Source: Sphaerochaeta associata (GTDB taxonomy: Bacteria > Spirochaetota > Spirochaetia > Sphaerochaetales > Sphaerochaetaceae). Taken from it: a DNA stretch of 64,000 nucleotides. Under the pieces are notes generated by a model, which had not been told where the DNA came from, did not search any database, and saw only the letters and a program-made list of their open reading frames with translations. Shown here piece by piece: positions 1 through 64,000 of this stretch (position 1 is its first letter; each line of letters starts with the position of its first letter). A program made the translations under genes and the position numbers. The stretch spans positions 1,364,001-1,428,000 of the forward strand of contig NZ_CP094929.1 of assembly GCF_022869165.1 (NCBI RefSeq), in the 5' to 3' direction.

Positions 1-2
1 TC

Positions 3-437
3 AGACGCATGGTGACCGAGCACAACGGCAGGGTCTGGGAAGACAGCTGTGTTGAGGTTTTCTTGCAGCGGGAAGGCCGGGCAGAGTATGTGAATGTCGA
101 GTGCAGCGCCAGTACCAGCATTTTGGTCGGCAGGGGGGAAGGACGGGCGAACCGTACGTTGTTCCCGCTTGAATTCATCAATGCAATCGAACACTCGGTC
201 GAGATTTTGGAAAATTCCAACAAACAGAGCCGTTGGACCCTTGATGTGAGCCTTCCTCTGGTTTCCTTGGGCCTGGTGGAAGAAGGCGAGGACATCAAGG
301 CGGTGCAGCTGAAGGGGAATTTCTATTGCTGCGGCGATAAGCTTGCCAAGCCTCACTTTCTTGCTGTTTCAGAAATTGGTACGCTGAAGCCGGATTTCCA
401 TGCTCCGTCGTTTTTCTGTCCTATACGGTTTGCCTGA
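3..437 (+). CDS. Carbohydrate-binding family 9-like protein, 3' part
   Basis: The reading frame is open to the left edge, so this is the C-terminal part of a longer gene; the first ATG at 9 is probably internal. The stretch VWEDSCVEVFL near the start matches the WEDSCVE-type motif seen in CBM9-like domains of uncharacterised bacterial proteins, which resemble the xylan-binding CBM9 fold. There is no signal peptide or catalytic motif in the visible part. It converges on tcdA, with 23 bases between the two stop codons. The exact ligand cannot be inferred. The family call is from one motif and general composition. Confidence 0.55.
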   Translation, partial: RRMVTEHNGRVWEDSCVEVFLQREGRAEYVNVECSASTSILVGRGEGRANRTLFPLEFINAIEHSVEILENSNKQSRWTLDVSLPLVSLGLVEEGEDIKAVQLKGNFYCCGDKLAKPHFLAVSEIGTLKPDFHAPSFFCPIRFA

Positions 438-460
438 AAACCAGGAGTTGCGCAATGGCC

Positions 461-1261
461 TCAGGGCTTGTTCGAATTAGGGTTGAATGCCTCTTCTCCT
501 GAGAGCAACGTGCCATCCAGGAGTTTGCTGAGGGCCAAGTGCGCCAATTGCTGGCCGAAGACGGCGGTGACGGTGGGAAGGCTTCCCAGTACGTTGCGCT
601 TTCTTCCCCTGTCGATGATTTGCTCATTGAAGTCAGCGTGTTCTTCTTCCTCAGGCTTTCTGTAGGTGAATTGGACCAACTCTGGGCTGTAGATGACATC
701 GATTCCCCTTCCAACACCTCTTTTTCTGAGGTTTGTCCGCACAGCTCGTGCCAACGGGCAGCCATAGGTATCCATCAGGTCGGCTTTTCTTACTAAAAAC
801 GGGTCACGTCTGAGGGCCGCCCCCATGCTGCTGATCACCGGTATGTTGCGATTGTATGCCTCCTGCAGCAAGGAGCATTTGGGATTCAACGAGTCGATGG
901 CATCGATGACGAGGTCTATGTCGCCTTCCAGGATTTGGCCGAGCGTCTCTTGTTGCACGAAGAGGGGAAGAGCCTCCAATTTGCAGTCGGGGTTGATCGC
1001 CTTCACCCGCTCTGCGGCCACCTCGGTCTTCAACCTGCCCAGACTATCGTAGGTTGCAAGAATCTGTCGATTGAGGTTGGTGATGCCTACGGTGTCGAAA
1101 TCGACGATTCGAATAGTACCGATGCCGCTGCGTACCAAGGACTCGAGGCACATGCCTCCCACAGCCCCCAGTCCCACCAGTACGACATGTTTCTCATGCA
1201 AGGAGTGGACGACATTTTCACCGAGAAGTCTGGTTATGCGTAAGAATTGCTCTGATTTCAT
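461..1261 (-). CDS. tcdA: tRNA threonylcarbamoyladenosine dehydratase (ThiF/E1-like)
   Basis: This 266-residue protein is an E1-like adenylating enzyme that would cyclise t6A37 in ANN-decoding tRNAs to ct6A. The nucleotide-binding loop VGLGAVGG lies near residue 30, the Asp of DFDTV follows near 54, and NLNRQ near 63. The segment RRDPFLVRKADLMDTYGCPL, followed by arginine-rich LRKRG, is characteristic of TcdA/CsdL rather than MoeB or ThiF. The start at 1261 (MKSEQF) was chosen because a longer frame to 1444 only adds residues that overlap the upstream gene. It overlaps the 3' end of the TatD gene by 44 bases, suggesting cotranscription. Confidence 0.85.
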   Translation of the reverse strand: MKSEQFLRITRLLGENVVHSLHEKHVVLVGLGAVGGMCLESLVRSGIGTIRIVDFDTVGITNLNRQILATYDSLGRLKTEVAAERVKAINPDCKLEALPLFVQQETLGQILEGDIDLVIDAIDSLNPKCSLLQEAYNRNIPVISSMGAALRRDPFLVRKADLMDTYGCPLARAVRTNLRKRGVGRGIDVIYSPELVQFTYRKPEEEEHADFNEQIIDRGRKRNVLGSLPTVTAVFGQQLAHLALSKLLDGTLLSGEEAFNPNSNKP

Positions 1262-1889
1262 CGTTGTGTTTCTCCAGTTGTTCTTCACTGCAGCCGCTGA
1301 GGCTGCAAAAGGCTTGTATGTGCTCGGTAAACATCCGCTCATAATCTCCTTCATCGCCAGTAAAGTCGGATTCCAAAGCGAAGGGCAGCGTTTTGATGTG
1401 CTGCATGTGCCCAACAAGACGACTGTTGTAGATATTCGGACCATAGGAGGGGATGACGCCGTAGCCTACCGCTTCCTTGATCGTTTCGATGCTTGCCGTA
1501 CAGCCGTGCCACAAAAGCGGCGGAAGTCTTCTACGCTGGGCCCTGAGCAGCGAGAGAAGCAAGCCGTCCTCCCGTACACAGTGCAGGCTGATGCTTCGCC
1601 CCAGCTCGAAGCCGATGTGCAGTATTTCTGCAAGGAAAGCCAGCTGGCCCTCCCTGTCGGGAGAGCGACGGTCCAAGCCGACCTCTGCAATTAAAAATCC
1701 GGGATTCGCCACCAGATGGTCATAGAGTACAGTGGCATCAAAAGGAAGTTCTGAAGGCAGGACTCCAATGCCACCGAGCGCCAAGAGCCCCCTGTGCTGC
1801 AACCTCGGCCATTCGGAAGGCTTGCTGGTGGCATAGAGTGCATTCTTTGTTGCTTGCTCGTTGGAAAGGTGTCGGTGGGCGTCAAACAT
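1218..1889 (-). CDS. TatD-family metal-dependent hydrolase
   Basis: A 223-residue amidohydrolase-fold protein of the TatD DNase family. Metal ligands expected for the family are present: HxH at residues 5 and 7 (DAHRH), Glu69 in AEVGLD, His103 in SLHCV, His128 in WHG and Asp175 in ESD. It is somewhat shorter than typical TatD proteins (about 260 residues). Proteins of this family are 3'-5' nucleases or D-aminoacyl-tRNA deacylases; the sequence does not tell which. It is first in a two-gene unit with tcdA, so a tRNA-related role is possible but only inferred from position. Confidence 0.75.
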   Translation of the reverse strand: MFDAHRHLSNEQATKNALYATSKPSEWPRLQHRGLLALGGIGVLPSELPFDATVLYDHLVANPGFLIAEVGLDRRSPDREGQLAFLAEILHIGFELGRSISLHCVREDGLLLSLLRAQRRRLPPLLWHGCTASIETIKEAVGYGVIPSYGPNIYNSRLVGHMQHIKTLPFALESDFTGDEGDYERMFTEHIQAFCSLSGCSEEQLEKHNDEIRAILTHNQTSR

Positions 1890-1924
1890 GTCTTATCGTA
1901 CGGCTGGGGAAGCAGGAGGTCAAG

Positions 1925-2236
1925 CTAGACCAGAAGAGCCAGATACGTCACCCCGATGGAGAGCAGGATGGGAATCACCATCCCCCGCCTCTTGTAAGCG
2001 AATATTGATGCGGCGGCGATGCCGAGCAATCCTGCGTACCAGCTTTCGTTGTAGTCGAGGATGACTGAGGGGAAAATGAGGGGACCGAGGGCTGCTATCG
2101 GCAGCAGCCTGAGGCTCTTGGAGAGAAACTTCGGCAGACGGTCGAGAAACGTTGCGTAATAGGGCAGGGCGCGTACCAGAAAAGTGGCTGCGGCGCTGAG
2201 CAGGATGGGAACGAGGAATGGATGGCTTTCAGTCAT
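1925..2236 (-). CDS. azlD: Branched-chain amino acid export small subunit AzlD
   Basis: A 103-residue membrane protein with about four hydrophobic segments and the FLVRALPY sequence near its N-terminus that is typical of AzlD. It works with AzlC to export branched-chain amino acids or analogues across the cytoplasmic membrane. The ATG at 2236 overlaps the azlC stop in a TCAT (ATGA on the minus strand) arrangement, which fixes the start and indicates translational coupling. An upstream-extended frame to 2311 is out of keeping with this coupling. Confidence 0.85.
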   Translation of the reverse strand: MTESHPFLVPILLSAAATFLVRALPYYATFLDRLPKFLSKSLRLLPIAALGPLIFPSVILDYNESWYAGLLGIAAASIFAYKRRGMVIPILLSIGVTYLALLV

Positions 2237-2934
2237 ACGTACTCCTGGACTTCTTCGGTGATCGCCGCACCGATGAAACTGGCGGCAAGCATGGAGATGA
2301 CGAATGCCCAACCGACGCCAAGGTCGAAGAATACAATGAGGATGCTGTTGAGAACAGCCGATATTGCAGCAATCAAAAGTACTTTGGAGCCTTTCTGGCG
2401 GAACTCCTGGGCAAGAAGGGAGCTGAACATGGCATACAGGGTGACGCCGACAGCCAGCTGCAAAGCCGTGGGGAGAACCATGCCGACCAAAAACCCTGCG
2501 GCGGTTCCACTTACCCAGCCTGCATAGGCTGTCAGCTCCAGACCTGCCAGATAGTGTTTTGTTATGGGTTGGTTATGGAGTACCGCAACACTGAAAACCT
2601 CGTCAGTGGTACCATGGGCGAGCAGCGGCCGCTGCCAGCCTCCGATTCCCTTTTCCAGGTTGCGTGAAAGTTCAGCGCCCATGAAGGAGTACCGAAGGTT
2701 GACCAAGAGGACGCTGATGAAGATTTCGGCGAGTATGGCCCCTTTTCCCATGAGATTTGCTGCAAGAAACTGGCCGCTTCCGGCAAAATTGGTGAGTGAG
2801 AAGAGCACAGCCTCCCAGATTCTCAGTCCCAGATCCCTGCACACCAACCCGAAAGCCATTGCGGTCGGGAAGTATCCAACAAAGATGGGAAAGCCCTCTT
2901 GGCAGCCTTGTTTGAAGGTAAGTTCTGGTTGCAT
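2233..2934 (-). CDS. azlC: Branched-chain amino acid permease AzlC
   Basis: A 233-residue polytopic membrane protein of the AzlC family (LIV-E exporters). The N-terminal FKQGCQEGFPIFVGYFPTAM stretch and the following FGLVCRDLGL segment fit the family pattern GxxxxxPIxxGYxPxGxxFG. Later segments include NFAGSGQF and LLVNLRYSFMGA, also family-typical. It forms a coupled pair with azlD downstream. The gene is divergent from the unknown gene at 3011. No regulator is adjacent. Confidence 0.88.
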   Translation of the reverse strand: MQPELTFKQGCQEGFPIFVGYFPTAMAFGLVCRDLGLRIWEAVLFSLTNFAGSGQFLAANLMGKGAILAEIFISVLLVNLRYSFMGAELSRNLEKGIGGWQRPLLAHGTTDEVFSVAVLHNQPITKHYLAGLELTAYAGWVSGTAAGFLVGMVLPTALQLAVGVTLYAMFSSLLAQEFRQKGSKVLLIAAISAVLNSILIVFFDLGVGWAFVISMLAASFIGAAITEEVQEYV

Positions 2935-3010
2935 GAGCGTCAGAGTATTCTTTTACACCCTTTCTTGCAAGCCTTGGGTGTGCTATCATACCTTACTTTC
3001 GGAGGTGCCT

Positions 3011-3775
3011 ATGGCTGTTTATCTTGCAAATACCGGCTTGGAGATTTTGCTTAAAGACGGGTCTCTCGACCAGAAACAAATGCTCGCTTGGTTCGAGGAT
3101 GCTGTACGAATTCCCACCAGCTATGGGTTTTATGCCACCAAGGTGCTCGATAGCGGGCTTACCCTGGTGTACCGCGTGCTTGCCAAGGGTGCAGATATGG
3201 AGATCGCCGGCCTGGATATGCATATGAGCGGTCGTTGTCTATGGTCGGCCAAACCCTTGGTACGCATCGGAGAGACAGAAGCCCTCTCGATTACCCTGCT
3301 CATGACCAACCCCTCGGAGCGAAGTGCATTTATTGCAACGCTTGTTCATGCAGCAACCTTGGACCATATTGATGAGGATTCCATTCTCAATCTGCAGGTC
3401 TGTGCATTCCCTCAAGCCCTTGATGCCTTTGACAGCCGTCAGGCGTATGAGGATGTGACCGATGAGAAGGGAAGGTTGGAGGACAAGAAGCTTCTGCCGT
3501 TCAATTACATCATGGCGCGTGATGAAAGCCTCAGTGATGAGGACCGCCAGAAGTTCGCCAAACAGGAGCAGATGGTTCTGCTCTGCGGTCCGGTTCTGGC
3601 GGTTCAGCAGCGAGTACATGGTTTTCGTGATACGCAGTGCATGGTGGCGACCATTGCAACGGAGATGGGGCATCTGGACCTGGTTTACTCGGCCAAGCAG
3701 CTGGCCAAACCCCTTCAGAAAGGCTCCTATGTGGTTGCCAGCTGTGTGATCAGTGCTGATGTGTTGACCGACTAG
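3011..3775 (+). CDS. Conserved-looking protein of unknown function
   Basis: I do not recognise this 254-residue protein. The ATG at 3011 has an ideal GGAGGT Shine-Dalgarno sequence at 3001-3006, so the start is secure, although the frame stays open upstream to 2564. There is no signal peptide or membrane segment. It begins MAVYLANTGLEILLKDG and has a mixed alpha/beta composition with several acidic clusters; its single Cys-Gly pair (LLCGPV) is not a known catalytic motif. It stands alone, divergent from azlC and overlapping the end of the convergent msrBA gene by four bases. Confidence 0.8.
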   Translation: MAVYLANTGLEILLKDGSLDQKQMLAWFEDAVRIPTSYGFYATKVLDSGLTLVYRVLAKGADMEIAGLDMHMSGRCLWSAKPLVRIGETEALSITLLMTNPSERSAFIATLVHAATLDHIDEDSILNLQVCAFPQALDAFDSRQAYEDVTDEKGRLEDKKLLPFNYIMARDESLSDEDRQKFAKQEQMVLLCGPVLAVQQRVHGFRDTQCMVATIATEMGHLDLVYSAKQLAKPLQKGSYVVASCVISADVLTD

Positions 3776-4761
3776 AACCGTTTGACCCACGCATGGCAAT
3801 ACGGTTGTGAACCCTTGCGTACGTAGTAATCCTGATGATACTCCTCGGCAGGGTAGAAGATTGCCGCCCCCCTGAGCGTGGTTGCAATCTTCAATCCTTT
3901 TGCTTCGAGAATCTCGATCAGGCGGACTGCGGTATCGAACTCGCTTCTGCTGCGATAGAAAACCGCTGAGAGGTACTGGTTGCCGATATCCGGGCCCTGC
4001 CCGTCGGTCTGCGTCGGGTCATGGATTTCGAAAAAGAACTTTGCCAGATCTTCATAACTTACTTCCAGTGGATTGTAGTACACCTTCACTGCTTCCAGGT
4101 GTCCGCTCGTATGAGTCAGCACATCCTGATAGGTGGGATCGGCCAACGTTCCCCCGGTATACCCGCTCACTGCAGAGTACACTCCCTTCTTCTGTTCAAA
4201 GAGGTGTTCAACCCCCCAGAAACAACCTCCCGCGAAAACCGCCTCGGCAACGGGTGTTTCCTGACGGAAAACCAGGGAGATGGAATTGACGCAGTGACGG
4301 GTATTCTTCTCGGTGAATCGTTCGCCGGTAAACACATGACCCAGGTGACCTTGGCAGGTTGCACAGACAATTTCAGTCCTGCTTCCGTCGGCGTCGGGAT
4401 AACGCAGGACGGCATTGGGGATTTCATCATCGAAGGACGGCCAACCGCAACCCGAGTGGAACTTGCTCTGTGAGCTGTACAACGGCGAGTTGCACCACCT
4501 GCAGTAGTAGGTTCCCTCTTCCTCGGTATCGGTATAGGCGCCGGTGAAAGCTCGTTCGGTTCCCTTGTTGATTATGACCTGGGACTCCTGGGCATTGAGT
4601 GTATTCCTAAGGCTCTGGTCCAGTGGTTGAAAAGTAAAGCGTTGTTGGGTTGTTGCCATGGTTTCCTCTATAAGCGGTTGTGCTTGGGCTTTTGGTCTGA
4701 TGATAACGATGATGACGGCTAGAATGAGTATGATGATCAGCAGTACAAGGTAGCGACTCAT
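3772..4761 (-). CDS. msrBA: Membrane-anchored bifunctional peptide methionine sulfoxide reductase, MsrB-MsrA order
   Basis: A 329-residue fusion. After one N-terminal membrane segment (residues about 3-21) comes an MsrB domain with zinc-binding CRWC (Cys87, Cys90) and CATC (Cys133, Cys136), the GCGWPSF motif with a potential resolving Cys, and the catalytic Cys157 in RHCVNS. An MsrA domain follows with the active site GCFWG (Cys180) and a C-terminal resolving Cys in PYCHAW. MsrB repairs Met-R-sulfoxide and MsrA Met-S-sulfoxide. The ATG at 4761 is preferred to 4767 because GGAGG abuts the latter but lies six bases from the former. The anchor suggests the enzyme acts outside the cytoplasm. It is last in an operon with an FMN-binding protein and two membrane proteins. 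Confidence 0.93.
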   Translation of the reverse strand: MSRYLVLLIIILILAVIIVIIRPKAQAQPLIEETMATTQQRFTFQPLDQSLRNTLNAQESQVIINKGTERAFTGAYTDTEEEGTYYCRWCNSPLYSSQSKFHSGCGWPSFDDEIPNAVLRYPDADGSRTEIVCATCQGHLGHVFTGERFTEKNTRHCVNSISLVFRQETPVAEAVFAGGCFWGVEHLFEQKKGVYSAVSGYTGGTLADPTYQDVLTHTSGHLEAVKVYYNPLEVSYEDLAKFFFEIHDPTQTDGQGPDIGNQYLSAVFYRSRSEFDTAVRLIEILEAKGLKIATTLRGAAIFYPAEEYHQDYYVRKGSQPYCHAWVKRF

Positions 4762-4780
4762 AAGCATCCTCCTTCTGGGT

Positions 4781-5674
4781 TTACCAGAATTTGAGTAGAA
4801 TCGGGGGGACCTTTTGCTGGTACGCCTGATACGCAGGATATTTGCTCTTTGTAATACTCTCGGTGAAGATGGTCGATCCGATGAACAGCAAGGTCAGAAG
4901 AAGCGGACCTATAAGCGTGTAATGAAGCAGCGATTGCGAGAATGATACGCAAAACAGGTAGATGGAGAACCACACGCCAAGCTCTCCAAAGTAGTTGGGA
5001 TGACGGCTGAATCTGAACAAGCCGGAGGTCCTGAATCCCCGTTCGTAATCTTCTGCATGCTCCTCAACCCTGGGCAGCAGGTTATACTTTGCCTGTTGGA
5101 ATGTGTATTGCTGTTGGTCTGCAAGTGTCTCGATGCCCAGACAGAGGGCGAACATCAGGATTGCTGCAAACGAAAGAGGTGTGAAGGTTGGGTTTGAAGG
5201 CTCGACAAGCAGTACCAGCGGACTGGTGAAAGCGATGAAGAGCATCTGTTGGTAGCAGGCGATGAAGAGGAAATTGAAGATCAGCCACAACACCGGATTG
5301 TTGATTCTCTCCCTGAGAATCGTCCAGCGGTAGTCCTCCTCGCCGCTGTAGCCTCCCCGACGGGCGAAGTTGAATGTGAGTCTCGCCCCCCAAAGGGTGA
5401 TGAGCACCGATACGGTGACAGCAGGTGCATTCAGCCCGGCGGAGAATGCATACATCCAAGCAAGAGCAACAGGGAGTGTGCTCCAAAGCCGGTCCGTCCA
5501 TGAGTAGTCTCCGGTGATCAGGGAGAAGAGAAAGGTGACAACAATCGAGCAGGCGGTGATGACGCCTGCTTTAACCAAGGGAGCTGTATCGAAAGATGCC
5601 TGCATGAGCGTGAAAGCGATACAGGCGGCGATGATGATGAAAAACAGAAGGATGCTTGTCTTTGTTGCTTTCAT
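4781..5674 (-). CDS. DUF1295 / steroid 5-alpha-reductase-like membrane protein
   Basis: A 297-residue protein with about seven membrane segments. The C-terminal motif FSRHPNYFGELGVWF is the signature of DUF1295 and the related isoprenylcysteine methyltransferase and steroid 5-alpha-reductase families, which use NADPH or S-adenosylmethionine on membrane substrates. The true substrate in bacteria is generally unknown. The start at 5674 (MKATKTS) puts the first hydrophobic helix directly at the N-terminus. It lies 13 bases upstream of msrBA and 37 bases downstream of the 140-residue membrane protein, so it is very likely part of the same operon. Confidence 0.8.
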   Translation of the reverse strand: MKATKTSILLFFIIIAACIAFTLMQASFDTAPLVKAGVITACSIVVTFLFSLITGDYSWTDRLWSTLPVALAWMYAFSAGLNAPAVTVSVLITLWGARLTFNFARRGGYSGEEDYRWTILRERINNPVLWLIFNFLFIACYQQMLFIAFTSPLVLLVEPSNPTFTPLSFAAILMFALCLGIETLADQQQYTFQQAKYNLLPRVEEHAEDYERGFRTSGLFRFSRHPNYFGELGVWFSIYLFCVSFSQSLLHYTLIGPLLLTLLFIGSTIFTESITKSKYPAYQAYQQKVPPILLKFW

Positions 5675-5711
5675 GCACTCACTATAGCAAAGCGGGCTCC
5701 AGGTCGGCAAG

Positions 5712-6134
5712 CTAATTGATCAGCTCCCTCAAGAGATAGGCCAAATCGCCGCTTTGGATCAACTGCCACAAGGAAAGGCCCGTCTGCACCAAACCGACTA
5801 CGAGAAATATGATATGCAACGCAACGATGTCCTGAAGAATCACACACTGGATGACAATCCATGCACTGAGAGCGAATCCCAGGGCGAAGCTGGCGAGTGT
5901 TCCGACGATTGAATACCGCCAGACCAAAATACTGCATACGATGTTTCCCAACCCTATGAGGCCGAAGAGGAACAACCCAGGGATGAAATAGGATGTGAAA
6001 GGGGAGTTCTCCAAAAGGGAGAGGGGTGCTCCAAGGGGGTTGTAGATATCTGAAAGGCATCCATACCCTCCGGCCATGCCTCCGATTCCTACGATGCTGT
6101 GAAGAATGAAGAGTGTCTTTCGAATCCGGTTCAT
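5712..6134 (-). CDS. Small polytopic membrane protein of unknown function
   Basis: A 140-residue protein with about four hydrophobic segments: LFILHSIVGIGGMAGGYGCL, FIPGLFLFGLIGLGNIVCSI, a central one around SFALGFALSAWIVIQCVIL, and IVALHIIFLVVGLVQTGL. It contains no motif I recognise; two His residues within or near helices (residues about 12 and 107) could be noted as possible cofactor ligands but this is speculation. It begins two bases after the end of the FMN-binding protein gene, which strongly suggests cotranscription, and precedes the DUF1295 gene. Confidence 0.75.
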   Translation of the reverse strand: MNRIRKTLFILHSIVGIGGMAGGYGCLSDIYNPLGAPLSLLENSPFTSYFIPGLFLFGLIGLGNIVCSILVWRYSIVGTLASFALGFALSAWIVIQCVILQDIVALHIIFLVVGLVQTGLSLWQLIQSGDLAYLLRELIN

Positions 6135-6136
6135 GC

Positions 6137-6535
6137 CTATTGCGCCTTTTTCATAGCATCCTCGATGGCTTTGAGGATGACGATGCTGCTGTATGTTGCA
6201 CCACTGATGGTATCGACATCCAGCTTCTGTTCGGTCAAGACCGGGGCCAGGATTGCCTCCGCCGGCTGACCCTGTCCGCTTCTGTGTTCCAACAGTTGAA
6301 GATCGGAAATGGTTCCTTCCTTGATTGTTGCAGCAACCTTCACTTTGACAGGAAACATTGCAAAGCCGCCCTCATAGGTTCCATCCTTGATGGAAGACAG
6401 AGGCGGTGTAACAACAGAAAGGTCTTTCAGCCCTTCCAGGTTCCTCTGTACACGCTTGAAGGTGATTTGTCCAGCGATGATCAGAATTATCAAGCCGGCT
6501 ACGATGATCAATGCAATGAATACTCCCTTAGGCAT
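6137..6535 (-). CDS. Membrane-anchored FMN-binding domain protein
   Basis: A 132-residue protein: one N-terminal membrane helix (about residues 5-24) followed by a small FMN_bind domain. The flavinylation motif DTISGATYSS is present, with Thr114 the predicted site of covalent FMN attachment by ApbE, as in NqrC and RnfG. The topology puts the flavin on the outer face of the cytoplasmic membrane. The start at 6535 has GGAGG eight bases upstream, better than 6556. It is first in a four-gene operon ending in msrBA, so it may be an electron carrier for that operon. No apbE gene is in the window. Confidence 0.87.
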   Translation of the reverse strand: MPKGVFIALIIVAGLIILIIAGQITFKRVQRNLEGLKDLSVVTPPLSSIKDGTYEGGFAMFPVKVKVAATIKEGTISDLQLLEHRSGQGQPAEAILAPVLTEQKLDVDTISGATYSSIVILKAIEDAMKKAQ

Positions 6536-6666
6536 ATCGGCTCCTCCCCGTTGCAACCATATACCAATTCAGTGTTGCATTGAAGCCATGAATACCTACA
6601 TTTGTAGTATATTGTACAGCAATAATCGGACATGTAACTATGAGGCAAGAATTATTACTCGATCAA

Positions 6667-8547
6667 TCAGGAGTTACTTTTTCTAGCTATCCAGGTAAGG
6701 GTGGTGTAGTTGCGCTGCTGCACGGTTCCCCCGTCCAACAAACGAAGAGCCAAATCCATGATATTTTGCCCGTAAGCTTCGGGATTGTAGTGAACACACC
6801 CAAGTATTGGAGAGTGACCTATTTTCATAAGTTCTTCGATTTGCTTCGTATAATTATGCCCGACAATGATTGTGTTCGTACTTTCCCGATATTGCAGGAT
6901 CAACTCATATGATGCAAGCAGATGCCTCAGGTTGAAAGCGAGGATGAGCATTGGCTCCTCATTGGGCGTCTGTTTGAGTAACTTGACCAATGCTTGGGTT
7001 GGATTGATATCCGGGTGCCCCCATTCGATGGTATGAATCGTTTCAGGTAGTCTGGATACATTCTTCTGCAAGTGTTCCAATGCGCTCGATATTCGTAGTT
7101 TCGTTATCGGTTCATAGCCAAATTTGCCAAGAACCAGCAGATGGTCTACGCTGCTATTCCAGTGTTCATTGATATAGTGAGAAGCCTGCTCTCCGGCGAT
7201 CCTTCCTGCACAGGCGTTGTCAGCCCCGAAGTAGATGCTTCCCGGTGCCATGTAGTCTACGGAAATGAGCCGGATATTGTGTGAAAGGCACTTCTCTCCG
7301 ATATACATCAAAGACTCCATGCACAAGCTGTAATCTATCACCAAGTCCACACTCTCTTGGAGAAGCAGATTCAGTGCCTGTACTGCTGAAGCATAATCAC
7401 CATCACACTCCCTGATGACCAGGGAGACGTACTTACATGCGGATGTTGCTTCCAGTAGGCTGTTGTGTACTGACTGAACAAAGTAGTTTCGGTCCTTGTT
7501 GACCAAGAATCCGATGCGGTATTGATGTTTGCGTACATTCCGATATGTGTAATCAGGACCGCAGATAATCAATGGATCCTGACGGGAAAAGAGTAAGCTC
7601 GCTCGATACCTGCCGATACCGTCATCGATAAGGACTTCCTGAATTTTTGCGAGGTATCGTTTGTACGGAAAAGGAAGCTTGCCTTGGATGTCCAGGAAGT
7701 GGGAATCCAGAATCACGTAGATTTTTTCAGCCTGACGGCATACAGCTTCGATGGTTGCAAGGTCTTCGTCCTCAGAGAGGAAGAAAGTGTTGCCAGCATA
7801 GGAACTGCAGCAGATGAAAGCCTTGTTGATTATCAATGAATTGGGAAGACCTTGATGATTGGAGAGGGAAAATCGTTGTTTTTCCATACTTAAGGCGGAA
7901 CCGGTGACCTGTATCGGATATGCATACCTGTTTTTCCGCAGTACATCAAGAATCATCAGATTATTCGTCCAAATTGAGAGATTCGTTAATGGAGGCAGTG
8001 AGGATGCGACGCATTGCGATACTTCCCCGCCATCCAGAAAAACAGTGTCATCAGGCTTGATATGCATGATTGAATGTTTCGCAAGAATGTTGGCTCGTGA
8101 TGAGTATTCAGAAAAATCACTGGATGAACCCTGGCTGATGGAGGGCTCGAAAAGAATGGCGCTTCCATGTTTTCTCAATACCTTGCCCTTGAGTTCCAGG
8201 GCGGATAGGTCATTACGTATAGTAAGAACAGACACCTTGAGTTTAGTTGCAAGAGTGGATATGCGCACTTCCTTATCTTCAGTAAGCAATTGGAGAATTC
8301 GTGCTTGACGCTGTTCCTTTGAGAGAACCCCCGATGATTCGAGCAATGCGGCATTTTGCTGAGTATCGCAAAATCGAATTTTTCCTCGCTCGCGGATCAG
8401 GATGCCTGCCTTTTGCAATGGAACAAGTTCTTTGCGGATTGTTTCACGGCTGAGCTTGAGACGCTCAGCCAAATCGCTGATTGTACAAAACTTTCGCAGT
8501 GTAATGATTTTGAGCAGTGCCAATTGCCGTTGACTCATTTCTTCCAT
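6667..8547 (-). CDS. Hybrid transcriptional regulator: two winged-helix modules, DeoR sugar-sensor and periplasmic-binding-like domain
   Basis: A 626-residue protein. Residues about 1-55 form a winged helix (SDLAERLKLSRETIRKELVP). A second DeoR-type helix-turn-helix follows at about 80-135 (STLATKLKVSVLTIRNDLSA, then GKVLRKHGSA), then a DeoR C-terminal sensor-like region (FLDGGEVSQCVASSL onward to about 340). The last 280 residues resemble a LacI-type sugar-binding domain (RIGFLVNKDRNYFVQSVHNS, AGEQASHYI). The start at 8547 is chosen because the frame upstream is AT-rich promoter sequence coding for a non-native Ile/Tyr run; 8538 is also possible. It is divergent from the isomerase/TRAP operon and is the likely controller of it. 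Confidence 0.85.
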   Translation of the reverse strand: MEEMSQRQLALLKIITLRKFCTISDLAERLKLSRETIRKELVPLQKAGILIRERGKIRFCDTQQNAALLESSGVLSKEQRQARILQLLTEDKEVRISTLATKLKVSVLTIRNDLSALELKGKVLRKHGSAILFEPSISQGSSSDFSEYSSRANILAKHSIMHIKPDDTVFLDGGEVSQCVASSLPPLTNLSIWTNNLMILDVLRKNRYAYPIQVTGSALSMEKQRFSLSNHQGLPNSLIINKAFICCSSYAGNTFFLSEDEDLATIEAVCRQAEKIYVILDSHFLDIQGKLPFPYKRYLAKIQEVLIDDGIGRYRASLLFSRQDPLIICGPDYTYRNVRKHQYRIGFLVNKDRNYFVQSVHNSLLEATSACKYVSLVIRECDGDYASAVQALNLLLQESVDLVIDYSLCMESLMYIGEKCLSHNIRLISVDYMAPGSIYFGADNACAGRIAGEQASHYINEHWNSSVDHLLVLGKFGYEPITKLRISSALEHLQKNVSRLPETIHTIEWGHPDINPTQALVKLLKQTPNEEPMLILAFNLRHLLASYELILQYRESTNTIIVGHNYTKQIEELMKIGHSPILGCVHYNPEAYGQNIMDLALRLLDGGTVQQRNYTTLTWIARKSNS

Positions 8548-8760
8548 ATAGCAATCATAGCATGACTTTTTTATGTACACAATTATAAATATTACTATAT
8601 ATAAAAGATAATAAAAATTATAAATATATATATCAAATATAAATATAATGTATAATACACAATAATTATGCAAACATATTGTAAATATATTGTTTGACTG
8701 CTCTCGTTTTCACGCTAATAATGAACTTGATCAGACAAGTAGAAGATTGGAGGAACATAC
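8548..8760. promoter_or_regulatory. AT-rich divergent control region
   Basis: These 213 bases separate the hybrid regulator from the isomerase/TRAP operon. The left 130 bases are almost all A and T and contain overlapping copies of ATATTGT and TATAAAT-like words, for example two ATTGT cores around 8678-8693. No gene is present. The arrangement is typical of a regulator sharing a control region with its target operon; the operator itself cannot be assigned by eye. Confidence 0.6.
8694..8722 (+). promoter_or_regulatory. Sigma-70-type promoter for isomerase/TRAP operon
   Basis: TTGACT at 8694-8699 and TAATAAT starting at 8716 give a -35/-10 pair with 16-17 bases between. The ATG of the isomerase gene is 38 bases further on with a GGAGGA ribosome-binding site, leaving a short leader. 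Confidence 0.7.
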
Positions 8761-10215
8761 ATGCGAGTCGAGCGAAGAAGGCCCCTTGCAGCGAACATTG
8801 GACTCTTGGGAGTAGGACATGCAACCTATTGGGATCAATTTGATGGGTTGTTGCAATTCATGCATGAGAAGCAAGAGAAGCTTAGGGCCAAGTTGCAGAA
8901 ATATGAAAAGAACATCATCGACTTTGGCTTGATCGACACCTCTGAAAAGGCGTATGGCGCATTGAAGGCGATACAGGCAGCCGATCTTGATGTGTTGTTC
9001 ATCGATATGCTTACGTATGCGACAAGCGAGACGTTCGCTCCGTTGGCGAAAGCCTTGCAGATTCCCATGATCTTGGTTGCACTTCAACCGCTGCAAGCGA
9101 TGGATTATACGAAAAGTACCACCTTCATCCAACTTTGCAATGACGACATCTGCAGTGTTCCCGAATTCTGCTCGGTTGCGATCCGTATGGGTAAACGAAC
9201 GCCTCCGGTCATCATTGGAACCCTCGAAGGAGACTCCGAGGCTGATGCGGAACTGGCTTCCTGGTGCAGGATAGCCCATGTCGTGCATGATCTGAAGCAT
9301 GCTCGAATCGGGTTGATGGGCCATGTTTTGGAAACAATGTACGATATGCATGTTGATCCGGCGCTCATAACCAAAAGCTTTGGTTGTCATGTGGTTCCTA
9401 TCGAGCCTGATGATGTCATGAAACAATACCGTCTGGTAAATGACGAGGAGCTGCTGTTGATGAAAGAGAGGATCCGATTGTTCTTCGACACCCCGGACCC
9501 TCAATCCGATTCCATTACTTTCATGCTGCGCGAAGAGGATTTGCAGCTTGCAGCAAAGACTGCAATTGCACTGGAAAAGATGATTGACGCACGCAACCTA
9601 ACTGGTCTTGCATACTATTATGAGGCAGAAGAGGGATCTGAAATGCGCCGTCTGGTTACAAACTTCATTGTAGGGAATTCCCTGCTTACCTCTTCGGGTT
9701 TTCCCATGTGTGGTGAATACGATTTAAAAACCTTGATGGCTATGTTGATTCTCGATCGATTGGAGATTGGGGGAAGTTTTGCAGAGTTCCACCCGATGGA
9801 CTTTGCCCGTGATTCAATTCTGGTTGGGCATGATGGACCACATCACATCAATATTGCTGACGGAAAACCGGTGCTTCGCTCGCTGAGCAAATACCATGGC
9901 AAACCTGGAAATGGGGCGGGGGTGGAATTCAAAATCCAGGAGGGACCGATCACCATGCTTGCCATCACCATTTCCAGACAAGGTGATTTGAAGTTCGTTG
10001 TAGCTGAAGGACAATCGATGGACGGGCAGATTCCGGCAACGGGAAATACCAATACCCATGGGCATTTCAAACCTGATCTTAAAACATTCTTGCGACGATG
10101 GATGGATGAAGGCCCTACTCACCATTTCGCGTTGGGAATTGGTCATCATAGTGCAGAATTAGCAAAAATTGCAGATGCTTTCGGCATAGAATGCGTCATC
10201 ATCGCTCAAGAATAG
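8761..10215 (+). CDS. L-arabinose/L-fucose isomerase-family protein
   Basis: A 484-residue protein resembling L-arabinose isomerase (AraA, about 500 residues). Likely metal and catalytic residues are in CGEYDLKT, FAEFHPMDF, GHDGPHH and the C-terminal PTHHFALGIGHH, matching in order the two Glu and two His ligands of AraA. The overall sequence is divergent, so the substrate is probably another aldose, sugar acid or analogue and the symbol araA is not justified. It is the first gene of an operon with a complete TRAP transporter, which presumably imports its substrate. GGAGGA precedes the ATG. Confidence 0.82.
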   Translation: MRVERRRPLAANIGLLGVGHATYWDQFDGLLQFMHEKQEKLRAKLQKYEKNIIDFGLIDTSEKAYGALKAIQAADLDVLFIDMLTYATSETFAPLAKALQIPMILVALQPLQAMDYTKSTTFIQLCNDDICSVPEFCSVAIRMGKRTPPVIIGTLEGDSEADAELASWCRIAHVVHDLKHARIGLMGHVLETMYDMHVDPALITKSFGCHVVPIEPDDVMKQYRLVNDEELLLMKERIRLFFDTPDPQSDSITFMLREEDLQLAAKTAIALEKMIDARNLTGLAYYYEAEEGSEMRRLVTNFIVGNSLLTSSGFPMCGEYDLKTLMAMLILDRLEIGGSFAEFHPMDFARDSILVGHDGPHHINIADGKPVLRSLSKYHGKPGNGAGVEFKIQEGPITMLAITISRQGDLKFVVAEGQSMDGQIPATGNTNTHGHFKPDLKTFLRRWMDEGPTHHFALGIGHHSAELAKIADAFGIECVIIAQE

Positions 10216-10226
10216 GAGGATTTGAC

Positions 10227-10787
10227 ATGCGACATGTGAAACGAATGCTTGAGCTGATTATGGGTGTCGAGCTGCTCATAGGTGGCCTTTTAATTATTAC
10301 AATGGTAGCAATCATGGTATTGGAAGTCATCATGCGCTACGTGTTCAACAATTCAATCATCTGGGTGCAGGAGTTTGTCATTATGATATTCATTTGGATG
10401 GTCATGCTTGGTGGAAGTGCGGCATCTATGACCAAAACACATGTGACAATCACCACGTTCAGCCAGAGGTTGCCCGAGAAGTGGAAAGTAGTTCTTCAGG
10501 TTTTTGTCTCTGTAATCATCCTTGCTGTGTTGTTCTATCTTCTACAAACGCTACCGGCTTCAATTTCTATACAGAATAAAACTAAAACATCCTCCCTGCC
10601 ATTGAATATCGGAAAGGGGCATTTCTACTCGACCCCGCTTTTTGCAGCAGTGATTTTAATGAGTATTACCGAGCTCTACTATCTCTTTTATGAAGTTAGA
10701 ATGCTGTTGGGGAAAGATATACCGGAGGATTATGTACTGAAAGGGTACCAGTTTTACAAGAAAGCAATCACTGGAGGCAAGGTATGA
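10227..10787 (+). CDS. TRAP transporter small permease subunit (DctQ type)
   Basis: A 186-residue protein with four membrane helices; RYVFNNSIIWVQEF matches the conserved DctQ pattern RYxFNxxxxWxxE. It is the small membrane component of a sodium- or proton-driven TRAP transporter. The start at 10227 follows AGGAGGA by six bases; the frame is open further upstream but overlaps the isomerase gene. Its end overlaps the large permease start as ATGA. Confidence 0.93.
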   Translation: MRHVKRMLELIMGVELLIGGLLIITMVAIMVLEVIMRYVFNNSIIWVQEFVIMIFIWMVMLGGSAASMTKTHVTITTFSQRLPEKWKVVLQVFVSVIILAVLFYLLQTLPASISIQNKTKTSSLPLNIGKGHFYSTPLFAAVILMSITELYYLFYEVRMLLGKDIPEDYVLKGYQFYKKAITGGKV

Positions 10788-12067
10788 GTTTCCTTTGGAT
10801 GGTGATATTTATTTTTGTTGCAATTTTCCTGGAAGTACCCGTTGCCTTTTCTTTCATCGCTGGAACGGTAGCTTATTTGATCATGGGACAAACCTTTCCC
10901 ATTACGGTGGTTGCAGGGAGACTTGGTCCCGGACTTGATAGCTTTCCTCTGCTGGCTCTGCCGCTGTTTGTATTTGCCGGGAACCTGTTGGGCGGATCGG
11001 GAATTGCGAAGCGAATATTCAGTTTTGCCAACAGTTCGGTCGGCCACATTCCTGGTGGACTCGGCCACGTAAACGTCCTTTCCAGCATCGTTTTTGCAGG
11101 AATGAGCGGAGTCGCCATGGCAGATGCAGCCGGGTTGGGCAAGATTGAGATGGAGGAGATGGAGCGGCATGGTTATCCCATTCCCTTCAGTGCTGCAATT
11201 ACTGCTGCTTCGGCAACTATTGGTCCGATTATTCCTCCAAGTGGTCAGATGGTAATCATTGCTGTATTGGCGAATATTGCATTGGATAAGCTGTTTCTCG
11301 CCGGTTTCATCCCGGGCTTGATGCTCGGTGGATTCTTGATGATTACCATTTATATCATGGTGAAATCGGGGTATGTAAAAGTGGCTGTGCTCCCCAAGGA
11401 GCCCATTTCGGTTCGATTCTCCAATTTCTTGAAAGCAGCTCCAGCCTTGGCTATTCCAGTGTTGCTGATTGTTGGCTTGATCACCGGAGTTGCTACTCCC
11501 ACTGAATTGGGGGCCCTGACTTGTTTGTTTGCCATCATACTGGGCTTTATCTACAAGGACTTGACGTTACGCTCGTTCCTCGACTGTGCCTTGGAATCTG
11601 CAAAAACTACGGGAGTTTTGGGTGTTCTGCTATTGGTTGCAAGTCCATTCACCTGGCTTATGGGTGTAGGCAATGTAGGTTTGCAGCTGCAAGCTTTCAT
11701 GCTCGATGTGACAACAAATCCCATTGTATTCCTGCTGATAGCCAATGTCGTGCTGCTTATTGCTGGAATGTTCATGGAGACTACGGTTGTGGTTCTTATC
11801 GCCGCCCCGATTCTATTCCCAATCGCTGCAAGCTATGGAATCGACTCCATCCATTTTGCGATGGTGATGTTGATCAATCTTTTGATGGGGACTCTGACCC
11901 CGCCGTTCGGTTCCCTGTTGTTTGTGATGATGAACCAAACAAAACTCACCCTGGCCCAGATGTTCAAGGCCGTTGCTCCTTTCTATTTTCCCTATTTGGC
12001 TTTCTTGGTGCTCATCACGATGGTTCCCTCGATAACCACCTTTGTTCCTCGCTTGTTCGGGGCGTGA
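10784..12067 (+). CDS. TRAP transporter large permease subunit (DctM type)
   Basis: A 427-residue polytopic protein of the DctM family with the typical segments FPLLALPLFVFAGNLLGGSG, IVFAGMSGVAMADAAGLG and IGPIIPPSGQMVI. It is the transport channel subunit and pairs with the small subunit just upstream, with which it shares a four-base overlap. A later segment LLMGTLTPPFGSLLF is also family-typical. Length is normal for the family. Confidence 0.95.
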   Translation: MSFLWMVIFIFVAIFLEVPVAFSFIAGTVAYLIMGQTFPITVVAGRLGPGLDSFPLLALPLFVFAGNLLGGSGIAKRIFSFANSSVGHIPGGLGHVNVLSSIVFAGMSGVAMADAAGLGKIEMEEMERHGYPIPFSAAITAASATIGPIIPPSGQMVIIAVLANIALDKLFLAGFIPGLMLGGFLMITIYIMVKSGYVKVAVLPKEPISVRFSNFLKAAPALAIPVLLIVGLITGVATPTELGALTCLFAIILGFIYKDLTLRSFLDCALESAKTTGVLGVLLLVASPFTWLMGVGNVGLQLQAFMLDVTTNPIVFLLIANVVLLIAGMFMETTVVVLIAAPILFPIAASYGIDSIHFAMVMLINLLMGTLTPPFGSLLFVMMNQTKLTLAQMFKAVAPFYFPYLAFLVLITMVPSITTFVPRLFGA

Positions 12068-12104
12068 CCCTGTATATATATCACATGTAAAAAAGGAGAT
12101 ACGT

Positions 12105-13115
12105 ATGAAAAGGATGTTGGTGATGGTGTTGATCGCACTTGCGATGATATCAGGATTGTTTGCTGCAGGATCTGCTGAGCAGAAAACGCAGGCTCAACAG
12201 GAGAAAACCATAACCTTGGCAACCGGAGATGCAATCGGAACGCTGAGAAATCGGGCTGGGGAGTACTTCAAGGCAGAATTGGAGAAACATCCCGAGCTAA
12301 ATCTGAAGGTCAACCATGTGCAGGGAGCTGTATTGGGTACCGCCAACCAAATTCTCGATCAGGTTGTAGAAGGTTCTGTACACCTGTTCGGCAATGATAT
12401 TGCTTGGATTGTTCCCTACGATGCAGACTTTCAGCCGATTAGTTTCGGATTTATGTACCGTGATGTTGATCATATGAATGCCTATTTCAAGAGTAGTACA
12501 TTCCTCGATCTCGCCGACAAGGTTGCTTCCAGCAGTGGATTGCGCATTATTGCACCGGTACCCATGGCTTCACGCATGTTTTTCTCAGTGAAGCCGTTGA
12601 ACACCGTAGCAGATTTCAAAGGATTGAAGGTAAGGGCTCCCGGCCTGGAGATGTTCGTCAAATCGTATGAGGCATACGGTGCAAGCCCGACGACCGTTGC
12701 CTGGAACGAGATTTTTCTTGCCTTAAAAACCAAGCTTGTTGAAGCCGCACATGGACCAGTGGCCGATGTTATTGCAAACAAGTGGCATCTTGCAGCACCA
12801 TATATCACCCGCACCGAGGATATGTATGCCGCGAACGCCTGGTATGTGAATGAAGCTTTCTGGGATGGGCTCAGTACCGAACAACGCAAGGGAATTGAAG
12901 AGGCTCTGGATGCTACCAATGCATGGTCGTTCAATGAGTCAAAGGTATCAGAGCAGAGTTTGATTGATCAGATGGTGGCTGAGGGCGCCGTATACAATAC
13001 CTCATTCGCTGACCGCGAGAAACTTCGCACCCAAGCCATCGAGGCCGTCAAGAAGCTCGAAGCCTCCGGAAAGTGGTCTCTCGGTTTGGTAGATAGAATT
13101 CAAGCTATTAAATAG
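12105..13115 (+). CDS. TRAP transporter solute-binding protein (DctP type)
   Basis: A 336-residue exported binding protein. Residues 1-20 are a signal peptide ending near LFAAGSA, without a lipobox Cys. The conserved stretch KGLKVRAPG carries the Arg that in DctP proteins usually contacts a carboxylate of the ligand, so a sugar acid is more likely than a neutral sugar. TTVAWNEIFLALKT is also family-typical. The ATG has AAAGGAG upstream. It is the last gene of the isomerase/TRAP operon and is followed by a hairpin. Confidence 0.93.
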   Translation: MKRMLVMVLIALAMISGLFAAGSAEQKTQAQQEKTITLATGDAIGTLRNRAGEYFKAELEKHPELNLKVNHVQGAVLGTANQILDQVVEGSVHLFGNDIAWIVPYDADFQPISFGFMYRDVDHMNAYFKSSTFLDLADKVASSSGLRIIAPVPMASRMFFSVKPLNTVADFKGLKVRAPGLEMFVKSYEAYGASPTTVAWNEIFLALKTKLVEAAHGPVADVIANKWHLAAPYITRTEDMYAANAWYVNEAFWDGLSTEQRKGIEEALDATNAWSFNESKVSEQSLIDQMVAEGAVYNTSFADREKLRTQAIEAVKKLEASGKWSLGLVDRIQAIK

Positions 13116-13138
13116 CAAGAAGATACAACACAACGCTT

Positions 13139-13169
13139 TTGCCGCAGGACAGCTACTGTTCTGCGGCAA
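13139..13169. terminator. Hairpin after TRAP operon
   Basis: The arms 13139-13152 and 13156-13169 form a 14-base-pair stem (one G-T pair) with a three-base loop. There is no clear T-run on either strand, so it may be a weak or bidirectional terminator between convergent genes. Confidence 0.6.
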
Positions 13170-13175
13170 TCCCTG

Positions 13176-13892
13176 TCACACCCCAAACGTAATGATTTGG
13201 GAGGATATCTGTTTATCGAGATTGATTATTCGATACCCGAACGGCTTGTCATCCTTCTGCAGTGTTTCTGAATATTTCTGGATCTGGTAGAAAATCGATG
13301 GTGTTATGTATTGGTGGATGTTGCCGTCACTTCGTTCATCGGTGGTGTGATAGTGCCCGCAAAAAAGATGGATGTTTTTATGCGTTGCTTGTAGTGCCGA
13401 CCTGACTGTCTCTCGATTTTTGAGTGCATACTTCCGGTCCATGAACGAGTTGTCGCAATCCAGGACGGGGTGGTGCAGGAAAACCAGGATGGGAAGCGTA
13501 CTCGCTTCAATCTCCTTTACCAACCAACACAGCTGCTCCTCGTCCAAATAGGCCTCCCTGCTGTCACAGAAGAGCAGGCAAGCCTGTTCGGAGGGTGCTT
13601 TGTAATAGTAGCGACCGGCATGCACATGCTCATAATGCAACTCCATTGCCTGTGGATTGTCATGATTGCCAAGTGTTATATACGTCTGAAATCCATACTC
13701 CTTGATGGTCTTGAAAAACCAGGGAGCCTCTTCATCCTCTGCAATATCGCCGGTAACGGCAAGGTGTGTGATGCCGCGCAGGCGGATATCCTGCAGTACT
13801 GTGATGAGGTTCTTTTTACTATCCACACCAAACTTCTCGGCAAAACGATGTCCAAGGTGTATGTCTGTCAGGTGAGCAAATCTCACGGCCAT
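13176..13892 (-). CDS. Calcineurin-like metallophosphoesterase
   Basis: A 238-residue protein with the complete motif set of the family: DIHLG (Asp-x-His) near residue 11, GDIAED near 45, GNHD near 72, HHP near 140 and GHYH near 185. Such enzymes hydrolyse phosphodiesters or monophosphates using a two-metal centre; cyclic-nucleotide phosphodiesterases of the CpdA type are the closest in arrangement, but the substrate is not determined. The start MAVRFAHLTDIH at 13892 places motif I at the N-terminus as usual; the longer frame to 13976 is unlikely. Confidence 0.85.
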   Translation of the reverse strand: MAVRFAHLTDIHLGHRFAEKFGVDSKKNLITVLQDIRLRGITHLAVTGDIAEDEEAPWFFKTIKEYGFQTYITLGNHDNPQAMELHYEHVHAGRYYYKAPSEQACLLFCDSREAYLDEEQLCWLVKEIEASTLPILVFLHHPVLDCDNSFMDRKYALKNRETVRSALQATHKNIHLFCGHYHTTDERSDGNIHQYITPSIFYQIQKYSETLQKDDKPFGYRIINLDKQISSQIITFGV

Positions 13893-14020
13893 CCTCGCTT
13901 TTCTGTAAGGAATTTTGATTATTGGACGAGAAGGGTAAAAAGTAAAGTGATTTTCCGGAATACCATTACAAGTCATCCTGAAACTTCAATCGTTACGCTA
14001 TAGTTGGTGAGCAATGCAGG

Positions 14021-14695
14021 TCAACGTACAAACTGCAGGCTGAGACCAATCATGAGCTGTCCAATATAATACAGTGAAAGGTTTGTCACCCGCAGGCTTT
14101 GCCGTTGCTTGGGGCCGAAGGTGTTGAGAATCAGGACTATATCGCTTACCAAGAAGAAGATTGCACCAATAACGAACACAATGCTGTGAGTGGATGGGGA
14201 AGCTGTCAAAACGCCGACGGCGATACTGTTCATGAGCATGATGGCCCCGATATAGAACACACCAAAGATTTTAAAGGTCAGGCTTACCGTAATTTTGCTG
14301 AAAAGCCAGATCAGGACCAAGACTGTCAGTGCCACCCCGATTGCGATGCAAAGCAAAAGGGAGGTGCAGTTCGGTATCAGTGCAGCAAGATAGAGGAGAT
14401 GGCCGCTCAAAAAACAGAGAATTCCTACGAGAAATATTTTCTTCCCATATGTTTCGAAAACGAAACGCAGATTAAGCAGTATGTCTGCGACACCGCCCAG
14501 GACGAGACCGATGACGATGCGATTCACAAAGAGCGTGTCAGAGGCAAGAGAGCCTGATAGTACGCCGAAAGCTACAAAGCAAAAGGAAGCCGCCCCTTTC
14601 AATGCAACAGCTGCAACGAACTTCTTTTTGTATTCCACATACATGAAACCAGAAGCTAAAACCAATGACAAAAAAGCAATAGGCATATACCTCAT
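14021..14695 (-). CDS. YhhN/TMEM86-like membrane protein
   Basis: A 224-residue protein with about eight short hydrophobic helices. The pattern GLVLGGVADILLNLR, followed by FLVGILCFLSGHLLYL, and near the end FFLVSDIVLILNTF matches the YhhN family, whose animal members (TMEM86) are lysoplasmalogenases. Charged Asp residues inside helices in two places are typical. The start at 14695 follows GGGAG by eight bases. It stands as a single gene, with 44 bases or more of non-coding DNA on either side. Confidence 0.78.
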   Translation of the reverse strand: MRYMPIAFLSLVLASGFMYVEYKKKFVAAVALKGAASFCFVAFGVLSGSLASDTLFVNRIVIGLVLGGVADILLNLRFVFETYGKKIFLVGILCFLSGHLLYLAALIPNCTSLLLCIAIGVALTVLVLIWLFSKITVSLTFKIFGVFYIGAIMLMNSIAVGVLTASPSTHSIVFVIGAIFFLVSDIVLILNTFGPKQRQSLRVTNLSLYYIGQLMIGLSLQFVR

Positions 14696-14796
14696 CGGAT
14701 GATCTCCCTTGCTTGCAGTATAGGGATATAGTGCCCAAAAAGCCAAGAAAAACCCATTGTGAGAAAAATCCTACAAAGTAGTGTGGAATTGGCATG

Positions 14797-14827
14797 AAAA
14801 AAGGAACCGCTTTATCAGCAGTTCCTT
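14797..14827 (-). terminator. Rho-independent terminator of tRNA-Pro
   Basis: On the minus strand AAGGAACTGC pairs with GCGGTTCCTT (one mismatch) around a seven-base loop, followed directly by a run of six T. It lies just after the tRNA 3' end. Confidence 0.85.
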
Positions 14828-14832
14828 GCAGA

Positions 14833-14908
14833 GTCGGGCTGGACGGATTTGAACCGTCGACCCCTAGTCCCCCAGACTAGTACGCTAAACCCCTGCGCTA
14901 CAGCCCGA
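14833..14908 (-). tRNA. tRNA-Pro(GGG)
   Basis: Read on the minus strand, the acceptor arms TCGGGCT and AGCCCGA pair over seven bases. The anticodon stem CTAGT/ACTAG encloses the loop CTGGGGG with anticodon GGG, and the T-arm has GGTTCAAATCC. CCA is not encoded. It has its own promoter and terminator and is not linked to other tRNA genes. Confidence 0.93.
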
Positions 14909-14937
14909 ACATATTATCGGTCACCCGACAGGAACGA

Positions 14938-14966
14938 ACCTTAGCATAGAAGCATACTTGTGTCAA
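14938..14966 (-). promoter_or_regulatory. Promoter of tRNA-Pro
   Basis: On the minus strand TTGACA (plus 14961-14966) and TAAGGT (plus 14938-14943) are separated by 17 bases, and the tRNA begins about 30 bases downstream of the -10. Confidence 0.7.
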
Positions 14967-15004
14967 TAAATGGATAATAGGTAGTCAAAGAAAGATTTTT
15001 GGAG

Positions 15005-15018
15005 TAGTATTAGTACTA
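15005..15018. promoter_or_regulatory. Candidate operator of TetR gene
   Basis: TAGTA and TACTA form an inverted repeat around TTAG, inside the 176-base region between tRNA-Pro and the TetR gene. TetR regulators often bind such dyads in front of their own gene. Only the symmetry supports this. Confidence 0.35.
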
Positions 15019-15084
15019 ATTTTTAATAACACTTCAAGAGTTGAGCTGTAAATATACGTACGCAGAGTAATGTGAGGGATACCC

Positions 15085-15654
15085 ATGGCACAGATGACAA
15101 AACTAGCACTCGCCCAATCGCTGAAACAGCTGATGGCTGAACGAACCTTGGATAAAATCACCGTAAAGGAGATTGTGACTCGTTGCGGAGTCAATCGGCA
15201 GACATTTTATTATCATTTCAAGGATATCTATGATTTGCTCGATTGGATGTTCGTCAATGAGGGACAGGAGTTCTCCCGCAGATACCCCGACAGCAGATCG
15301 AACGATGATGGTGAGTCCGCAATCCGCAATATGTGCTCATACCTCAGGGAGAACAAGCAGATGGTTGTCAACATCTACCATAGTCTTGGTCGCGAATTGC
15401 TTGATCGATATCTGTGTCGTGAGATGGCCAAGCTTTTGCATACTACCCTCGGTTACCGGGCACAAGTCTTTGGTGCTACAGAAGATGATCTTGCTTACTT
15501 GATTGCATTCTACAAGCATGCGTTTGTAGGATCCCTGCTCGATTGGGTGCATGACGGCCTGCCTGGCGATATTGACGATATCGTGCAGAAAATGGTTCCA
15601 ATATTGCAAGGAACCTTCGATGCGGCCCTGAAAAGGATGGCTTTGAGACGTTAA
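15085..15654 (+). CDS. TetR-family transcriptional regulator
   Basis: A 189-residue regulator. Residues about 8-55 hold the TetR helix-turn-helix, with ITVKEIVTRCGVNRQTFYYH as the recognition region. The C-terminal part (DLAYLIAFYKHAFVGSLLDW) resembles the TetR_C domain found in DhaS-like proteins. It is immediately upstream of the chaperone-usher pair but separated by 94 bases with a separate candidate promoter, so control of those genes is possible but not shown. Confidence 0.88.
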   Translation: MAQMTKLALAQSLKQLMAERTLDKITVKEIVTRCGVNRQTFYYHFKDIYDLLDWMFVNEGQEFSRRYPDSRSNDDGESAIRNMCSYLRENKQMVVNIYHSLGRELLDRYLCREMAKLLHTTLGYRAQVFGATEDDLAYLIAFYKHAFVGSLLDWVHDGLPGDIDDIVQKMVPILQGTFDAALKRMALRR

Positions 15655-15681
15655 ATAGTGATATTGCTTTTGATTCCAGTC

Positions 15682-15710
15682 TTGATGAATCCAAATCGAT
15701 GGCGTACACT
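15682..15710 (+). promoter_or_regulatory. Candidate promoter of chaperone-usher genes
   Basis: TTGATG at 15682-15687 and TACACT at 15705-15710 are 17 bases apart, 38 bases before the chaperone ATG at 15749. Both boxes deviate from consensus. Confidence 0.45.
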
Positions 15711-15748
15711 GTCACAAAAGTCGTTCTTGTAATGAAAGAGAGAAGAAT

Positions 15749-16513
15749 ATGAATCAAAGTGCGAAAAAATCAACGAAGAGGGTAGTGCTGACGCTGGGGT
15801 TGCTCTTGCTCCTGCTCTCTTCTGTTCATGCGTATCAGTTTTCTCCGTTGGAACAATCCTTCCAGCCAACCGGTGCAGAAAGTACAAAGACGTACACCAT
15901 CGTAAATGACAGTAACGATTCAATCGCCATCAGCATTTCAGCTCTCATCCGCGATCAAGACGCACAAGGGAATGAAGTGAACACCCCCGCAGACGCCTAC
16001 TTCTCCATCGTTCCCAACAAGCTGGTGGTTCCACCCCAGAGCAGTTGGGTCGTTCGAGTGCAGTATCGTGGACCTAGAACCGTCACCAATGAACTATCTT
16101 TCAGGCTTAAGGCTGAACAAATCCCCTATTCACAGGGTAGGGCAAGCACTGACAAGGGAATGTTCAATTTCCTGTACATCTATACAACCAGTTTGTATGT
16201 GCTTCCCTCCCGCGTAGTTGAAAACGTTGCAATCCGATCGGTTGCCGCCTCCACCATGGACGATGGTTCTCCCGCTCTAGGCGTTACGTTGGCTAATCTC
16301 GGCACCGTACACCAATTGCTTATTTCAGCAGTTGTGGAAATCAAGGACAGCAAAGGAAATTCTGTAGTATTGCAAGGTGCTGAAGCTCTTCCCGGCATTG
16401 ATGGCATGAATATACTGGCTAAGAAAACCGTAACCAAGAAGGTTCCTTGGCCCGAAGGGCTTTCCCGTGATTCAGGGGTAACCTATCAAGCCACCATCAA
16501 GTATACAAAGTAG
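15749..16513 (+). CDS. PapD-like periplasmic pilus chaperone
   Basis: A 254-residue exported protein. A signal peptide ends near residue 28 (SSVHA). The mature protein starts with a beta-rich domain containing YTIVNDSNDSIAISISA and FSIVPNKLVVPPQSSWVVRV, the pattern of the first PapD-like domain, in which a chaperone donates a strand to pilin subunits. A second beta domain follows (VTLANLGTVHQLLISAVVEI). It sits 42 bases upstream of the usher-like gene, and the pair forms the core of a chaperone-usher secretion pathway. It belongs to the divergent (non-classical) type; the family placement is by pattern only. Confidence 0.8.
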   Translation: MNQSAKKSTKRVVLTLGLLLLLLSSVHAYQFSPLEQSFQPTGAESTKTYTIVNDSNDSIAISISALIRDQDAQGNEVNTPADAYFSIVPNKLVVPPQSSWVVRVQYRGPRTVTNELSFRLKAEQIPYSQGRASTDKGMFNFLYIYTTSLYVLPSRVVENVAIRSVAASTMDDGSPALGVTLANLGTVHQLLISAVVEIKDSKGNSVVLQGAEALPGIDGMNILAKKTVTKKVPWPEGLSRDSGVTYQATIKYTK

Positions 16514-16555
16514 TTGAAGGAGTCTTCTCCTTCCTGATTAAGAAAGGGCTTTTAA

Positions 16556-19500
16556 ATGAAGAGAAGAGGGTTTGCACACGCAGTGTTCCTGTTGGTCTTG
16601 CTTGTGCTCATGACCCTCTTTCTTTCTGCCTTTATATGGACTTGTTTCCACCAACCGGTTGGAATACATCAACCCGCTCCAATACAGGTTGCCTCTCCGG
16701 TCTTGCCGGAACCCAAACCCGAAGTTGAACCATCGGTGTTGCTGCCCGAAGAGCCTCCTCTCCCACGCGTTCCCTCCCTTCCACGGTTCAGCGGCCAACC
16801 GGTTGTTGAGCAGATCAAGGCGGAAATCAAACCGCTGCCGCCACCGGTTCATCTGATTTCCCTTCCTATCATCAAACCAATTGAGAAAGTCGAGGTCCCG
16901 CCGGCTCCCTCCTTTGCAGGCCCGCCCACCGTCAAGGCTTTTGTACCCGATCCTCCCTACATGTTTGAACCCTTGGTACTCTCCGAGGAAGAGTTTGACA
17001 TGTTCTATCCTCAAAGCCCTGCAATCGATTCGACTTCAGATGATTTTTGGGCCGATTTCTTCGTAGTCGGCCAGGATGCAACGATTGCATTCGAGGATGG
17101 CTTCTACTTCCTCAATCTGTTTGTGAACGACGAACGGGTGGGGGATATCGAGGTAGAGTTCGCACAGGAGCAGAGGCTTCTCAGTACCGAGGACCTTACC
17201 TACTATGTCGGGACCTATATCACCAAGGACGCTTACGAGCGTATCTTCGGGGATGGATTGACGTATCTTTCCTTGGAAGACTTGATGAATCGGGGGGTTG
17301 ATGCCCGCTACGATGCAGTGGAATTTGCAGTGTATTTGAATTTCAGCATCGCCGATATGCCCGAACGCTCGGTCAGCGTGACTTCTTCCTCCATCAACCG
17401 CCGGGAGCAGTACGGCATGAGCGGGGCCATCGTACTCAAACCGGCCAAATTTGCCTTGGCAAGTTCGTTGAGCCTCTATGCAATGATGGATTATCCATCC
17501 GATTTCACGCAGATCAACAACCAACTCGTCTCGCTTTCAGTCTCCAACAGGGCATCGCTGTTGGGAATCGGCCTGAACTTCTACTTCTCGCTCTCTTCGA
17601 AAGCCCCGGTGTATAATCCAGGCAGCTGGAACGGCTTCTATGATTTTGTTGAATCGAACCATCGGCTCAGCTTCGGCAATGTCGGAACCAGCCTCAGCTC
17701 GGTTGGCAGTGCTTCCACCAATTTCGGGTTCACCTTTGAAAAGAACTACGCATTCGGAACCGGCAGTGCCAAAGGCAACCAGTTCGAGTACCGAATTGTG
17801 TTGGTCGAAACATCCACGGTGGACATTTCGATAAACGGGGAGATTGTATTCAGCCGCAAGTTTGCGGCGGGTACCTATCGGCTTCGTGATTTCGTATTTA
17901 CCCAGGGTGCAAACCAGATAAAGATTACCATCACACCCGAGGCCCACCCGGATGATATCCAAGTCGAGTATGTCGACATGGGCTATGACTACCGCCTCCT
18001 GGGCAAGGGTGATACGCTCTATGGCTTCGGCTTCAGTGTTCCCAAGGTAAAGAGTACAAGTGCAGGGGCGTTGATCAACCTGCCATGGCTGGATAACCAA
18101 TACCTTTCTTACTATATAGATAAATTCACGGCAACCTATTATCAGCAGACCGGCTTGACCGATACCTTCACCTTCACCACCGACCTTGCGTTCAGTCCGG
18201 GTGTTTTCAGTGGTACGGTGAATGGAGTACTTGCTTCCTTGGTCGGGACTTCTCAGATTCAGCTCACGCTCGGCCTGGATGCAAGCAAGCGCACTCCTTC
18301 GTTTGCAGGAAGTTTGAGTCATAGAATGAGCGGCAGGCAGGATGGCAAGCTGGGTACCATCAGCGCGACCTTGAACCACAGCATACCCGCCCGAACGGCC
18401 ACCGACGCCTACTCTTCCGTTTCAACGCTATCCCTTTCGTATTCGGGCAGTTTCACCGAGAAAATCCGCTACACACTCTCGGGAAACCTGATCTACAATA
18501 CCACTTCTGCAAACCCCAGCTGGAGTCTTTCGTTCGCCTCGGGCTTCTCCCCCTTCAAGGGCTTCTCCCTCAGCGGTTCGATAACGGCGAATGGTAGCAA
18601 CACAGCCCCGCTCAGCCCAACGGTATCGGCGCAGATCAGCGGCAGTTACTCCTTCAGTCCCAAGCTCAGCGCCAACTCTTCGACGAGCATCCAAAGCGGG
18701 AGTCCTTTCTTTGACGTATCGGCCACCAGTTCCGCCGGTTTGAGTTGGAGGCCCACAAGCAATGACAATCTCAACCTTTCAATCAGTTCCTTCAAGTTCG
18801 ACGATCCCAAGAACCACTCCGTCGTCGGCTCATGGTCTCACAGCGGCAATCTCAGCTCATTCTCTCTCAGACAGCAAATCTCCAACTCTTATCAGAACAT
18901 GTCCACTACTTTTACGGCCAACACCTCGTTTGCGTATGCCGATGGAGCGTTCGCAATCGGGAAGGCTGTGAATGAATCCTTCCTGCTGGTTAAACCGGTC
19001 GGTGAATTGAGCAAGAGTGATGTGTCGGTTGCCCGCAGTCTTGATAGTGCTCCTTCATATCTTCCGAGGCCGCTGGGCAGTGCGTTGTACAACAACATCT
19101 CCACGAACGTAAAGAACAGCGTGGTTGTTTTCTCAAGCGGTGCAACCGAGTATTCGACCGGTTCTTCCTTCGTCTACGAGATTACGCCCAGAAGCCGGCA
19201 GTCTTTTGTCGCAAAACTGGATGTCGAGCCTGCTTTCACGGTAAGCGGCGTACTGCTGATGGCTGATGGTAGTCCGTATATTCAGTATTCATCGCCTGTC
19301 TACAAAGTGGCGATCGACGAGACCGCTGGTGAGGAACTCATCCGTGATGATGCCTTGTATCTCTTCACCGATCAGGAGGGCCGATTCATCCTCAGCGAGG
19401 TGAAGAGCGGTACCTATCTCTTTGATCTGCAAGTCAAGGATTTATGGTATGCCGTTCGGTTCACTGTTCCTGAGATACAGTCTGAAAAACTGGGGTTGGA

Positions 19501-19858
19501 CCGAGTTCTCCTGCTTGAGGATTTCTGGGTCGCCGACCCGGCATTCGAGCAGCGGATAGTCGTAACGGATGTCTTCACCGGTGAGCAGGTCGAAGAGGAG
19601 GAGGACGTGTTCGGTGCCGAACTTACAGTAGGCTACGATGCAGAGGTGACACTCGATGTTGTCGACCGAATCAGTGAAGAGACCTTCTGGACAATTATTT
19701 TCCCGCCGTTTGATGAAAGTGATTTCAGCTTTGAGATGTTTGATGAAAGCTACGTAACCGATGCCGATTTCCAGTTTGATGAGAGCCTTTTCGACGAAAT
19801 GATCGATGAAGGCGAGCAGGATGCAACGGCACAACAGGTGTTTACCGCCGCCCCCTAA
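16556..19858 (+). CDS. Usher-like outer-membrane protein with N-terminal anchor and proline-rich linker
   Basis: A 1100-residue protein. Residues about 10-30 are a hydrophobic helix with no obvious signal-peptidase site. A Pro/Glu/Val-rich linker (about 35-145) follows, like the periplasm-spanning part of TonB. Then comes a usher-like N-terminal region (FFVVGQDATIAFEDGFYFLN, FVNDERVG). Around 418-460 is a plug-like module (VDISINGEIVFSRKF, GTYRLRDF). A long serine-rich beta-strand region to about 880 fits an outer-membrane barrel. A carboxypeptidase-regulatory-like domain lies at 890-975 (TVSGVLLMADGSP). The acidic C-terminus repeats FDES three times (1052, 1062, 1074). It would assemble subunits delivered by the upstream chaperone. 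The anchor is not normal for ushers. Confidence 0.75.
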   Translation: MKRRGFAHAVFLLVLLVLMTLFLSAFIWTCFHQPVGIHQPAPIQVASPVLPEPKPEVEPSVLLPEEPPLPRVPSLPRFSGQPVVEQIKAEIKPLPPPVHLISLPIIKPIEKVEVPPAPSFAGPPTVKAFVPDPPYMFEPLVLSEEEFDMFYPQSPAIDSTSDDFWADFFVVGQDATIAFEDGFYFLNLFVNDERVGDIEVEFAQEQRLLSTEDLTYYVGTYITKDAYERIFGDGLTYLSLEDLMNRGVDARYDAVEFAVYLNFSIADMPERSVSVTSSSINRREQYGMSGAIVLKPAKFALASSLSLYAMMDYPSDFTQINNQLVSLSVSNRASLLGIGLNFYFSLSSKAPVYNPGSWNGFYDFVESNHRLSFGNVGTSLSSVGSASTNFGFTFEKNYAFGTGSAKGNQFEYRIVLVETSTVDISINGEIVFSRKFAAGTYRLRDFVFTQGANQIKITITPEAHPDDIQVEYVDMGYDYRLLGKGDTLYGFGFSVPKVKSTSAGALINLPWLDNQYLSYYIDKFTATYYQQTGLTDTFTFTTDLAFSPGVFSGTVNGVLASLVGTSQIQLTLGLDASKRTPSFAGSLSHRMSGRQDGKLGTISATLNHSIPARTATDAYSSVSTLSLSYSGSFTEKIRYTLSGNLIYNTTSANPSWSLSFASGFSPFKGFSLSGSITANGSNTAPLSPTVSAQISGSYSFSPKLSANSSTSIQSGSPFFDVSATSSAGLSWRPTSNDNLNLSISSFKFDDPKNHSVVGSWSHSGNLSSFSLRQQISNSYQNMSTTFTANTSFAYADGAFAIGKAVNESFLLVKPVGELSKSDVSVARSLDSAPSYLPRPLGSALYNNISTNVKNSVVVFSSGATEYSTGSSFVYEITPRSRQSFVAKLDVEPAFTVSGVLLMADGSPYIQYSSPVYKVAIDETAGEELIRDDALYLFTDQEGRFILSEVKSGTYLFDLQVKDLWYAVRFTVPEIQSEKLGLDRVLLLEDFWVADPAFEQRIVVTDVFTGEQVEEEEDVFGAELTVGYDAEVTLDVVDRISEETFWTIIFPPFDESDFSFEMFDESYVTDADFQFDESLFDEMIDEGEQDATAQQVFTAAP

Positions 19859-19861
19859 ACC

Positions 19862-19890
19862 TTGCTTGACACTCATTGTCAAAAGGTAGA
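19862..19890 (+). promoter_or_regulatory. Promoter of V-ATPase operon
   Basis: TTGACA at 19862-19867 and GAGTAT at 19885-19890 with 17 bases between. The -35 is half of an inverted repeat TTGACA-CTCAT-TGTCAA (19862-19878), so a bound regulator could block it. The first start codon is at 19935. Confidence 0.65.
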
Positions 19891-19934
19891 GTATAGGGAT
19901 GTTATTGTACGAATTCAATCAAGGAAGTAACAAC

Positions 19935-20264
19935 GTGCGGAGCGATATAATCAACGAGGTCTTAACAGTTGAGGATAGAGCGCAGAAGATCATAAGAGAC
20001 GCCGAACGAACAGCAAGAGACTATCTCACCGACGCCCAGACCGAAGCCAATGAAATAGTACGATCCTCCCTCAAGCAGGAGCGGGAGCGTTGTCAGGCCC
20101 TGCTCCAGCAAGCCGAGGCAGACGCCGCTTTGCAACTCTCTGAATTCGAGGCGGGTTTGACGCGTGTAGAGACGCTGCAAGAGGACACTCTTGATCGAAT
20201 AGCCCAAGCCATCGTAGAGAAGGTGTGCAATACCGATCTTGCAAGTTATCTGGTGCTGCAATGA
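19935..20264 (+). CDS. V-type ATPase peripheral-stalk subunit, G/H-like
   Basis: A 109-residue all-helical, charged protein with long coiled-coil heptads (RAQKIIRDAERTARDYLTDA). It resembles the G/H subunits that pair with subunit E in the stator of V/A-type ATPases. The GTG at 19935 is preferred to the ATG at 19899 because AAGGAAG stands eight bases in front of it. It is the first gene of the operon and its end overlaps the subunit C start (ATGA). Confidence 0.75.
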   Translation: MRSDIINEVLTVEDRAQKIIRDAERTARDYLTDAQTEANEIVRSSLKQERERCQALLQQAEADAALQLSEFEAGLTRVETLQEDTLDRIAQAIVEKVCNTDLASYLVLQ

Positions 20265-21355
20265 GCAGGAATCCGGTAACCGTGTATGGATTCATCAACG
20301 CCAAGCTTCGTGCAAAGATTGGCTTGATGCGTCAGGACCGCCTTTCTGAATCCCTTCTCAAGGCGGCTTCCCTGGTGGAGGCTGTAGGGGTTTTACGCGA
20401 CAGCCGTTACCACGATGTCGCACAGGCCTACGACCAGACCGGTGATTTGCAGCAAATGGAGCTGGTCCTTTTACAAAAAGAAATTGAAATGTATCGGGAA
20501 GTCCAGAAATATCTGGAAGGCAGCCCTTCAGACTTTGTCCGCCAGCTGCTGGGAAAAATTGAGGTGGATAACCTGAAAAACTGCATCAGGCTCTGGTACA
20601 GCAGTATCATCAGGCACCGACCGATCAGACATAGAAGCGGGTATTTGTTCAAGGATGAAATGTTGCATCAGATTGATTGGACCGCCTTGATCAATGCAAC
20701 CGCCTGGGATGGCGTACTGAGCGCAGTCAAGCAGACTCCATACTGGGATTTATTGAAGGCGTTTACCGTACAGAACCTGGAGCAGGACGGGCTTTTTACG
20801 TTGGAGTGCAGGTTGGATCGCTTCTGGTACGATTCGGTCATGCAGAGTACCAAGGCCTTATCCAAGCAGGACAGGGAGGTGGCAACCTCGATATTGCTGC
20901 TTGAGATAGATGTGCGAAATCTCACCATCCTCGTTCGCCATGGCTGGTATCATCACATGGAAGCCGAGAAACTTGCAGTGTTGTTGCTTCCCTACGGTAG
21001 TGTGTATGCAAGTCCCGACACGCAGAAGTATCTTGCACAGTCAACAGAACAGCGTAGTCCGCTTCCCATCATCAACCGCTATTTCCCCTCTCTTGAGCAG
21101 GTGCAGGTGGAACAAACACACCTGAATGTGCATCCCGATGAGGCAAGTGTGTTGGAGAACCTGAAAATTGAGGGATTTCTTGCAGCCAGACGGCAGTCAA
21201 TGTATCAGAAACTGCTTGCAACCGATCCCTTCACCATAGGGTTGAGCCTGGCTTATTTCTTTCTCTGCAAGGAAGAATCAACCATGATCAAGGCGATATT
21301 GAACGGCAAGTATTACGGGTATGAAGAGGAATACATCAGGGGGGTGTTGGGATGA
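20261..21355 (+). CDS. V-type ATPase subunit C
   Basis: A 364-residue soluble helical protein of the V/A-ATPase C (AC39/NtpC) family, which links the rotor ring to the central stalk. The N-terminal VYGFINAKLRAKIG pattern is typical (YxxxRxRxxxxxLL type), and the C-terminal ends with KGKYYGY-like residues (NGKYYGYEEEYIRGVLG). The start at 20261 overlaps the stop of the upstream gene, and its stop overlaps subunit I. Confidence 0.85.
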   Translation: MSRNPVTVYGFINAKLRAKIGLMRQDRLSESLLKAASLVEAVGVLRDSRYHDVAQAYDQTGDLQQMELVLLQKEIEMYREVQKYLEGSPSDFVRQLLGKIEVDNLKNCIRLWYSSIIRHRPIRHRSGYLFKDEMLHQIDWTALINATAWDGVLSAVKQTPYWDLLKAFTVQNLEQDGLFTLECRLDRFWYDSVMQSTKALSKQDREVATSILLLEIDVRNLTILVRHGWYHHMEAEKLAVLLLPYGSVYASPDTQKYLAQSTEQRSPLPIINRYFPSLEQVQVEQTHLNVHPDEASVLENLKIEGFLAARRQSMYQKLLATDPFTIGLSLAYFFLCKEESTMIKAILNGKYYGYEEEYIRGVLG

Positions 21356-23343
21356 ACTTGTTCACAAGGCCGATGAAATTGCTCACAGCTGTCGTACTGG
21401 AACAGACCAGTGAGGCGGTGGTGAAGGCACTGCTCGAGTTGGGTGTGCTGGATTTTGTCCACATCAATAAGCTGGATCCACAGCAGATGGAAAAGCTTTC
21501 CAGCAGGCCCAGTTCGATCAACAGGGCGAACTTGGAAGAGATGCGCAAGCGTGTGGAGGCTTTGCTCAGGCAAGGCCACCTGGATATACCCACCAGTGAA
21601 GTCCTTGATGTAAAGAAATTGGAAAAGCCGCAGCTCGAGGAGTATAAGCGGATTCTGGACGTTCTCACCTCTGACTTGCTTTCCTTGAAGGATAAGCAGA
21701 AAGAGAGCAACCAGCAGTTGATGGGCCTTGAAGAGATGAGACGGTATATCACCGAAGGCAAGGGTGAGTATCTGGATTTGAGGGTGGGGGAGATCACCCA
21801 CGGCAAGAGCGAGGACCTGGGAGGAAAACTGGCCGTCTACGGCGGGTTGTTGGATAGGGTTCCCGAGAGTGCCAAATTTATTTGTCTGACATTGCGGCGT
21901 GATGTCTCGCAAGTCGATCCTTTGCTCGAGAAGTTCGGATGGGTCGAGTCCAGTGACGTGGATTTGCAAAAGAAGGCGATTTCACTCATCAAGGAACGTC
22001 TTGATGCCGAACACCAGCGGGCGTTGAAGAGCAGAACTGAAGTAGAGCAAGCTGTCGATGCAGTGGTGAAACAACAGCAGAGCCAGCTGTTCACCATTTG
22101 GTCGAATCTTCGTCTCAACGAACTTTGCGACCAGATTCGTTCATATTTTGCCTATACCCGTAATACCACCTTATTTTCAGGATGGGTCCCCTCCGATCAG
22201 GCTGACAGGGTCAGGGATGCAATTATCCAAGCCAGCGAGGGTCAAAGTGTCATTGAGTGGACGAATGCCACCGAGGTACCCCGTCAAGATGTACCCGTTG
22301 CCGTCGCATCGCCCAAAGCACTCAAGCCCTTTCAGAATATCGTCAACAACTACAGTACTCCCGAGTATGGAACGGTCAATCCTACAATTTTCGTCATGAT
22401 CGCCTATCTGTCGATGTTCGGACTGATGTTCGCCGATGTCGGCCAAGGGCTGGTGCTCCTGCTTGTCGGCTTGCTCGGTTCACACGCATACAAGAAGAAT
22501 CCCCTGAAGCCGGATGGAATGCTCAGCCGCAACGTCACCTCATTGTTGGTGTACCTCGGCCTTTCCTCCATGGTCTTCGGAGCCCTGTTCGGTTCCTACT
22601 TCGGACTGCCGCTGCTGCCCGCCCTGTGGTTTAACTATGAAGCGGCGGTTGCCGGCCATGCCGAAGGAGCGTTGATTCATGATGTATACGGAATACTTGG
22701 TCTTACAATAAAATTCGGCATCATCATCATTTATACGGGATTGGTTCTCAACTGGATCAACCTGATTCGCAAGCGCTCCTACCTGACCTTGCTGCTGGAC
22801 AAGAATGGACTGGTCGGTGGTTTGTTGTTCGGCATCGGCCTGTACATGGGCTTCGGCTTTGTAGGAAGCGGATATCGCCAGTTCCCCCAGACAAGTTGGG
22901 TCGGCCCCGTTGTGACAGTCTGTCTTATTCTGCTCTTCGCCCGTGGCTTTCTCTCCTATTATCTCTCGGTTCGCAAGGGAGGGGCGAAACACGAACCGGG
23001 CAAGCTCATTCTCGATGTAGTCATGGAGTGGCTGGTTGATGTATTGGAAATCTTTACCGGGTATATGTCCAACACACTCTCCTTCATGCGGGTAGCCGGT
23101 CTTGGCATCGCACATGCATCGCTGATGGAGTCCTTTAAAATGCTTTCCTCCTTGGTCGATGGATTTGGCGGAATCGCCATCTTTATTCTCGGTAATGTCT
23201 TGGTAATTGTGTTGGAAGGCTTGAGTGCAGGCATCCAATCGCTTCGTCTGAACTATTATGAATTCTTCTCAAGGTATTTTACCGGAAAGGGTATTGCGTA
23301 CAAGCCGGTGGGGCTCAACTCAAACACTTCCGAGAAGAGATAG
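21352..23343 (+). CDS. V-type ATPase subunit I
   Basis: A 663-residue protein with an N-terminal soluble half containing coiled coils (to about residue 320) and a C-terminal half with about seven membrane helices, which provides the ion half-channels. IFVMIAYLSMFGLMFADVGQ and LSFMRVAGLGIAHASL are conserved family segments; the Arg in the latter is the essential residue facing the rotor ring. It overlaps subunit C by four bases. Confidence 0.92.
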   Translation: MNLFTRPMKLLTAVVLEQTSEAVVKALLELGVLDFVHINKLDPQQMEKLSSRPSSINRANLEEMRKRVEALLRQGHLDIPTSEVLDVKKLEKPQLEEYKRILDVLTSDLLSLKDKQKESNQQLMGLEEMRRYITEGKGEYLDLRVGEITHGKSEDLGGKLAVYGGLLDRVPESAKFICLTLRRDVSQVDPLLEKFGWVESSDVDLQKKAISLIKERLDAEHQRALKSRTEVEQAVDAVVKQQQSQLFTIWSNLRLNELCDQIRSYFAYTRNTTLFSGWVPSDQADRVRDAIIQASEGQSVIEWTNATEVPRQDVPVAVASPKALKPFQNIVNNYSTPEYGTVNPTIFVMIAYLSMFGLMFADVGQGLVLLLVGLLGSHAYKKNPLKPDGMLSRNVTSLLVYLGLSSMVFGALFGSYFGLPLLPALWFNYEAAVAGHAEGALIHDVYGILGLTIKFGIIIIYTGLVLNWINLIRKRSYLTLLLDKNGLVGGLLFGIGLYMGFGFVGSGYRQFPQTSWVGPVVTVCLILLFARGFLSYYLSVRKGGAKHEPGKLILDVVMEWLVDVLEIFTGYMSNTLSFMRVAGLGIAHASLMESFKMLSSLVDGFGGIAIFILGNVLVIVLEGLSAGIQSLRLNYYEFFSRYFTGKGIAYKPVGLNSNTSEKR

Positions 23344-23367
23344 ATATTTTTTTAGGAGGGTCACAGT

Positions 23368-23718
23368 ATGACCAACATCGAATTCAGAAGAAAAGTATCG
23401 ATGACCTTTGTTGCAACGGCTCTTGTGTTGCTTGCATCCGCCTTTGTATTCGCACCCGGTGCCTATGCTGCAACAACAGAAGCTGCACAAGCCGGTAACG
23501 ATTACAACCTTGCCTTGGTGTGCTTCAGCGCCGCTATCGCGTTTGCCGTTGGAGCGCTTGCAGCAGGTATGGCGATCGGCAAGGTTGGAAGTGCTGCCAT
23601 GGGAGCAATCAGTGAAAGGCCGGAGATTGCAAGCCAGGCCTTGATTTTCATCGCCCTTGCCGAAGGCTTGGTAGTGTTCGGTTTCATTACCAGTCTGATG
23701 ATTCTGGGAAAGGTATAA
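23368..23718 (+). CDS. V-type ATPase subunit K (rotor ring)
   Basis: A 116-residue protein. Residues 9-34 look like a signal peptide (ending near PGAYA). Two membrane helices follow: NLALVCFSAAIAFAVGALAA and ASQALIFIALAEGLVVFGFI. The Glu of ALAEGLVVF is the ion-binding carboxylate. This is a single-hairpin ring subunit, not the doubled 16-kDa form common in V-type enzymes. There is no obvious Gln in helix 1 for a sodium site, so a proton-binding site is slightly favoured. GGAGGG precedes the ATG. Confidence 0.9.
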   Translation: MTNIEFRRKVSMTFVATALVLLASAFVFAPGAYAATTEAAQAGNDYNLALVCFSAAIAFAVGALAAGMAIGKVGSAAMGAISERPEIASQALIFIALAEGLVVFGFITSLMILGKV

Positions 23719-23721
23719 TAC

Positions 23722-24024
23722 ATGAAATATTTTGTCATCGGTGACGAAGACACTGTGTTGGGGTTTTCCCTCGTCGGTGTCTTCGGCATGCAGGCGACAA
23801 ATGCCCAACAGGCGATGCAGGCTTGGGACAAGGCACTGGAGAGCCAGGAACATGGCATCATCATCATAACCGATGAGGTTGCAGATATGATCCGAAGCGT
23901 AGTCAACCGGTACCTTTTCAGTGAAACGTTCCCGCTCGTGGTGGAGATTCCTTCACCAAACTCAAAGCAGGGACGCCCGGATTTACGTTCCCTGGTCAAC
24001 CAAGCGATCGGGGTATCGTTATAG
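23722..24024 (+). CDS. V-type ATPase subunit F
   Basis: A 100-residue protein of the F (central-stalk) family. MKYFVIGDEDTVLGFSLVGV is the characteristic N-terminus, and IIIITDEVADMIR in the middle is also typical. It binds the central shaft with subunit D. It lies three bases after the subunit K stop and ten before subunit E. Confidence 0.93.
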   Translation: MKYFVIGDEDTVLGFSLVGVFGMQATNAQQAMQAWDKALESQEHGIIIITDEVADMIRSVVNRYLFSETFPLVVEIPSPNSKQGRPDLRSLVNQAIGVSL

Positions 24025-24033
24025 GAAGATAGT

Positions 24034-24630
24034 ATGGAAACAACTGACAGTCGCCTGCTGACCGGAATTCTTGAGCAAGCCGAGCAATCCGCAAAGAAGA
24101 CACTGCAAGAGGCAAAGCAACAAGCATCGGCCATTGTAGGGGATGCAAAGAAAAAGGCTGAGTCCGAGATGGAAGGCCTGCGGAGGGAGCTAGCCCAAAA
24201 GCTGAAGCAGATGGATCTGCGTCTCCAGGCGAATATGACCAGCGCCAAGCGCAAGGCCATTCTCCGCCAAGGGGATGAAAAGTATCAGCAAGTACTAGCC
24301 CGGGTGCAATCGATGTTGGATGCAAAGACCATTGAGCCCTATCTTCCCCAGTGGATTGCAGAAGCTGCATTGGGTCTCGACCTGAAGGAGGCGAAGGTTG
24401 CATGCAGTCCTCAGTGTCCTGTCACCGAAACTCATCTCAAGACGGCATCCGAGCTGGTTGAGAAAGCTACAGGCAGCAGCATTGTCCTGCATCTTGAAAG
24501 CAAACCGATCCGCGGTCTGGGAGTGGTCGTTTCTTCGTTGGACGGCATGGTTTCGTTCAACAATCAGGTCGAAATCCGTCTCAGACGGCTCGACCGCGTA
24601 CTTAGGGCTATGATCCAGGAACATACATGA
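24034..24630 (+). CDS. V-type ATPase subunit E
   Basis: A 198-residue peripheral-stalk subunit. The first 100 residues are a long charged helix (EQAEQSAKKTLQEAKQQASA), and the C-terminal part contains the small globular head with IRGLGVVVSSLDG, similar to the family GGVxxxSxDG. It pairs with the G/H-like subunit encoded at the start of the operon. GGAAG precedes the ATG. Its end overlaps subunit A (ATGA). Confidence 0.88.
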   Translation: METTDSRLLTGILEQAEQSAKKTLQEAKQQASAIVGDAKKKAESEMEGLRRELAQKLKQMDLRLQANMTSAKRKAILRQGDEKYQQVLARVQSMLDAKTIEPYLPQWIAEAALGLDLKEAKVACSPQCPVTETHLKTASELVEKATGSSIVLHLESKPIRGLGVVVSSLDGMVSFNNQVEIRLRRLDRVLRAMIQEHT

Positions 24631-26405
24631 AAGAGAGAATTATTGGACGCGTCAAACGAGTAAACGGACCTATTCTCATCGTCAAGGACATCAAGGATGC
24701 GATGATGATGGAGATGGTACGCATCGGTGAGCAGCAATTGGTCGGAGAGGTCGTCAAACTTTATGATGGGTTGGCTACCGTTCAGGTCTATGAGGATGCC
24801 ACCGGCATTTGCCCGGGTGATAATGTCTACGGAAGCGGTATGAGCTTGTCCGTCGAGCTTGCACCCGGTCTTATTGGAACGATTTACGACGGAATCCAGC
24901 GTCCGCTCGAACAGTTGATGGCAGCAAGCGGAGCATTCATCTCCCGCGGTCTGACCTTCGATGCCGTCAGCCACCAAACACGTTGGGGCTTTACTCCCTC
25001 CGTCGAGGTCGGTGCAACAGTTACCGCCGGCCAAATTCTTGGCTCAGTACAGGAAACCAGCAGAATTGAGCATAGGATTCTTGTGCCTGTACACATCAAG
25101 AGTGCTGTGATCAGTGAAATTGTCGAGCCGGGTGACTACACCATCGAGGATGTCCTGGCTACCGTCGTCCTTCCCAGCGGCCATCAAGAAACGATATGCA
25201 TGCTGCAGCGTTGGCCGATTCGCCTTCCCAGACCGGTCGGCAAGCGCCTGGCCCTCAAGCAACCGCTTATTACCGGCCTGAGGGTTATCGACACCCTCTT
25301 CCCCCTTGCAAAGGGAGGCACGGTCGCCATCCCCGGTGGTTTTGGAACGGGAAAGACCATGACCCAACACTCAATCGCCCAGTGGTGCGATGCAGATATC
25401 ATCGTCTATATCGGCTGTGGAGAACGCGGAAATGAGATGACCGATGTACTGAAGGAGTTTCCTCTTCTCATCGATCCCCGGACCGGTCATTCGTTGATGG
25501 AGCGAACCATCCTCATCGCCAACACCTCGAACATGCCGGTCAGTGCTCGTGAAGCCTCCATCTATACGGGAATCACGATGGCCGAGTACTATCGAGACCA
25601 GGGCTATCATGTCGCCATCATGGCCGACTCAACAAGCCGCTGGGCCGAGGCCTTGCGTGAGTTGAGCGGTCGCATGGAGGAGATGCCGGCGGAGGAAGGA
25701 TTCCCTGCCTATCTTCCAACCCGCATCGCCCAGTTCTATGAACGGGCCGGGTTCATGCAAACCTTGTCGACAAGCAATGGGTCGGTCTCCATCATCGGTG
25801 CGGTAAGCCCTCCGGGAGGAGATTTCTCCGAACCGGTGACCCAGCATACCAAGCGCTTCGTCCGTTGCTTCTGGGGCCTTGACCGGCAGCTAGCAAGCAG
25901 CCGCCACTATCCGGCGATCAGCTGGCTGGAATCCTACAGTGAGTATCTGGGTGATGTGAAGCAGTGGTGGAATGATCACAGCGAGGGTTCGTGGTATCTG
26001 AATAGACAGAAGATCATGGACTTGTTGCAGAAAGAGGTTCGACTCCAGCAGATTGTCAAGCTTGTCGGCCCCGATGCACTGCCTGACACCCAAAACTTCA
26101 TTCTTGAAGTGTGTGCGCTGTTTAAGACAGCGTTTCTGCAACAGAACGCATTCGACGAGGTCGACCGTTTCTGTTCAGTGGAAAAACAGGTGAAGATGCT
26201 CAGTGTCATTCTCGCCTATTACGAGAAAGGTCTTGAAGCCATCACCAAAGGGGTCCCCATGGTCAAGATTCGCAGGCTCAAGGCTGTTCAGGAGATGGCA
26301 CGCATGCGATTGACCGTCAAGGGGGATGAACTGGAAAGCATTGACAGACTGCAATTGCGACTTGAACGCTCGATTGATCAGATTGGAGGCATCTATGAGA
26401 ACTAA
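24627..26405 (+). CDS. V-type ATPase catalytic subunit A
   Basis: A 592-residue catalytic subunit. The Walker A loop GGFGTGKT lies near residue 235 and the catalytic-Glu region [11 protein letters not shown] follows. The Walker B segment [17 protein letters not shown] and the non-homologous insertion (about 100-200) distinguish it from F-type beta. It hydrolyses or makes ATP with subunit B in an A3B3 head. Length is normal. It overlaps subunit B by 11 bases. Confidence 0.97.
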
Positions 26406-27816
26406 GGCTGAAACCTTGCTGGCCCAAACTGACCGTCGGCTTCTCAGTGGACGTGAGTACCGCGGTGTGAGCCGTATCGATGGGCCTCTGGTATATATGC
26501 GAAACACCCATCCAGTTGGTTTCGGCGAGCTTGTGGAGGTGATTGCTCCCGACGGATCGCGTCGATCCGGTCAGGTCCTGGACACCAGTGATGAAGCGGT
26601 GGTTGTGCAGGTCTTTGAAGGAACCGATGGTTTGACGTTGCCCGGCAGCGGTATGCGGTTCATGGGTGAGCCCTTGACCCTCAGCGTCTCAGAGCAGATG
26701 CTCGGCCGTGTCATGAACGGCCTTGGCAAGAGCCGTGATGGATCCGGGGCTGTTCACGGAATGTTCGAACGGGATGTGAACGGTGAACCGATAAACCCGA
26801 CTGCCCGGGAGTATCCGAGGGATTTCATCCAAACCGGTATATCCGTTATTGATGGGATGACAACGCTAATCCAGGGCCAGAAGCTTCCCATCTTCAGTGG
26901 AAACGGACTGGACCACAACCAATTGGCAGCCCAAATCGCCAGACAGGCGAAGGTACGCGGGAGTTCGGGGGATTTCTGCATTGTGTTCGCCGCAATGGGG
27001 GTCAAGTACGACGTAGCCCGATTCTTCATCGACAGCTTTGAGGAAACAGGGGTCTTGGACAATGTAGCTCTGTTTCTCTCCCTGGCCGATGACCCGTCGA
27101 TCGAACGAACCATCACACCCAAGACTGCACTGACTCTTGCAGAGTACCTGGCCTTTGACAAAGGCAAGCAAGTGCTTGTAATTATGACCGATATGACCAA
27201 CTACTGTGAATCCTTGCGTGAAATCGGCACCATGCGCGGTGAGATTCCTTCGCGCAAGGGCTATCCGGGGTATTTATACTCCAACCTTGCAGAAATTTAT
27301 GAGCGATCGGGAAAGATCAGCGGCCGCAGTGGTTCGATCACCCAATTGCCCATTCTTTCCATGCCCAACGATGACATCAGTCACCCGGTGCCCGACCTCA
27401 CCGGGTACATCACCGAGGGCCAGATTGTATTTGAGCGGGGTATGCAGGCCCGTGGCATCTATCCGCCGATCAATTGTCTTCCTTCTCTTTCACGCTTGAT
27501 GAAGGATGGAATCGGGGAGGGGATGACCCGAGGTGACCATCCCCACCTGGCCAATCAGCTGTTCGCTTCCTACAGCCATGTCAAGGATGTTCAGAACCTC
27601 GCCTCGGTTATCGGTGAAGAGGAGCTGACCAGTCTGGACCAGCAGTATCTGGAGTTCGGCAGCTTCTTCGAGAAGAAATTTGTGAATCAAGGCTTCGGTG
27701 AGGACCGCAGCATTGAGCAGACGCTCGATTTCGGCTGGGAAGCGCTGAGCAAACTCCCCAGTGAGGAGTTGCAGCGTTTGACCGACGAGGAGATTGCCCA
27801 GTACTACGGCAAGTAA
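26395..27816 (+). CDS. V-type ATPase subunit B
   Basis: A 473-residue regulatory nucleotide-binding subunit. It lacks the canonical P-loop (the site reads FSGNGLDHN), as in all V/A B subunits. [18 protein letters not shown] and [20 protein letters not shown] are signatures of the family. The ATG at 26395 lies within the end of subunit A; an in-frame start further upstream at 26326 would extend into subunit A and is not supported. Confidence 0.96.
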
Positions 27817-27825
27817 GGAGGAAGG

Positions 27826-28524
27826 GTGAATACCACGCTTGCTCCTACGAGGAGCAACCTGCTTAAATTGATTGAAGACCTCAAGTTCGCCCAGCTCGGT
27901 CATGAGCTGCTCGACCAGAAGCGCTCTATTCTTGTAGTGGAATTGCTTACCTTGGTCGACCAAGCCGTTGATTATGAGCAGAGGGTGGTCATAGCGCTTG
28001 CCGAGGCCCAGCTCTCTCTCAGTGATGCCATCATGCAGATGGGCAGATTGAGAGTCGGCAACCTTGGTGGGGCGGTGAACATCGATTACTCCATCAATCT
28101 TGGCAGTAGACGTGTCATGGGAGTCTCGGTTCCCAAGGTGGAGACCACCTTTGTTGATAAGAGCCCCTATTTCAGCAGTGAGGACACGAGCATACTCAGC
28201 GAGCTCTCCATCGACCGCTATCGCACGACCTTGCAATTGATGGGAAGGCTGGCCGAGCTTAAAGTATCCATCATGCGCCTTGCAAAAGAAGTGAAAAAAA
28301 CGATTCGCAAGGTTAATGCTCTGGAAAAGATAGTGATTCCTCAGAACAAGGAAACCATCGCTTGGATGCGAGGACGCATCGAGGAGCAGGAACGTGAGAA
28401 TTTCATTCTGCTCAAGGTTGTGAAAGATCGGATGGAACAGGCCAAGTCTCAGGTGCAGGCTTTGACCTCTTCATCCGATAATGATACGATGGATAAGGGA
28501 GGCTTGCATGGGAGTTCCATTTAA
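27826..28524 (+). CDS. V-type ATPase subunit D
   Basis: A 232-residue central-shaft subunit made of long helices. The N-terminus APTRSNLLKLIEDLKFAQLG matches the family pattern PTRxxLxxLKxxLxxAxxG, and TIRKVNALEKIVIP near residue 165 is highly conserved. The start is GTG at 27826 with AAGGAGGAA just before it. The 3' end overlaps the universal stress gene by 17 bases. Confidence 0.93.
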   Translation: MNTTLAPTRSNLLKLIEDLKFAQLGHELLDQKRSILVVELLTLVDQAVDYEQRVVIALAEAQLSLSDAIMQMGRLRVGNLGGAVNIDYSINLGSRRVMGVSVPKVETTFVDKSPYFSSEDTSILSELSIDRYRTTLQLMGRLAELKVSIMRLAKEVKKTIRKVNALEKIVIPQNKETIAWMRGRIEEQERENFILLKVVKDRMEQAKSQVQALTSSSDNDTMDKGGLHGSSI

Positions 28525-28990
28525 GCAGATTGTCGTGTATCTGGATGGCTCGGAAAGTTCAATGACCGCCATCATGTATGGGATCAAGCTGGCAAAGGAA
28601 CATGATGCGAAGCTGACAGCTGTGTACGTAATCAATACAAGGGCGCTGAGCGAACTGGTCAAGGCCGGTATTTTTGTCGCCATTGAACGGGACGAATACC
28701 AGAAAGACCTCCAGCAGGATGCCGACCGCTATCTCAGGCATGCTGCGCGGCTTGCATCCCAGAAAATGGTAGCTATTGAAACGGTCAAGCTTGAAGGCGC
28801 GGTGCACATGGTAATGAAGGATCTGTTGAAAGCACAGAAAGCTGATTTACTTGTACTCGGAGGAATTACTGATATTCGATCCCGCCGTGAAGAGCTTGCC
28901 AGCGAGACTGATAGGATGATGCGTACATCCCCCTGCCCGGTGTTGGTGGTTCGGGATGATGACGATATCTGGCTAGAGTTTGAAGCGTAA
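28508..28990 (+). CDS. Universal stress protein (UspA family)
   Basis: A 160-residue UspA-fold protein. KQIVVYLDGSESSMTAIMYG is the usual first strand and loop, LTAVYVIN the second strand, and ADLLVLGG followed by SPCPVLVVRD the C-terminal strands. The ATP-binding pattern G-x2-G-x9-G-S/T is not intact: after LGG comes ITDIRSRREEL rather than glycine-rich residues, so it may not bind ATP. The start at 28508 has GGGAGG. It overlaps subunit D, so it is translated as part of the V-ATPase operon. Confidence 0.87.
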   Translation: MGVPFKQIVVYLDGSESSMTAIMYGIKLAKEHDAKLTAVYVINTRALSELVKAGIFVAIERDEYQKDLQQDADRYLRHAARLASQKMVAIETVKLEGAVHMVMKDLLKAQKADLLVLGGITDIRSRREELASETDRMMRTSPCPVLVVRDDDDIWLEFEA

Positions 28991-29000
28991 GGAGCTCTGC

Positions 29001-29453
29001 ATGAATGTACTGGATGTATTGGACAAGAACCTGGTCAAAGTGCCGCTTATGCACACCGACAAGCGTGGCATCATCAATGAGCTTGTTGAAGTGGTAGCAA
29101 AAGCCAAGGGGTATTCAACACAGCAGTTCGAACAAATTTTGGATGCTGTCCTCAACCGAGAGAGTCTGGGATCGACGGGTATCGGCAATGGGATTGCCAT
29201 TCCTCACGCCAAGACCGATGTCGTAGAGCAGGTTGCCATGGTGGTGGGTATCAGCCGGTTTCCGGTAGATTTCGACTCCCCCGACGGTCAGAAAAGTAGA
29301 ATTTTCTTTTTGGTTCTGGCTCCCTCCAAGCAAGCCTCAGCCCATGTCGAATTGCTTGCATCCATTGCACGAACCTGCACCAGCCAGGTATTCAGACGAA
29401 TGCTGGAGCAAGCCAGGGATAATGAAGAGGTGGTGCGTCTTTTCATGGAATAA
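29001..29453 (+). CDS. PTS EIIA-type protein (fructose/nitrogen class)
   Basis: A 150-residue EIIA type 2 domain. The phosphorylated His is in GIAIPHAKT, within the motif GNGIAIPHAKT. There is no EIIB or EIIC domain, so it is a stand-alone regulator-type protein like PtsN. It follows the Usp gene by ten bases with AAGGAG, making it the last gene of the V-ATPase operon. Its role there is likely regulatory, but this is inferred from position. Confidence 0.88.
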   Translation: MNVLDVLDKNLVKVPLMHTDKRGIINELVEVVAKAKGYSTQQFEQILDAVLNRESLGSTGIGNGIAIPHAKTDVVEQVAMVVGISRFPVDFDSPDGQKSRIFFLVLAPSKQASAHVELLASIARTCTSQVFRRMLEQARDNEEVVRLFME

Positions 29454-29517
29454 GGGTTGATGGGAATTTTATTGAAACAGGCACTGCTTTCCCCGAGGTG
29501 GTGCCATTGCTTTGTTC

Positions 29518-29546
29518 TGGACATTTTCCTGTTTCCATCCTATGGT
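29518..29546 (+). promoter_or_regulatory. Candidate promoter of unknown gene
   Basis: TGGACA at 29518-29523 and TATGGT at 29541-29546, 17 bases apart, in the 127-base gap after the EIIA gene. Confidence 0.45.
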
Positions 29547-29580
29547 TTGAACATTACAAATCCATCGAGGTATGTGCTCT

Positions 29581-30567
29581 GTGAGCGATATCATTGCCTT
29601 TACCGAACAGGAAATCAGCTTGCTCTCCGATTGTCGTGAGTTGCTTTATGTGCATGAGCCGAATCTTGCCTCACTTTTGGATTCCAGGGTGGAGGATTTG
29701 GAGATGCTTGCCGGCATTGTCGGTCGATCTGCTTCGCTGATCATCGATCTAGGATTTTCTCCTTTGGCACGCAGCGTGGATACCCTTGCCGCCAAGTTGA
29801 GTAATCAGGGCATCGAGGAAGTGGTCAATCTTCCTGCGAAAGCTTCCCTTGGGAGGTCTTACACCATATCCAAACTGCATCTCTATGGATTTCTTCGAAA
29901 AATCGCACAGATGCAGGAGTATCTGTCAGTTCATCGTGAGAGGATTCTCGTTTGTTATCACGCCATCCTGTTCTCGTTGATGGCCGAGGACCTGTACATA
30001 TCGATCATATCGGACAGCCTGGGCAACGAAGAGTGGGCCCGAAGGGCGACCAAGGATCTGGTTCTGATGTGGGAGCAGCGCAGTAACGCACAAGCTGATT
30101 CCTTCGCTCCGTTGATGCAACAGCTTTGGGAGGTCAGACACACCCTGGTTCCGGTTCTCGGCACACTGCTGGGGACCGTGGAATTACTGCAGCTTTCGTT
30201 CCGCCTACCCCCGATGTGGCATGATTTTCTCCACGATCGCGGAAAAGACGAAGAGGTGGTCTACGCTTTGGATGAGTTTTTATTCTCTCTCAGTTACGAA
30301 CAATTGAATAACCTGCAGGAGATTATGCAAGAACAACTGCTGAACGCGGTCAGCAGGGAGGAGGCCCACCGGCTTCTTGGGCTTCGGCCTAACCAATTGC
30401 TGGAAGGCCCTGATGAGGAGGACCTCCCGGCAATACGGTTGTATCGATCATTTCTCAGGCGCAACGCGCTGGCCAGACTCCGGCGGGACTCAGCACGTCC
30501 GGGTCCCCGCCGAACACTTGAGCAGCTGCTCTTGCTCTACCTCTGGTCGAAAGACACTCAGTTCTGA
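29581..30567 (+). CDS. Protein of unknown function, helical
   Basis: I do not recognise this 328-residue protein. It has no membrane segment, is largely helical and rich in Leu, with the C-terminal basic stretch RRNALARLRRDSARPGPRRT. The GTG start at 29581 is favoured over the ATG at 29572 because GAGG stands ten bases before the GTG but two before the ATG. It has its own candidate promoter after the V-ATPase operon and ends with a ten-base overlap with the convergent alcohol dehydrogenase gene. Confidence 0.7.
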   Translation: MSDIIAFTEQEISLLSDCRELLYVHEPNLASLLDSRVEDLEMLAGIVGRSASLIIDLGFSPLARSVDTLAAKLSNQGIEEVVNLPAKASLGRSYTISKLHLYGFLRKIAQMQEYLSVHRERILVCYHAILFSLMAEDLYISIISDSLGNEEWARRATKDLVLMWEQRSNAQADSFAPLMQQLWEVRHTLVPVLGTLLGTVELLQLSFRLPPMWHDFLHDRGKDEEVVYALDEFLFSLSYEQLNNLQEIMQEQLLNAVSREEAHRLLGLRPNQLLEGPDEEDLPAIRLYRSFLRRNALARLRRDSARPGPRRTLEQLLLLYLWSKDTQF

Positions 30568-31748
30568 GCTGCCAGCAGGTAGATCTCCCTGATCTGCTCC
30601 TTGCCGAGCACCATCACATCACCAAGGGTTCTCTTTCCCCAGAACGTGGCTTTCTCGGTCATTTCCTCGATTTGGGCGGCAGTTGGGTGAATACCAAGCT
30701 CTGCAAAGTTTGTCGGCATGTCGATGCTTCTGAAAAAGAGGCGCATGGCCTCGATGGTGGCTTGGGCATCCTTGTCGGCATTCCCGCTTCCGGATAATCC
30801 CAATACCTTCCGGCCGAACCGTGCAAACCGCTGCTGATTCTGCTGGTAGACATAGTTTGCCCACGAAATCCAGATCGCCGAGAGGCCGGCACCATGGGCG
30901 ACATCAAACATGCCTCCCATTTCATGCTCCAGCTGATGCGGAGCCCAGTCTCCCCTATGGCTGTGGCCGCAACCCATCAAGCCGTTGTGCGAGAGGCTGC
31001 TGGCCCACATCAAAGTGGCCCTGGCATCGTAGTCGTTGCCATCCTGTTTCAGCGTTTTTGCGGCTTCCATGACTGAGCGCAGAAGTGCTTCGGCCATCTG
31101 ATCGGTAAGGTCCATGGTCGAGCCCTTGATGAAATAACGCTCGATGGTGTGCATCATTATGTCGACCGCCCCGCTCATGGTCTGATAATAGGGCAGGGTA
31201 TAGGTCAATTCTGGATTCATGATGGCAAATTTACAGCGGGACGAATCATGGTTTGCACCTCGTTTGAGATTTCCATTCTCATTGGTGATGACCGAGGAGT
31301 TGCTCATCTCGCTGCCGGCGGCGGCGATGGTCAATACCGCCCCTACAGGGTAGCATCCTTGGATTTGGCGTGTCTGGTCGTAAAAATCCCATACTTCGCC
31401 GCCGTGATACAGACCGTAGCCTATTGCCTTTGCTGAATCTATTACAGACCCACCTCCAACAGCCAACAGGAAATCGACTCCTTCCTTTTTGCAAAGCTCG
31501 ATACCCTCATGGACTTTGCTCAACCTGGGGTTGGGGACAACACCGCCGAGGGTGACATACTCGACTCCCTGTTTTGCAAGGGATGCAGTGACTCTATCAA
31601 GTAAACCGGATTTTTTGGCACTCTCCGATCCATAGTGGACCAAAACCTTTTTGCAGCCCTCTTTTGCGACCAGGGAACCTACTTCCGATTCTGTATTCTT
31701 TCCGAAAATGACTTTTGTGGGGGTATAGTACGTAAAATCCGCTATCAT
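30558..31748 (-). CDS. Iron-containing alcohol dehydrogenase (butanol dehydrogenase type)
   Basis: A 396-residue group III alcohol dehydrogenase. GGGSVIDSAKAIG (near 98) is the NAD(P)H-binding signature. Metal ligands are in GAVDIMMHTIERY (Asp, His) and HQLEHEMGGMFDVAHGAGLS (two His). The sequence is closest in style to BdhA/YqhD enzymes, which reduce aldehydes with NADPH in fermentation. It follows the LUD gene by 11 bases in one operon. Confidence 0.93.
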   Translation of the reverse strand: MIADFTYYTPTKVIFGKNTESEVGSLVAKEGCKKVLVHYGSESAKKSGLLDRVTASLAKQGVEYVTLGGVVPNPRLSKVHEGIELCKKEGVDFLLAVGGGSVIDSAKAIGYGLYHGGEVWDFYDQTRQIQGCYPVGAVLTIAAAGSEMSNSSVITNENGNLKRGANHDSSRCKFAIMNPELTYTLPYYQTMSGAVDIMMHTIERYFIKGSTMDLTDQMAEALLRSVMEAAKTLKQDGNDYDARATLMWASSLSHNGLMGCGHSHRGDWAPHQLEHEMGGMFDVAHGAGLSAIWISWANYVYQQNQQRFARFGRKVLGLSGSGNADKDAQATIEAMRLFFRSIDMPTNFAELGIHPTAAQIEEMTEKATFWGKRTLGDVMVLGKEQIREIYLLAAQN

Positions 31749-31759
31749 GCAATCCTCCG

Positions 31760-32440
31760 TTAGTATCCGATGCTCTCACCGACGATGAGTACTTTCATTC
31801 TTCCCTGTATCTGCTGATGGGAAAAGACAACATAGTTGGAGCAGATGGTATGCTCGCATGCTCCGGCTCCGAGTGCCATCAGATGCTTGTCATCACAGCC
31901 GGCATTGATGCACTTACCGCTTTCGGTGCAGTAGGCGCCGGTAGAGAGGCGCTTGGCATTGGCCGGAGCGGCGATGTTTTTCACCCTCAGTATGGCGCTG
32001 ATAATATCGGGGACGATTTTATCCCAGGAGACAACCAAAATCACCTGCTTCGGCCCATAGAGCATTGCAGAGACCCGGTTCGATCTGCCATCGACGCAAT
32101 AAACCTCCCCGTGCTCTGTAAGCGCATTGGCGCTGCTGAGGTAGGTATCGGCAGAGAAGCTTTTCAAAAAGACTTCGTCCAGTTCCTCTTTTGAGATCCC
32201 TTTTTTGTACCTGTCATAGAAGACATACGAGCCGTTTCTCAGATACTCGAGCACTCCGGTCTCGTCGAGGGTCACCGAACCGCCTACCGCTACACTTTCT
32301 CCCTCTTTCATCAGTGAGGCTATGGTGGGAACCACCTCCGCAATAGAGGAAATGAAGCGGGCTTCGATGTTGTTCTTTGCAAGTGATTTGATGGTTCGTT
32401 CCACCTGCAGATGTTTTATGGCTTTTTTGTGTGCGTCCAT
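31760..32440 (-). CDS. LUD-domain protein (lactate-utilisation-like)
   Basis: A 226-residue protein of the LUD (LutC-like) family. VAVGGSVTLDETGVLEYLRN and SADTYLSSANALTEHGEVY are the family patterns. It carries a Cys-rich C-terminal segment (CTESGKCINAGC) that could bind metal. In many fermentative bacteria such proteins accompany dehydrogenases without a full lutABC set; here it precedes the iron alcohol dehydrogenase. The function is not known. GGGAG precedes the ATG. Confidence 0.85.
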   Translation of the reverse strand: MDAHKKAIKHLQVERTIKSLAKNNIEARFISSIAEVVPTIASLMKEGESVAVGGSVTLDETGVLEYLRNGSYVFYDRYKKGISKEELDEVFLKSFSADTYLSSANALTEHGEVYCVDGRSNRVSAMLYGPKQVILVVSWDKIVPDIISAILRVKNIAAPANAKRLSTGAYCTESGKCINAGCDDKHLMALGAGACEHTICSNYVVFSHQQIQGRMKVLIVGESIGY

Positions 32441-32460
32441 TGCCTGTCTCCCTTTTGCTT

Positions 32461-32489
32461 AGGATACCCAATCCATTGGCTCTACGCAA
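32461..32489 (-). promoter_or_regulatory. Promoter of LUD/alcohol dehydrogenase operon
   Basis: On the minus strand TTGCGT (plus 32484-32489) and TATCCT (plus 32461-32466) are 17 bases apart, shortly before the LUD start at 32440. Confidence 0.5.
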
Positions 32490-32513
32490 GCTCACTCGGA
32501 TTTGGAAAATAAG

Positions 32514-32542
32514 TTGCATCGAACGTCCATCAATCGTATCTT
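32514..32542 (+). promoter_or_regulatory. Promoter of beta-CASP nuclease gene
   Basis: TTGCAT at 32514-32519 and TATCTT at 32537-32542, 17 bases apart, 20 bases before the ATG at 32562. It is back-to-back with the promoter of the LUD operon. Confidence 0.45.
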
Positions 32543-32561
32543 TGATGGTAGGAGTCAACAC

Positions 32562-34241
32562 ATGCATATAACTTTCTTCGGAGCAGCACAGATGGTGACC
32601 GGCAGTTGTACCATGGTACAGGTCAATGGTAAGTACCTCTTGGTGGATTGCGGCCTCCCCCAGGGCAACGACGAGCGTGAGGTGGGCTTGGATTTACCCT
32701 TCCGTGCAGATGCCATCGACTATGTATTTCTCACTCATGCCCATATCGACCACACCGGACGGATTCCCCTTTTGGTAAAGGAAGGGTTCAGAGGAAAGAT
32801 TTTTGCCACCTCTGCGACAGCCCAATTATGTGAGATCATGTTGGCCGACAGCGGCCATATCCAAGAGATGGAGGCCGAGTGGAAGAGTCGAAAGGCTGTT
32901 CGGGCGGGGAAAACGGGAGTTGAACCGTTGTATACGGTCAAGGACGCACAAAAAGCACTGCAGTTTTTTGAAAGTTGCGTCTATGATGAGATCTGCGATA
33001 TCGACGAGGGCATAAAGGTCCGCTTCAACGATGCCGGGCATCTGCTGGGGTCGTCTTCCATCGAGTTGTGGCTGAAAGAGGGGAAGGAACGGCGCAAACT
33101 GGTTTTCTCAGGTGATATCGGTAATTTCGATCAACCCTTGATCAAGGATCCCGACTATATCGATGAGGCGGATTTCGTCATCATGGAGTCCACATACGGG
33201 AACAGGGTTCACAAGAAGCCTGAAAATGCCGTAGGAAACAATGTTCCCACCCATGTTAGGGCGCAGGAACTTGCTGATATCATCGAACGGACATTCAAGC
33301 GGGGCGGCAACGTCATTATTCCCTCTTTTGCGGTAGGAAGGACCCAGGAAATCCTCTACCTGCTGAGGGTTGTCATCGAGCATAAGCTTTGCCCCACCTT
33401 CTCTGAGATTCCAGTATTTGTGGACAGTCCTCTTTCGGTTAAGGCGACGCATGTATTCGCTGGAAATCTATTCGGGTATATGGACGAGGAAACCATGGAG
33501 TTGGTGAATAAGGGGATCAACCCGATTTTGTTTCCCTCCTTGGTAACCATCACCGATGTGGCTGATTCCATAGCCTTGAATAAGCGAAAGGAGAGCTGCG
33601 TCATCATCAGTTCCAGTGGTATGTGTGAAGCAGGAAGGATCAAGCACCATCTCAAGCATAATCTCTATCGCAGCGAGTGCTCCGTCCTGTTCAGCGGCTA
33701 TCAGGCGGGAGGTACCCTCGGCCGGTCGATTCTCGACGGGGCCAGGCACGTTACTATTTTTGGTGAGCAGATTGATGTGCGCTGTGAGGTGTGCGAACTT
33801 CACGGCATCAGCGGTCATGCCGACCAAGAAGGGCTGGTCAAGTGGCTTACCTCCTTCAAGAAGGAACCGAGAATGGCATTCATCGTCCATGGCGATAAGG
33901 AAGTGGCCCCATGGTTTGCTTCGTTTGTGCATCGGACCTTGAACATCAAGGCGTATGCCCCGACGGCGATGCAACGCTTTGATCTGTTGGATGAGGCTGC
34001 CTTGCCGGTTTCCGCAGTGGTTGATGACAAGGTCGTTCCTTATATCAGGGAGCTGCATGAGGCATTGGAGGAGTTGAAGAAACAAGAGGTGACCCTGCGG
34101 TCGGTGGTCCAGCGGATGCAGGATTCGGGAAGTGAACCTCACCTCGATGAAAAACGAGCAGTCCGACTCACGAACGCCATCAATCGTCTTGCCAGCGATT
34201 TGGAGTATCTGAAAATCAAGTGGGCATCCGATGCGGATTAA
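32562..34241 (+). CDS. Metallo-beta-lactamase/beta-CASP RNA-processing nuclease
   Basis: A 559-residue protein with all seven motifs: VDCGLPQG, THAHIDHTGR, AGHLLGSSSIE, FSGDIG, MESTYG (motif A), SSSGMCEAGRIKHHL (motif B) and HGISGHADQEGL (motif C). The RMMBL domain follows (MAFIVHGDKE). The C-terminal 80 residues are helical and charged beyond the usual family end. Such proteins cut RNA as endo- or 5'-exonucleases. The ATG follows AGGAG. Its end overlaps the convergent GNAT gene by four bases. Confidence 0.92.
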   Translation: MHITFFGAAQMVTGSCTMVQVNGKYLLVDCGLPQGNDEREVGLDLPFRADAIDYVFLTHAHIDHTGRIPLLVKEGFRGKIFATSATAQLCEIMLADSGHIQEMEAEWKSRKAVRAGKTGVEPLYTVKDAQKALQFFESCVYDEICDIDEGIKVRFNDAGHLLGSSSIELWLKEGKERRKLVFSGDIGNFDQPLIKDPDYIDEADFVIMESTYGNRVHKKPENAVGNNVPTHVRAQELADIIERTFKRGGNVIIPSFAVGRTQEILYLLRVVIEHKLCPTFSEIPVFVDSPLSVKATHVFAGNLFGYMDEETMELVNKGINPILFPSLVTITDVADSIALNKRKESCVIISSSGMCEAGRIKHHLKHNLYRSECSVLFSGYQAGGTLGRSILDGARHVTIFGEQIDVRCEVCELHGISGHADQEGLVKWLTSFKKEPRMAFIVHGDKEVAPWFASFVHRTLNIKAYAPTAMQRFDLLDEAALPVSAVVDDKVVPYIRELHEALEELKKQEVTLRSVVQRMQDSGSEPHLDEKRAVRLTNAINRLASDLEYLKIKWASDAD

Positions 34242-34840
34242 GTGAGCATTTTGCCGAACAGGGAGCCCCAGTTCTGCTGTTCGAGGATCTCAAAGCCCAT
34301 CCTCTCATAGAAACCGTAGGCACGGGTGTTTCTGCCGTCCACTCCCAAATGGACGCCTGAAGCACCCTTTTTCTTGATGGCTTCAAAAAAAGTGAGCATA
34401 AGGCTCTTTCCAATTCCTTTGCCTTGCAGGTGTTCAAGGATATCGATGTGCAGGTGGGCCGGATAGCCCAGGTTTTGCCATATCCCTTCACCGGGGCCTT
34501 TGAGCAGTGTCTTGATCACCGATTGCTCGGCTTCACTTTGAAACTCTTTCACCTGGCTGTATTGTTCTTGAAGAACTGGAAGCCATGTCTGGTACATCCA
34601 TGTATTGAAAGCCCGGGTATCGCTGGTTCCTACAATATACCCTGAGACACGACTGTTTTCGTCAAGTGCAATGAAACATACATCCGGTTCAAAAAACAGG
34701 TATGGGGCGGCATAGTAGTGGCCGACGCACCACCTATCATTGAAATACGGTGTTCCGTCCAAACCTGCGAATGCTGTTTGCAAGGCAATGGAATAAATAT
34801 AGGGTAGGTCCTGCGGCAGGGCTTGTCGAATGTATTGCAT
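34238..34840 (-). CDS. GNAT-family N-acetyltransferase
   Basis: A 200-residue acetyltransferase. IRQALPQDLPYIYSIAL is the N-terminal strand; LHIDILEHLQGKGIGKSLM holds the acetyl-CoA motif A (Q-G-x-G-x-G: QGKGIGKS). NTRAYGFYERMGFEILE is the typical C-terminal motif. The substrate is not known. The start at 34840 (MQYIRQ) puts motif positions in the normal place; a frame to 34894 would only add unlikely residues. Confidence 0.88.
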   Translation of the reverse strand: MQYIRQALPQDLPYIYSIALQTAFAGLDGTPYFNDRWCVGHYYAAPYLFFEPDVCFIALDENSRVSGYIVGTSDTRAFNTWMYQTWLPVLQEQYSQVKEFQSEAEQSVIKTLLKGPGEGIWQNLGYPAHLHIDILEHLQGKGIGKSLMLTFFEAIKKKGASGVHLGVDGRNTRAYGFYERMGFEILEQQNWGSLFGKMLT

Positions 34841-34970
34841 AGATTGTCTTTCCTCTTTTATTACCACAATATCGCTGATTCCTAAAATTCTCAATCCTAT
34901 GATATAATGTATTTATTTTATTGTATAGAATCATTTTAATAAACATTCTACAATTTTCTGAAAAAAGTGC

Positions 34971-34999
34971 TGGACAAAAAGGGAGTTAGGGTGTAATAT
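34971..34999 (+). promoter_or_regulatory. rRNA operon promoter P1
   Basis: TGGACA at 34971-34976 and TAATAT at 34994-34999 with exactly 17 bases between, preceded by A/T tracts typical of an UP element. It lies 339 bases before 16S rRNA. Confidence 0.75.
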
Positions 35000-35155
35000 C
35001 CCATCTCGTTCGGCAACGAGAACAGAATCACTCAAATACGACGGGTACCGCAAGGCACTTGACGGAATATGAAAGTATCGAGTACTCTGAAAGAACGCCC
35101 GCTTTGAAAAAAGAGGGAGATTAAAAAGGCCTGCAAGGCCTCGATAATCGGTTTA

Positions 35156-35184
35156 TTGACAAGCTAAGCGTAGGGAAGAATAAA
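35156..35184 (+). promoter_or_regulatory. Possible second rRNA promoter
   Basis: TTGACA at 35156-35161 and AATAAA at 35179-35184 with 17 bases between, inside the leader. It could be a P2 promoter or a chance match. Confidence 0.35.
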
Positions 35185-35311
35185 GAGATTGGAATAGTGG
35201 AAGACCACCGAGATGGGCTTCCCAGTCAATTACCTAAGAAAATGATGAACAGTAGTGAAAAGCTACGTTCGTTTGCGAGGAATGACAGGGCGAACTATTG
35301 AAGAAGTAGAG

Positions 35312-35331
35312 CCCGCACCTTCGGGTGCGGG
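35312..35331 (+). other. Leader stem before 16S rRNA
   Basis: CCCGCACC and GGTGCGGG pair over eight bases around a TTCG tetraloop, ending six bases before the mature 16S start. It is a UUCG-type stable hairpin of the pre-rRNA leader. If transcribed from P1 it would form just before 16S folding begins. Confidence 0.6.
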
Positions 35332-35337
35332 ATTCCT

Positions 35338-36880
<1,543 letters not shown>

Positions 36881-37011
36881 GAGAAGAAAGGCTGGATGCG
36901 GCCCTCACAGCCGCGTCCGTCAACGGTCGTCGACCAGCAGGTGCAAGTCCTGCAACAAATCGCCCTTCAGCTTCCAATCAACTCTTCTCTTCTCTGATAT
37001 TTCTGTTAACC

Positions 37012-37085
37012 GGGACTGTAGCTCAGGTGGTTAGAGCGCGTGCCTGATAAGCACGAGGTCATAAGTTCAAGTCTTATCAGTCCCA
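37012..37085 (+). tRNA. tRNA-Ile(GAT) in the 16S-23S spacer
   Basis: Acceptor arms GGGACTG and CAGTCCC pair over seven bases; the anticodon stem CGTGC/GCACG encloses the loop CTGATAA with anticodon GAT. T-arm contains AGTTCAAGTCT. No CCA is encoded. It is the only tRNA in the spacer (36879-37172); no tRNA-Ala is present. Confidence 0.95.
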
Positions 37086-37153
37086 TTTTCAGTTGCGTTG
37101 GCAACTTGTTTTTTTACAGAGCATTTGCGAATAGAGCAAGTCAACATAGCGCA

Positions 37154-37172
37154 GGGATTGGAAGAATGATAT

Positions 37173-37179
<7 letters not shown>
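37154..37179 (+). other. 5' arm of 23S rRNA processing stem
   Basis: These 26 bases are complementary to 40098-40123 except at two or three positions, so they would form a long stem bringing the 23S ends together for RNase III cleavage. They include the first seven bases of mature 23S. Confidence 0.8.
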
Positions 37180-40097
<2,918 letters not shown>

Positions 40098-40106
<9 letters not shown>

Positions 40107-40123
40107 ATCATCCTTCCAGTCCC
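40098..40123 (+). other. 3' arm of 23S rRNA processing stem
   Basis: This is the complement of 37154-37179, overlapping the mature 23S 3' end by seven bases and extending 17 bases beyond it. Confidence 0.8.
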
Positions 40124-40175
40124 AGGGCTGCCAAGGCCGGTCGTACGGATCCATCCGTGCTCCCAGGCGTTGGCC

Positions 40176-40291
<116 letters not shown>

Positions 40292-40311
40292 TTCTTTTTT
40301 CTCCTCTGCAA

Positions 40312-40340
40312 CCCTCCCTTTGTGGAGGGCCTTTTTATTT
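40312..40340 (+). terminator. rRNA operon terminator
   Basis: CCCTCC (40312-40317) and GGAGGG (40324-40329) form a six-base-pair stem with a six-base loop, followed by CCTTTTTATTT. It lies 20 bases after 5S rRNA. Confidence 0.85.
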
Positions 40341-40389
40341 TCCCAACCATCGTCCCTTGACTGTGATACACTACTTGGGGAGGCAGAAA

Positions 40390-41115
40390 GTGTTGTTGTT
40401 CTTTGTAGTTCTGATTGTGTTGGTTGGTTCCTTTCTCCAAGCAAATATTGGATTTGGCTTTCCCATTATAGCCATGATCTTCTTCCCTTCTCTCTTTCCC
40501 TTTTCCACAGCGGTAACATTGAACCAGGTCATAGCCATAGCAAGCACCCTCTTTGTATCAATACGGTATCGTGCGCACATCAGGTGGTGTATCCTCCTGC
40601 CTCTTCTCGTTTCATCAATACTCGTAGCCCAGCTGGTGATTCTCTTCAGCCTGAGCATCGATGCCTCCTCGCTGACGATAGTCCTCGGACTCTTTTTGGT
40701 CTTGCTTTCCCTGTATTTTGCCCGTTTCAGTGAACGCATCCGTATTCGGGCGACAATGACCAACGGATTTCTCATGGGTCTTTTCGCTGGTATAGGAAAT
40801 GGCTTCTTCGGTATCGGAGGACCACCGGTTGCACTCTACCTATTTGCATCCGTTCCGGATAAGAAATCCTATCTGGCAACTATTCAGGCGTATTTCCTCT
40901 TTTGCAATATCCACAGCATCCTGGTTCGCAGCCTTCATGGATCTTTGCAGGTTTCCCACATCCCCATCATACTCGTAGGTTGGGTATCCATCGCAATCGG
41001 AACATATACCGGACTCAAACTCTTCAGTAAAGTTCCAGAATATGTATTGAAACGAATCGTTTACTTATTTGTAGGCTTAAGCGGTCTCTGGATTGCATTA
41101 CAGCAACTGTTGTAG
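40390..41115 (+). CDS. TauE/SafE-family membrane permease
   Basis: A 241-residue protein with about eight membrane helices, belonging to the sulfite/organic-anion exporter family TauE/SafE. The N-terminal half contains FLQANIGFGFPIIAM and the middle the repeat GLFAGIGNGFFGIGGPPVAL, family-typical glycine-rich segments. The GTG at 40390 has GGGAGG at 40378-40383 and is preferred to the TTG at 40357. It follows the rRNA terminator and is a stand-alone gene. Substrate unknown. Confidence 0.88.
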   Translation: MLLFFVVLIVLVGSFLQANIGFGFPIIAMIFFPSLFPFSTAVTLNQVIAIASTLFVSIRYRAHIRWCILLPLLVSSILVAQLVILFSLSIDASSLTIVLGLFLVLLSLYFARFSERIRIRATMTNGFLMGLFAGIGNGFFGIGGPPVALYLFASVPDKKSYLATIQAYFLFCNIHSILVRSLHGSLQVSHIPIILVGWVSIAIGTYTGLKLFSKVPEYVLKRIVYLFVGLSGLWIALQQLL

Positions 41116-41229
41116 GTCTTGATGCATCCTGCGAACATTGGTACACTACCATCATCCAAGGAGCTTGTAAGCGCATGAAGAACTGACGAACACCCATCAA
41201 CGCAACAAACCGAATCACAATCGATTGTA

Positions 41230-41275
41230 TGCGTCACCGCGTGTTCTCAGTGTAGTATCATCATTGCGTGTGACG
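41230..41275 (+). promoter_or_regulatory. Inverted repeat in leader of ABC-F gene
   Basis: GCGTCAC at 41230-41236 and GTGACGC at 41269-41275 could pair across a 32-base loop just before the ABC-F start (41294). ABC-F resistance genes are often controlled by leader attenuation, so such a stem could matter, but only symmetry supports it. Confidence 0.35.
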
Positions 41276-41293
41276 CCTCAGACAGGAGGCCGT

Positions 41294-42456
41294 ATGAGTA
41301 TCCAAACCTTGGAGTTCCAATATATTACATTTCATTATCCCCAGCAGAGCGTAGACCTGTTCTGTGACCTTTCTCTTTCTGTAGGTCCTGGATGGACTGC
41401 AGTCATCGGAGCCAATGGAGGAGGAAAAAGTACGCTCCTCAAGCTTGCATGCAACCGCCTGGAGCCTTTGGCGGGGTCTGTGCTGCATCCCGGCCTCTGC
41501 CTCTACGTACCACAGCGGACCGATGAGATACCTCCCTCATATGACGAATTTGCATACTCCTACGATGCGTTGTCCTGCAAGCTGCATGGACAGCTGGGCC
41601 TTCATCGTGACTTCCTGAATCGATGGGACCAGCTTAGCCACGGCGAACGCAAGCGTGCGCAAATCGCTTGGGCACTGTATGAGAAGAGCGACCTTTTATG
41701 CATCGATGAGCCGACCAACCACCTTGACCGCGACGCCATGCACGTAATCGTCAAGGCATTACAGAATTATCGTGGAATAGGGTTGCTGGTAAGTCATGAT
41801 CGTGAAGTCTTGGATGCTCTCTGCACAAGTACCGTCCACGTACAGTCACCGTTTGTAAGTAAGCTTTCCTGTCCCCCAAGTCAGGCCATGGAGGAGATGC
41901 GAAAGCAAAGGATTGCAGCAGAGACAGCCTATGTGGAACAAGGCAAACAGCTGAAGAGGCTGATGAAGGAGAAACAGCGTCGCAGCGCTATTGCCGGTGT
42001 TCAGGATAGTCGCAACACCAAAAGACATATCAATCCAAAGGATCATGATGCAAAAGCCAGAATTGATGGATTTCGGGTCAGCGGGGGAGACAAGGTAGCC
42101 GGGCAGCTATCTCGACAATTGGACAGCAGGGTCTCAAGTGAGCTTGCGACTACCCAGTCGTTGCACAAAACGCTTGGTGAGAAACGAGCATTGGACCTAT
42201 CCAAGTCAAGTGGGGGCATCACGCTGCAAGGAGTGAAACATGCTGCAAGGGTGCTACTCGATACTCAGCAAGCCGTACTTTCACTCGGCGGTGACCGCAA
42301 GCTCTTTCTTCCACCCTTGGCGCTCTCGCACACGGACAGGGTTGGCATCCGCGGGCCCAATGGGATTGGCAAGAGTACCTTGGTCCGCCATCTTTTACCC
42401 CTGTTTGCAGAAAAATCCATACGTTCATGGTATCTTGTGTTTTGTCAAGCAAAAAT
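41294..42456 (+). pseudogene. ABC-F ATPase, 5' fragment, interrupted by IS21-type element
   Basis: The first 388 codons of an ABC-F protein (non-transport ABC ATPase acting on ribosomes; some give antibiotic resistance). Walker A GANGGGKST (near 41), signature LSHGERKRA (near 116), and DEPTNHLD (near 137) form the first ATPase; a linker rich in Lys and Arg follows and the second Walker A GPNGIGKST is at about 355. The frame then enters the IS element and stops at 42490 in its left end. The start at 41294 follows CAGGAGG. The missing C-terminal half lies at 45278-45720, so the protein is inactivated unless the two parts are made separately. Confidence 0.9.
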
Positions 42457-42548
42457 CCTTGGTCTAATCACCAGGGAATCCCGTGTCTAATCACGGGAAA
42501 TTCCCGGGTTTTATCATCTGCACAGGAATCTATGCAGATATCCAGAAA

Positions 42549-42914
42549 CTATGGCTTGTAATCAGGGACATCCTCATATTCATCCTCAATCACAAAGATC
42601 ACGTTTGGATCCGTTTCCCCATGCAGCTGATGTGCAATTTTACCTTTCAGGTAGGCAAGCTTGTTGCCCAGGTAAGCCATCTCGTTCTCGATCTTGTCCA
42701 AGCCGTACAACAGTCGAAGCCTTCCTTCAGGGCTTTGGTACTGCATTACTATCTTTCTGGCCTGCTCATGCAGGTCCTGTTCCGAGTATTCATGCGGGCT
42801 GGGTTCTATCCCCAACCGGTCCAATATGATCTGCTCGAGCTCCTCGGTGAATTTTGTACCGTCGTATCGGTAACACGAACGCAATTCACGCAAGTATTGT
42901 TTGTCAACGACCAT
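42549..42914 (-). CDS. Small third protein of the IS21-type element, unknown function
   Basis: I do not recognise this 121-residue protein. It is helical and acidic (VIFVIEDEYEDVPDY at its end), with a Lys/Arg-containing middle. A good Shine-Dalgarno GGGGGTG lies six bases before the ATG at 42914, and the gene overlaps the istB 3' end by 11 bases, which suggests coupled translation. Standard IS21 elements have only istA and istB, so this is an accessory gene. It contains no helix-turn-helix or catalytic motif I can name. Confidence 0.7.
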   Translation of the reverse strand: MVVDKQYLRELRSCYRYDGTKFTEELEQIILDRLGIEPSPHEYSEQDLHEQARKIVMQYQSPEGRLRLLYGLDKIENEMAYLGNKLAYLKGKIAHQLHGETDPNVIFVIEDEYEDVPDYKP

Positions 42915-43695
42915 GTTCGTCACCCCCTTTCGACCGCTCGGATGCGGTCTTCCGCATCAATGCATGCTCCATCCGGTAGCTCTGCCCCTCGAACACAAGC
43001 AGGTGCCCATGGTGGATGAGCCTGTCGATCATTGCTGCAGCCATCTGCTGGTCGGTGAAGATGCCACCCCACTTGGAAAACTCGAGGTTCGTCGTAAGAA
43101 TGAGGCTTTTGCTCTCGTAGCTGTCGCTGATGATGCGGAACAGGAGCTGGGACCCCTCCTTGTCCACCGGTACGTACCCCCACTCATCAAGAATGAGCAG
43201 ATCCAGTCTGCGTATGTCCGACACCAAGCGTTCCAAGACTCCGTTCTTCCGTGCCTCGGCCAGTTTCAGCACCAGCTCGGTCACCGTATAGAACCGGGCT
43301 GCAAGGCCCATCTCGCAGGCCTTCATCCCCAGTGCTATGGCCATATGCGTTTTCCCGGTTCCCACCGGTCCATAGCAGACCAGGTTGGTCTTCCTGCCAA
43401 TGAATTCGCAGCCTTCCAGTTCCACCCTGGTAATGGAAGGCGGCAGGCGCACATGAGAATAGTCGTAGCCTTCCATGCTCTTGGGCATGGGAAACCGGGC
43501 CCGGTTGAGCAGCCTGGAGCGTTTTGAGCGTTCCCGGCTCTCCACCTCCATTGACAGCACGTCATGCAGGAACTCTTCCTGCCTCGGCGTTGCCTGCTGG
43601 CACAACGCTACCAGTTGTTGGGAAAGGAACAGTTTCCGGCACATGTCCGATATCTCTTCCCTACGTTGGATGCGGATGGTTGAAGTCATCATCAT
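42904..43695 (-). CDS. istB: IS21-family transposition helper ATPase
   Basis: A 263-residue AAA+ ATPase. CYGPVGTGKTHMAIALG is the Walker A region (near residue 100), RLDLLILDEWGYVPVDKEG the Walker B region, and SLILTTNLEFSKWGGIFTDQ the sensor region typical of IstB. It loads onto target DNA and helps the transposase IstA. The start overlaps the istA stop codon (ATGA). Confidence 0.95.
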   Translation of the reverse strand: MMMTSTIRIQRREEISDMCRKLFLSQQLVALCQQATPRQEEFLHDVLSMEVESRERSKRSRLLNRARFPMPKSMEGYDYSHVRLPPSITRVELEGCEFIGRKTNLVCYGPVGTGKTHMAIALGMKACEMGLAARFYTVTELVLKLAEARKNGVLERLVSDIRRLDLLILDEWGYVPVDKEGSQLLFRIISDSYESKSLILTTNLEFSKWGGIFTDQQMAAAMIDRLIHHGHLLVFEGQSYRMEHALMRKTASERSKGGDEHGR

Positions 43696-45164
43696 GGCTG
43701 CACCCTCCGTTGTTCCAGAAGCTGGTCGTACAACGAAAGGTCGGGACCGGCGTCCAGGTCGGTTTGGTCCCCGAACTCCGCCATCCTCGCCGCAAACACC
43801 ATTGCATCGCTGAACGGGGCGTTGCCGGGGTTCCTCAGCACCAGGTCGAACGCATCAAGTGCTCTTTCGAAGCTGTAGCGCTCGCTCAGCAGGTTCATCG
43901 TTCGCAGGGCATCCTTCAGCGATTCCCTGTCCAGCGCATCGAGATAATCGCGTACGGGGGAGGACACCATCTCCCTCACACCGCTGTTGGGCCACGCTCC
44001 CACATTTCTCATGAGTACGGCCATGGAGGTTCTTGGGTCGACGCTGTCGGACCGCTCCTTGCCGAATTTGCGGACGTGGCTCACCAGGATCTTGCGCTTC
44101 TCGTCATAGATGTCGACGGTGTGGGCCCGGATGCCCACCAGCACTTCGCTTCCCCGGTATTCGGGACGGGTTGAGTAATGGTGGTTGCCGTCAATCTCCA
44201 CCTTCCCGTACCCGTCGGCCTTGGCGTACACATACCGACAGACATCAAAACGGTGTCGGGGCAGCGGCAGCAGTGCCTCGCGGTCCTGTTCGAAAAGCTC
44301 GCCTATGATTGTGTTCTTCTTGTAATGGGTATTTCCCTGAAAGCTCGTCGCCTGCTCCAGCAAGCCCTTGTTGTATTGCTGCAGGTCGTCGAACTCGGGC
44401 AGGGGAACGAACCGGTTCCTGCGGACCGTGCCGATTTTATTCTCGACGCACCCCTTTTCCCATCCACTACCCGGACTGCAGAATCGTATGGAGAAGCCGT
44501 AGTGAGCCCTGAATTGGGCGAAGAGCTTCGCTTCCCGTATCTCCTGCCCGATGCGACGACCTGCTCCGGTGGCATTGTCTATCACAACCAGGGGGAAGAC
44601 TCCGCCGATGAACTCAAAGACGTCCTGAAAGCCCTGGCAGATGCATTCGCTGGTCTCTCCGTTGAACATCTGGGGAAAATCCGCATTTGAATTCGGAAAC
44701 ACGCAGACAAGATAATGCTTGCGCTGCTTGACGCCTCTTTCATAGCAGTCCGCCTCGCCGAAGTCCCCCTGGGCCTCACCCGGATGCCATACCAGCTCCT
44801 GGCAGGCCCTGTAACTCGAGCGTTGTGCACGTGTTTTCCTCACATACCGCGATACCGTTGGGTAGGAGCAACCGAATTCCGGATGCAGCTCCACCAACCT
44901 GTCATAGACGCGCTGGGCGGTATGGCGCTGTTTCGAATTCTCCTTTTCATCGTTGGAAAGCCATCCGTCTATCTGCGGCTTGTAGGGGTCCAGCTTGCTG
45001 GGCAACCCCTCCTTCTTTTGAGGCGGCTTCGGTGAGAAGTCTTCCATGCAGAGGTACTTCCTCGCCGTCTTCTCATCGACCGATACTTCCCTGGCAATCC
45101 TTGCCACTGAGTATCCCTCTTTCCTCAAATCTCTGATACAATTGATTTGGGACATGTTGAGCAC
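43692..45164 (-). CDS. istA: IS21-family transposase
   Basis: A 490-residue DDE transposase. An N-terminal helix-turn-helix (KEGYSVARIAREVSVDEKTA) is followed by the catalytic core: the first Asp in WHPGEAQGDFGEADCY, the second in FPLVVIDNATG and the Glu in FCSPGSGWEKGCVENK. The C-terminal beta region has HYSTRPEYRGSEVLVGIR. It is intact, so the element may still be active with its own istB. The GTG at 45164 or ATG at 45155 could be the start; GGAGAA precedes both. Confidence 0.95.
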   Translation of the reverse strand: MLNMSQINCIRDLRKEGYSVARIAREVSVDEKTARKYLCMEDFSPKPPQKKEGLPSKLDPYKPQIDGWLSNDEKENSKQRHTAQRVYDRLVELHPEFGCSYPTVSRYVRKTRAQRSSYRACQELVWHPGEAQGDFGEADCYERGVKQRKHYLVCVFPNSNADFPQMFNGETSECICQGFQDVFEFIGGVFPLVVIDNATGAGRRIGQEIREAKLFAQFRAHYGFSIRFCSPGSGWEKGCVENKIGTVRRNRFVPLPEFDDLQQYNKGLLEQATSFQGNTHYKKNTIIGELFEQDREALLPLPRHRFDVCRYVYAKADGYGKVEIDGNHHYSTRPEYRGSEVLVGIRAHTVDIYDEKRKILVSHVRKFGKERSDSVDPRTSMAVLMRNVGAWPNSGVREMVSSPVRDYLDALDRESLKDALRTMNLLSERYSFERALDAFDLVLRNPGNAPFSDAMVFAARMAEFGDQTDLDAGPDLSLYDQLLEQRRVQP

Positions 45165-45277
45165 TTCTCCTTTCTCCTTTAATGTATTTGTTTCTACATC
45201 AAAGGTTACTTTCCAAAGGGCAGCTTCTCAACTGTCCCTTTGAACAATCCCGGGAATTTCCCGTGATCAGACCAAGG

Positions 45278-45720
45278 AAGATGAAGTGATCTTTCTAGGG
45301 ATTTTTAGTTTACGCTACACATATCTCGAGCAGGAGATGGATCTCGAACAAAGTCTTGCATCCTATCAGGCGTTTGAACTACTCGAGCCTCAGGTCAAAG
45401 GACGTATCGTCTCCACGGTGGTGCGCTTGGGCAGCAATGCCCAGCTCTTCCTTCTCTCTGCGTTACCGAGTCCGGGTGAATTGAGAAAACTCCTGATAGC
45501 CCAAGCTTTGGAGAGTAATCTCTCCTTGCTGGTGCTTGATGAGCCGACCAATCATCTCGATCTTCCCTCCCGTCTTGCCTTGGAGATAGAGTTGAGATCC
45601 TTTGCCGGAGCCTTGTTACTGGTAAGCCACGACCAAGACTTTCTCGAGCAAGTCTGTACGACGTGGTGGGATCTGTCCTATCGACCAGGGTCGCAAAATT
45701 CGGAGCTTCTCGTGCATTGA
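45278..45720 (+). pseudogene. ABC-F ATPase, 3' fragment
   Basis: About 146 codons to the stop at 45718. It resumes with the post-Walker A part of the second ATPase: YTYLEQEMDLEQSL, then a modified signature LPSPGELRKLL in place of LSGGE, then the Walker B LLVLDEPTNHLDLPS and VSHDQDF. A GTG at 45286 opens the frame but has no Shine-Dalgarno sequence. Together with 41294-42456 it forms one gene cut by the IS element. Confidence 0.88.
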
Positions 45721-45745
45721 CAGAGATTGCACTCTTTCTTATTAT
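45717..45745 (+). promoter_or_regulatory. Promoter of arsR operon
   Basis: A near-perfect pair, TTGACA at 45717-45722 and TATTAT at 45740-45745, 17 bases apart. It overlaps the stop codon of the disrupted ABC-F gene. TCATCGATATGA (45754-45765), just downstream, is an imperfect dyad that could be the ArsR operator. Confidence 0.75.
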
Positions 45746-45774
45746 ATAGATAGTCATCGATATGAGAGGGAGCT

Positions 45775-46077
45775 ATGGTAATTGCAGAGTACGTACCGAT
45801 ATTGAAAGCGTTGGCCGATCCGAACAGGCTTGCCATCATTGAACACCTTACCCGGGGAGAGGCCTGCGTCTGTGAGCTGCTGGAGCTCTTTTCAGTCACC
45901 CAACCTACCTTGAGCCACCATATGAGGATTCTTTCAGAAGCCGGTCTGGTTTCTGGAAGAAGGGAAGGAAAGTGGATACACTACTCGATCAATGTGCAGC
46001 GTCTCCAATCGTTCAAGGACTTTATAGCTTCAATCCAAATTGTCCCTGAGGCGAAAAAGGGGTATGTATGTCAATGA
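45775..46077 (+). CDS. ArsR-family metalloid-responsive repressor
   Basis: A 100-residue winged-helix repressor. LKALADPNRLAIIEHL is the family N-terminus and the metal-site helix reads EACVCELLELF with the CVC pair that binds As(III)/Sb(III) in ArsR. TQPTLSHHMRILSEAGLV is the recognition region. It is first in an arsenic-type operon and probably represses it. GGGAG precedes the ATG at 45775. Confidence 0.93.
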   Translation: MVIAEYVPILKALADPNRLAIIEHLTRGEACVCELLELFSVTQPTLSHHMRILSEAGLVSGRREGKWIHYSINVQRLQSFKDFIASIQIVPEAKKGYVCQ

Positions 46078-47072
46078 TATTCGATTTCCTTCAATATCAG
46101 GTGCTGGGTATGCGTTGGCTCAATGATGGGGTGGGAAGCCTGCTCGCCCTCTTCGGTATGGATGCTGAAAGCAGAGTAACCCTCAGCCTGCAATTTTTCA
46201 TCTACGATGTAATTAAGATTCTGATACTGCTCTCCTTCTTGGTTTTTCTCATCAGTTACATTCAAAGCTATTTCCCTCCGGAACGTACCAAACGCATTCT
46301 CGGCCGTTTCACCGGATGGAAAGCCTATACGTTGTCTGCTTTGCTGGGAACGGTAACCCCGTTCTGTTCGTGTTCTTCCATTCCCTTGTTCATCGGCTTC
46401 ACCGCTGCAGGGCTGCCTCTGGGGGTAACCTTCTCCTTTCTCATCTCCTCTCCCCTGGTGGACCTCGGATCGCTGCTTTTGCTTTCCAGCATATTTGGCT
46501 TTCCGACTGCAATCCTGTATGTAGCGGTAGGGTTGGTGTTGGCGGTGATAGGCGGCAGCCTGATCAATCGCTTTGGTCGGGAAGAGGACATTGAAGGATT
46601 CATCAGAAGCATCCAAATACAAGAGTCCGCTGAAACGACCATGACAAAACGAGAGCGTGTGGAGTATGCCAAGGGCCAGGTGAAGGCAACCGTACATAAG
46701 GTGTTCTGGTATATCATCATCGGCGTCGGCATCGGCGCTGTCATCCACAACTGGATTCCATCCTCGCTCATTCTTGCCGTCCTGGGCTCTTCCAATCCCT
46801 TCTCCGTCATTATCGCCGCGGTTGTCGGCATACCCATGTATGCAGATATTTTCGGCACACTCCCTATTGCCGAAGCCCTCTGGGCGAAGGGAGTGGGGCT
46901 GGGAACCATCCTGGCCTTCATGATGGGTGTTACAGTGCTCTCGCTACCCTCGCTCATCATGCTACGCAAGGCTGTGAAACCCCGGCTGCTCGCGCTCTTC
47001 TTCGGCATTGTTACAGTTGGTATCATTCTTATCGGATACGTATTCAATGGTATCGGACCATTCCTCTTCTAG
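46068..47072 (+). CDS. Permease of the ArsP type (organoarsenical efflux candidate)
   Basis: A 334-residue membrane protein with about nine helices in two halves separated by a charged loop (about 170-210). TPFCSCSSIPLFIGFTAAGL followed by SFLISSPLVDLG is the hallmark of this family, which includes the trivalent methylarsenical exporter ArsP. The second half contains PMYADIFGTLPIAEAL and MMGVTVLSLPSLIML. It overlaps arsR by ten bases, so it is the second gene of the operon. Confidence 0.85.
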   Translation: MSMIFDFLQYQVLGMRWLNDGVGSLLALFGMDAESRVTLSLQFFIYDVIKILILLSFLVFLISYIQSYFPPERTKRILGRFTGWKAYTLSALLGTVTPFCSCSSIPLFIGFTAAGLPLGVTFSFLISSPLVDLGSLLLLSSIFGFPTAILYVAVGLVLAVIGGSLINRFGREEDIEGFIRSIQIQESAETTMTKRERVEYAKGQVKATVHKVFWYIIIGVGIGAVIHNWIPSSLILAVLGSSNPFSVIIAAVVGIPMYADIFGTLPIAEALWAKGVGLGTILAFMMGVTVLSLPSLIMLRKAVKPRLLALFFGIVTVGIILIGYVFNGIGPFLF

Positions 47073-47087
47073 GAAAAGGAGCAAATC

Positions 47088-47387
47088 ATGGCACTCTTTG
47101 GATTCGGGAAAAAGAAAAAACCCGGGGATGAGCAATCCTCGGCGATCAAGATCCTTGGCTCAGGCTGTGCTGCCTGCAACGCATTGGAAGCAAACACGGT
47201 AAAAGCATTAACGCTGCTTGGCCAGGAGACAGCGGTGGAACATGTCACCGACTTCTCAAAAATTGCCGCTTATGGGGTGATGACCACTCCGGCCTTGGTG
47301 GTTGACGGAAAAGTGCTGGTTTCTGGTAGGGTAGCCGAAGTTGATCAGATTGTTGCACTTCTTAAGGAAGCAAGGAATCCATCATGA
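47088..47387 (+). CDS. Small thioredoxin-like redox protein
   Basis: A 99-residue protein with a thioredoxin-like fold of the MTH895 type. The redox pair is Cys-x-x-Cys in KILGSGCAACNALE near residue 25-28, and the cis-Pro is in VMTTPALVVDGKV. A 15-residue charged N-terminal extension precedes it. It may act as reductant for the arsenate reductase encoded just downstream; the two genes overlap by four bases. Confidence 0.87.
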   Translation: MALFGFGKKKKPGDEQSSAIKILGSGCAACNALEANTVKALTLLGQETAVEHVTDFSKIAAYGVMTTPALVVDGKVLVSGRVAEVDQIVALLKEARNPS

Positions 47388-47794
47388 AGAAAATTTCGGT
47401 CGCATTCATCTGTGTACATAACTCCTCTAGGAGTCAGATGGCTGAAGCCTTGGCGAAAGCGAAGTACAGCCAGCTGTTCAATGCATATTCTGCAGGGACA
47501 GAAACCAAGCCGCGAATTAATCAAGATGCTGTAAGAATAATGAAAGAATTGTATAATATCGATATGGAAGCAACACAGAAGTCAAAGCTGTTGGATGAGA
47601 TTCCACCCATCGATATTGTAGTTACCATGGGATGCAATGTGAACTGTCCCTATCTTCCCTGCAAAAGCCGGGAGGATTGGGGTTTGGATGACCCCAGCGG
47701 CAAGGATGATGCAACCTTTAAACACACAATCGGCATCATAGAGGAAAAGTTGGATGATTTGGCTAAAAGGATTCAACAAGGTTTAGGCTCCTGA
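47384..47794 (+). CDS. arsC: Arsenate reductase, low-molecular-weight phosphatase type
   Basis: A 136-residue protein. The P-loop CVHNSSRSQ matches the Cys-x5-Arg motif; the catalytic Cys is at about residue 11. Further Cys residues in MGCNVNCPYLPC correspond to the resolving pair of thioredoxin-linked ArsC (Cys82 and Cys89 of plasmid pI258). DDPSGKDD is also typical. It reduces arsenate to arsenite for efflux. It is the last gene of the arsR operon. Confidence 0.93.
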   Translation: MKKISVAFICVHNSSRSQMAEALAKAKYSQLFNAYSAGTETKPRINQDAVRIMKELYNIDMEATQKSKLLDEIPPIDIVVTMGCNVNCPYLPCKSREDWGLDDPSGKDDATFKHTIGIIEEKLDDLAKRIQQGLGS

Positions 47795-47836
47795 TACCTT
47801 GACAGGAATTGGTGTCTGTTCCAGCATGCAACCATT

Positions 47837-48727
47837 ATGAAGTTGGATTCCCAAAAAGTGCTGGGGTATGCTCTGGTAGCACTCTCCGCATGTTGTTTTG
47901 CCCTTATGCCGATATTCGCCCGAGTCGCATACGATTCGGGTGTGGATACCACAACCCTGTTGCTGGGACGATTCCTCATCGGAGGTATTTTCCTCTCCTT
48001 GCTTGCATGGGCCAAACGCTCGCCGCTTCCTCCAAAGAGTTCATGGCCGATTTTGTTTTTGCTCGGGCTCGTTGGGTATACAGGGACTTCGTTTTGTTAC
48101 TTCACTGCGCTCAATCATGCTTCGGCGTCCCTGGTTGCCCTCTTGCTGTACGCATATCCTGCTTTGGTGATTTTGCTCGGCTTTGCCATCAGCGGCGAGA
48201 AACTTTCGCGAAACAACCTTTTGGCCTTGCTTTGTGCGAGTGGCGGCTGCATGTTGGTAATAGGACTCTCAGGAAAAGGGGACTGGAGAGGTATTGCCCT
48301 GGCTCTCTGTGCAGCATGTGCATACTCTCTCTACATTATCATCAGCTCCCAGGTAGTGGGTACAAGGACTGCAATGGCAAGCAGTGCTTTCATCATACTC
48401 AGTGCATCGCTGTCATACTGTTGCATCGCCTTGTTCAAAGGGGTTTCGCTGCCGCAGACAACCTCCGGTGTTGCTGCAACGCTTGCAATCGCCTTCTTTT
48501 CAACCGTAGTGGCCTTCTGGTCGTTCTTTGCAGGACTGGGGATCATCGGGTCCGCCAAGGCTTCCTTGGTCTCGACACTCGAGCCGTTGGTCACCGTGCT
48601 GAGTGCGGTTCTCTTCTTGGGTGAGTCATTGACCATCTCGATTATTGCCGGTGGTTTTCTGATTGTTGCTGGTTTGGTGATCTCGGCTTTACCAAGCAGG
48701 CTGCACAAAAAAAATGAAGGTCTGTAG
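47837..48727 (+). CDS. EamA-family drug/metabolite exporter
   Basis: A 296-residue protein with ten membrane helices in two EamA repeats, the second starting near residue 155 (WRGIALALCAACAYSLYIII). YTGTSFCYFTALNHASASLV and STLEPLVTVLSAVLFLGESL are family-typical. The substrate is unknown. It follows arsC by 42 bases and may be in the same transcript, though there is no strong Shine-Dalgarno before the ATG. Confidence 0.85.
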   Translation: MKLDSQKVLGYALVALSACCFALMPIFARVAYDSGVDTTTLLLGRFLIGGIFLSLLAWAKRSPLPPKSSWPILFLLGLVGYTGTSFCYFTALNHASASLVALLLYAYPALVILLGFAISGEKLSRNNLLALLCASGGCMLVIGLSGKGDWRGIALALCAACAYSLYIIISSQVVGTRTAMASSAFIILSASLSYCCIALFKGVSLPQTTSGVAATLAIAFFSTVVAFWSFFAGLGIIGSAKASLVSTLEPLVTVLSAVLFLGESLTISIIAGGFLIVAGLVISALPSRLHKKNEGL

Positions 48728-48810
48728 TCGCCTGTCCAACATGCTGTGAACTGATTTCCATGCCAAGTACAGCGATGCTGTATTCTTCCTTGCATAGTTT
48801 CCGACACTAG

Positions 48811-48839
48811 TGGACATTTCTGCCAAATAACGGTATTAC
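48811..48839 (+). promoter_or_regulatory. Promoter of MFS transporter
   Basis: TGGACA (48811-48816) and TATTAC (48834-48839) are 17 bases apart. A dyad CGATAC-CTTTC-GTATCG lies at 48857-48873, about 20 bases downstream, a candidate operator. Confidence 0.55.
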
Positions 48840-48892
48840 ATAGGGGTACCTATCACCGATACCTTTCGTATCGAACGTTCCAGGAGAGGATA

Positions 48893-50089
48893 ATGAACTC
48901 ATTGGCATCCCTGCTCAAGGTCAAACGGGATGATGTGCCCTTGATGTATACCATCTATTTCGCCTTCTTCACCAGTGGGATGATGAGTACCCTTATCGGA
49001 GCTCTGCTTCCCTTCATGAAAACCGAGTACAACATGAGTTATGTACTCAGCGGTGCAGTTATCTCAGCCCATCAAATCGGCAACTTTTGCGCCCTCCTCA
49101 TCGCAGGGTATCTGCCATATCTGATCGGCCGAAAGCGAAGCACCATCACCCTGTCTTTGGGAATTGTCATCGGGTTCTTGTTGATGACCCTCACCTCCAA
49201 TCCAGTCCTGCTGCTCATCGCTTTCGCCTTCACCGGCATCGGTCGTGGAACCATGAGCAATATCACCAATGTGGTGATGAGTGAAATCGCCGAGAACAAG
49301 ACAGCCAGCCTGAATCTGTTGCACGCCTCCTTTGCCGTAGGAGCTTTCCTGGCTCCCTTCCTTGCAATCCTTTCCACTTCGGTTTTTGGAGTCTACTGGC
49401 GGATCAGTGCATGGGTTCTGGTGTTTTTTGAGTCGGCTGTATTGTTCTTTCTCGGAAGGTCCTCGCTTTCAGGCAAACCAAAGGCAAAGAATAAGGACGG
49501 CGGCACGGACTTTATGAAAAGCGGCCGGTTTTGGCTCAATACCTTCATTCTCTTCTTCTATCTCTGCGGGGAAGCCTCGGTGATCGGGTGGCTTGTCACC
49601 TATTTCACCGACACCGGTCGTCTCAGTCCGGCACTTGCCCAGACAACCAGTTCGGCCTTATGGATTTTCATTCTCATCGGCAGGCTTGTTTGTGCCTCGC
49701 TTTCGGTGAAAGTGAATAAAAACCTTCTTTTGGTGGTTTTGGGATTCCTCCAAATTGTCTTTTTTGTCATGATGATCAGCGTACAACATGTTGTACTGAT
49801 TTATATAAGTCTGTTCGGGTTCGGGCTTGCAATGAGTGGGACGTATCCAACTACGCTATCCACCATGGATAGGAAATTCAACGCTTCCACCATAGCAACA
49901 GGAACCTGTATTGCCACTGCAACTGTAGGGGCAATCACCATGCCGATAATCGTCGGCTCGGTTGCACAAGCGGTAGGTATAGCCGGGGGACTGGCTACCA
50001 TCAGCTTGAGCATCCTATGCATGTTCTCTCTTATCCTGGTCAAATATGTTCTCGCAAGAAAACACAACACAGAAAGAGGGGAGGCATAG
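48893..50089 (+). CDS. Major facilitator superfamily transporter
   Basis: A 398-residue protein with twelve membrane helices. LIAGYLPYLIGRKRSTITLS between helices 2 and 3 is the MFS loop motif (G-x-x-x-D/G-R-x-G-R-K-R variant). TYPTTLSTMDRKFNASTIAT near the C-terminal half resembles the FucP/YfkF-like sugar group. Substrate unknown. AGGAGAGG precedes the ATG. It lies 18 bases before typA, which may be transcribed from its promoter. Confidence 0.88.
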   Translation: MNSLASLLKVKRDDVPLMYTIYFAFFTSGMMSTLIGALLPFMKTEYNMSYVLSGAVISAHQIGNFCALLIAGYLPYLIGRKRSTITLSLGIVIGFLLMTLTSNPVLLLIAFAFTGIGRGTMSNITNVVMSEIAENKTASLNLLHASFAVGAFLAPFLAILSTSVFGVYWRISAWVLVFFESAVLFFLGRSSLSGKPKAKNKDGGTDFMKSGRFWLNTFILFFYLCGEASVIGWLVTYFTDTGRLSPALAQTTSSALWIFILIGRLVCASLSVKVNKNLLLVVLGFLQIVFFVMMISVQHVVLIYISLFGFGLAMSGTYPTTLSTMDRKFNASTIATGTCIATATVGAITMPIIVGSVAQAVGIAGGLATISLSILCMFSLILVKYVLARKHNTERGEA

Positions 50090-50107
50090 GCTCAGGTAAG
50101 GAATTGC

Positions 50108-51949
50108 ATGATTACTCAGAATACTAAGATTCGGAACATCGCCATCATTGCACACGTCGACCACGGCAAGACCACGTTGGTCGACGGGCTGTTCAGACAG
50201 AGCGGCTTGGTCAAGGATGGCGGACAGGACCGGATAATGGACAGCGGCGCCATTGAACGGGAACGCGGTATAACCATCAGCGCCAAGAATTGTGCCATCT
50301 CATGGAAGGGTGTGAAGATCAACATCATCGACACGCCCGGACACGCTGATTTCGGCGGCGAGGTGGAACGGGGGCTGTCGATGGTCGATGGCGTGGTATT
50401 GCTCGTTGATGCCGCCGAAGGCCCGCTTCCTCAGACACGTTTCGTGCTGGAGAAAGCGCTCAGGCTCAATCTCAAACCGATTATCGTCATCAACAAGGTC
50501 GACCGTCAGGATGCACGTGGTGAAGAGGTGCTCCAAGAGGTGTATGAACTGCTGCTGGAGCTCGCCAATGACGAGTCCATGCTTGAGGTGCCCATATTTT
50601 ACGCCATAGGCAAGAGCGGCCGCTGCGGACTCTCCGCCGACACCATGGGCGAAAACCTGCATCCGCTGATGGATTGCATACTTTCCTATGTCCCTGCGCC
50701 GGTGTACGACGATGAGCAACCGTTTCAGATGCTTGTCAGTGATTTGTCATACAGCGACTATCTGGGCAGGCTCGCAGTTGGAAAAGTCGTGAACGGCAGT
50801 GCATCGATGTACGATAATCTTGTGTGTGTCCAGGAAAACAATGTGCATAAGGCCCTTCGCGTCACCAAGCTGCAGACATACAACGGACCCACCTTCTCTG
50901 AGACTACGCTGGTTCAGAGCGGTGACATCATCGTTCTCAGCGGGGTTGAGGATGTCCATATCGGTGATACCATCTGTACAGCAGAGTTCCCCAAGGCTTT
51001 GGATCGGATTCACATCGATGAACCCACCGTATCCATGCAGTTTTCCAAGAACATCAGTCCATTGTCCGGCAAGGATGGCACGCAAGTCACCTCGGCGAAA
51101 ATTTGGGAGCGATTGCAGAAGGAAAGCCTGAGAAACGTCTCGATCAGGGTGGAGAAGAATGCCGATGACACATTCAGCGTAAAAGGGCGCGGCGAATTCC
51201 AGTTGGCCATCATCGTTGAGCAGATGCGGCGTGAAGGTTTCGAACTTTGTGTCGGGCGTCCCCGTACGATTTTCAAGACCGACGAGCAGGGCAGAAAAAC
51301 CGAACCGGTAGAGTACTTGTATGTCGATTGTCCTGAAGAGAACAGCGGGACGGTCATGGACAAGCTCTCCAAGCGCAAAGCACAGATGCGCGATATCACC
51401 TATACCGGCAACGGAAGGGTAAGAATGAAGTTTGAGATTCCCGCCCGCGGTTTGATCGGTTATCACGACGAGTTTATGACCGATACCAGGGGTAATGGAA
51501 TCCTCAATACGTATATGAAGGGCTATGAGCTCTACAAGGGCGATTTTCCCGATCGCCTCAGCGGCTCGTTGATCAGCGACCGAAGCGGAAACGCTGTCGC
51601 TTACGGGCTATGGCAGTTGGAGGACCGCGGTAGATGGTTCATCGTCCCCGGCGATCCCATATATGAAGGCCAGGTTGTAGGAGAGAGGAATCGTGACGGC
51701 GACTTGTTGCTCAATCCGACGCGTACCAAGAAGTTGACCAATATGCGGGCAAGCGGAAAGGACGATGCAGTGACCCTTACTCCGGTATCCAAGCCGACAT
51801 TGGAACAAGCTATCCAGTTCATCAAGGATGACGAGCTTGTGGAGGTCACTCCCACGGCGATTCGAATGTGCAAGAAAATCCTTGACGGCCAGCAGCGCAA
51901 GGTATTCGAGAACCGGGGAGAAATTCCTCAGTATTTGCTTAATAAATAG
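50108..51949 (+). CDS. typA: Ribosome-associated GTPase TypA/BipA
   Basis: A 613-residue translational GTPase. G1 is [10 protein letters not shown]3 is DTPGHADFG and G4 is NKVDR; the domain-II and C-terminal segments ([34 protein letters not shown]) are TypA-specific. It binds 70S ribosomes and matters under stress and low temperature. Length is normal. AAGGA precedes the ATG. Confidence 0.97.
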
Positions 51950-51963
51950 GGAAGTGGGAGTAT

Positions 51964-51997
51964 ATGGAGAAGGGAGCCTGATGGCTCCCTTCTCCAT
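51964..51997. terminator. Hairpin between typA and exodeoxyribonuclease III gene
   Basis: ATGGAGAAGGGAGCC (51964-51978) and its complement (51983-51997) form a perfect 15-base-pair stem with a TGAT loop. It lies between convergent stop codons and probably serves both directions; no T-run is present. Confidence 0.7.
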
Positions 51998-52003
51998 TGC
52001 CGC

Positions 52004-52756
52004 TCAATCCTTGAGATAGAGGATCACCGGGGCATGGTCGCTGCCGGTGGTCTCTGTGTCGATGGTACTGTCGATGATACGGTCCTTGAGCTCCTCACTG
52101 ACCAGCCAGTAATCGATGCGCCACCCTGCGTTGTTCTCTCGCGCCCTGAATCGATAGGACCACCATGAGTAGATTCCCTCACGATTTGGGTAGAGATAGC
52201 GGAAAGTGTCGATGAATCCGGCTTGCAGCAGACTGGAGAACTGGTTTCGCTCCTGGATGGAGTACCCGGCATTCTGTTCATTGGCCTTCGGGTTTTTCAA
52301 GTCGATGCTTTGATGGGCGACATTGAGATCCCCGCAAATGATTACAGGCTTTATCGAGGACAGTGAAGCGACGTAGGTGCGGAACGCCTCATCCCAATCC
52401 ATGCGTGTCTCCAAGCGGGCCAGTTCTTCCTGGCTGTTGGGTGTATAGCAACAGACCACATAGAATTGATCAAATTCGGCAGTGACGGTTCTTCCTTCGC
52501 TGTCCAATGGATGCCCGATCCCGTGCTCGACGGATAATGGCTCCCGGCGGCAAAAGAGCGCAGTCCCGCTGTAGCCTTTTTTCTCTGCAAAACTCCAGTA
52601 GGTATGATACCCTTCAGCTGTCAGGGCGACTTGCTCCTGTTGTAGTTTGGTCTCCTGCAAACAGAAAATATCGGCATTGCTTTGCTGCAAATACTCCTCG
52701 AACCCTTTCTTCTGTATAGCCCTCAGACCGTTTACATTCCAACTGACGAGTTTCAT
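52004..52756 (-). CDS. Exodeoxyribonuclease III family AP endonuclease
   Basis: A 250-residue exonuclease III family enzyme acting in base-excision repair. MKLVSWNVNGLRA, LQETKLQ, DLNVAHQSIDL, GWRIDYWLVS and the terminal SDHAPV carry the catalytic Asn, Glu, Asp and His residues. The start at 52756 has GGAGG upstream. Length is typical for the bacterial ExoA/XthA group. It lies nine bases downstream of the asnA stop and may be cotranscribed. Confidence 0.95.
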   Translation of the reverse strand: MKLVSWNVNGLRAIQKKGFEEYLQQSNADIFCLQETKLQQEQVALTAEGYHTYWSFAEKKGYSGTALFCRREPLSVEHGIGHPLDSEGRTVTAEFDQFYVVCCYTPNSQEELARLETRMDWDEAFRTYVASLSSIKPVIICGDLNVAHQSIDLKNPKANEQNAGYSIQERNQFSSLLQAGFIDTFRYLYPNREGIYSWWSYRFRARENNAGWRIDYWLVSEELKDRIIDSTIDTETTGSDHAPVILYLKD

Positions 52757-52764
52757 GACTCCTC

Positions 52765-53799
52765 CTACATCAAAAAGACCTGCATTTCCTTGGCTTCAGC
52801 GATGACATCTTCCGGCCATACCGAGGCTTGTACTTCCCCGATGTGGGCTTTTTTCAGCAAATACATGCACAGCCGGCTTTGGCCGATGCCTCCACCGATT
52901 GTCTGGGGAAGCTCTCCTGCAAGCAGGCGCTTGTGCCAGTAAAGTTCAGCCCTCTGCTGTGCATTACGAATTTCCAGCTGTCTGAGCAGGGTCTCCTGAT
53001 CGACTCTGATGCCCATCGAAGAGAGTTCCAGAGAGTCCTGGCGTATCGCATCCCAGACGATGATGTCACCGTTCAATCCGGTATGCTGGTCATCGGTTTT
53101 AGTGGACCAGTCATCGTAGTCGGGAGCTCTTCCCCCCTGACTTACACCGTCTGCCAAGGGAAGACCGATGCCGATCAAGAAAATCGCTCCGTATTGCTGA
53201 GCCAGAGCCTTTTCGCGCTGTTGCGGGGTGAGTTGGGGATACATCTGCTGGGCATCTTCTGTATGGATGAATGTTATCTGGTCAGGTAGCGTTGGAGGAC
53301 AGGAAGCGAACATTTCACTGACCAAGAATTCGGTTCGTTTCATCGCCGAAAAAATCTTACGCACCACCTGTTTCAAGAATTCAAGATTACGGTCATGCTT
53401 GCCCATGACCAACTCCCAGTCCCACTGGTCGACATAAATCGAGTGGATGGCATCCAAATCATCGTCGGGACGGATTGCATTCATGTCGGTGTAGAGCCCG
53501 GTGCCATGCTTGAATCCCAAGTCCGCCAAGGCCATCCGTTTCCACTTCGCCAGCGATTGCACAATTTCCATCTCTCGGTTTTTGAGATTCCCGATCTGAA
53601 ACCGCACCGGTCTTTCAATTCCGTTCAAATCGTCATTGATGCCCGATCCCCGGGGAACGAACAACGGGCTGGTGACTCTGCTGAGTTTCAAACCACCACT
53701 GAGTTCTCGTTCAAACGTATCCTTGATGTACTTAATCGCTTTCTCTGTCTGCTTCTGCTCCATGGCAGGGACGTATCCTTCTGGGAAAAACCTCGGCAT
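52765..53799 (-). CDS. asnA: Ammonia-dependent asparagine synthetase
   Basis: A 344-residue AsnA enzyme making asparagine from aspartate, ammonia and ATP. PRGSGINDDLNGIERPVRFQ, WKRMALADLGFKHGTGLYTD and SIYVDQWDWELVM match the class II tRNA-synthetase-like catalytic domain of AsnA. GGGIGQSRLCMYLLKKAHIG is motif 3. The start at 53799 (MPRFFPEGY) has AAGGAG upstream; a longer frame to 53916 overlaps the divergent gene. Confidence 0.95.
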   Translation of the reverse strand: MPRFFPEGYVPAMEQKQTEKAIKYIKDTFERELSGGLKLSRVTSPLFVPRGSGINDDLNGIERPVRFQIGNLKNREMEIVQSLAKWKRMALADLGFKHGTGLYTDMNAIRPDDDLDAIHSIYVDQWDWELVMGKHDRNLEFLKQVVRKIFSAMKRTEFLVSEMFASCPPTLPDQITFIHTEDAQQMYPQLTPQQREKALAQQYGAIFLIGIGLPLADGVSQGGRAPDYDDWSTKTDDQHTGLNGDIIVWDAIRQDSLELSSMGIRVDQETLLRQLEIRNAQQRAELYWHKRLLAGELPQTIGGGIGQSRLCMYLLKKAHIGEVQASVWPEDVIAEAKEMQVFLM

Positions 53800-53890
53800 A
53801 CAAGACTCCTTATTCGTCGAAGCATACTGTATTTTCCTAAAGAGGAAAAGCACTGGAATGAAGCTGTTTGCTATGCTATCATCGATTTCC

Positions 53891-54511
53891 ATGAACAATA
53901 CATTTGCACTGGTCATGGTTGATATGGGCGGGGTGCTTGCCTTGCATACCGATAGCAGTATGGAAAAACGCCTGCTTCAGGACTTCGGCATCGAATCATA
54001 CTCCAGCTTCTCGGAAATCGATCCAAGTTTGGTCGATGTATTGCAGGAGCATAGCAAGAACAATATCACCGAAGCACAAATGTGGGAGCAATTCACCCAT
54101 AAAACCGGAATAGTTGTTCCCCCTTACAAAGGGTCGCTCTGGGCAAAATACTTTAAGCCCGATCTTGATGAGGCTATGCTTGGTCTGCTACGCGAATTAA
54201 AAGAGAAAGGATTCCGTATAGTCTGTGCAACCAATACAGAGCCGGCTCATTACGAGCATCACAAGGCTATGGACCACTATGCGGTTTTCGATACGGTCTA
54301 TGCCTCGTGCGAGATGGGAAAGGCCAAACCGGAACCAGAGTTCTTCACCCATATTCTCGAAGCCGAGGCGGTGCTGCCCCGGCAGGTGTTGTTCATCGAT
54401 GACTATGCGATCAACTGTGAAGCAGCCGCCGGACTTGGCATCCATGCATATCGGTATACCGATCCTGCTGATTTGCGTTGGGCTCTTTATGACTTAGGAA
54501 TGATACAATAG
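53891..54511 (+). CDS. HAD-family hydrolase
   Basis: A 206-residue HAD subfamily IA phosphatase-like protein. The nucleophile motif is VDMGGVLA near residue 11: the first Asp is present but the usual second Asp is Gly, as in the YihX (DLGN) group. Motif II is ATNTEP, motif III MGKAKPEPEFF and motif IV IDDYAINCEAA. Small sugar phosphates or FMN are possible substrates. It is divergent from asnA. Confidence 0.85.
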   Translation: MNNTFALVMVDMGGVLALHTDSSMEKRLLQDFGIESYSSFSEIDPSLVDVLQEHSKNNITEAQMWEQFTHKTGIVVPPYKGSLWAKYFKPDLDEAMLGLLRELKEKGFRIVCATNTEPAHYEHHKAMDHYAVFDTVYASCEMGKAKPEPEFFTHILEAEAVLPRQVLFIDDYAINCEAAAGLGIHAYRYTDPADLRWALYDLGMIQ

Positions 54512-54630
54512 TTATACAGTAATTATTTGAAAAAACAAGTATCTATACAAAATATATATAAAAACCAATTAGTTTGTACACCGAAAGAACTTTGTTCTAC
54601 AAATTACATAAGCTTGTCTAGTGAGTACGT

Positions 54631-54644
54631 GCATGCTAGCATGC
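54631..54644. repeat. Perfect 14-base palindrome upstream of GH1 gene
   Basis: GCATGCTAGCATGC lies 45 bases before the start of the beta-glucosidase gene. It is its own complement over all 14 bases, so it may be a regulator site. The 177-base gap 54512-54688 around it is otherwise AT-rich and holds no gene. Confidence 0.5.
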
Positions 54645-54688
54645 CTACGATCAATGATCATTACTCTTACATGTGAGAAGGATATACC

Positions 54689-56017
54689 ATGCAGAAGATT
54701 GAATTCGATAAGGACTTTTTGTGGGGATGTGCTACTGCCAGTTATCAGGTGGAAGGAGCCATCGACGAAGATGGTAGGCAACCTTCCATTTGGGATACCT
54801 TCTGCAAGAAAGACGGTGCCATTTTGCATGGGGATGACGGCAGCATCGCCGCCGATCAGTACCATCGATACAAGGAAGATGTGCAGCTTATGAGCGAGCT
54901 CAATTTCCAGGCGTATCGGTTCTCCATCGCATGGCCGAGAGTCCTCCCCGAGGGTCGTGGTGAAGTCAACCAAAAAGGGTTGGCGTATTATATCAATCTC
55001 AGCAAGGAACTACACCTCAAGGGGATCAAGGTAGTGGCTACGCTGTATCACTGGGACCTCCCGCAGATTTTGCAGGATGAAGGAGGGTGGGCGGTTCGTT
55101 CCACCGCCTATGCTTTTGCCGATTATGCAAAGGTATGCTTTGAAGCATTGGGACCGTATGTCGACCAATGGATCACCCTCAACGAGCCGTTCTGTGCTGC
55201 CTATCTCGGGTATCTGTATGGTGAGCATGCCCCGGGCATCAAAAACCCGCAAAAGGCATTCCAAGCCGTCCACTATCTGAATTTGGCGCATGGTCTTGCG
55301 GTGAAAGAATATAAGAAGAGTGGTTTGAGGGTTCCCATCGGCACCACGCTCAATCCAAGTCTCCCAAGGCCTGCATCAAGAAAAGCAGAGGATGAAAAAG
55401 CGGCTCTGTATGCCAGATCGATTTTCACCGATGTATTTCTCTATCCCCTGGTAGGGAAGGGTTATCCAAAAGAAGTCACCGAGGACATGCATATCAGTTT
55501 CCCCATCCTGGATGGCGATATGGAAATCATTGCCCAACCCATCGATTTCATCGGTATCAACTACTATATGGAAAGGGCGGTCGTACTTGATGAGACAAAG
55601 CCCTTCCTGCACAGGGAAGTTCCCTCATGGCAGAGAGCCACCAATCAGGATTGGCCGATCGTCCCGTACGGGTTGTTGAGAATTCTCAAGTACTTCGATC
55701 AAGTGACAAACGGTCTTGCCTTGTACATCACAGAGAACGGCTGCGCCAATGATGACGTACTGCAGGATGGTAGGGTTCATGACCATTTCCGCTGTGATTA
55801 TCTCAATGAACATCTTGCAGCCTGTAAGAAGGCAATTGACGAGGGAGTCAATCTTAAAGGCTATTTTGTTTGGTCGTTCATGGATAATTTTGAGTGGGCT
55901 TGGGGTTACAGCAGGAGATTCGGTATAGTCTACGTAGATTATGAGACACAAGAAAGATTCCCAAAAGACAGCGCATACATGATGCGGGATATCATATCAG
56001 GTTACTGTGAGTATTAA
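54689..56017 (+). CDS. Family 1 beta-glucosidase
   Basis: A 442-residue GH1 glycosidase. FLWGCATASYQVEGA is the conserved start; the acid/base Glu166 lies in ITLNEPFCA and the nucleophile Glu349 in YITENGCAND. There is no signal peptide, so it acts in the cytoplasm on imported disaccharides. No phospho-site Ser/Lys pattern was checked, so a 6-phospho-beta-glucosidase cannot be excluded. AGAAGGA precedes the ATG. Confidence 0.95.
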   Translation: MQKIEFDKDFLWGCATASYQVEGAIDEDGRQPSIWDTFCKKDGAILHGDDGSIAADQYHRYKEDVQLMSELNFQAYRFSIAWPRVLPEGRGEVNQKGLAYYINLSKELHLKGIKVVATLYHWDLPQILQDEGGWAVRSTAYAFADYAKVCFEALGPYVDQWITLNEPFCAAYLGYLYGEHAPGIKNPQKAFQAVHYLNLAHGLAVKEYKKSGLRVPIGTTLNPSLPRPASRKAEDEKAALYARSIFTDVFLYPLVGKGYPKEVTEDMHISFPILDGDMEIIAQPIDFIGINYYMERAVVLDETKPFLHREVPSWQRATNQDWPIVPYGLLRILKYFDQVTNGLALYITENGCANDDVLQDGRVHDHFRCDYLNEHLAACKKAIDEGVNLKGYFVWSFMDNFEWAWGYSRRFGIVYVDYETQERFPKDSAYMMRDIISGYCEY

Positions 56018-56050
56018 ATAGAAATACTAAAAAACCTATAATAATTGTAA

Positions 56051-56082
56051 AACCCTGTAATATACAATAGCATTACAGGGTT
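56051..56082 (+). terminator. Terminator after GH1 gene
   Basis: AACCCTGTAAT (56051-56061) and ATTACAGGGTT (56072-56082) form an 11-base-pair stem with a ten-base loop, followed by ATTTAT. Confidence 0.75.
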
Positions 56083-56244
56083 ATTTATACATTAAAAACA
56101 TATTAAAAAAAATAAAAAAGATATTAAAAATAAATAGAAAAAGTAATAAATGATATTAATATAATATAAATAATAAATTAAATACAAATCACTTTAACGA
56201 CGAAACAAAGTAGAAAAATTAGGAAATAAGTAGATACTATATAA

Positions 56245-56262
56245 ATTATATATTGTAACCAA
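56245..56262 (+). repeat. 18-base direct repeat, copy 1
   Basis: ATTATATATTGTAACCAA; differs at one base from the copy at 56346-56363 (TTGGAACC), 101 bases away. Confidence 0.6.
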
Positions 56263-56345
56263 ATAAGCAAAGTTTTGCCGCATCGTTGATATTATGGCAA
56301 TAGCATGTATGATATGAATAGAAAAATTATATTAAAATATAATTA

Positions 56346-56363
56346 ATTATATATTGGAACCAA
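56346..56363 (+). repeat. 18-base direct repeat, copy 2
   Basis: ATTATATATTGGAACCAA; contains the TTGGAAC half-site that is also part of the palindrome at 56378-56392. Confidence 0.6.
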
Positions 56364-56377
56364 CTGAATAGTATGCT

Positions 56378-56392
56378 GTTCCAAATTGGAAC
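56378..56392. repeat. Palindrome GTTCCAA-A-TTGGAAC
   Basis: A 15-base sequence with perfect arms, whose right arm equals the half-site in copy 2 of the direct repeat. A candidate protein-binding site in front of parA. Confidence 0.6.
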
Positions 56393-56972
56393 AATATCAT
56401 TACAATATATAGTAAGAGATTATTCAACAAATGTGTCAGTAATGCCTGGCTGCTTATCCTGGTATGATGATAGGCTTGGTTTGTGAGCCGATACGTATGC
56501 TTCATGGTAAGTCGGTGTATGCACTATAAGGAGCCTGGCTTCTGGTAATGGGAATCAAGTACATACGATTATTGTATAGGATTGCTCGGCATTATTGGGC
56601 TAGAACTTTAACGTACAGGACAAAGGATGAAAAGGACGACCTCATCTACCGCTCTACCAAGGATCAACTTGTATAACTGGGAATGAACCTTCTCGTCCAG
56701 GGAAATACGCAGCAATCATAATGTATTTCCTCTTGTTCAGGCATTAACGTAAACATGTTTCACAATATACAAAATATATTTATAAATGTATTAAATAAAT
56801 ACAAAAACAATATAATTATAGAATATAAAAGATATGTAATAAAATAATATTTGTATTGAATATTAGTGATAATATAGTATTTATATAGTATTATGCAGCT
56901 ATAGTTACAAGATTCAGAATAATACTTGTACGATGAAATAAGTCGGTATATACTAGATGGTAAGGGTAATTC

Positions 56973-57734
56973 ATGGCAAAGACAATATCTTTCCACCTTC
57001 AGAAAGGTGGTGTGGGAAAAACTACCATCTCTGGGACGTTAGCATGCCAATCCGCATTGGATGGGTATCGTACGTTGTTGGTTGATGTCGACCCACAAGG
57101 TAATGCTTCGTCATGGTTTCTCAATGCAGCTCCAACCTATGAGTTGGCGGATGTTGTCCAAGGCAAGTGCTTTATCCAGGATGCAATTGTCCCGATTCCA
57201 CAAATACCAAATCTTTTTGTTCTTCCTACCTTCGGAATTGGAGGAACGCTCAAGCTCTACTCTGAAACCAAGTTGGCAGAGGAGCCATATGTTCTCCAGG
57301 ATTTGATCAAGGAAGTATCTGACACATATGATCGAATCATTCTTGACCTATCTCCAGGTTTAGGTCGTTTGGAACGTGCTGCTCTCATATCCAGCGATGA
57401 GGTGATTACACCTATGACTCCTGAAGTCTTCAGTCTGGATGGTTTGGAGATTTTCATTGATGAACTGAATAAGTTGAGAAAAAACTTACGTTCACCAGTC
57501 AGACATACAAAGATTATCATCAACTCCTTTGACAATAGGATCAAACAACATAGAGATATATACACGGCCGCCTGTGAAGGGGTTTTCACCGTATATAAGA
57601 TTCCTGTTGATCCATTGTTTCGTAAAGCACAAGAAGCAGGTTGTGCACCTCAACTGTTCAAGGTACGAGGCAAAGGATTGAAAGAGAGCACCATTGATTC
57701 GATTAAGACACTTAATAAAGAGATTTGGAGATAG
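56973..57734 (+). CDS. parA: ParA-type partition ATPase
   Basis: A 253-residue deviant Walker ATPase. HLQKGGVGKTTISG holds the Walker A motif KGGVGKTT at residues 11-18, with the signature Lys11. VDVDPQGNASSW is the A' motif and IILDLSPGLG is Walker B. It lacks an N-terminal helix-turn-helix, like plasmid type Ib ParA. It is followed by a small overlapping gene and lies in an AT-rich island with no other chromosomal partition gene nearby. AAGGG precedes the ATG. Confidence 0.9.
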   Translation: MAKTISFHLQKGGVGKTTISGTLACQSALDGYRTLLVDVDPQGNASSWFLNAAPTYELADVVQGKCFIQDAIVPIPQIPNLFVLPTFGIGGTLKLYSETKLAEEPYVLQDLIKEVSDTYDRIILDLSPGLGRLERAALISSDEVITPMTPEVFSLDGLEIFIDELNKLRKNLRSPVRHTKIIINSFDNRIKQHRDIYTAACEGVFTVYKIPVDPLFRKAQEAGCAPQLFKVRGKGLKESTIDSIKTLNKEIWR

Positions 57735-57991
57735 GTATAGCACTGAAGAGAAACCCGGAAGCAGAGAACGAAGTAGTCCCAGAAAACAGCATCAGCGGAC
57801 AAAAAGCAAAACAACTATTCTCGCAAGAAACGAGGACTCCGAAAAAGGAAAACAAGGTTCTTACTACGTTTTCCATTGAACCGTCCTTCAAGCGGGAGTT
57901 GGAAGAATTGTTTGCCAGCATGGGATTGGGGTGGGCTGCAGGTATACGGTTCTCTTTGAAAGAATTCTCTAAAAAACATGCGCAAGAGTAA
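57725..57991 (+). CDS. Small partner protein of ParA, unknown
   Basis: An 88-residue protein. The first in-frame start is TTG at 57725, overlapping the parA end by ten bases; other starts are possible because no ATG appears before residue 65. The N-terminal 45 residues are charged and disordered-looking. The C-terminal half (TTFSIEPSFKRELEELFASM, AGIRFSLKEFSKKH) resembles ribbon-helix-helix DNA-binding proteins that serve as centromere-binding partners of type Ib ParA. This assignment is mainly from context. Confidence 0.6.
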   Translation: MEIGIALKRNPEAENEVVPENSISGQKAKQLFSQETRTPKKENKVLTTFSIEPSFKRELEELFASMGLGWAAGIRFSLKEFSKKHAQE

Positions 57992-58472
57992 ATGTTTCAT
58001 ATTCTGATGCAATGAATACAAAAATTAGTTATATTCAATATATTTTGAATAGTTCATATTTATGCATTTAGAATAGTATTAATACAGTTAATTATAGAAA
58101 AAGTATCAATATTATATAAAAATAATTTGTATGAAACGTATAATACATACTATAAAAGTATTGTTGCTAAACGATAATACATAAAAAACGATACAATAAA
58201 TACACAAGATGGAGATTTTATCCATGTCTAACAATTTTGAGGAATACGAATAGTAATAATATAAAAATTATATGTAATAAATATTGTAATACGATATTGT
58301 AATATTGGATATAACAATTATGATAGTCAAATAAAGACTATATTACATAAAAATCAATTAGAACATATCAATTAAATTATGAATTTGATATATGCTGATG
58401 GTTCTCATTGTATGAAATAACTTTTGTTCTCTACAAGAACCTGCGGTATACTGACAGACAGCGAGGTTGAGC
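57992..58472. other. AT-rich region after parA pair
   Basis: About 480 bases, mostly A and T, with no gene. ATATTGTAAT occurs twice 13 bases apart (58281-58290 and 58294-58303). A nine-codon frame MSNNFEEYE with GGAG ahead of it begins at 58224, perhaps a remnant of a lost gene. The region mirrors the one on the other side of the parA pair. Confidence 0.6.
58281..58303 (+). repeat. Tandem ATATTGTAAT, 13-base period
   Basis: Two exact copies of ATATTGTAAT separated by ACG; the following ATATTGG partly continues the pattern. A candidate binding site for the ParA partner. Confidence 0.5.
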
Positions 58473-60089
58473 ATGGCAGAGAACTGGTGGCAGGATTGTG
58501 TTGTCTACCAAATCTATCCAAGGAGTTTTCAGGATAGCAACGGTGATGGAATAGGGGATATTCCAGGTATCATCCAGCGTTTGGATTACCTGCAGACACT
58601 ATTGATTGATGCAATCTGGCTCAGTCCGATTTTTCTCTCTCCCATGGCTGATTTCGGCTACGACATTTCCGATTACTGCAGCATCGATCCAGTCTTTGGT
58701 ACTATGGCTGATGTTGAGAGACTTATCTCGGAAGCACACAAGAGGAACATTCGTGTAATATTTGATATGGTTCTCAATCATACTTCCCTCGAGCATCCTT
58801 GGTTTGCTGAAAGCCGGTTGTCGCGACAGAGTGAGAAAGCTGATTTTTATATTTGGTCTGATACGATACCGAACAATTGGCATGCTGCTTTCGGGGGAAG
58901 AGCCTGGACGTATGATTCAACACGCAAGCAATATTACTTGCACTCATTTCTTCCTGATCAGCCCGACCTCAATTGGAGGAGTTCCAAGACGGTTGAAGCG
59001 ATTTTTAATCAGCTTGCCTTTTGGTTGGACAAGGGAATCGATGGGTTTCGGCTGGATGTCATCAATTGCATAGTCAAGGATGAGGCATTGCGAAATAATC
59101 CAAAGATTATCGGTTCGCGTCCCCGTCCCTACGATATGCAACGCCATATATTCGATCGGAACAGGCCTGAATCACACCAAAAGTTGAAAATGTTGCGTAA
59201 ACTCATTGATGGGTATGACCAACGTATGCTGGTCGGTGAAATCATGGTTGAGCTTCCAGGTGAGCCTGAACTTGCCGCTTCCTATCTGGGTAGGTTCCAG
59301 GATGAACTGCATCTATGTTTTGACTTCTCCCTGGCCTATACTCGGTTTTCTGCAGTGAAGTGGAAAAAGGTTGCAAAGCGTTGGTATGAAGCTGTGGGAA
59401 AACATAGGGTTCCGACATGGGTATTAAATAATCATGATATTCCAAGAATAGTAAGCCGATTGCACGGCAATGAAGAAAAAGCACGCTTAGCCGCTCTGTT
59501 CCTCTTGACCCAACGCGGTGCAATTTTCTTGTATTACGGAGAAGAGTTGGGCTTACCGAATTCCAAGATATCACGAGCTGCCATGCATGATCCGCTGGGC
59601 AAGAGGTATTGGCCGTTCCATCCAGGCAGGGACCCCGAGCGTGGTCCCATGGTATGGAGTACCGGAGAGGGGAATGGTTTTACCACCGGTGAGAGCTGGC
59701 TTGCAAGTGCGAAAGCGGCAAACCGGTATTCAGTGGAGAACCAAGAACTGGAACAGGATTCGATGCTTCATTTCTATCGCCGACTGCTTTCGTTGCGTAA
59801 GGAAGATGAAGTGTTGAGGAACGGGTTATGCACCTTTATCGATACCTCTTGCATGCATATTCTGGCCTATTGCCGGGAAATCGGATCCGACCAACGCTTG
59901 ATTCTTTTGAACATGAGCAATAAGAACCAAATTTGCTCAGTACCGTTGGTGCAAACCAGTGCAATGCAATGTGAACTCATCTTCAGCACTGAAGCTCGGT
60001 CTGGACGGATGGATGATCTGCATGCAATACAAATCGGCCCCTTCCAGGGCCGAATCTATCGCTTGCTTGTCAAGGATTCCAATCTATAG
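58473..60089 (+). CDS. Family 13 alpha-glucosidase (oligo-1,6-glucosidase type)
   Basis: A 538-residue GH13 enzyme. WWQDCVVYQIYPRSFQDSNG is the typical N-terminus. The nucleophile Asp near residue 195 lies in DGFRLDVIN, the acid/base Glu in MLVGEIMVEL and the stabilising Asp in LNNHDIPRIV. There is no signal peptide. It is likely to hydrolyse alpha-1,4 or alpha-1,6 linked glucose oligomers in the cytoplasm. ATG at 58473 follows GAGG by six bases. It ends in a six-base overlap with glnN, which is convergent. Confidence 0.94.
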   Translation: MAENWWQDCVVYQIYPRSFQDSNGDGIGDIPGIIQRLDYLQTLLIDAIWLSPIFLSPMADFGYDISDYCSIDPVFGTMADVERLISEAHKRNIRVIFDMVLNHTSLEHPWFAESRLSRQSEKADFYIWSDTIPNNWHAAFGGRAWTYDSTRKQYYLHSFLPDQPDLNWRSSKTVEAIFNQLAFWLDKGIDGFRLDVINCIVKDEALRNNPKIIGSRPRPYDMQRHIFDRNRPESHQKLKMLRKLIDGYDQRMLVGEIMVELPGEPELAASYLGRFQDELHLCFDFSLAYTRFSAVKWKKVAKRWYEAVGKHRVPTWVLNNHDIPRIVSRLHGNEEKARLAALFLLTQRGAIFLYYGEELGLPNSKISRAAMHDPLGKRYWPFHPGRDPERGPMVWSTGEGNGFTTGESWLASAKAANRYSVENQELEQDSMLHFYRRLLSLRKEDEVLRNGLCTFIDTSCMHILAYCREIGSDQRLILLNMSNKNQICSVPLVQTSAMQCELIFSTEARSGRMDDLHAIQIGPFQGRIYRLLVKDSNL

Positions 60090-62213
60090 CCTGAAGAGCA
60101 AATCGTCATAACTAGGGAACGGCCAATATGACTTGTCTGTATAGGTTTCCATGAGATCGAGGTGACTTCGAAGGGTTTGCATTTGGGCGACCACTTCATC
60201 GCGGTAGATCTGGGCCTGCTTGAGTACCTCATCCTTGTAGGATAATGCCTTGGCAATGCAGACATGCAGCAATTCTGTGCCTTCAATCGCTTGGTTCAAG
60301 GCATTCTGAACGATGGAAATTGTCTGTCTCTGAATTGCTACGTCAAAGCCCAACGATTCTTGCCTGGCAATTGCATCACAGAGGTTGCCGATGTAGCGGA
60401 TAACCGATGGAATGACATGCTTTCTGCACATCTCAACCATAATGGAAGCTTCCACATTGATTTGTTTGCTGTACGTCTGCAGATTGATTTCCAAACGGGA
60501 GGATATCTCGGATTTGGTGAATATGTTCTGCTTTTCAAACAACTCGATGCTCTTCTCGGTTACCAATTGCGGGAGGGCACTGACTGTATCCTTGTAATCG
60601 GGCAAGCCTCTGAGCAGTGCTTCTTCCTTCCATTCCTTGCTGTAACCGTTTCCGTTGAACACAATCCGCTTATGGCCCTGATAGAAATCGCGGATGATAT
60701 TGTGTGATTCGAGTTCAATATCCTGTGCCTTCTCCAGTCTTTGGGCGACTTCTTCAAGAACCTGAGCAACGGCTGCGTTGATATAGATGTTGGGATCGGC
60801 CATTGATTGTGAGGAACCTACCATGCGGTATTCAAACTTGTTTCCCGTAAATGCGATGGGACTGGTACGATTGCGGTCGGTCAGATCCTTGGGCAGCTGG
60901 GGCAGCATGGTCATTCCCATTTTGACAAACTGGCGGTCGCTTTTAGTACAGCAGCCTTCCATGGTTATGGTTTCGAGAATTGAGGTCAGTTGGTCTCCAA
61001 GATATATGCTGATGATGGCAGGCGGCGCCTCCGAGGCTCCCAGTCGGTGGTCATTGCCGGCGGTAGCAGCCCCGCAGCGGATCAGGGGGGCGTATTCATC
61101 CATCGCCTTGATGAATGAGGTAAGAAAAATGAGGAACTGAAGGTTGTCCTCGACATTATTGCCCGGTGCAAGCAGGTTGGTGCTGTCATCGGTGGAGAGC
61201 GACCAGTTATCGTGTTTTCCCGACCCATTGACTCCTAAAAATGGTTTTTCATGCAACAGCGCTACCATGCCGTGACGCAAGGCAACCATCTGCAGCACAT
61301 CCATTAGAAGCTGGTTGTGGTCGGTTGAGAGGTTTGCCGCATCGTAGACGACCGCAATTTCAAATTGATTGGGAGCGGCTTCCTTGTGCTGGGTCTTGCT
61401 GCTGATGCCCAGCTTCCAAAGCTCGTAGTTGAGCTCGCTCATGAAGACGGTGACACGATCGCCGATTGTGCCGTAATAATGGTCGTTGAGTTCCTGGCCT
61501 TTGGCGGCTAGGTTTCCCATGACAGTCCTTCCCGACAGCCTGAGATCGGGACGCTGGTCGTAGAACTTCTTATCCACCAAGAAGTACTCCTGCTCAGGCC
61601 CGATATTGATGATGATGCGTTTGGCTTTTGTGTTGCCCAAAGCCCTTAGAACCCGTAGCGTCTGTTTTTCAAGGGCTTGGTTGGAGCGTAGCAGGGGAAC
61701 CTTCTTATCCAGCGCTTCTCCGTTGTAAGAGAAGAAAGCGGTGGGGATGTAGAGTGTTTTGACTCCGTTCACATCCTTGAGGAAGGCTGGCGAAGACGTA
61801 TCCCATGCTGTATACCCCCGTGCCTCAAACGTCGCCCTGAGGCCTCCGTTGGGAAAGGAGGAGGCATCGCCTTCGCCTTTGATCAACTCCTTGCCGGAGA
61901 ACTCAAGCAGAACCTTCCCTCCCTTGGTAGGGCTGATGAAGGAGTCGTGTTTCTCCGCCGTCAGACCGGTCAAGGGCTGAAACCAGTGACAGAAATGGGT
62001 GGCTCCCTTGGAAAGAGCCCATTGTTTCATCGCACTTGCAACATAGTCGGCCAGCTCGCTGGTTAGTTCGCGTTGTCCACGCTGCACCTCTTTCAGTTCC
62101 CTGATGGTAAGGTCACTGAGATATTTACCCATCTCTACTTCTGTAAAGCAGTTGATGCCATAGAAATCGGTAACCGGAGTTTTTGCGTAGTCGATGTCGA
62201 ACATAGTGCCCAT
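60084..62213 (-). CDS. glnN: Glutamine synthetase type III
   Basis: A 709-residue GSIII enzyme, the length and style of the GlnN family of Bacteroides and spirochaetes, not of GlnA. THFCHWFQPLTGLTAEKHDS is the N-terminal signature; INIGPEQEYFLVDKKFYDQR and FLGVNGSGKHDNWSL are catalytic-domain motifs with ATP and metal ligands. It makes glutamine from glutamate and ammonia. Start: both ATG 62213 and 62204 are near GAGGAGAGG. It ends by overlapping the GH13 stop. Confidence 0.96.
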   Translation of the reverse strand: MGTMFDIDYAKTPVTDFYGINCFTEVEMGKYLSDLTIRELKEVQRGQRELTSELADYVASAMKQWALSKGATHFCHWFQPLTGLTAEKHDSFISPTKGGKVLLEFSGKELIKGEGDASSFPNGGLRATFEARGYTAWDTSSPAFLKDVNGVKTLYIPTAFFSYNGEALDKKVPLLRSNQALEKQTLRVLRALGNTKAKRIIINIGPEQEYFLVDKKFYDQRPDLRLSGRTVMGNLAAKGQELNDHYYGTIGDRVTVFMSELNYELWKLGISSKTQHKEAAPNQFEIAVVYDAANLSTDHNQLLMDVLQMVALRHGMVALLHEKPFLGVNGSGKHDNWSLSTDDSTNLLAPGNNVEDNLQFLIFLTSFIKAMDEYAPLIRCGAATAGNDHRLGASEAPPAIISIYLGDQLTSILETITMEGCCTKSDRQFVKMGMTMLPQLPKDLTDRNRTSPIAFTGNKFEYRMVGSSQSMADPNIYINAAVAQVLEEVAQRLEKAQDIELESHNIIRDFYQGHKRIVFNGNGYSKEWKEEALLRGLPDYKDTVSALPQLVTEKSIELFEKQNIFTKSEISSRLEINLQTYSKQINVEASIMVEMCRKHVIPSVIRYIGNLCDAIARQESLGFDVAIQRQTISIVQNALNQAIEGTELLHVCIAKALSYKDEVLKQAQIYRDEVVAQMQTLRSHLDLMETYTDKSYWPFPSYDDLLFRL

Positions 62214-62292
62214 CCTCTCCTCTGTGGTCGTTTATTCTTGACAATACACACTTTCACGGGAGTTTTGCAAGGAGAGAAGAGTGCAAGTGGGA

Positions 62293-63366
62293 CTAGATGG
62301 TATCGATTGGGGTGATATTGACGGTGATGGTATCAGAATAGATGCCAGCAGGGGCCATCTCAGCCTTGAAGCTGTCCACTCGTGTCACTTGAATATCCTT
62401 GGTGAAAGTTCCTTCGCCCAGCCCTGTCCAACCAATAGGCGATCCGCCCGTTACATCCTGACCGTTGAACCGCAAGGTATAGGGGATTGCATATAAATTG
62501 GAAAGTCCATCCAGATGCAAACTGAAGTGAGGACTGTTGGAGCGGTTGCTGAACACCACATGCACCCCGTAGGTGGTGTCGGCAGCTGCATTGGTTATCA
62601 CCAATTGGGCGCGGGCCACACGTGCCACGTTCGACCCGTATGCCTGGGATATGGTGAAGCTCTGATTATCGTATATGGAGAGCAGGTAACTGACAGGTGC
62701 AGAGGGCTGACCGAACGGGACTGGCTGGGGTGGGGCGGACGTTCCGCTGGACAGAAGCGGAGTTGTCACTTGCGGGTCATTGTTGTTGACCGGCACAAGC
62801 GTTTCATTTCCCGGCCAATAGCCGCTTCCGCTATTTGCTACCGCTACTTGAAAGCCTCCAAAGGTTCCACTAGTCAGCGTGTACTGAGCCCCGCTCTTAT
62901 ATCGCCACCAATCCTGGTCGCTTACCAGATAGAACTCGGCAGTGAATGTCGAAACGTTGAGATTGCCGTTCTCTGTGCGCAGCGGCTGCGATCCATCACT
63001 TTGCCACAGCGGGTTGGCTTGAGTGACGCCTTTGACGGTGGACACTGCATACAGCGTGAAGTATGTCGCCTGATTCACATAGACTGGAAGACCTGTCTGC
63101 CAATCATTGCTCCAGGTGATCGGGCCGGTGAACTGGAAACTGGTGGAAAGGTTGACATTGAGGATGTTCGGATCAAAGAGCTGATTGCCCACAGGCTTTA
63201 TGGTCAGCGTACCCATATGCGCCACCAGTTTATTAGTATTCAAGGGACTGAATCCCTGCTCAAAATAGAGCGAATCCTTGGGTACCCAGGTCGCAGTAAT
63301 TTGAGCTGACAGCTGAAAGGATATCGCTGAGAGAAATACCAATAAAAGTGTCCGAATTTTTCCCAT
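62293..63366 (-). CDS. Secreted pilin-like protein of chaperone-usher type
   Basis: A 357-residue exported protein, start MGKIRTLLLV with a signal peptide ending near FQLSA. It is beta-rich, rich in Ser, Thr and Asn, and has no Cys. The C-terminus GIYSDTITVNITP ends in the alternating hydrophobic strand typical of subunits recognised by pilus chaperones (spore-coat-U-like, G-Y-x-D-T-V/I-T-V). There is a Pro-rich stretch (SSGTSAPPQPVPFGQPSAP) in the middle. It is a paralogue of the gene at 63428. No Shine-Dalgarno sequence is clear. Confidence 0.7.
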   Translation of the reverse strand: MGKIRTLLLVFLSAISFQLSAQITATWVPKDSLYFEQGFSPLNTNKLVAHMGTLTIKPVGNQLFDPNILNVNLSTSFQFTGPITWSNDWQTGLPVYVNQATYFTLYAVSTVKGVTQANPLWQSDGSQPLRTENGNLNVSTFTAEFYLVSDQDWWRYKSGAQYTLTSGTFGGFQVAVANSGSGYWPGNETLVPVNNNDPQVTTPLLSSGTSAPPQPVPFGQPSAPVSYLLSIYDNQSFTISQAYGSNVARVARAQLVITNAAADTTYGVHVVFSNRSNSPHFSLHLDGLSNLYAIPYTLRFNGQDVTGGSPIGWTGLGEGTFTKDIQVTRVDSFKAEMAPAGIYSDTITVNITPIDTI

Positions 63367-63427
63367 ACGCAAATGCTATAGAAGACTTGATGGTTAGGCA
63401 AGAGTGGTAGCTCAGTGATAAAAAATC

Positions 63428-64000
63428 CTACAGTGGCGTGATGGTTACCGTAATGGTATCGACATAGGTTCCTTCGACCGCCCGTTCGGCGATGGCCTGG
63501 CTGACAGTCGGGATTCGGACGCTGATGTCCTTGGAATTGATATTCACTTTATCCAGATTCAACCAGTCATAGGAAACCGATGGTTGGATGGCAATGCCGC
63601 CGAATACCAGGGAATAGGGGATGAAATATACGAAGGCTGGAGAAGCATCCTTGTGTTGCAGGCGGAAATAGTCCGGGGTATCGTTTGCCCCGGTAAACTT
63701 GACCTGTACCTTGTAGTCATACTTGTCGGGGTCCGTGCCCACCAACTGCAAATTGGCCGTTGCGATGGAAATATTGTTCGTGTATGCATCAGTGAGGATG
63801 AAATCAGGCTTTTTTACAATGGAAAAGTCATACTTGGTATGATAGACAGGCGGACCATAGGGAAGCGGCTCGGGTACAGCAGTCCCCGTAGCAAGGAAGG
63901 GCGCCGGTGCCGCTGGGGGATCGCCGTTCTCCGGGATGACTTGCCCGTTTACGGGAATGAAATCATAGGTGTTTGTATTGGTTGTCTTCTTCGTTTGGAC
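63428..64000 (-). CDS. Secreted pilin-like protein, C-terminal part (runs off the window)
   Basis: The frame is open to the right edge, so the N-terminus lies outside. The visible 190 residues resemble the preceding gene: FIPVNGQVIPENGDPP, then a Pro-rich segment ending EPLPYGPPVYH, then a beta-rich domain, and a C-terminal end GTYVDTITVTITPL. This is the same DTITV end. It was probably duplicated from its neighbour and could be a second subunit. No start codon was found in the window. Confidence 0.7.
   Translation of the reverse strand, partial: VQTKKTTNTNTYDFIPVNGQVIPENGDPPAAPAPFLATGTAVPEPLPYGPPVYHTKYDFSIVKKPDFILTDAYTNNISIATANLQLVGTDPDKYDYKVQVKFTGANDTPDYFRLQHKDASPAFVYFIPYSLVFGGIAIQPSVSYDWLNLDKVNINSKDISVRIPTVSQAIAERAVEGTYVDTITVTITPL

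Follow-up and report, generated by a model that had tools for sequence, protein, structure and literature searches.

A chaperone-usher gene pair of Sphaerochaeta associata with an usher predicted to be anchored in the inner membrane

The stretch of DNA analysed here (the window) consists of 64,000 nucleotides from Sphaerochaeta associata (assembly GCF_022869165.1, contig NZ_CP094929.1, positions 1,364,001-1,428,000 of the forward strand). A first-pass annotation made from the letters had described a PapD-like chaperone followed by a 1100-residue usher at 15749-19858. Both open reading frames are present, on the plus strand and with an intergenic gap of 42 bases, and homologue profiles and folds agree with the description. 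No subunit genes were found beside the pair in the window locus, and no motor gene of the ExbB/ExbD type was found at the usher locus. The features, in window positions, are as follows.

15749..16513, plus strand: predicted periplasmic PapD-like chaperone of non-classical (archaic/alternative) type, 254 aa (open reading frame, homologue profiles, structure search)
16556..19858, plus strand: usher with predicted inner-membrane anchor, 1100 aa (open reading frame, homologue profiles, AF2, structure search)
16571..16648, plus strand: predicted N-terminal transmembrane helix of the usher, residues 6-31 (hydrophobicity, charges, conservation, AF2 model)
16649..17083, plus strand: Pro/Glu-rich linker of the usher, predicted to be disordered, residues 32-176 (low pLDDT, composition)
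17099..17377, plus strand: predicted N-terminal domain of the usher, residues 182-274 (AF2; 3rfz_E alignment starting at residue 177)
17450..18961, plus strand: predicted beta-barrel of the usher, residues 299-802, with a plug-like insert at 412-477 (AF2, structure search)
19115..19468, plus strand: predicted C-terminal beta-sandwich domains of the usher, residues about 854-971 (AF2, structure alignment)
62293..63372, minus strand: candidate tip-like two-domain subunit, 359 aa, with the pilin-like domain C-terminal (pilin profile E 7e-7; tip family against SCPU tips)
63428..64000, minus strand: second candidate tip-like subunit, truncated by the end of the window (full length 364 aa, L259:1929-3023)

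As single queries against Pfam, NCBIfam and PDB sequences, the window chaperone and usher gave only chance matches, and profiles built from relatives were therefore needed. Pfam PapD_N was matched by 31 of 33 chaperone homologues, with a best value of 7.6e-10. The signal peptide of the chaperone is predicted to be cleavable and ends in SSVHA, immediately before YQF. AlphaFold (AF2) models of the chaperone and the usher were computed from input alignments of 62-65 sequences. The chaperone model (pLDDT 88) has two immunoglobulin-like beta-sandwich domains, and its top Foldseek matches are chaperones throughout. The best structural matches, by Foldseek and by structure alignment with VIA-align, are CsuC (archaic) and CfaA and EcpB (alternative). 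CsuC aligned with a Z of 13.9 over 182 residues and classical chaperones followed at Z 12.7, so close behind that the label 'non-classical' leans more on sequence marks. The proline that is invariant in the superfamily is Pro59 in CsuC and Pro60 in EcpB, and an arginine of domain 1 (Arg89), which binds the subunit C-terminus, is the most characteristic mark of non-classical chaperones (PMC4654587). Mapped via an alignment with EcpB, the proline corresponds to P89 of the window chaperone and the arginine to R119; in alignments of 33 and 62 sequences, P89 is invariant and R119 is at least 90% conserved. Non-classical chaperones also have a tyrosine and an arginine in domain 2, which are Tyr196 and Arg174 in CsuC. 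Model and sequence marks point to a PapD-like periplasmic chaperone of the non-classical type.

The Pfam Usher family (PF00577) was matched by 6 of 35 usher homologues (best 6.3e-6); the window usher itself fell below the cut-off, and a scan of the S. associata genome with the PF00577 profile gave no match. This miss is a matter of detection limit and not a defining trait. The AF2 model of the usher (pLDDT 78) starts with a helix at residues 6-31 and is disordered from there to about residue 176. Residues 182-274 form an alpha/beta domain and residues 299-802 a large barrel, which has an insert at 412-477; beta-sandwich domains follow beyond residue 850. The 19 best Foldseek matches of the model were all FimD/PapC, the best with an E of 9.8e-30, so that the predicted barrel fits the usher that the first-pass annotation had proposed. 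By structure alignment, FimD scored a Z of 22.6 over 627 residues as against 16.7 for the first unrelated barrels, and the alignment with 3rfz_E spans model residues 177-993. The models argue that the 1100-residue protein is a true usher, its plugged barrel flanked by N-terminal and C-terminal domains. By AF2 and structure search it shares these domains with FimD and PapC, which have a cleaved signal peptide, no linker, and 10-15% identity to the present usher.

Ushers usually have a cleaved signal peptide, and the N-terminal helix of the present protein had been remarked on as not looking cleavable. An anchor is indeed predicted, on helix number, charge, conservation and the lack of a cleavage site, and the N-terminus is anchor-like in every relative examined. 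The uncharged run in the window usher is 23 residues long and starts at residue 9, with Lys/Arg before it and the next Lys/Arg at residue 54; the corresponding run of the chaperone signal peptide is 15 residues. An N-terminal hydrophobic stretch followed by a linker was present in 65 of 65 relatives. One helix was counted in 43 of these, three in 14, five in 4 and two in 4, and in three of the four two-helix relatives the first stretch is weaker, which leaves one at two. With an odd number of helices and the N-terminus inside, the linker would come to lie outside the cytoplasm, in the periplasm. The ushers of Ornithospirochaeta have three or five helices, and such N-termini are not signal peptides. 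Lysine and arginine together average 3.7 before the helix versus 1.7 in the 20 residues after it, and 34 of the 43 single-helix relatives have more of them before than after. Within Sphaerochaeta, usher identity is 56% for residues 1-31, 54-74% for the folded domains and 30% for the linker. The chaperone signal peptide, by comparison, is 40% identical within the genus, versus 93% and 75% for the two domains.

To our knowledge, all characterised ushers are cleaved. This rule favours a reading in which the helix is an unusual signal peptide, either of type I or of a lipoprotein with Cys30, that is removed to give an ordinary outer-membrane usher of archaic type whose long tail lies in the periplasm. 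A cysteine near the helix end in 15 of 16 aligned Sphaerochaeta sequences and in 35 of 65 relatives would suit the lipoprotein form, and the linker may also be proteolysed after insertion. However, a search for a lipoprotein signal in the 65 relatives found no such cysteine in 30 and a fitting lipobox in only 5. Removal is also at odds with the multiple helices in Ornithospirochaeta, with a helix conserved nearly as well as the folded domains, and with an uncharged run longer than that of the chaperone signal peptide. Removal of the helix is accordingly considered rather unlikely, and the mature usher is predicted to keep its anchor.

Counted between the helix window and the start of the domain, the linker of the window usher has 134 residues, with 24% Pro and 12% Asp+Glu, and the low-pLDDT stretch after the helix covers about 145 residues in the AF2 model. 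Across the 65 relatives the linker has a median length of 148 residues and is rich in Pro, Glu and Asp. An extended chain spans about 0.31 nm per residue, and 134 residues would thus reach about 40 nm, beyond the usual periplasm. A Pro/Glu-rich linker of about 110 residues like that of TonB had been suggested at first. The linker and the layout held up, an inner-membrane helix followed by a periplasm-spanning Pro/Glu-rich linker being common to both proteins; the length proved greater, and the SxxxH helix motif of TonB was found in no Sphaerochaeta sequence and in only 3 of 65 relatives within the first 60 residues. Because this motif is absent, the usher resembles TonB only in its layout, and the present protein ends in an outer-membrane barrel and not in a TonB domain. 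The shared layout might nevertheless suggest that the usher is coupled through its anchor to a motor of the ExbB/ExbD type, with secretion energised as in TonB systems, and in three Sphaerochaeta genomes pilin genes do adjoin a cluster of tonB-like, exbB-like and receptor-like genes. Since SxxxH is missing, an energy link of this kind is most improbable. We also know of no usher that requires an energy source, and the usher locus is without a motor gene.

The anchored architecture extends over the order Sphaerochaetales, which comes from gut and sediment and whose family consists of round, non-motile spirochaetes. Usher matches were obtained in 104 of 139 Sphaerochaetales genomes and chaperone matches in 105, and in nearly all loci with both genes the chaperone precedes the usher with a short gap. 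Recurrence of the pair, its order and its architecture across the order is far beyond chance. When the chaperone profile was run over 393 genomes from the phylum, it matched 30 inside the order and 9 of about 357 outside. Chaperone-usher systems are hence rare in spirochaetes at large, for which the first-pass annotation had called them not typical, and close to universal within Sphaerochaetales. In other spirochaete families, 11 ushers are without the helix and linker, and most of these begin with a plain signal peptide, the start codon being uncertain for some of them. Archaic systems have been reported in Proteobacteria, Cyanobacteria and Deinococcus-Thermus, and spirochaetes are not named (PMC4654587, PMC10104325). 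A search of the open-licence literature, outside which most subscription journals fall, found no description of spirochaete chaperone-usher systems or of anchored ushers, and no documentation of pili on these bacteria was found in the literature searched.

Subunits are usually encoded in the same operon as the chaperone and usher (PMC10104325). This arrangement is seen in other spirochaete families (L111, L112, L114, L115, L117, L118, L263-L265), in which one operon holds pilins (150-200 aa), chaperone, usher and tip (about 310-350 aa). The chaperone of these operons is homologous to the present one (E to 1e-56), as is the usher, which is about 790-900 aa and without helix and linker, and their pilins and tips belong to the same families as the candidates described here. 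The SCPU domain was detected in the two matching tips scanned (E 7e-12 and 3e-12). Profiles of the operon pilins led to single-domain pilins elsewhere in Sphaerochaetales genomes, and a richer pilin profile gave matches in 71 of 138 genomes of the order. The Sphaerochaeta pilins matched the operon pilins of other families with a probability of 98.8% (E 8e-17). S. associata has two single-domain pilin candidates, at G000:C1:724901-725503 and at 782362-783003. Its tip-like candidates with two domains number five, of which four are clustered at 1426293-1431300 and one lies at 1879505-1880539. The first member of the cluster is whole in the window and the second is the one cut at its end. The tip-like family matched SCPU tips at 89% (E 2e-6). 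Candidate subunits of the donor-strand type are thus present in the genome, unlinked to the pair in Sphaerochaeta. Two pilins come directly after the anchored usher in Ornithospirochaeta (genus g11), and then a protein of about 470 aa with a subunit-like end and more pilins; stop and start codons often overlap in this run. The gene run links the anchored usher to fibre building.

Pilins were found in 69 of 104 genomes with the usher versus 2 of 35 without it, both of these incomplete (Fisher p 9e-11, a value inflated by shared ancestry). Within g11 the counts were 13 of 36 versus 0 of 12 (p 0.02), and within g2 they were 7 of 13 versus 0 of 3 (p 0.21). In 35 genomes with the usher there was no pilin match at E 1e-4; their pilins may be divergent or lie on missing contigs. 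A system without any subunits had been considered and was dropped once the pilin searches found the families in the same genomes. A related possibility is that fibre assembly has been lost and that the main role of the pair is now to tie the two membranes together structurally. The pair in Sphaerochaeta does lack a neighbouring subunit gene, and the S. associata genome gave no OmpA-domain match and a single transpeptidase match. Loss of assembly is very unlikely, however, as conservation is strong in the chaperone and in the Pro and Arg with which it binds subunits, the usher has lost neither its plug nor its N-terminal and C-terminal domains, and pilin families occur in the same genomes and are directly linked in Ornithospirochaeta.

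As far as genes and models tell, the locus probably encodes an archaic-like chaperone-usher pilus system with the usher leashed to the inner membrane. Counting against this reading are the unlinked subunits of Sphaerochaeta, the 35 usher-bearing genomes in which pilins were not found, the sub-threshold Pfam score of the window usher and the absence of pili from the literature searched. Archaic (sigma) pili such as Csu of Acinetobacter baumannii and CupE of Pseudomonas aeruginosa have in common with it the chaperone fold, the non-classical Pro and Arg and the usher fold, and the pilins and two-domain tip-like proteins are related to the SCPU type. Unlike in those systems, the usher carries an N-terminal helix and a linker of 100-200 residues, and in Sphaerochaeta the operon has no subunit genes. 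In established chaperone-usher systems, subunits are exported by Sec, undergo donor-strand complementation, are handed to the N-terminal domain of the usher and are polymerised through the barrel. In the leashed system, subunits would likewise reach the periplasm by Sec and be bound there by the chaperone through donor-strand complementation, which would pass them to the N-terminal domain of the usher; the outer-membrane barrel would then polymerise them and secrete a surface fibre. The usher helix, unlike that of known ushers, would not be released and would stay in the inner membrane, joined to the barrel across the periplasm by about 100-200 residues of disordered linker. The leash could hold the usher near newly exported subunits, or it could transmit to the inner membrane any pull on the fibre, and these two purposes seem to fit best. 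Because of the missing OmpA-domain match and the single transpeptidase match, one may speculate that the leash also matters for the envelope. That a single chain lies in both membranes throughout the order and ties the pilus base covalently to the inner membrane, with fibre force acting on the inner membrane and the leash perhaps aiding the cohesion of an envelope that lacks OmpA-type wall links, is about as probable as its contrary.

As a rule, outer-membrane proteins have left the inner membrane by the time they are inserted by the barrel assembly machinery. A barrel protein still fixed in the inner membrane would depart from this rule, and the anchored usher would offer a natural test of membrane coupling and of the leash length needed for barrel insertion. 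The chaperone-usher kind is already known, and the usher design, with its predicted anchor and leash, is an unusual order-wide trait that lends itself to testing in cultured strains. The findings also place archaic-type pilus machinery in spirochaetes. Phase variation was considered for the usher genes that are split in two relatives and found no support: a CT tract lies near the split in G110, but its length does not differ in relatives with an intact gene.

The chaperone gene of Sphaerochaeta associata is directly preceded, on the same strand, by a gene for a TetR-like regulator, and this position of the regulator is kept in 15 other loci from Sphaerochaeta and near relatives.

window 15085-15654, + strand: TetR-like regulator, directly upstream of the chaperone

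The intergenic interval that separates the chaperone gene from the usher gene (window 16514-16555) contains a hairpin, GAAGGAGtcttCTCCTTC. A hairpin with other stem sequences is kept at the same place in other Sphaerochaeta, and this suggests that the element helps to set the ratio of chaperone to usher.

One genome (G008) carries two different anchored chaperone-usher loci (L073 and L074), another (G061) has two chaperones near a single usher (L076), and in two relatives the usher gene is broken near residue 340, so that it occupies two separate reading frames.

L016:506-3825: split usher gene, genome G110
L010:1089-4403: split usher gene, genome G111

Phase variation of the split genes is unsupported, since G110 has a CT tract close to the break that is identical in length to that of relatives with an intact usher.

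Some 200 residues of the predicted chaperone structure also resemble the Enterococcus faecium protein WxLIP (Z 12.4), which belongs to a surface system of Gram-positive bacteria. With regard to the envelope, PF00905 (transpeptidase) is matched just once in the S. associata genome (G000:C1), and PF00691, the OmpA domain that binds the cell wall, has no match there; together these results point to an unusual cell wall.

Candidate pilin genes or arrays adjoin a cluster of tonB-like, exbB-like and receptor-like genes in three Sphaerochaeta genomes, namely S. associata, G091 and G093.

L132:7902-12534: pilins with tonB-like, exbB-like and receptor-like cluster
L260:4595-12700: the same arrangement
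L261:8972-16849: the same arrangement
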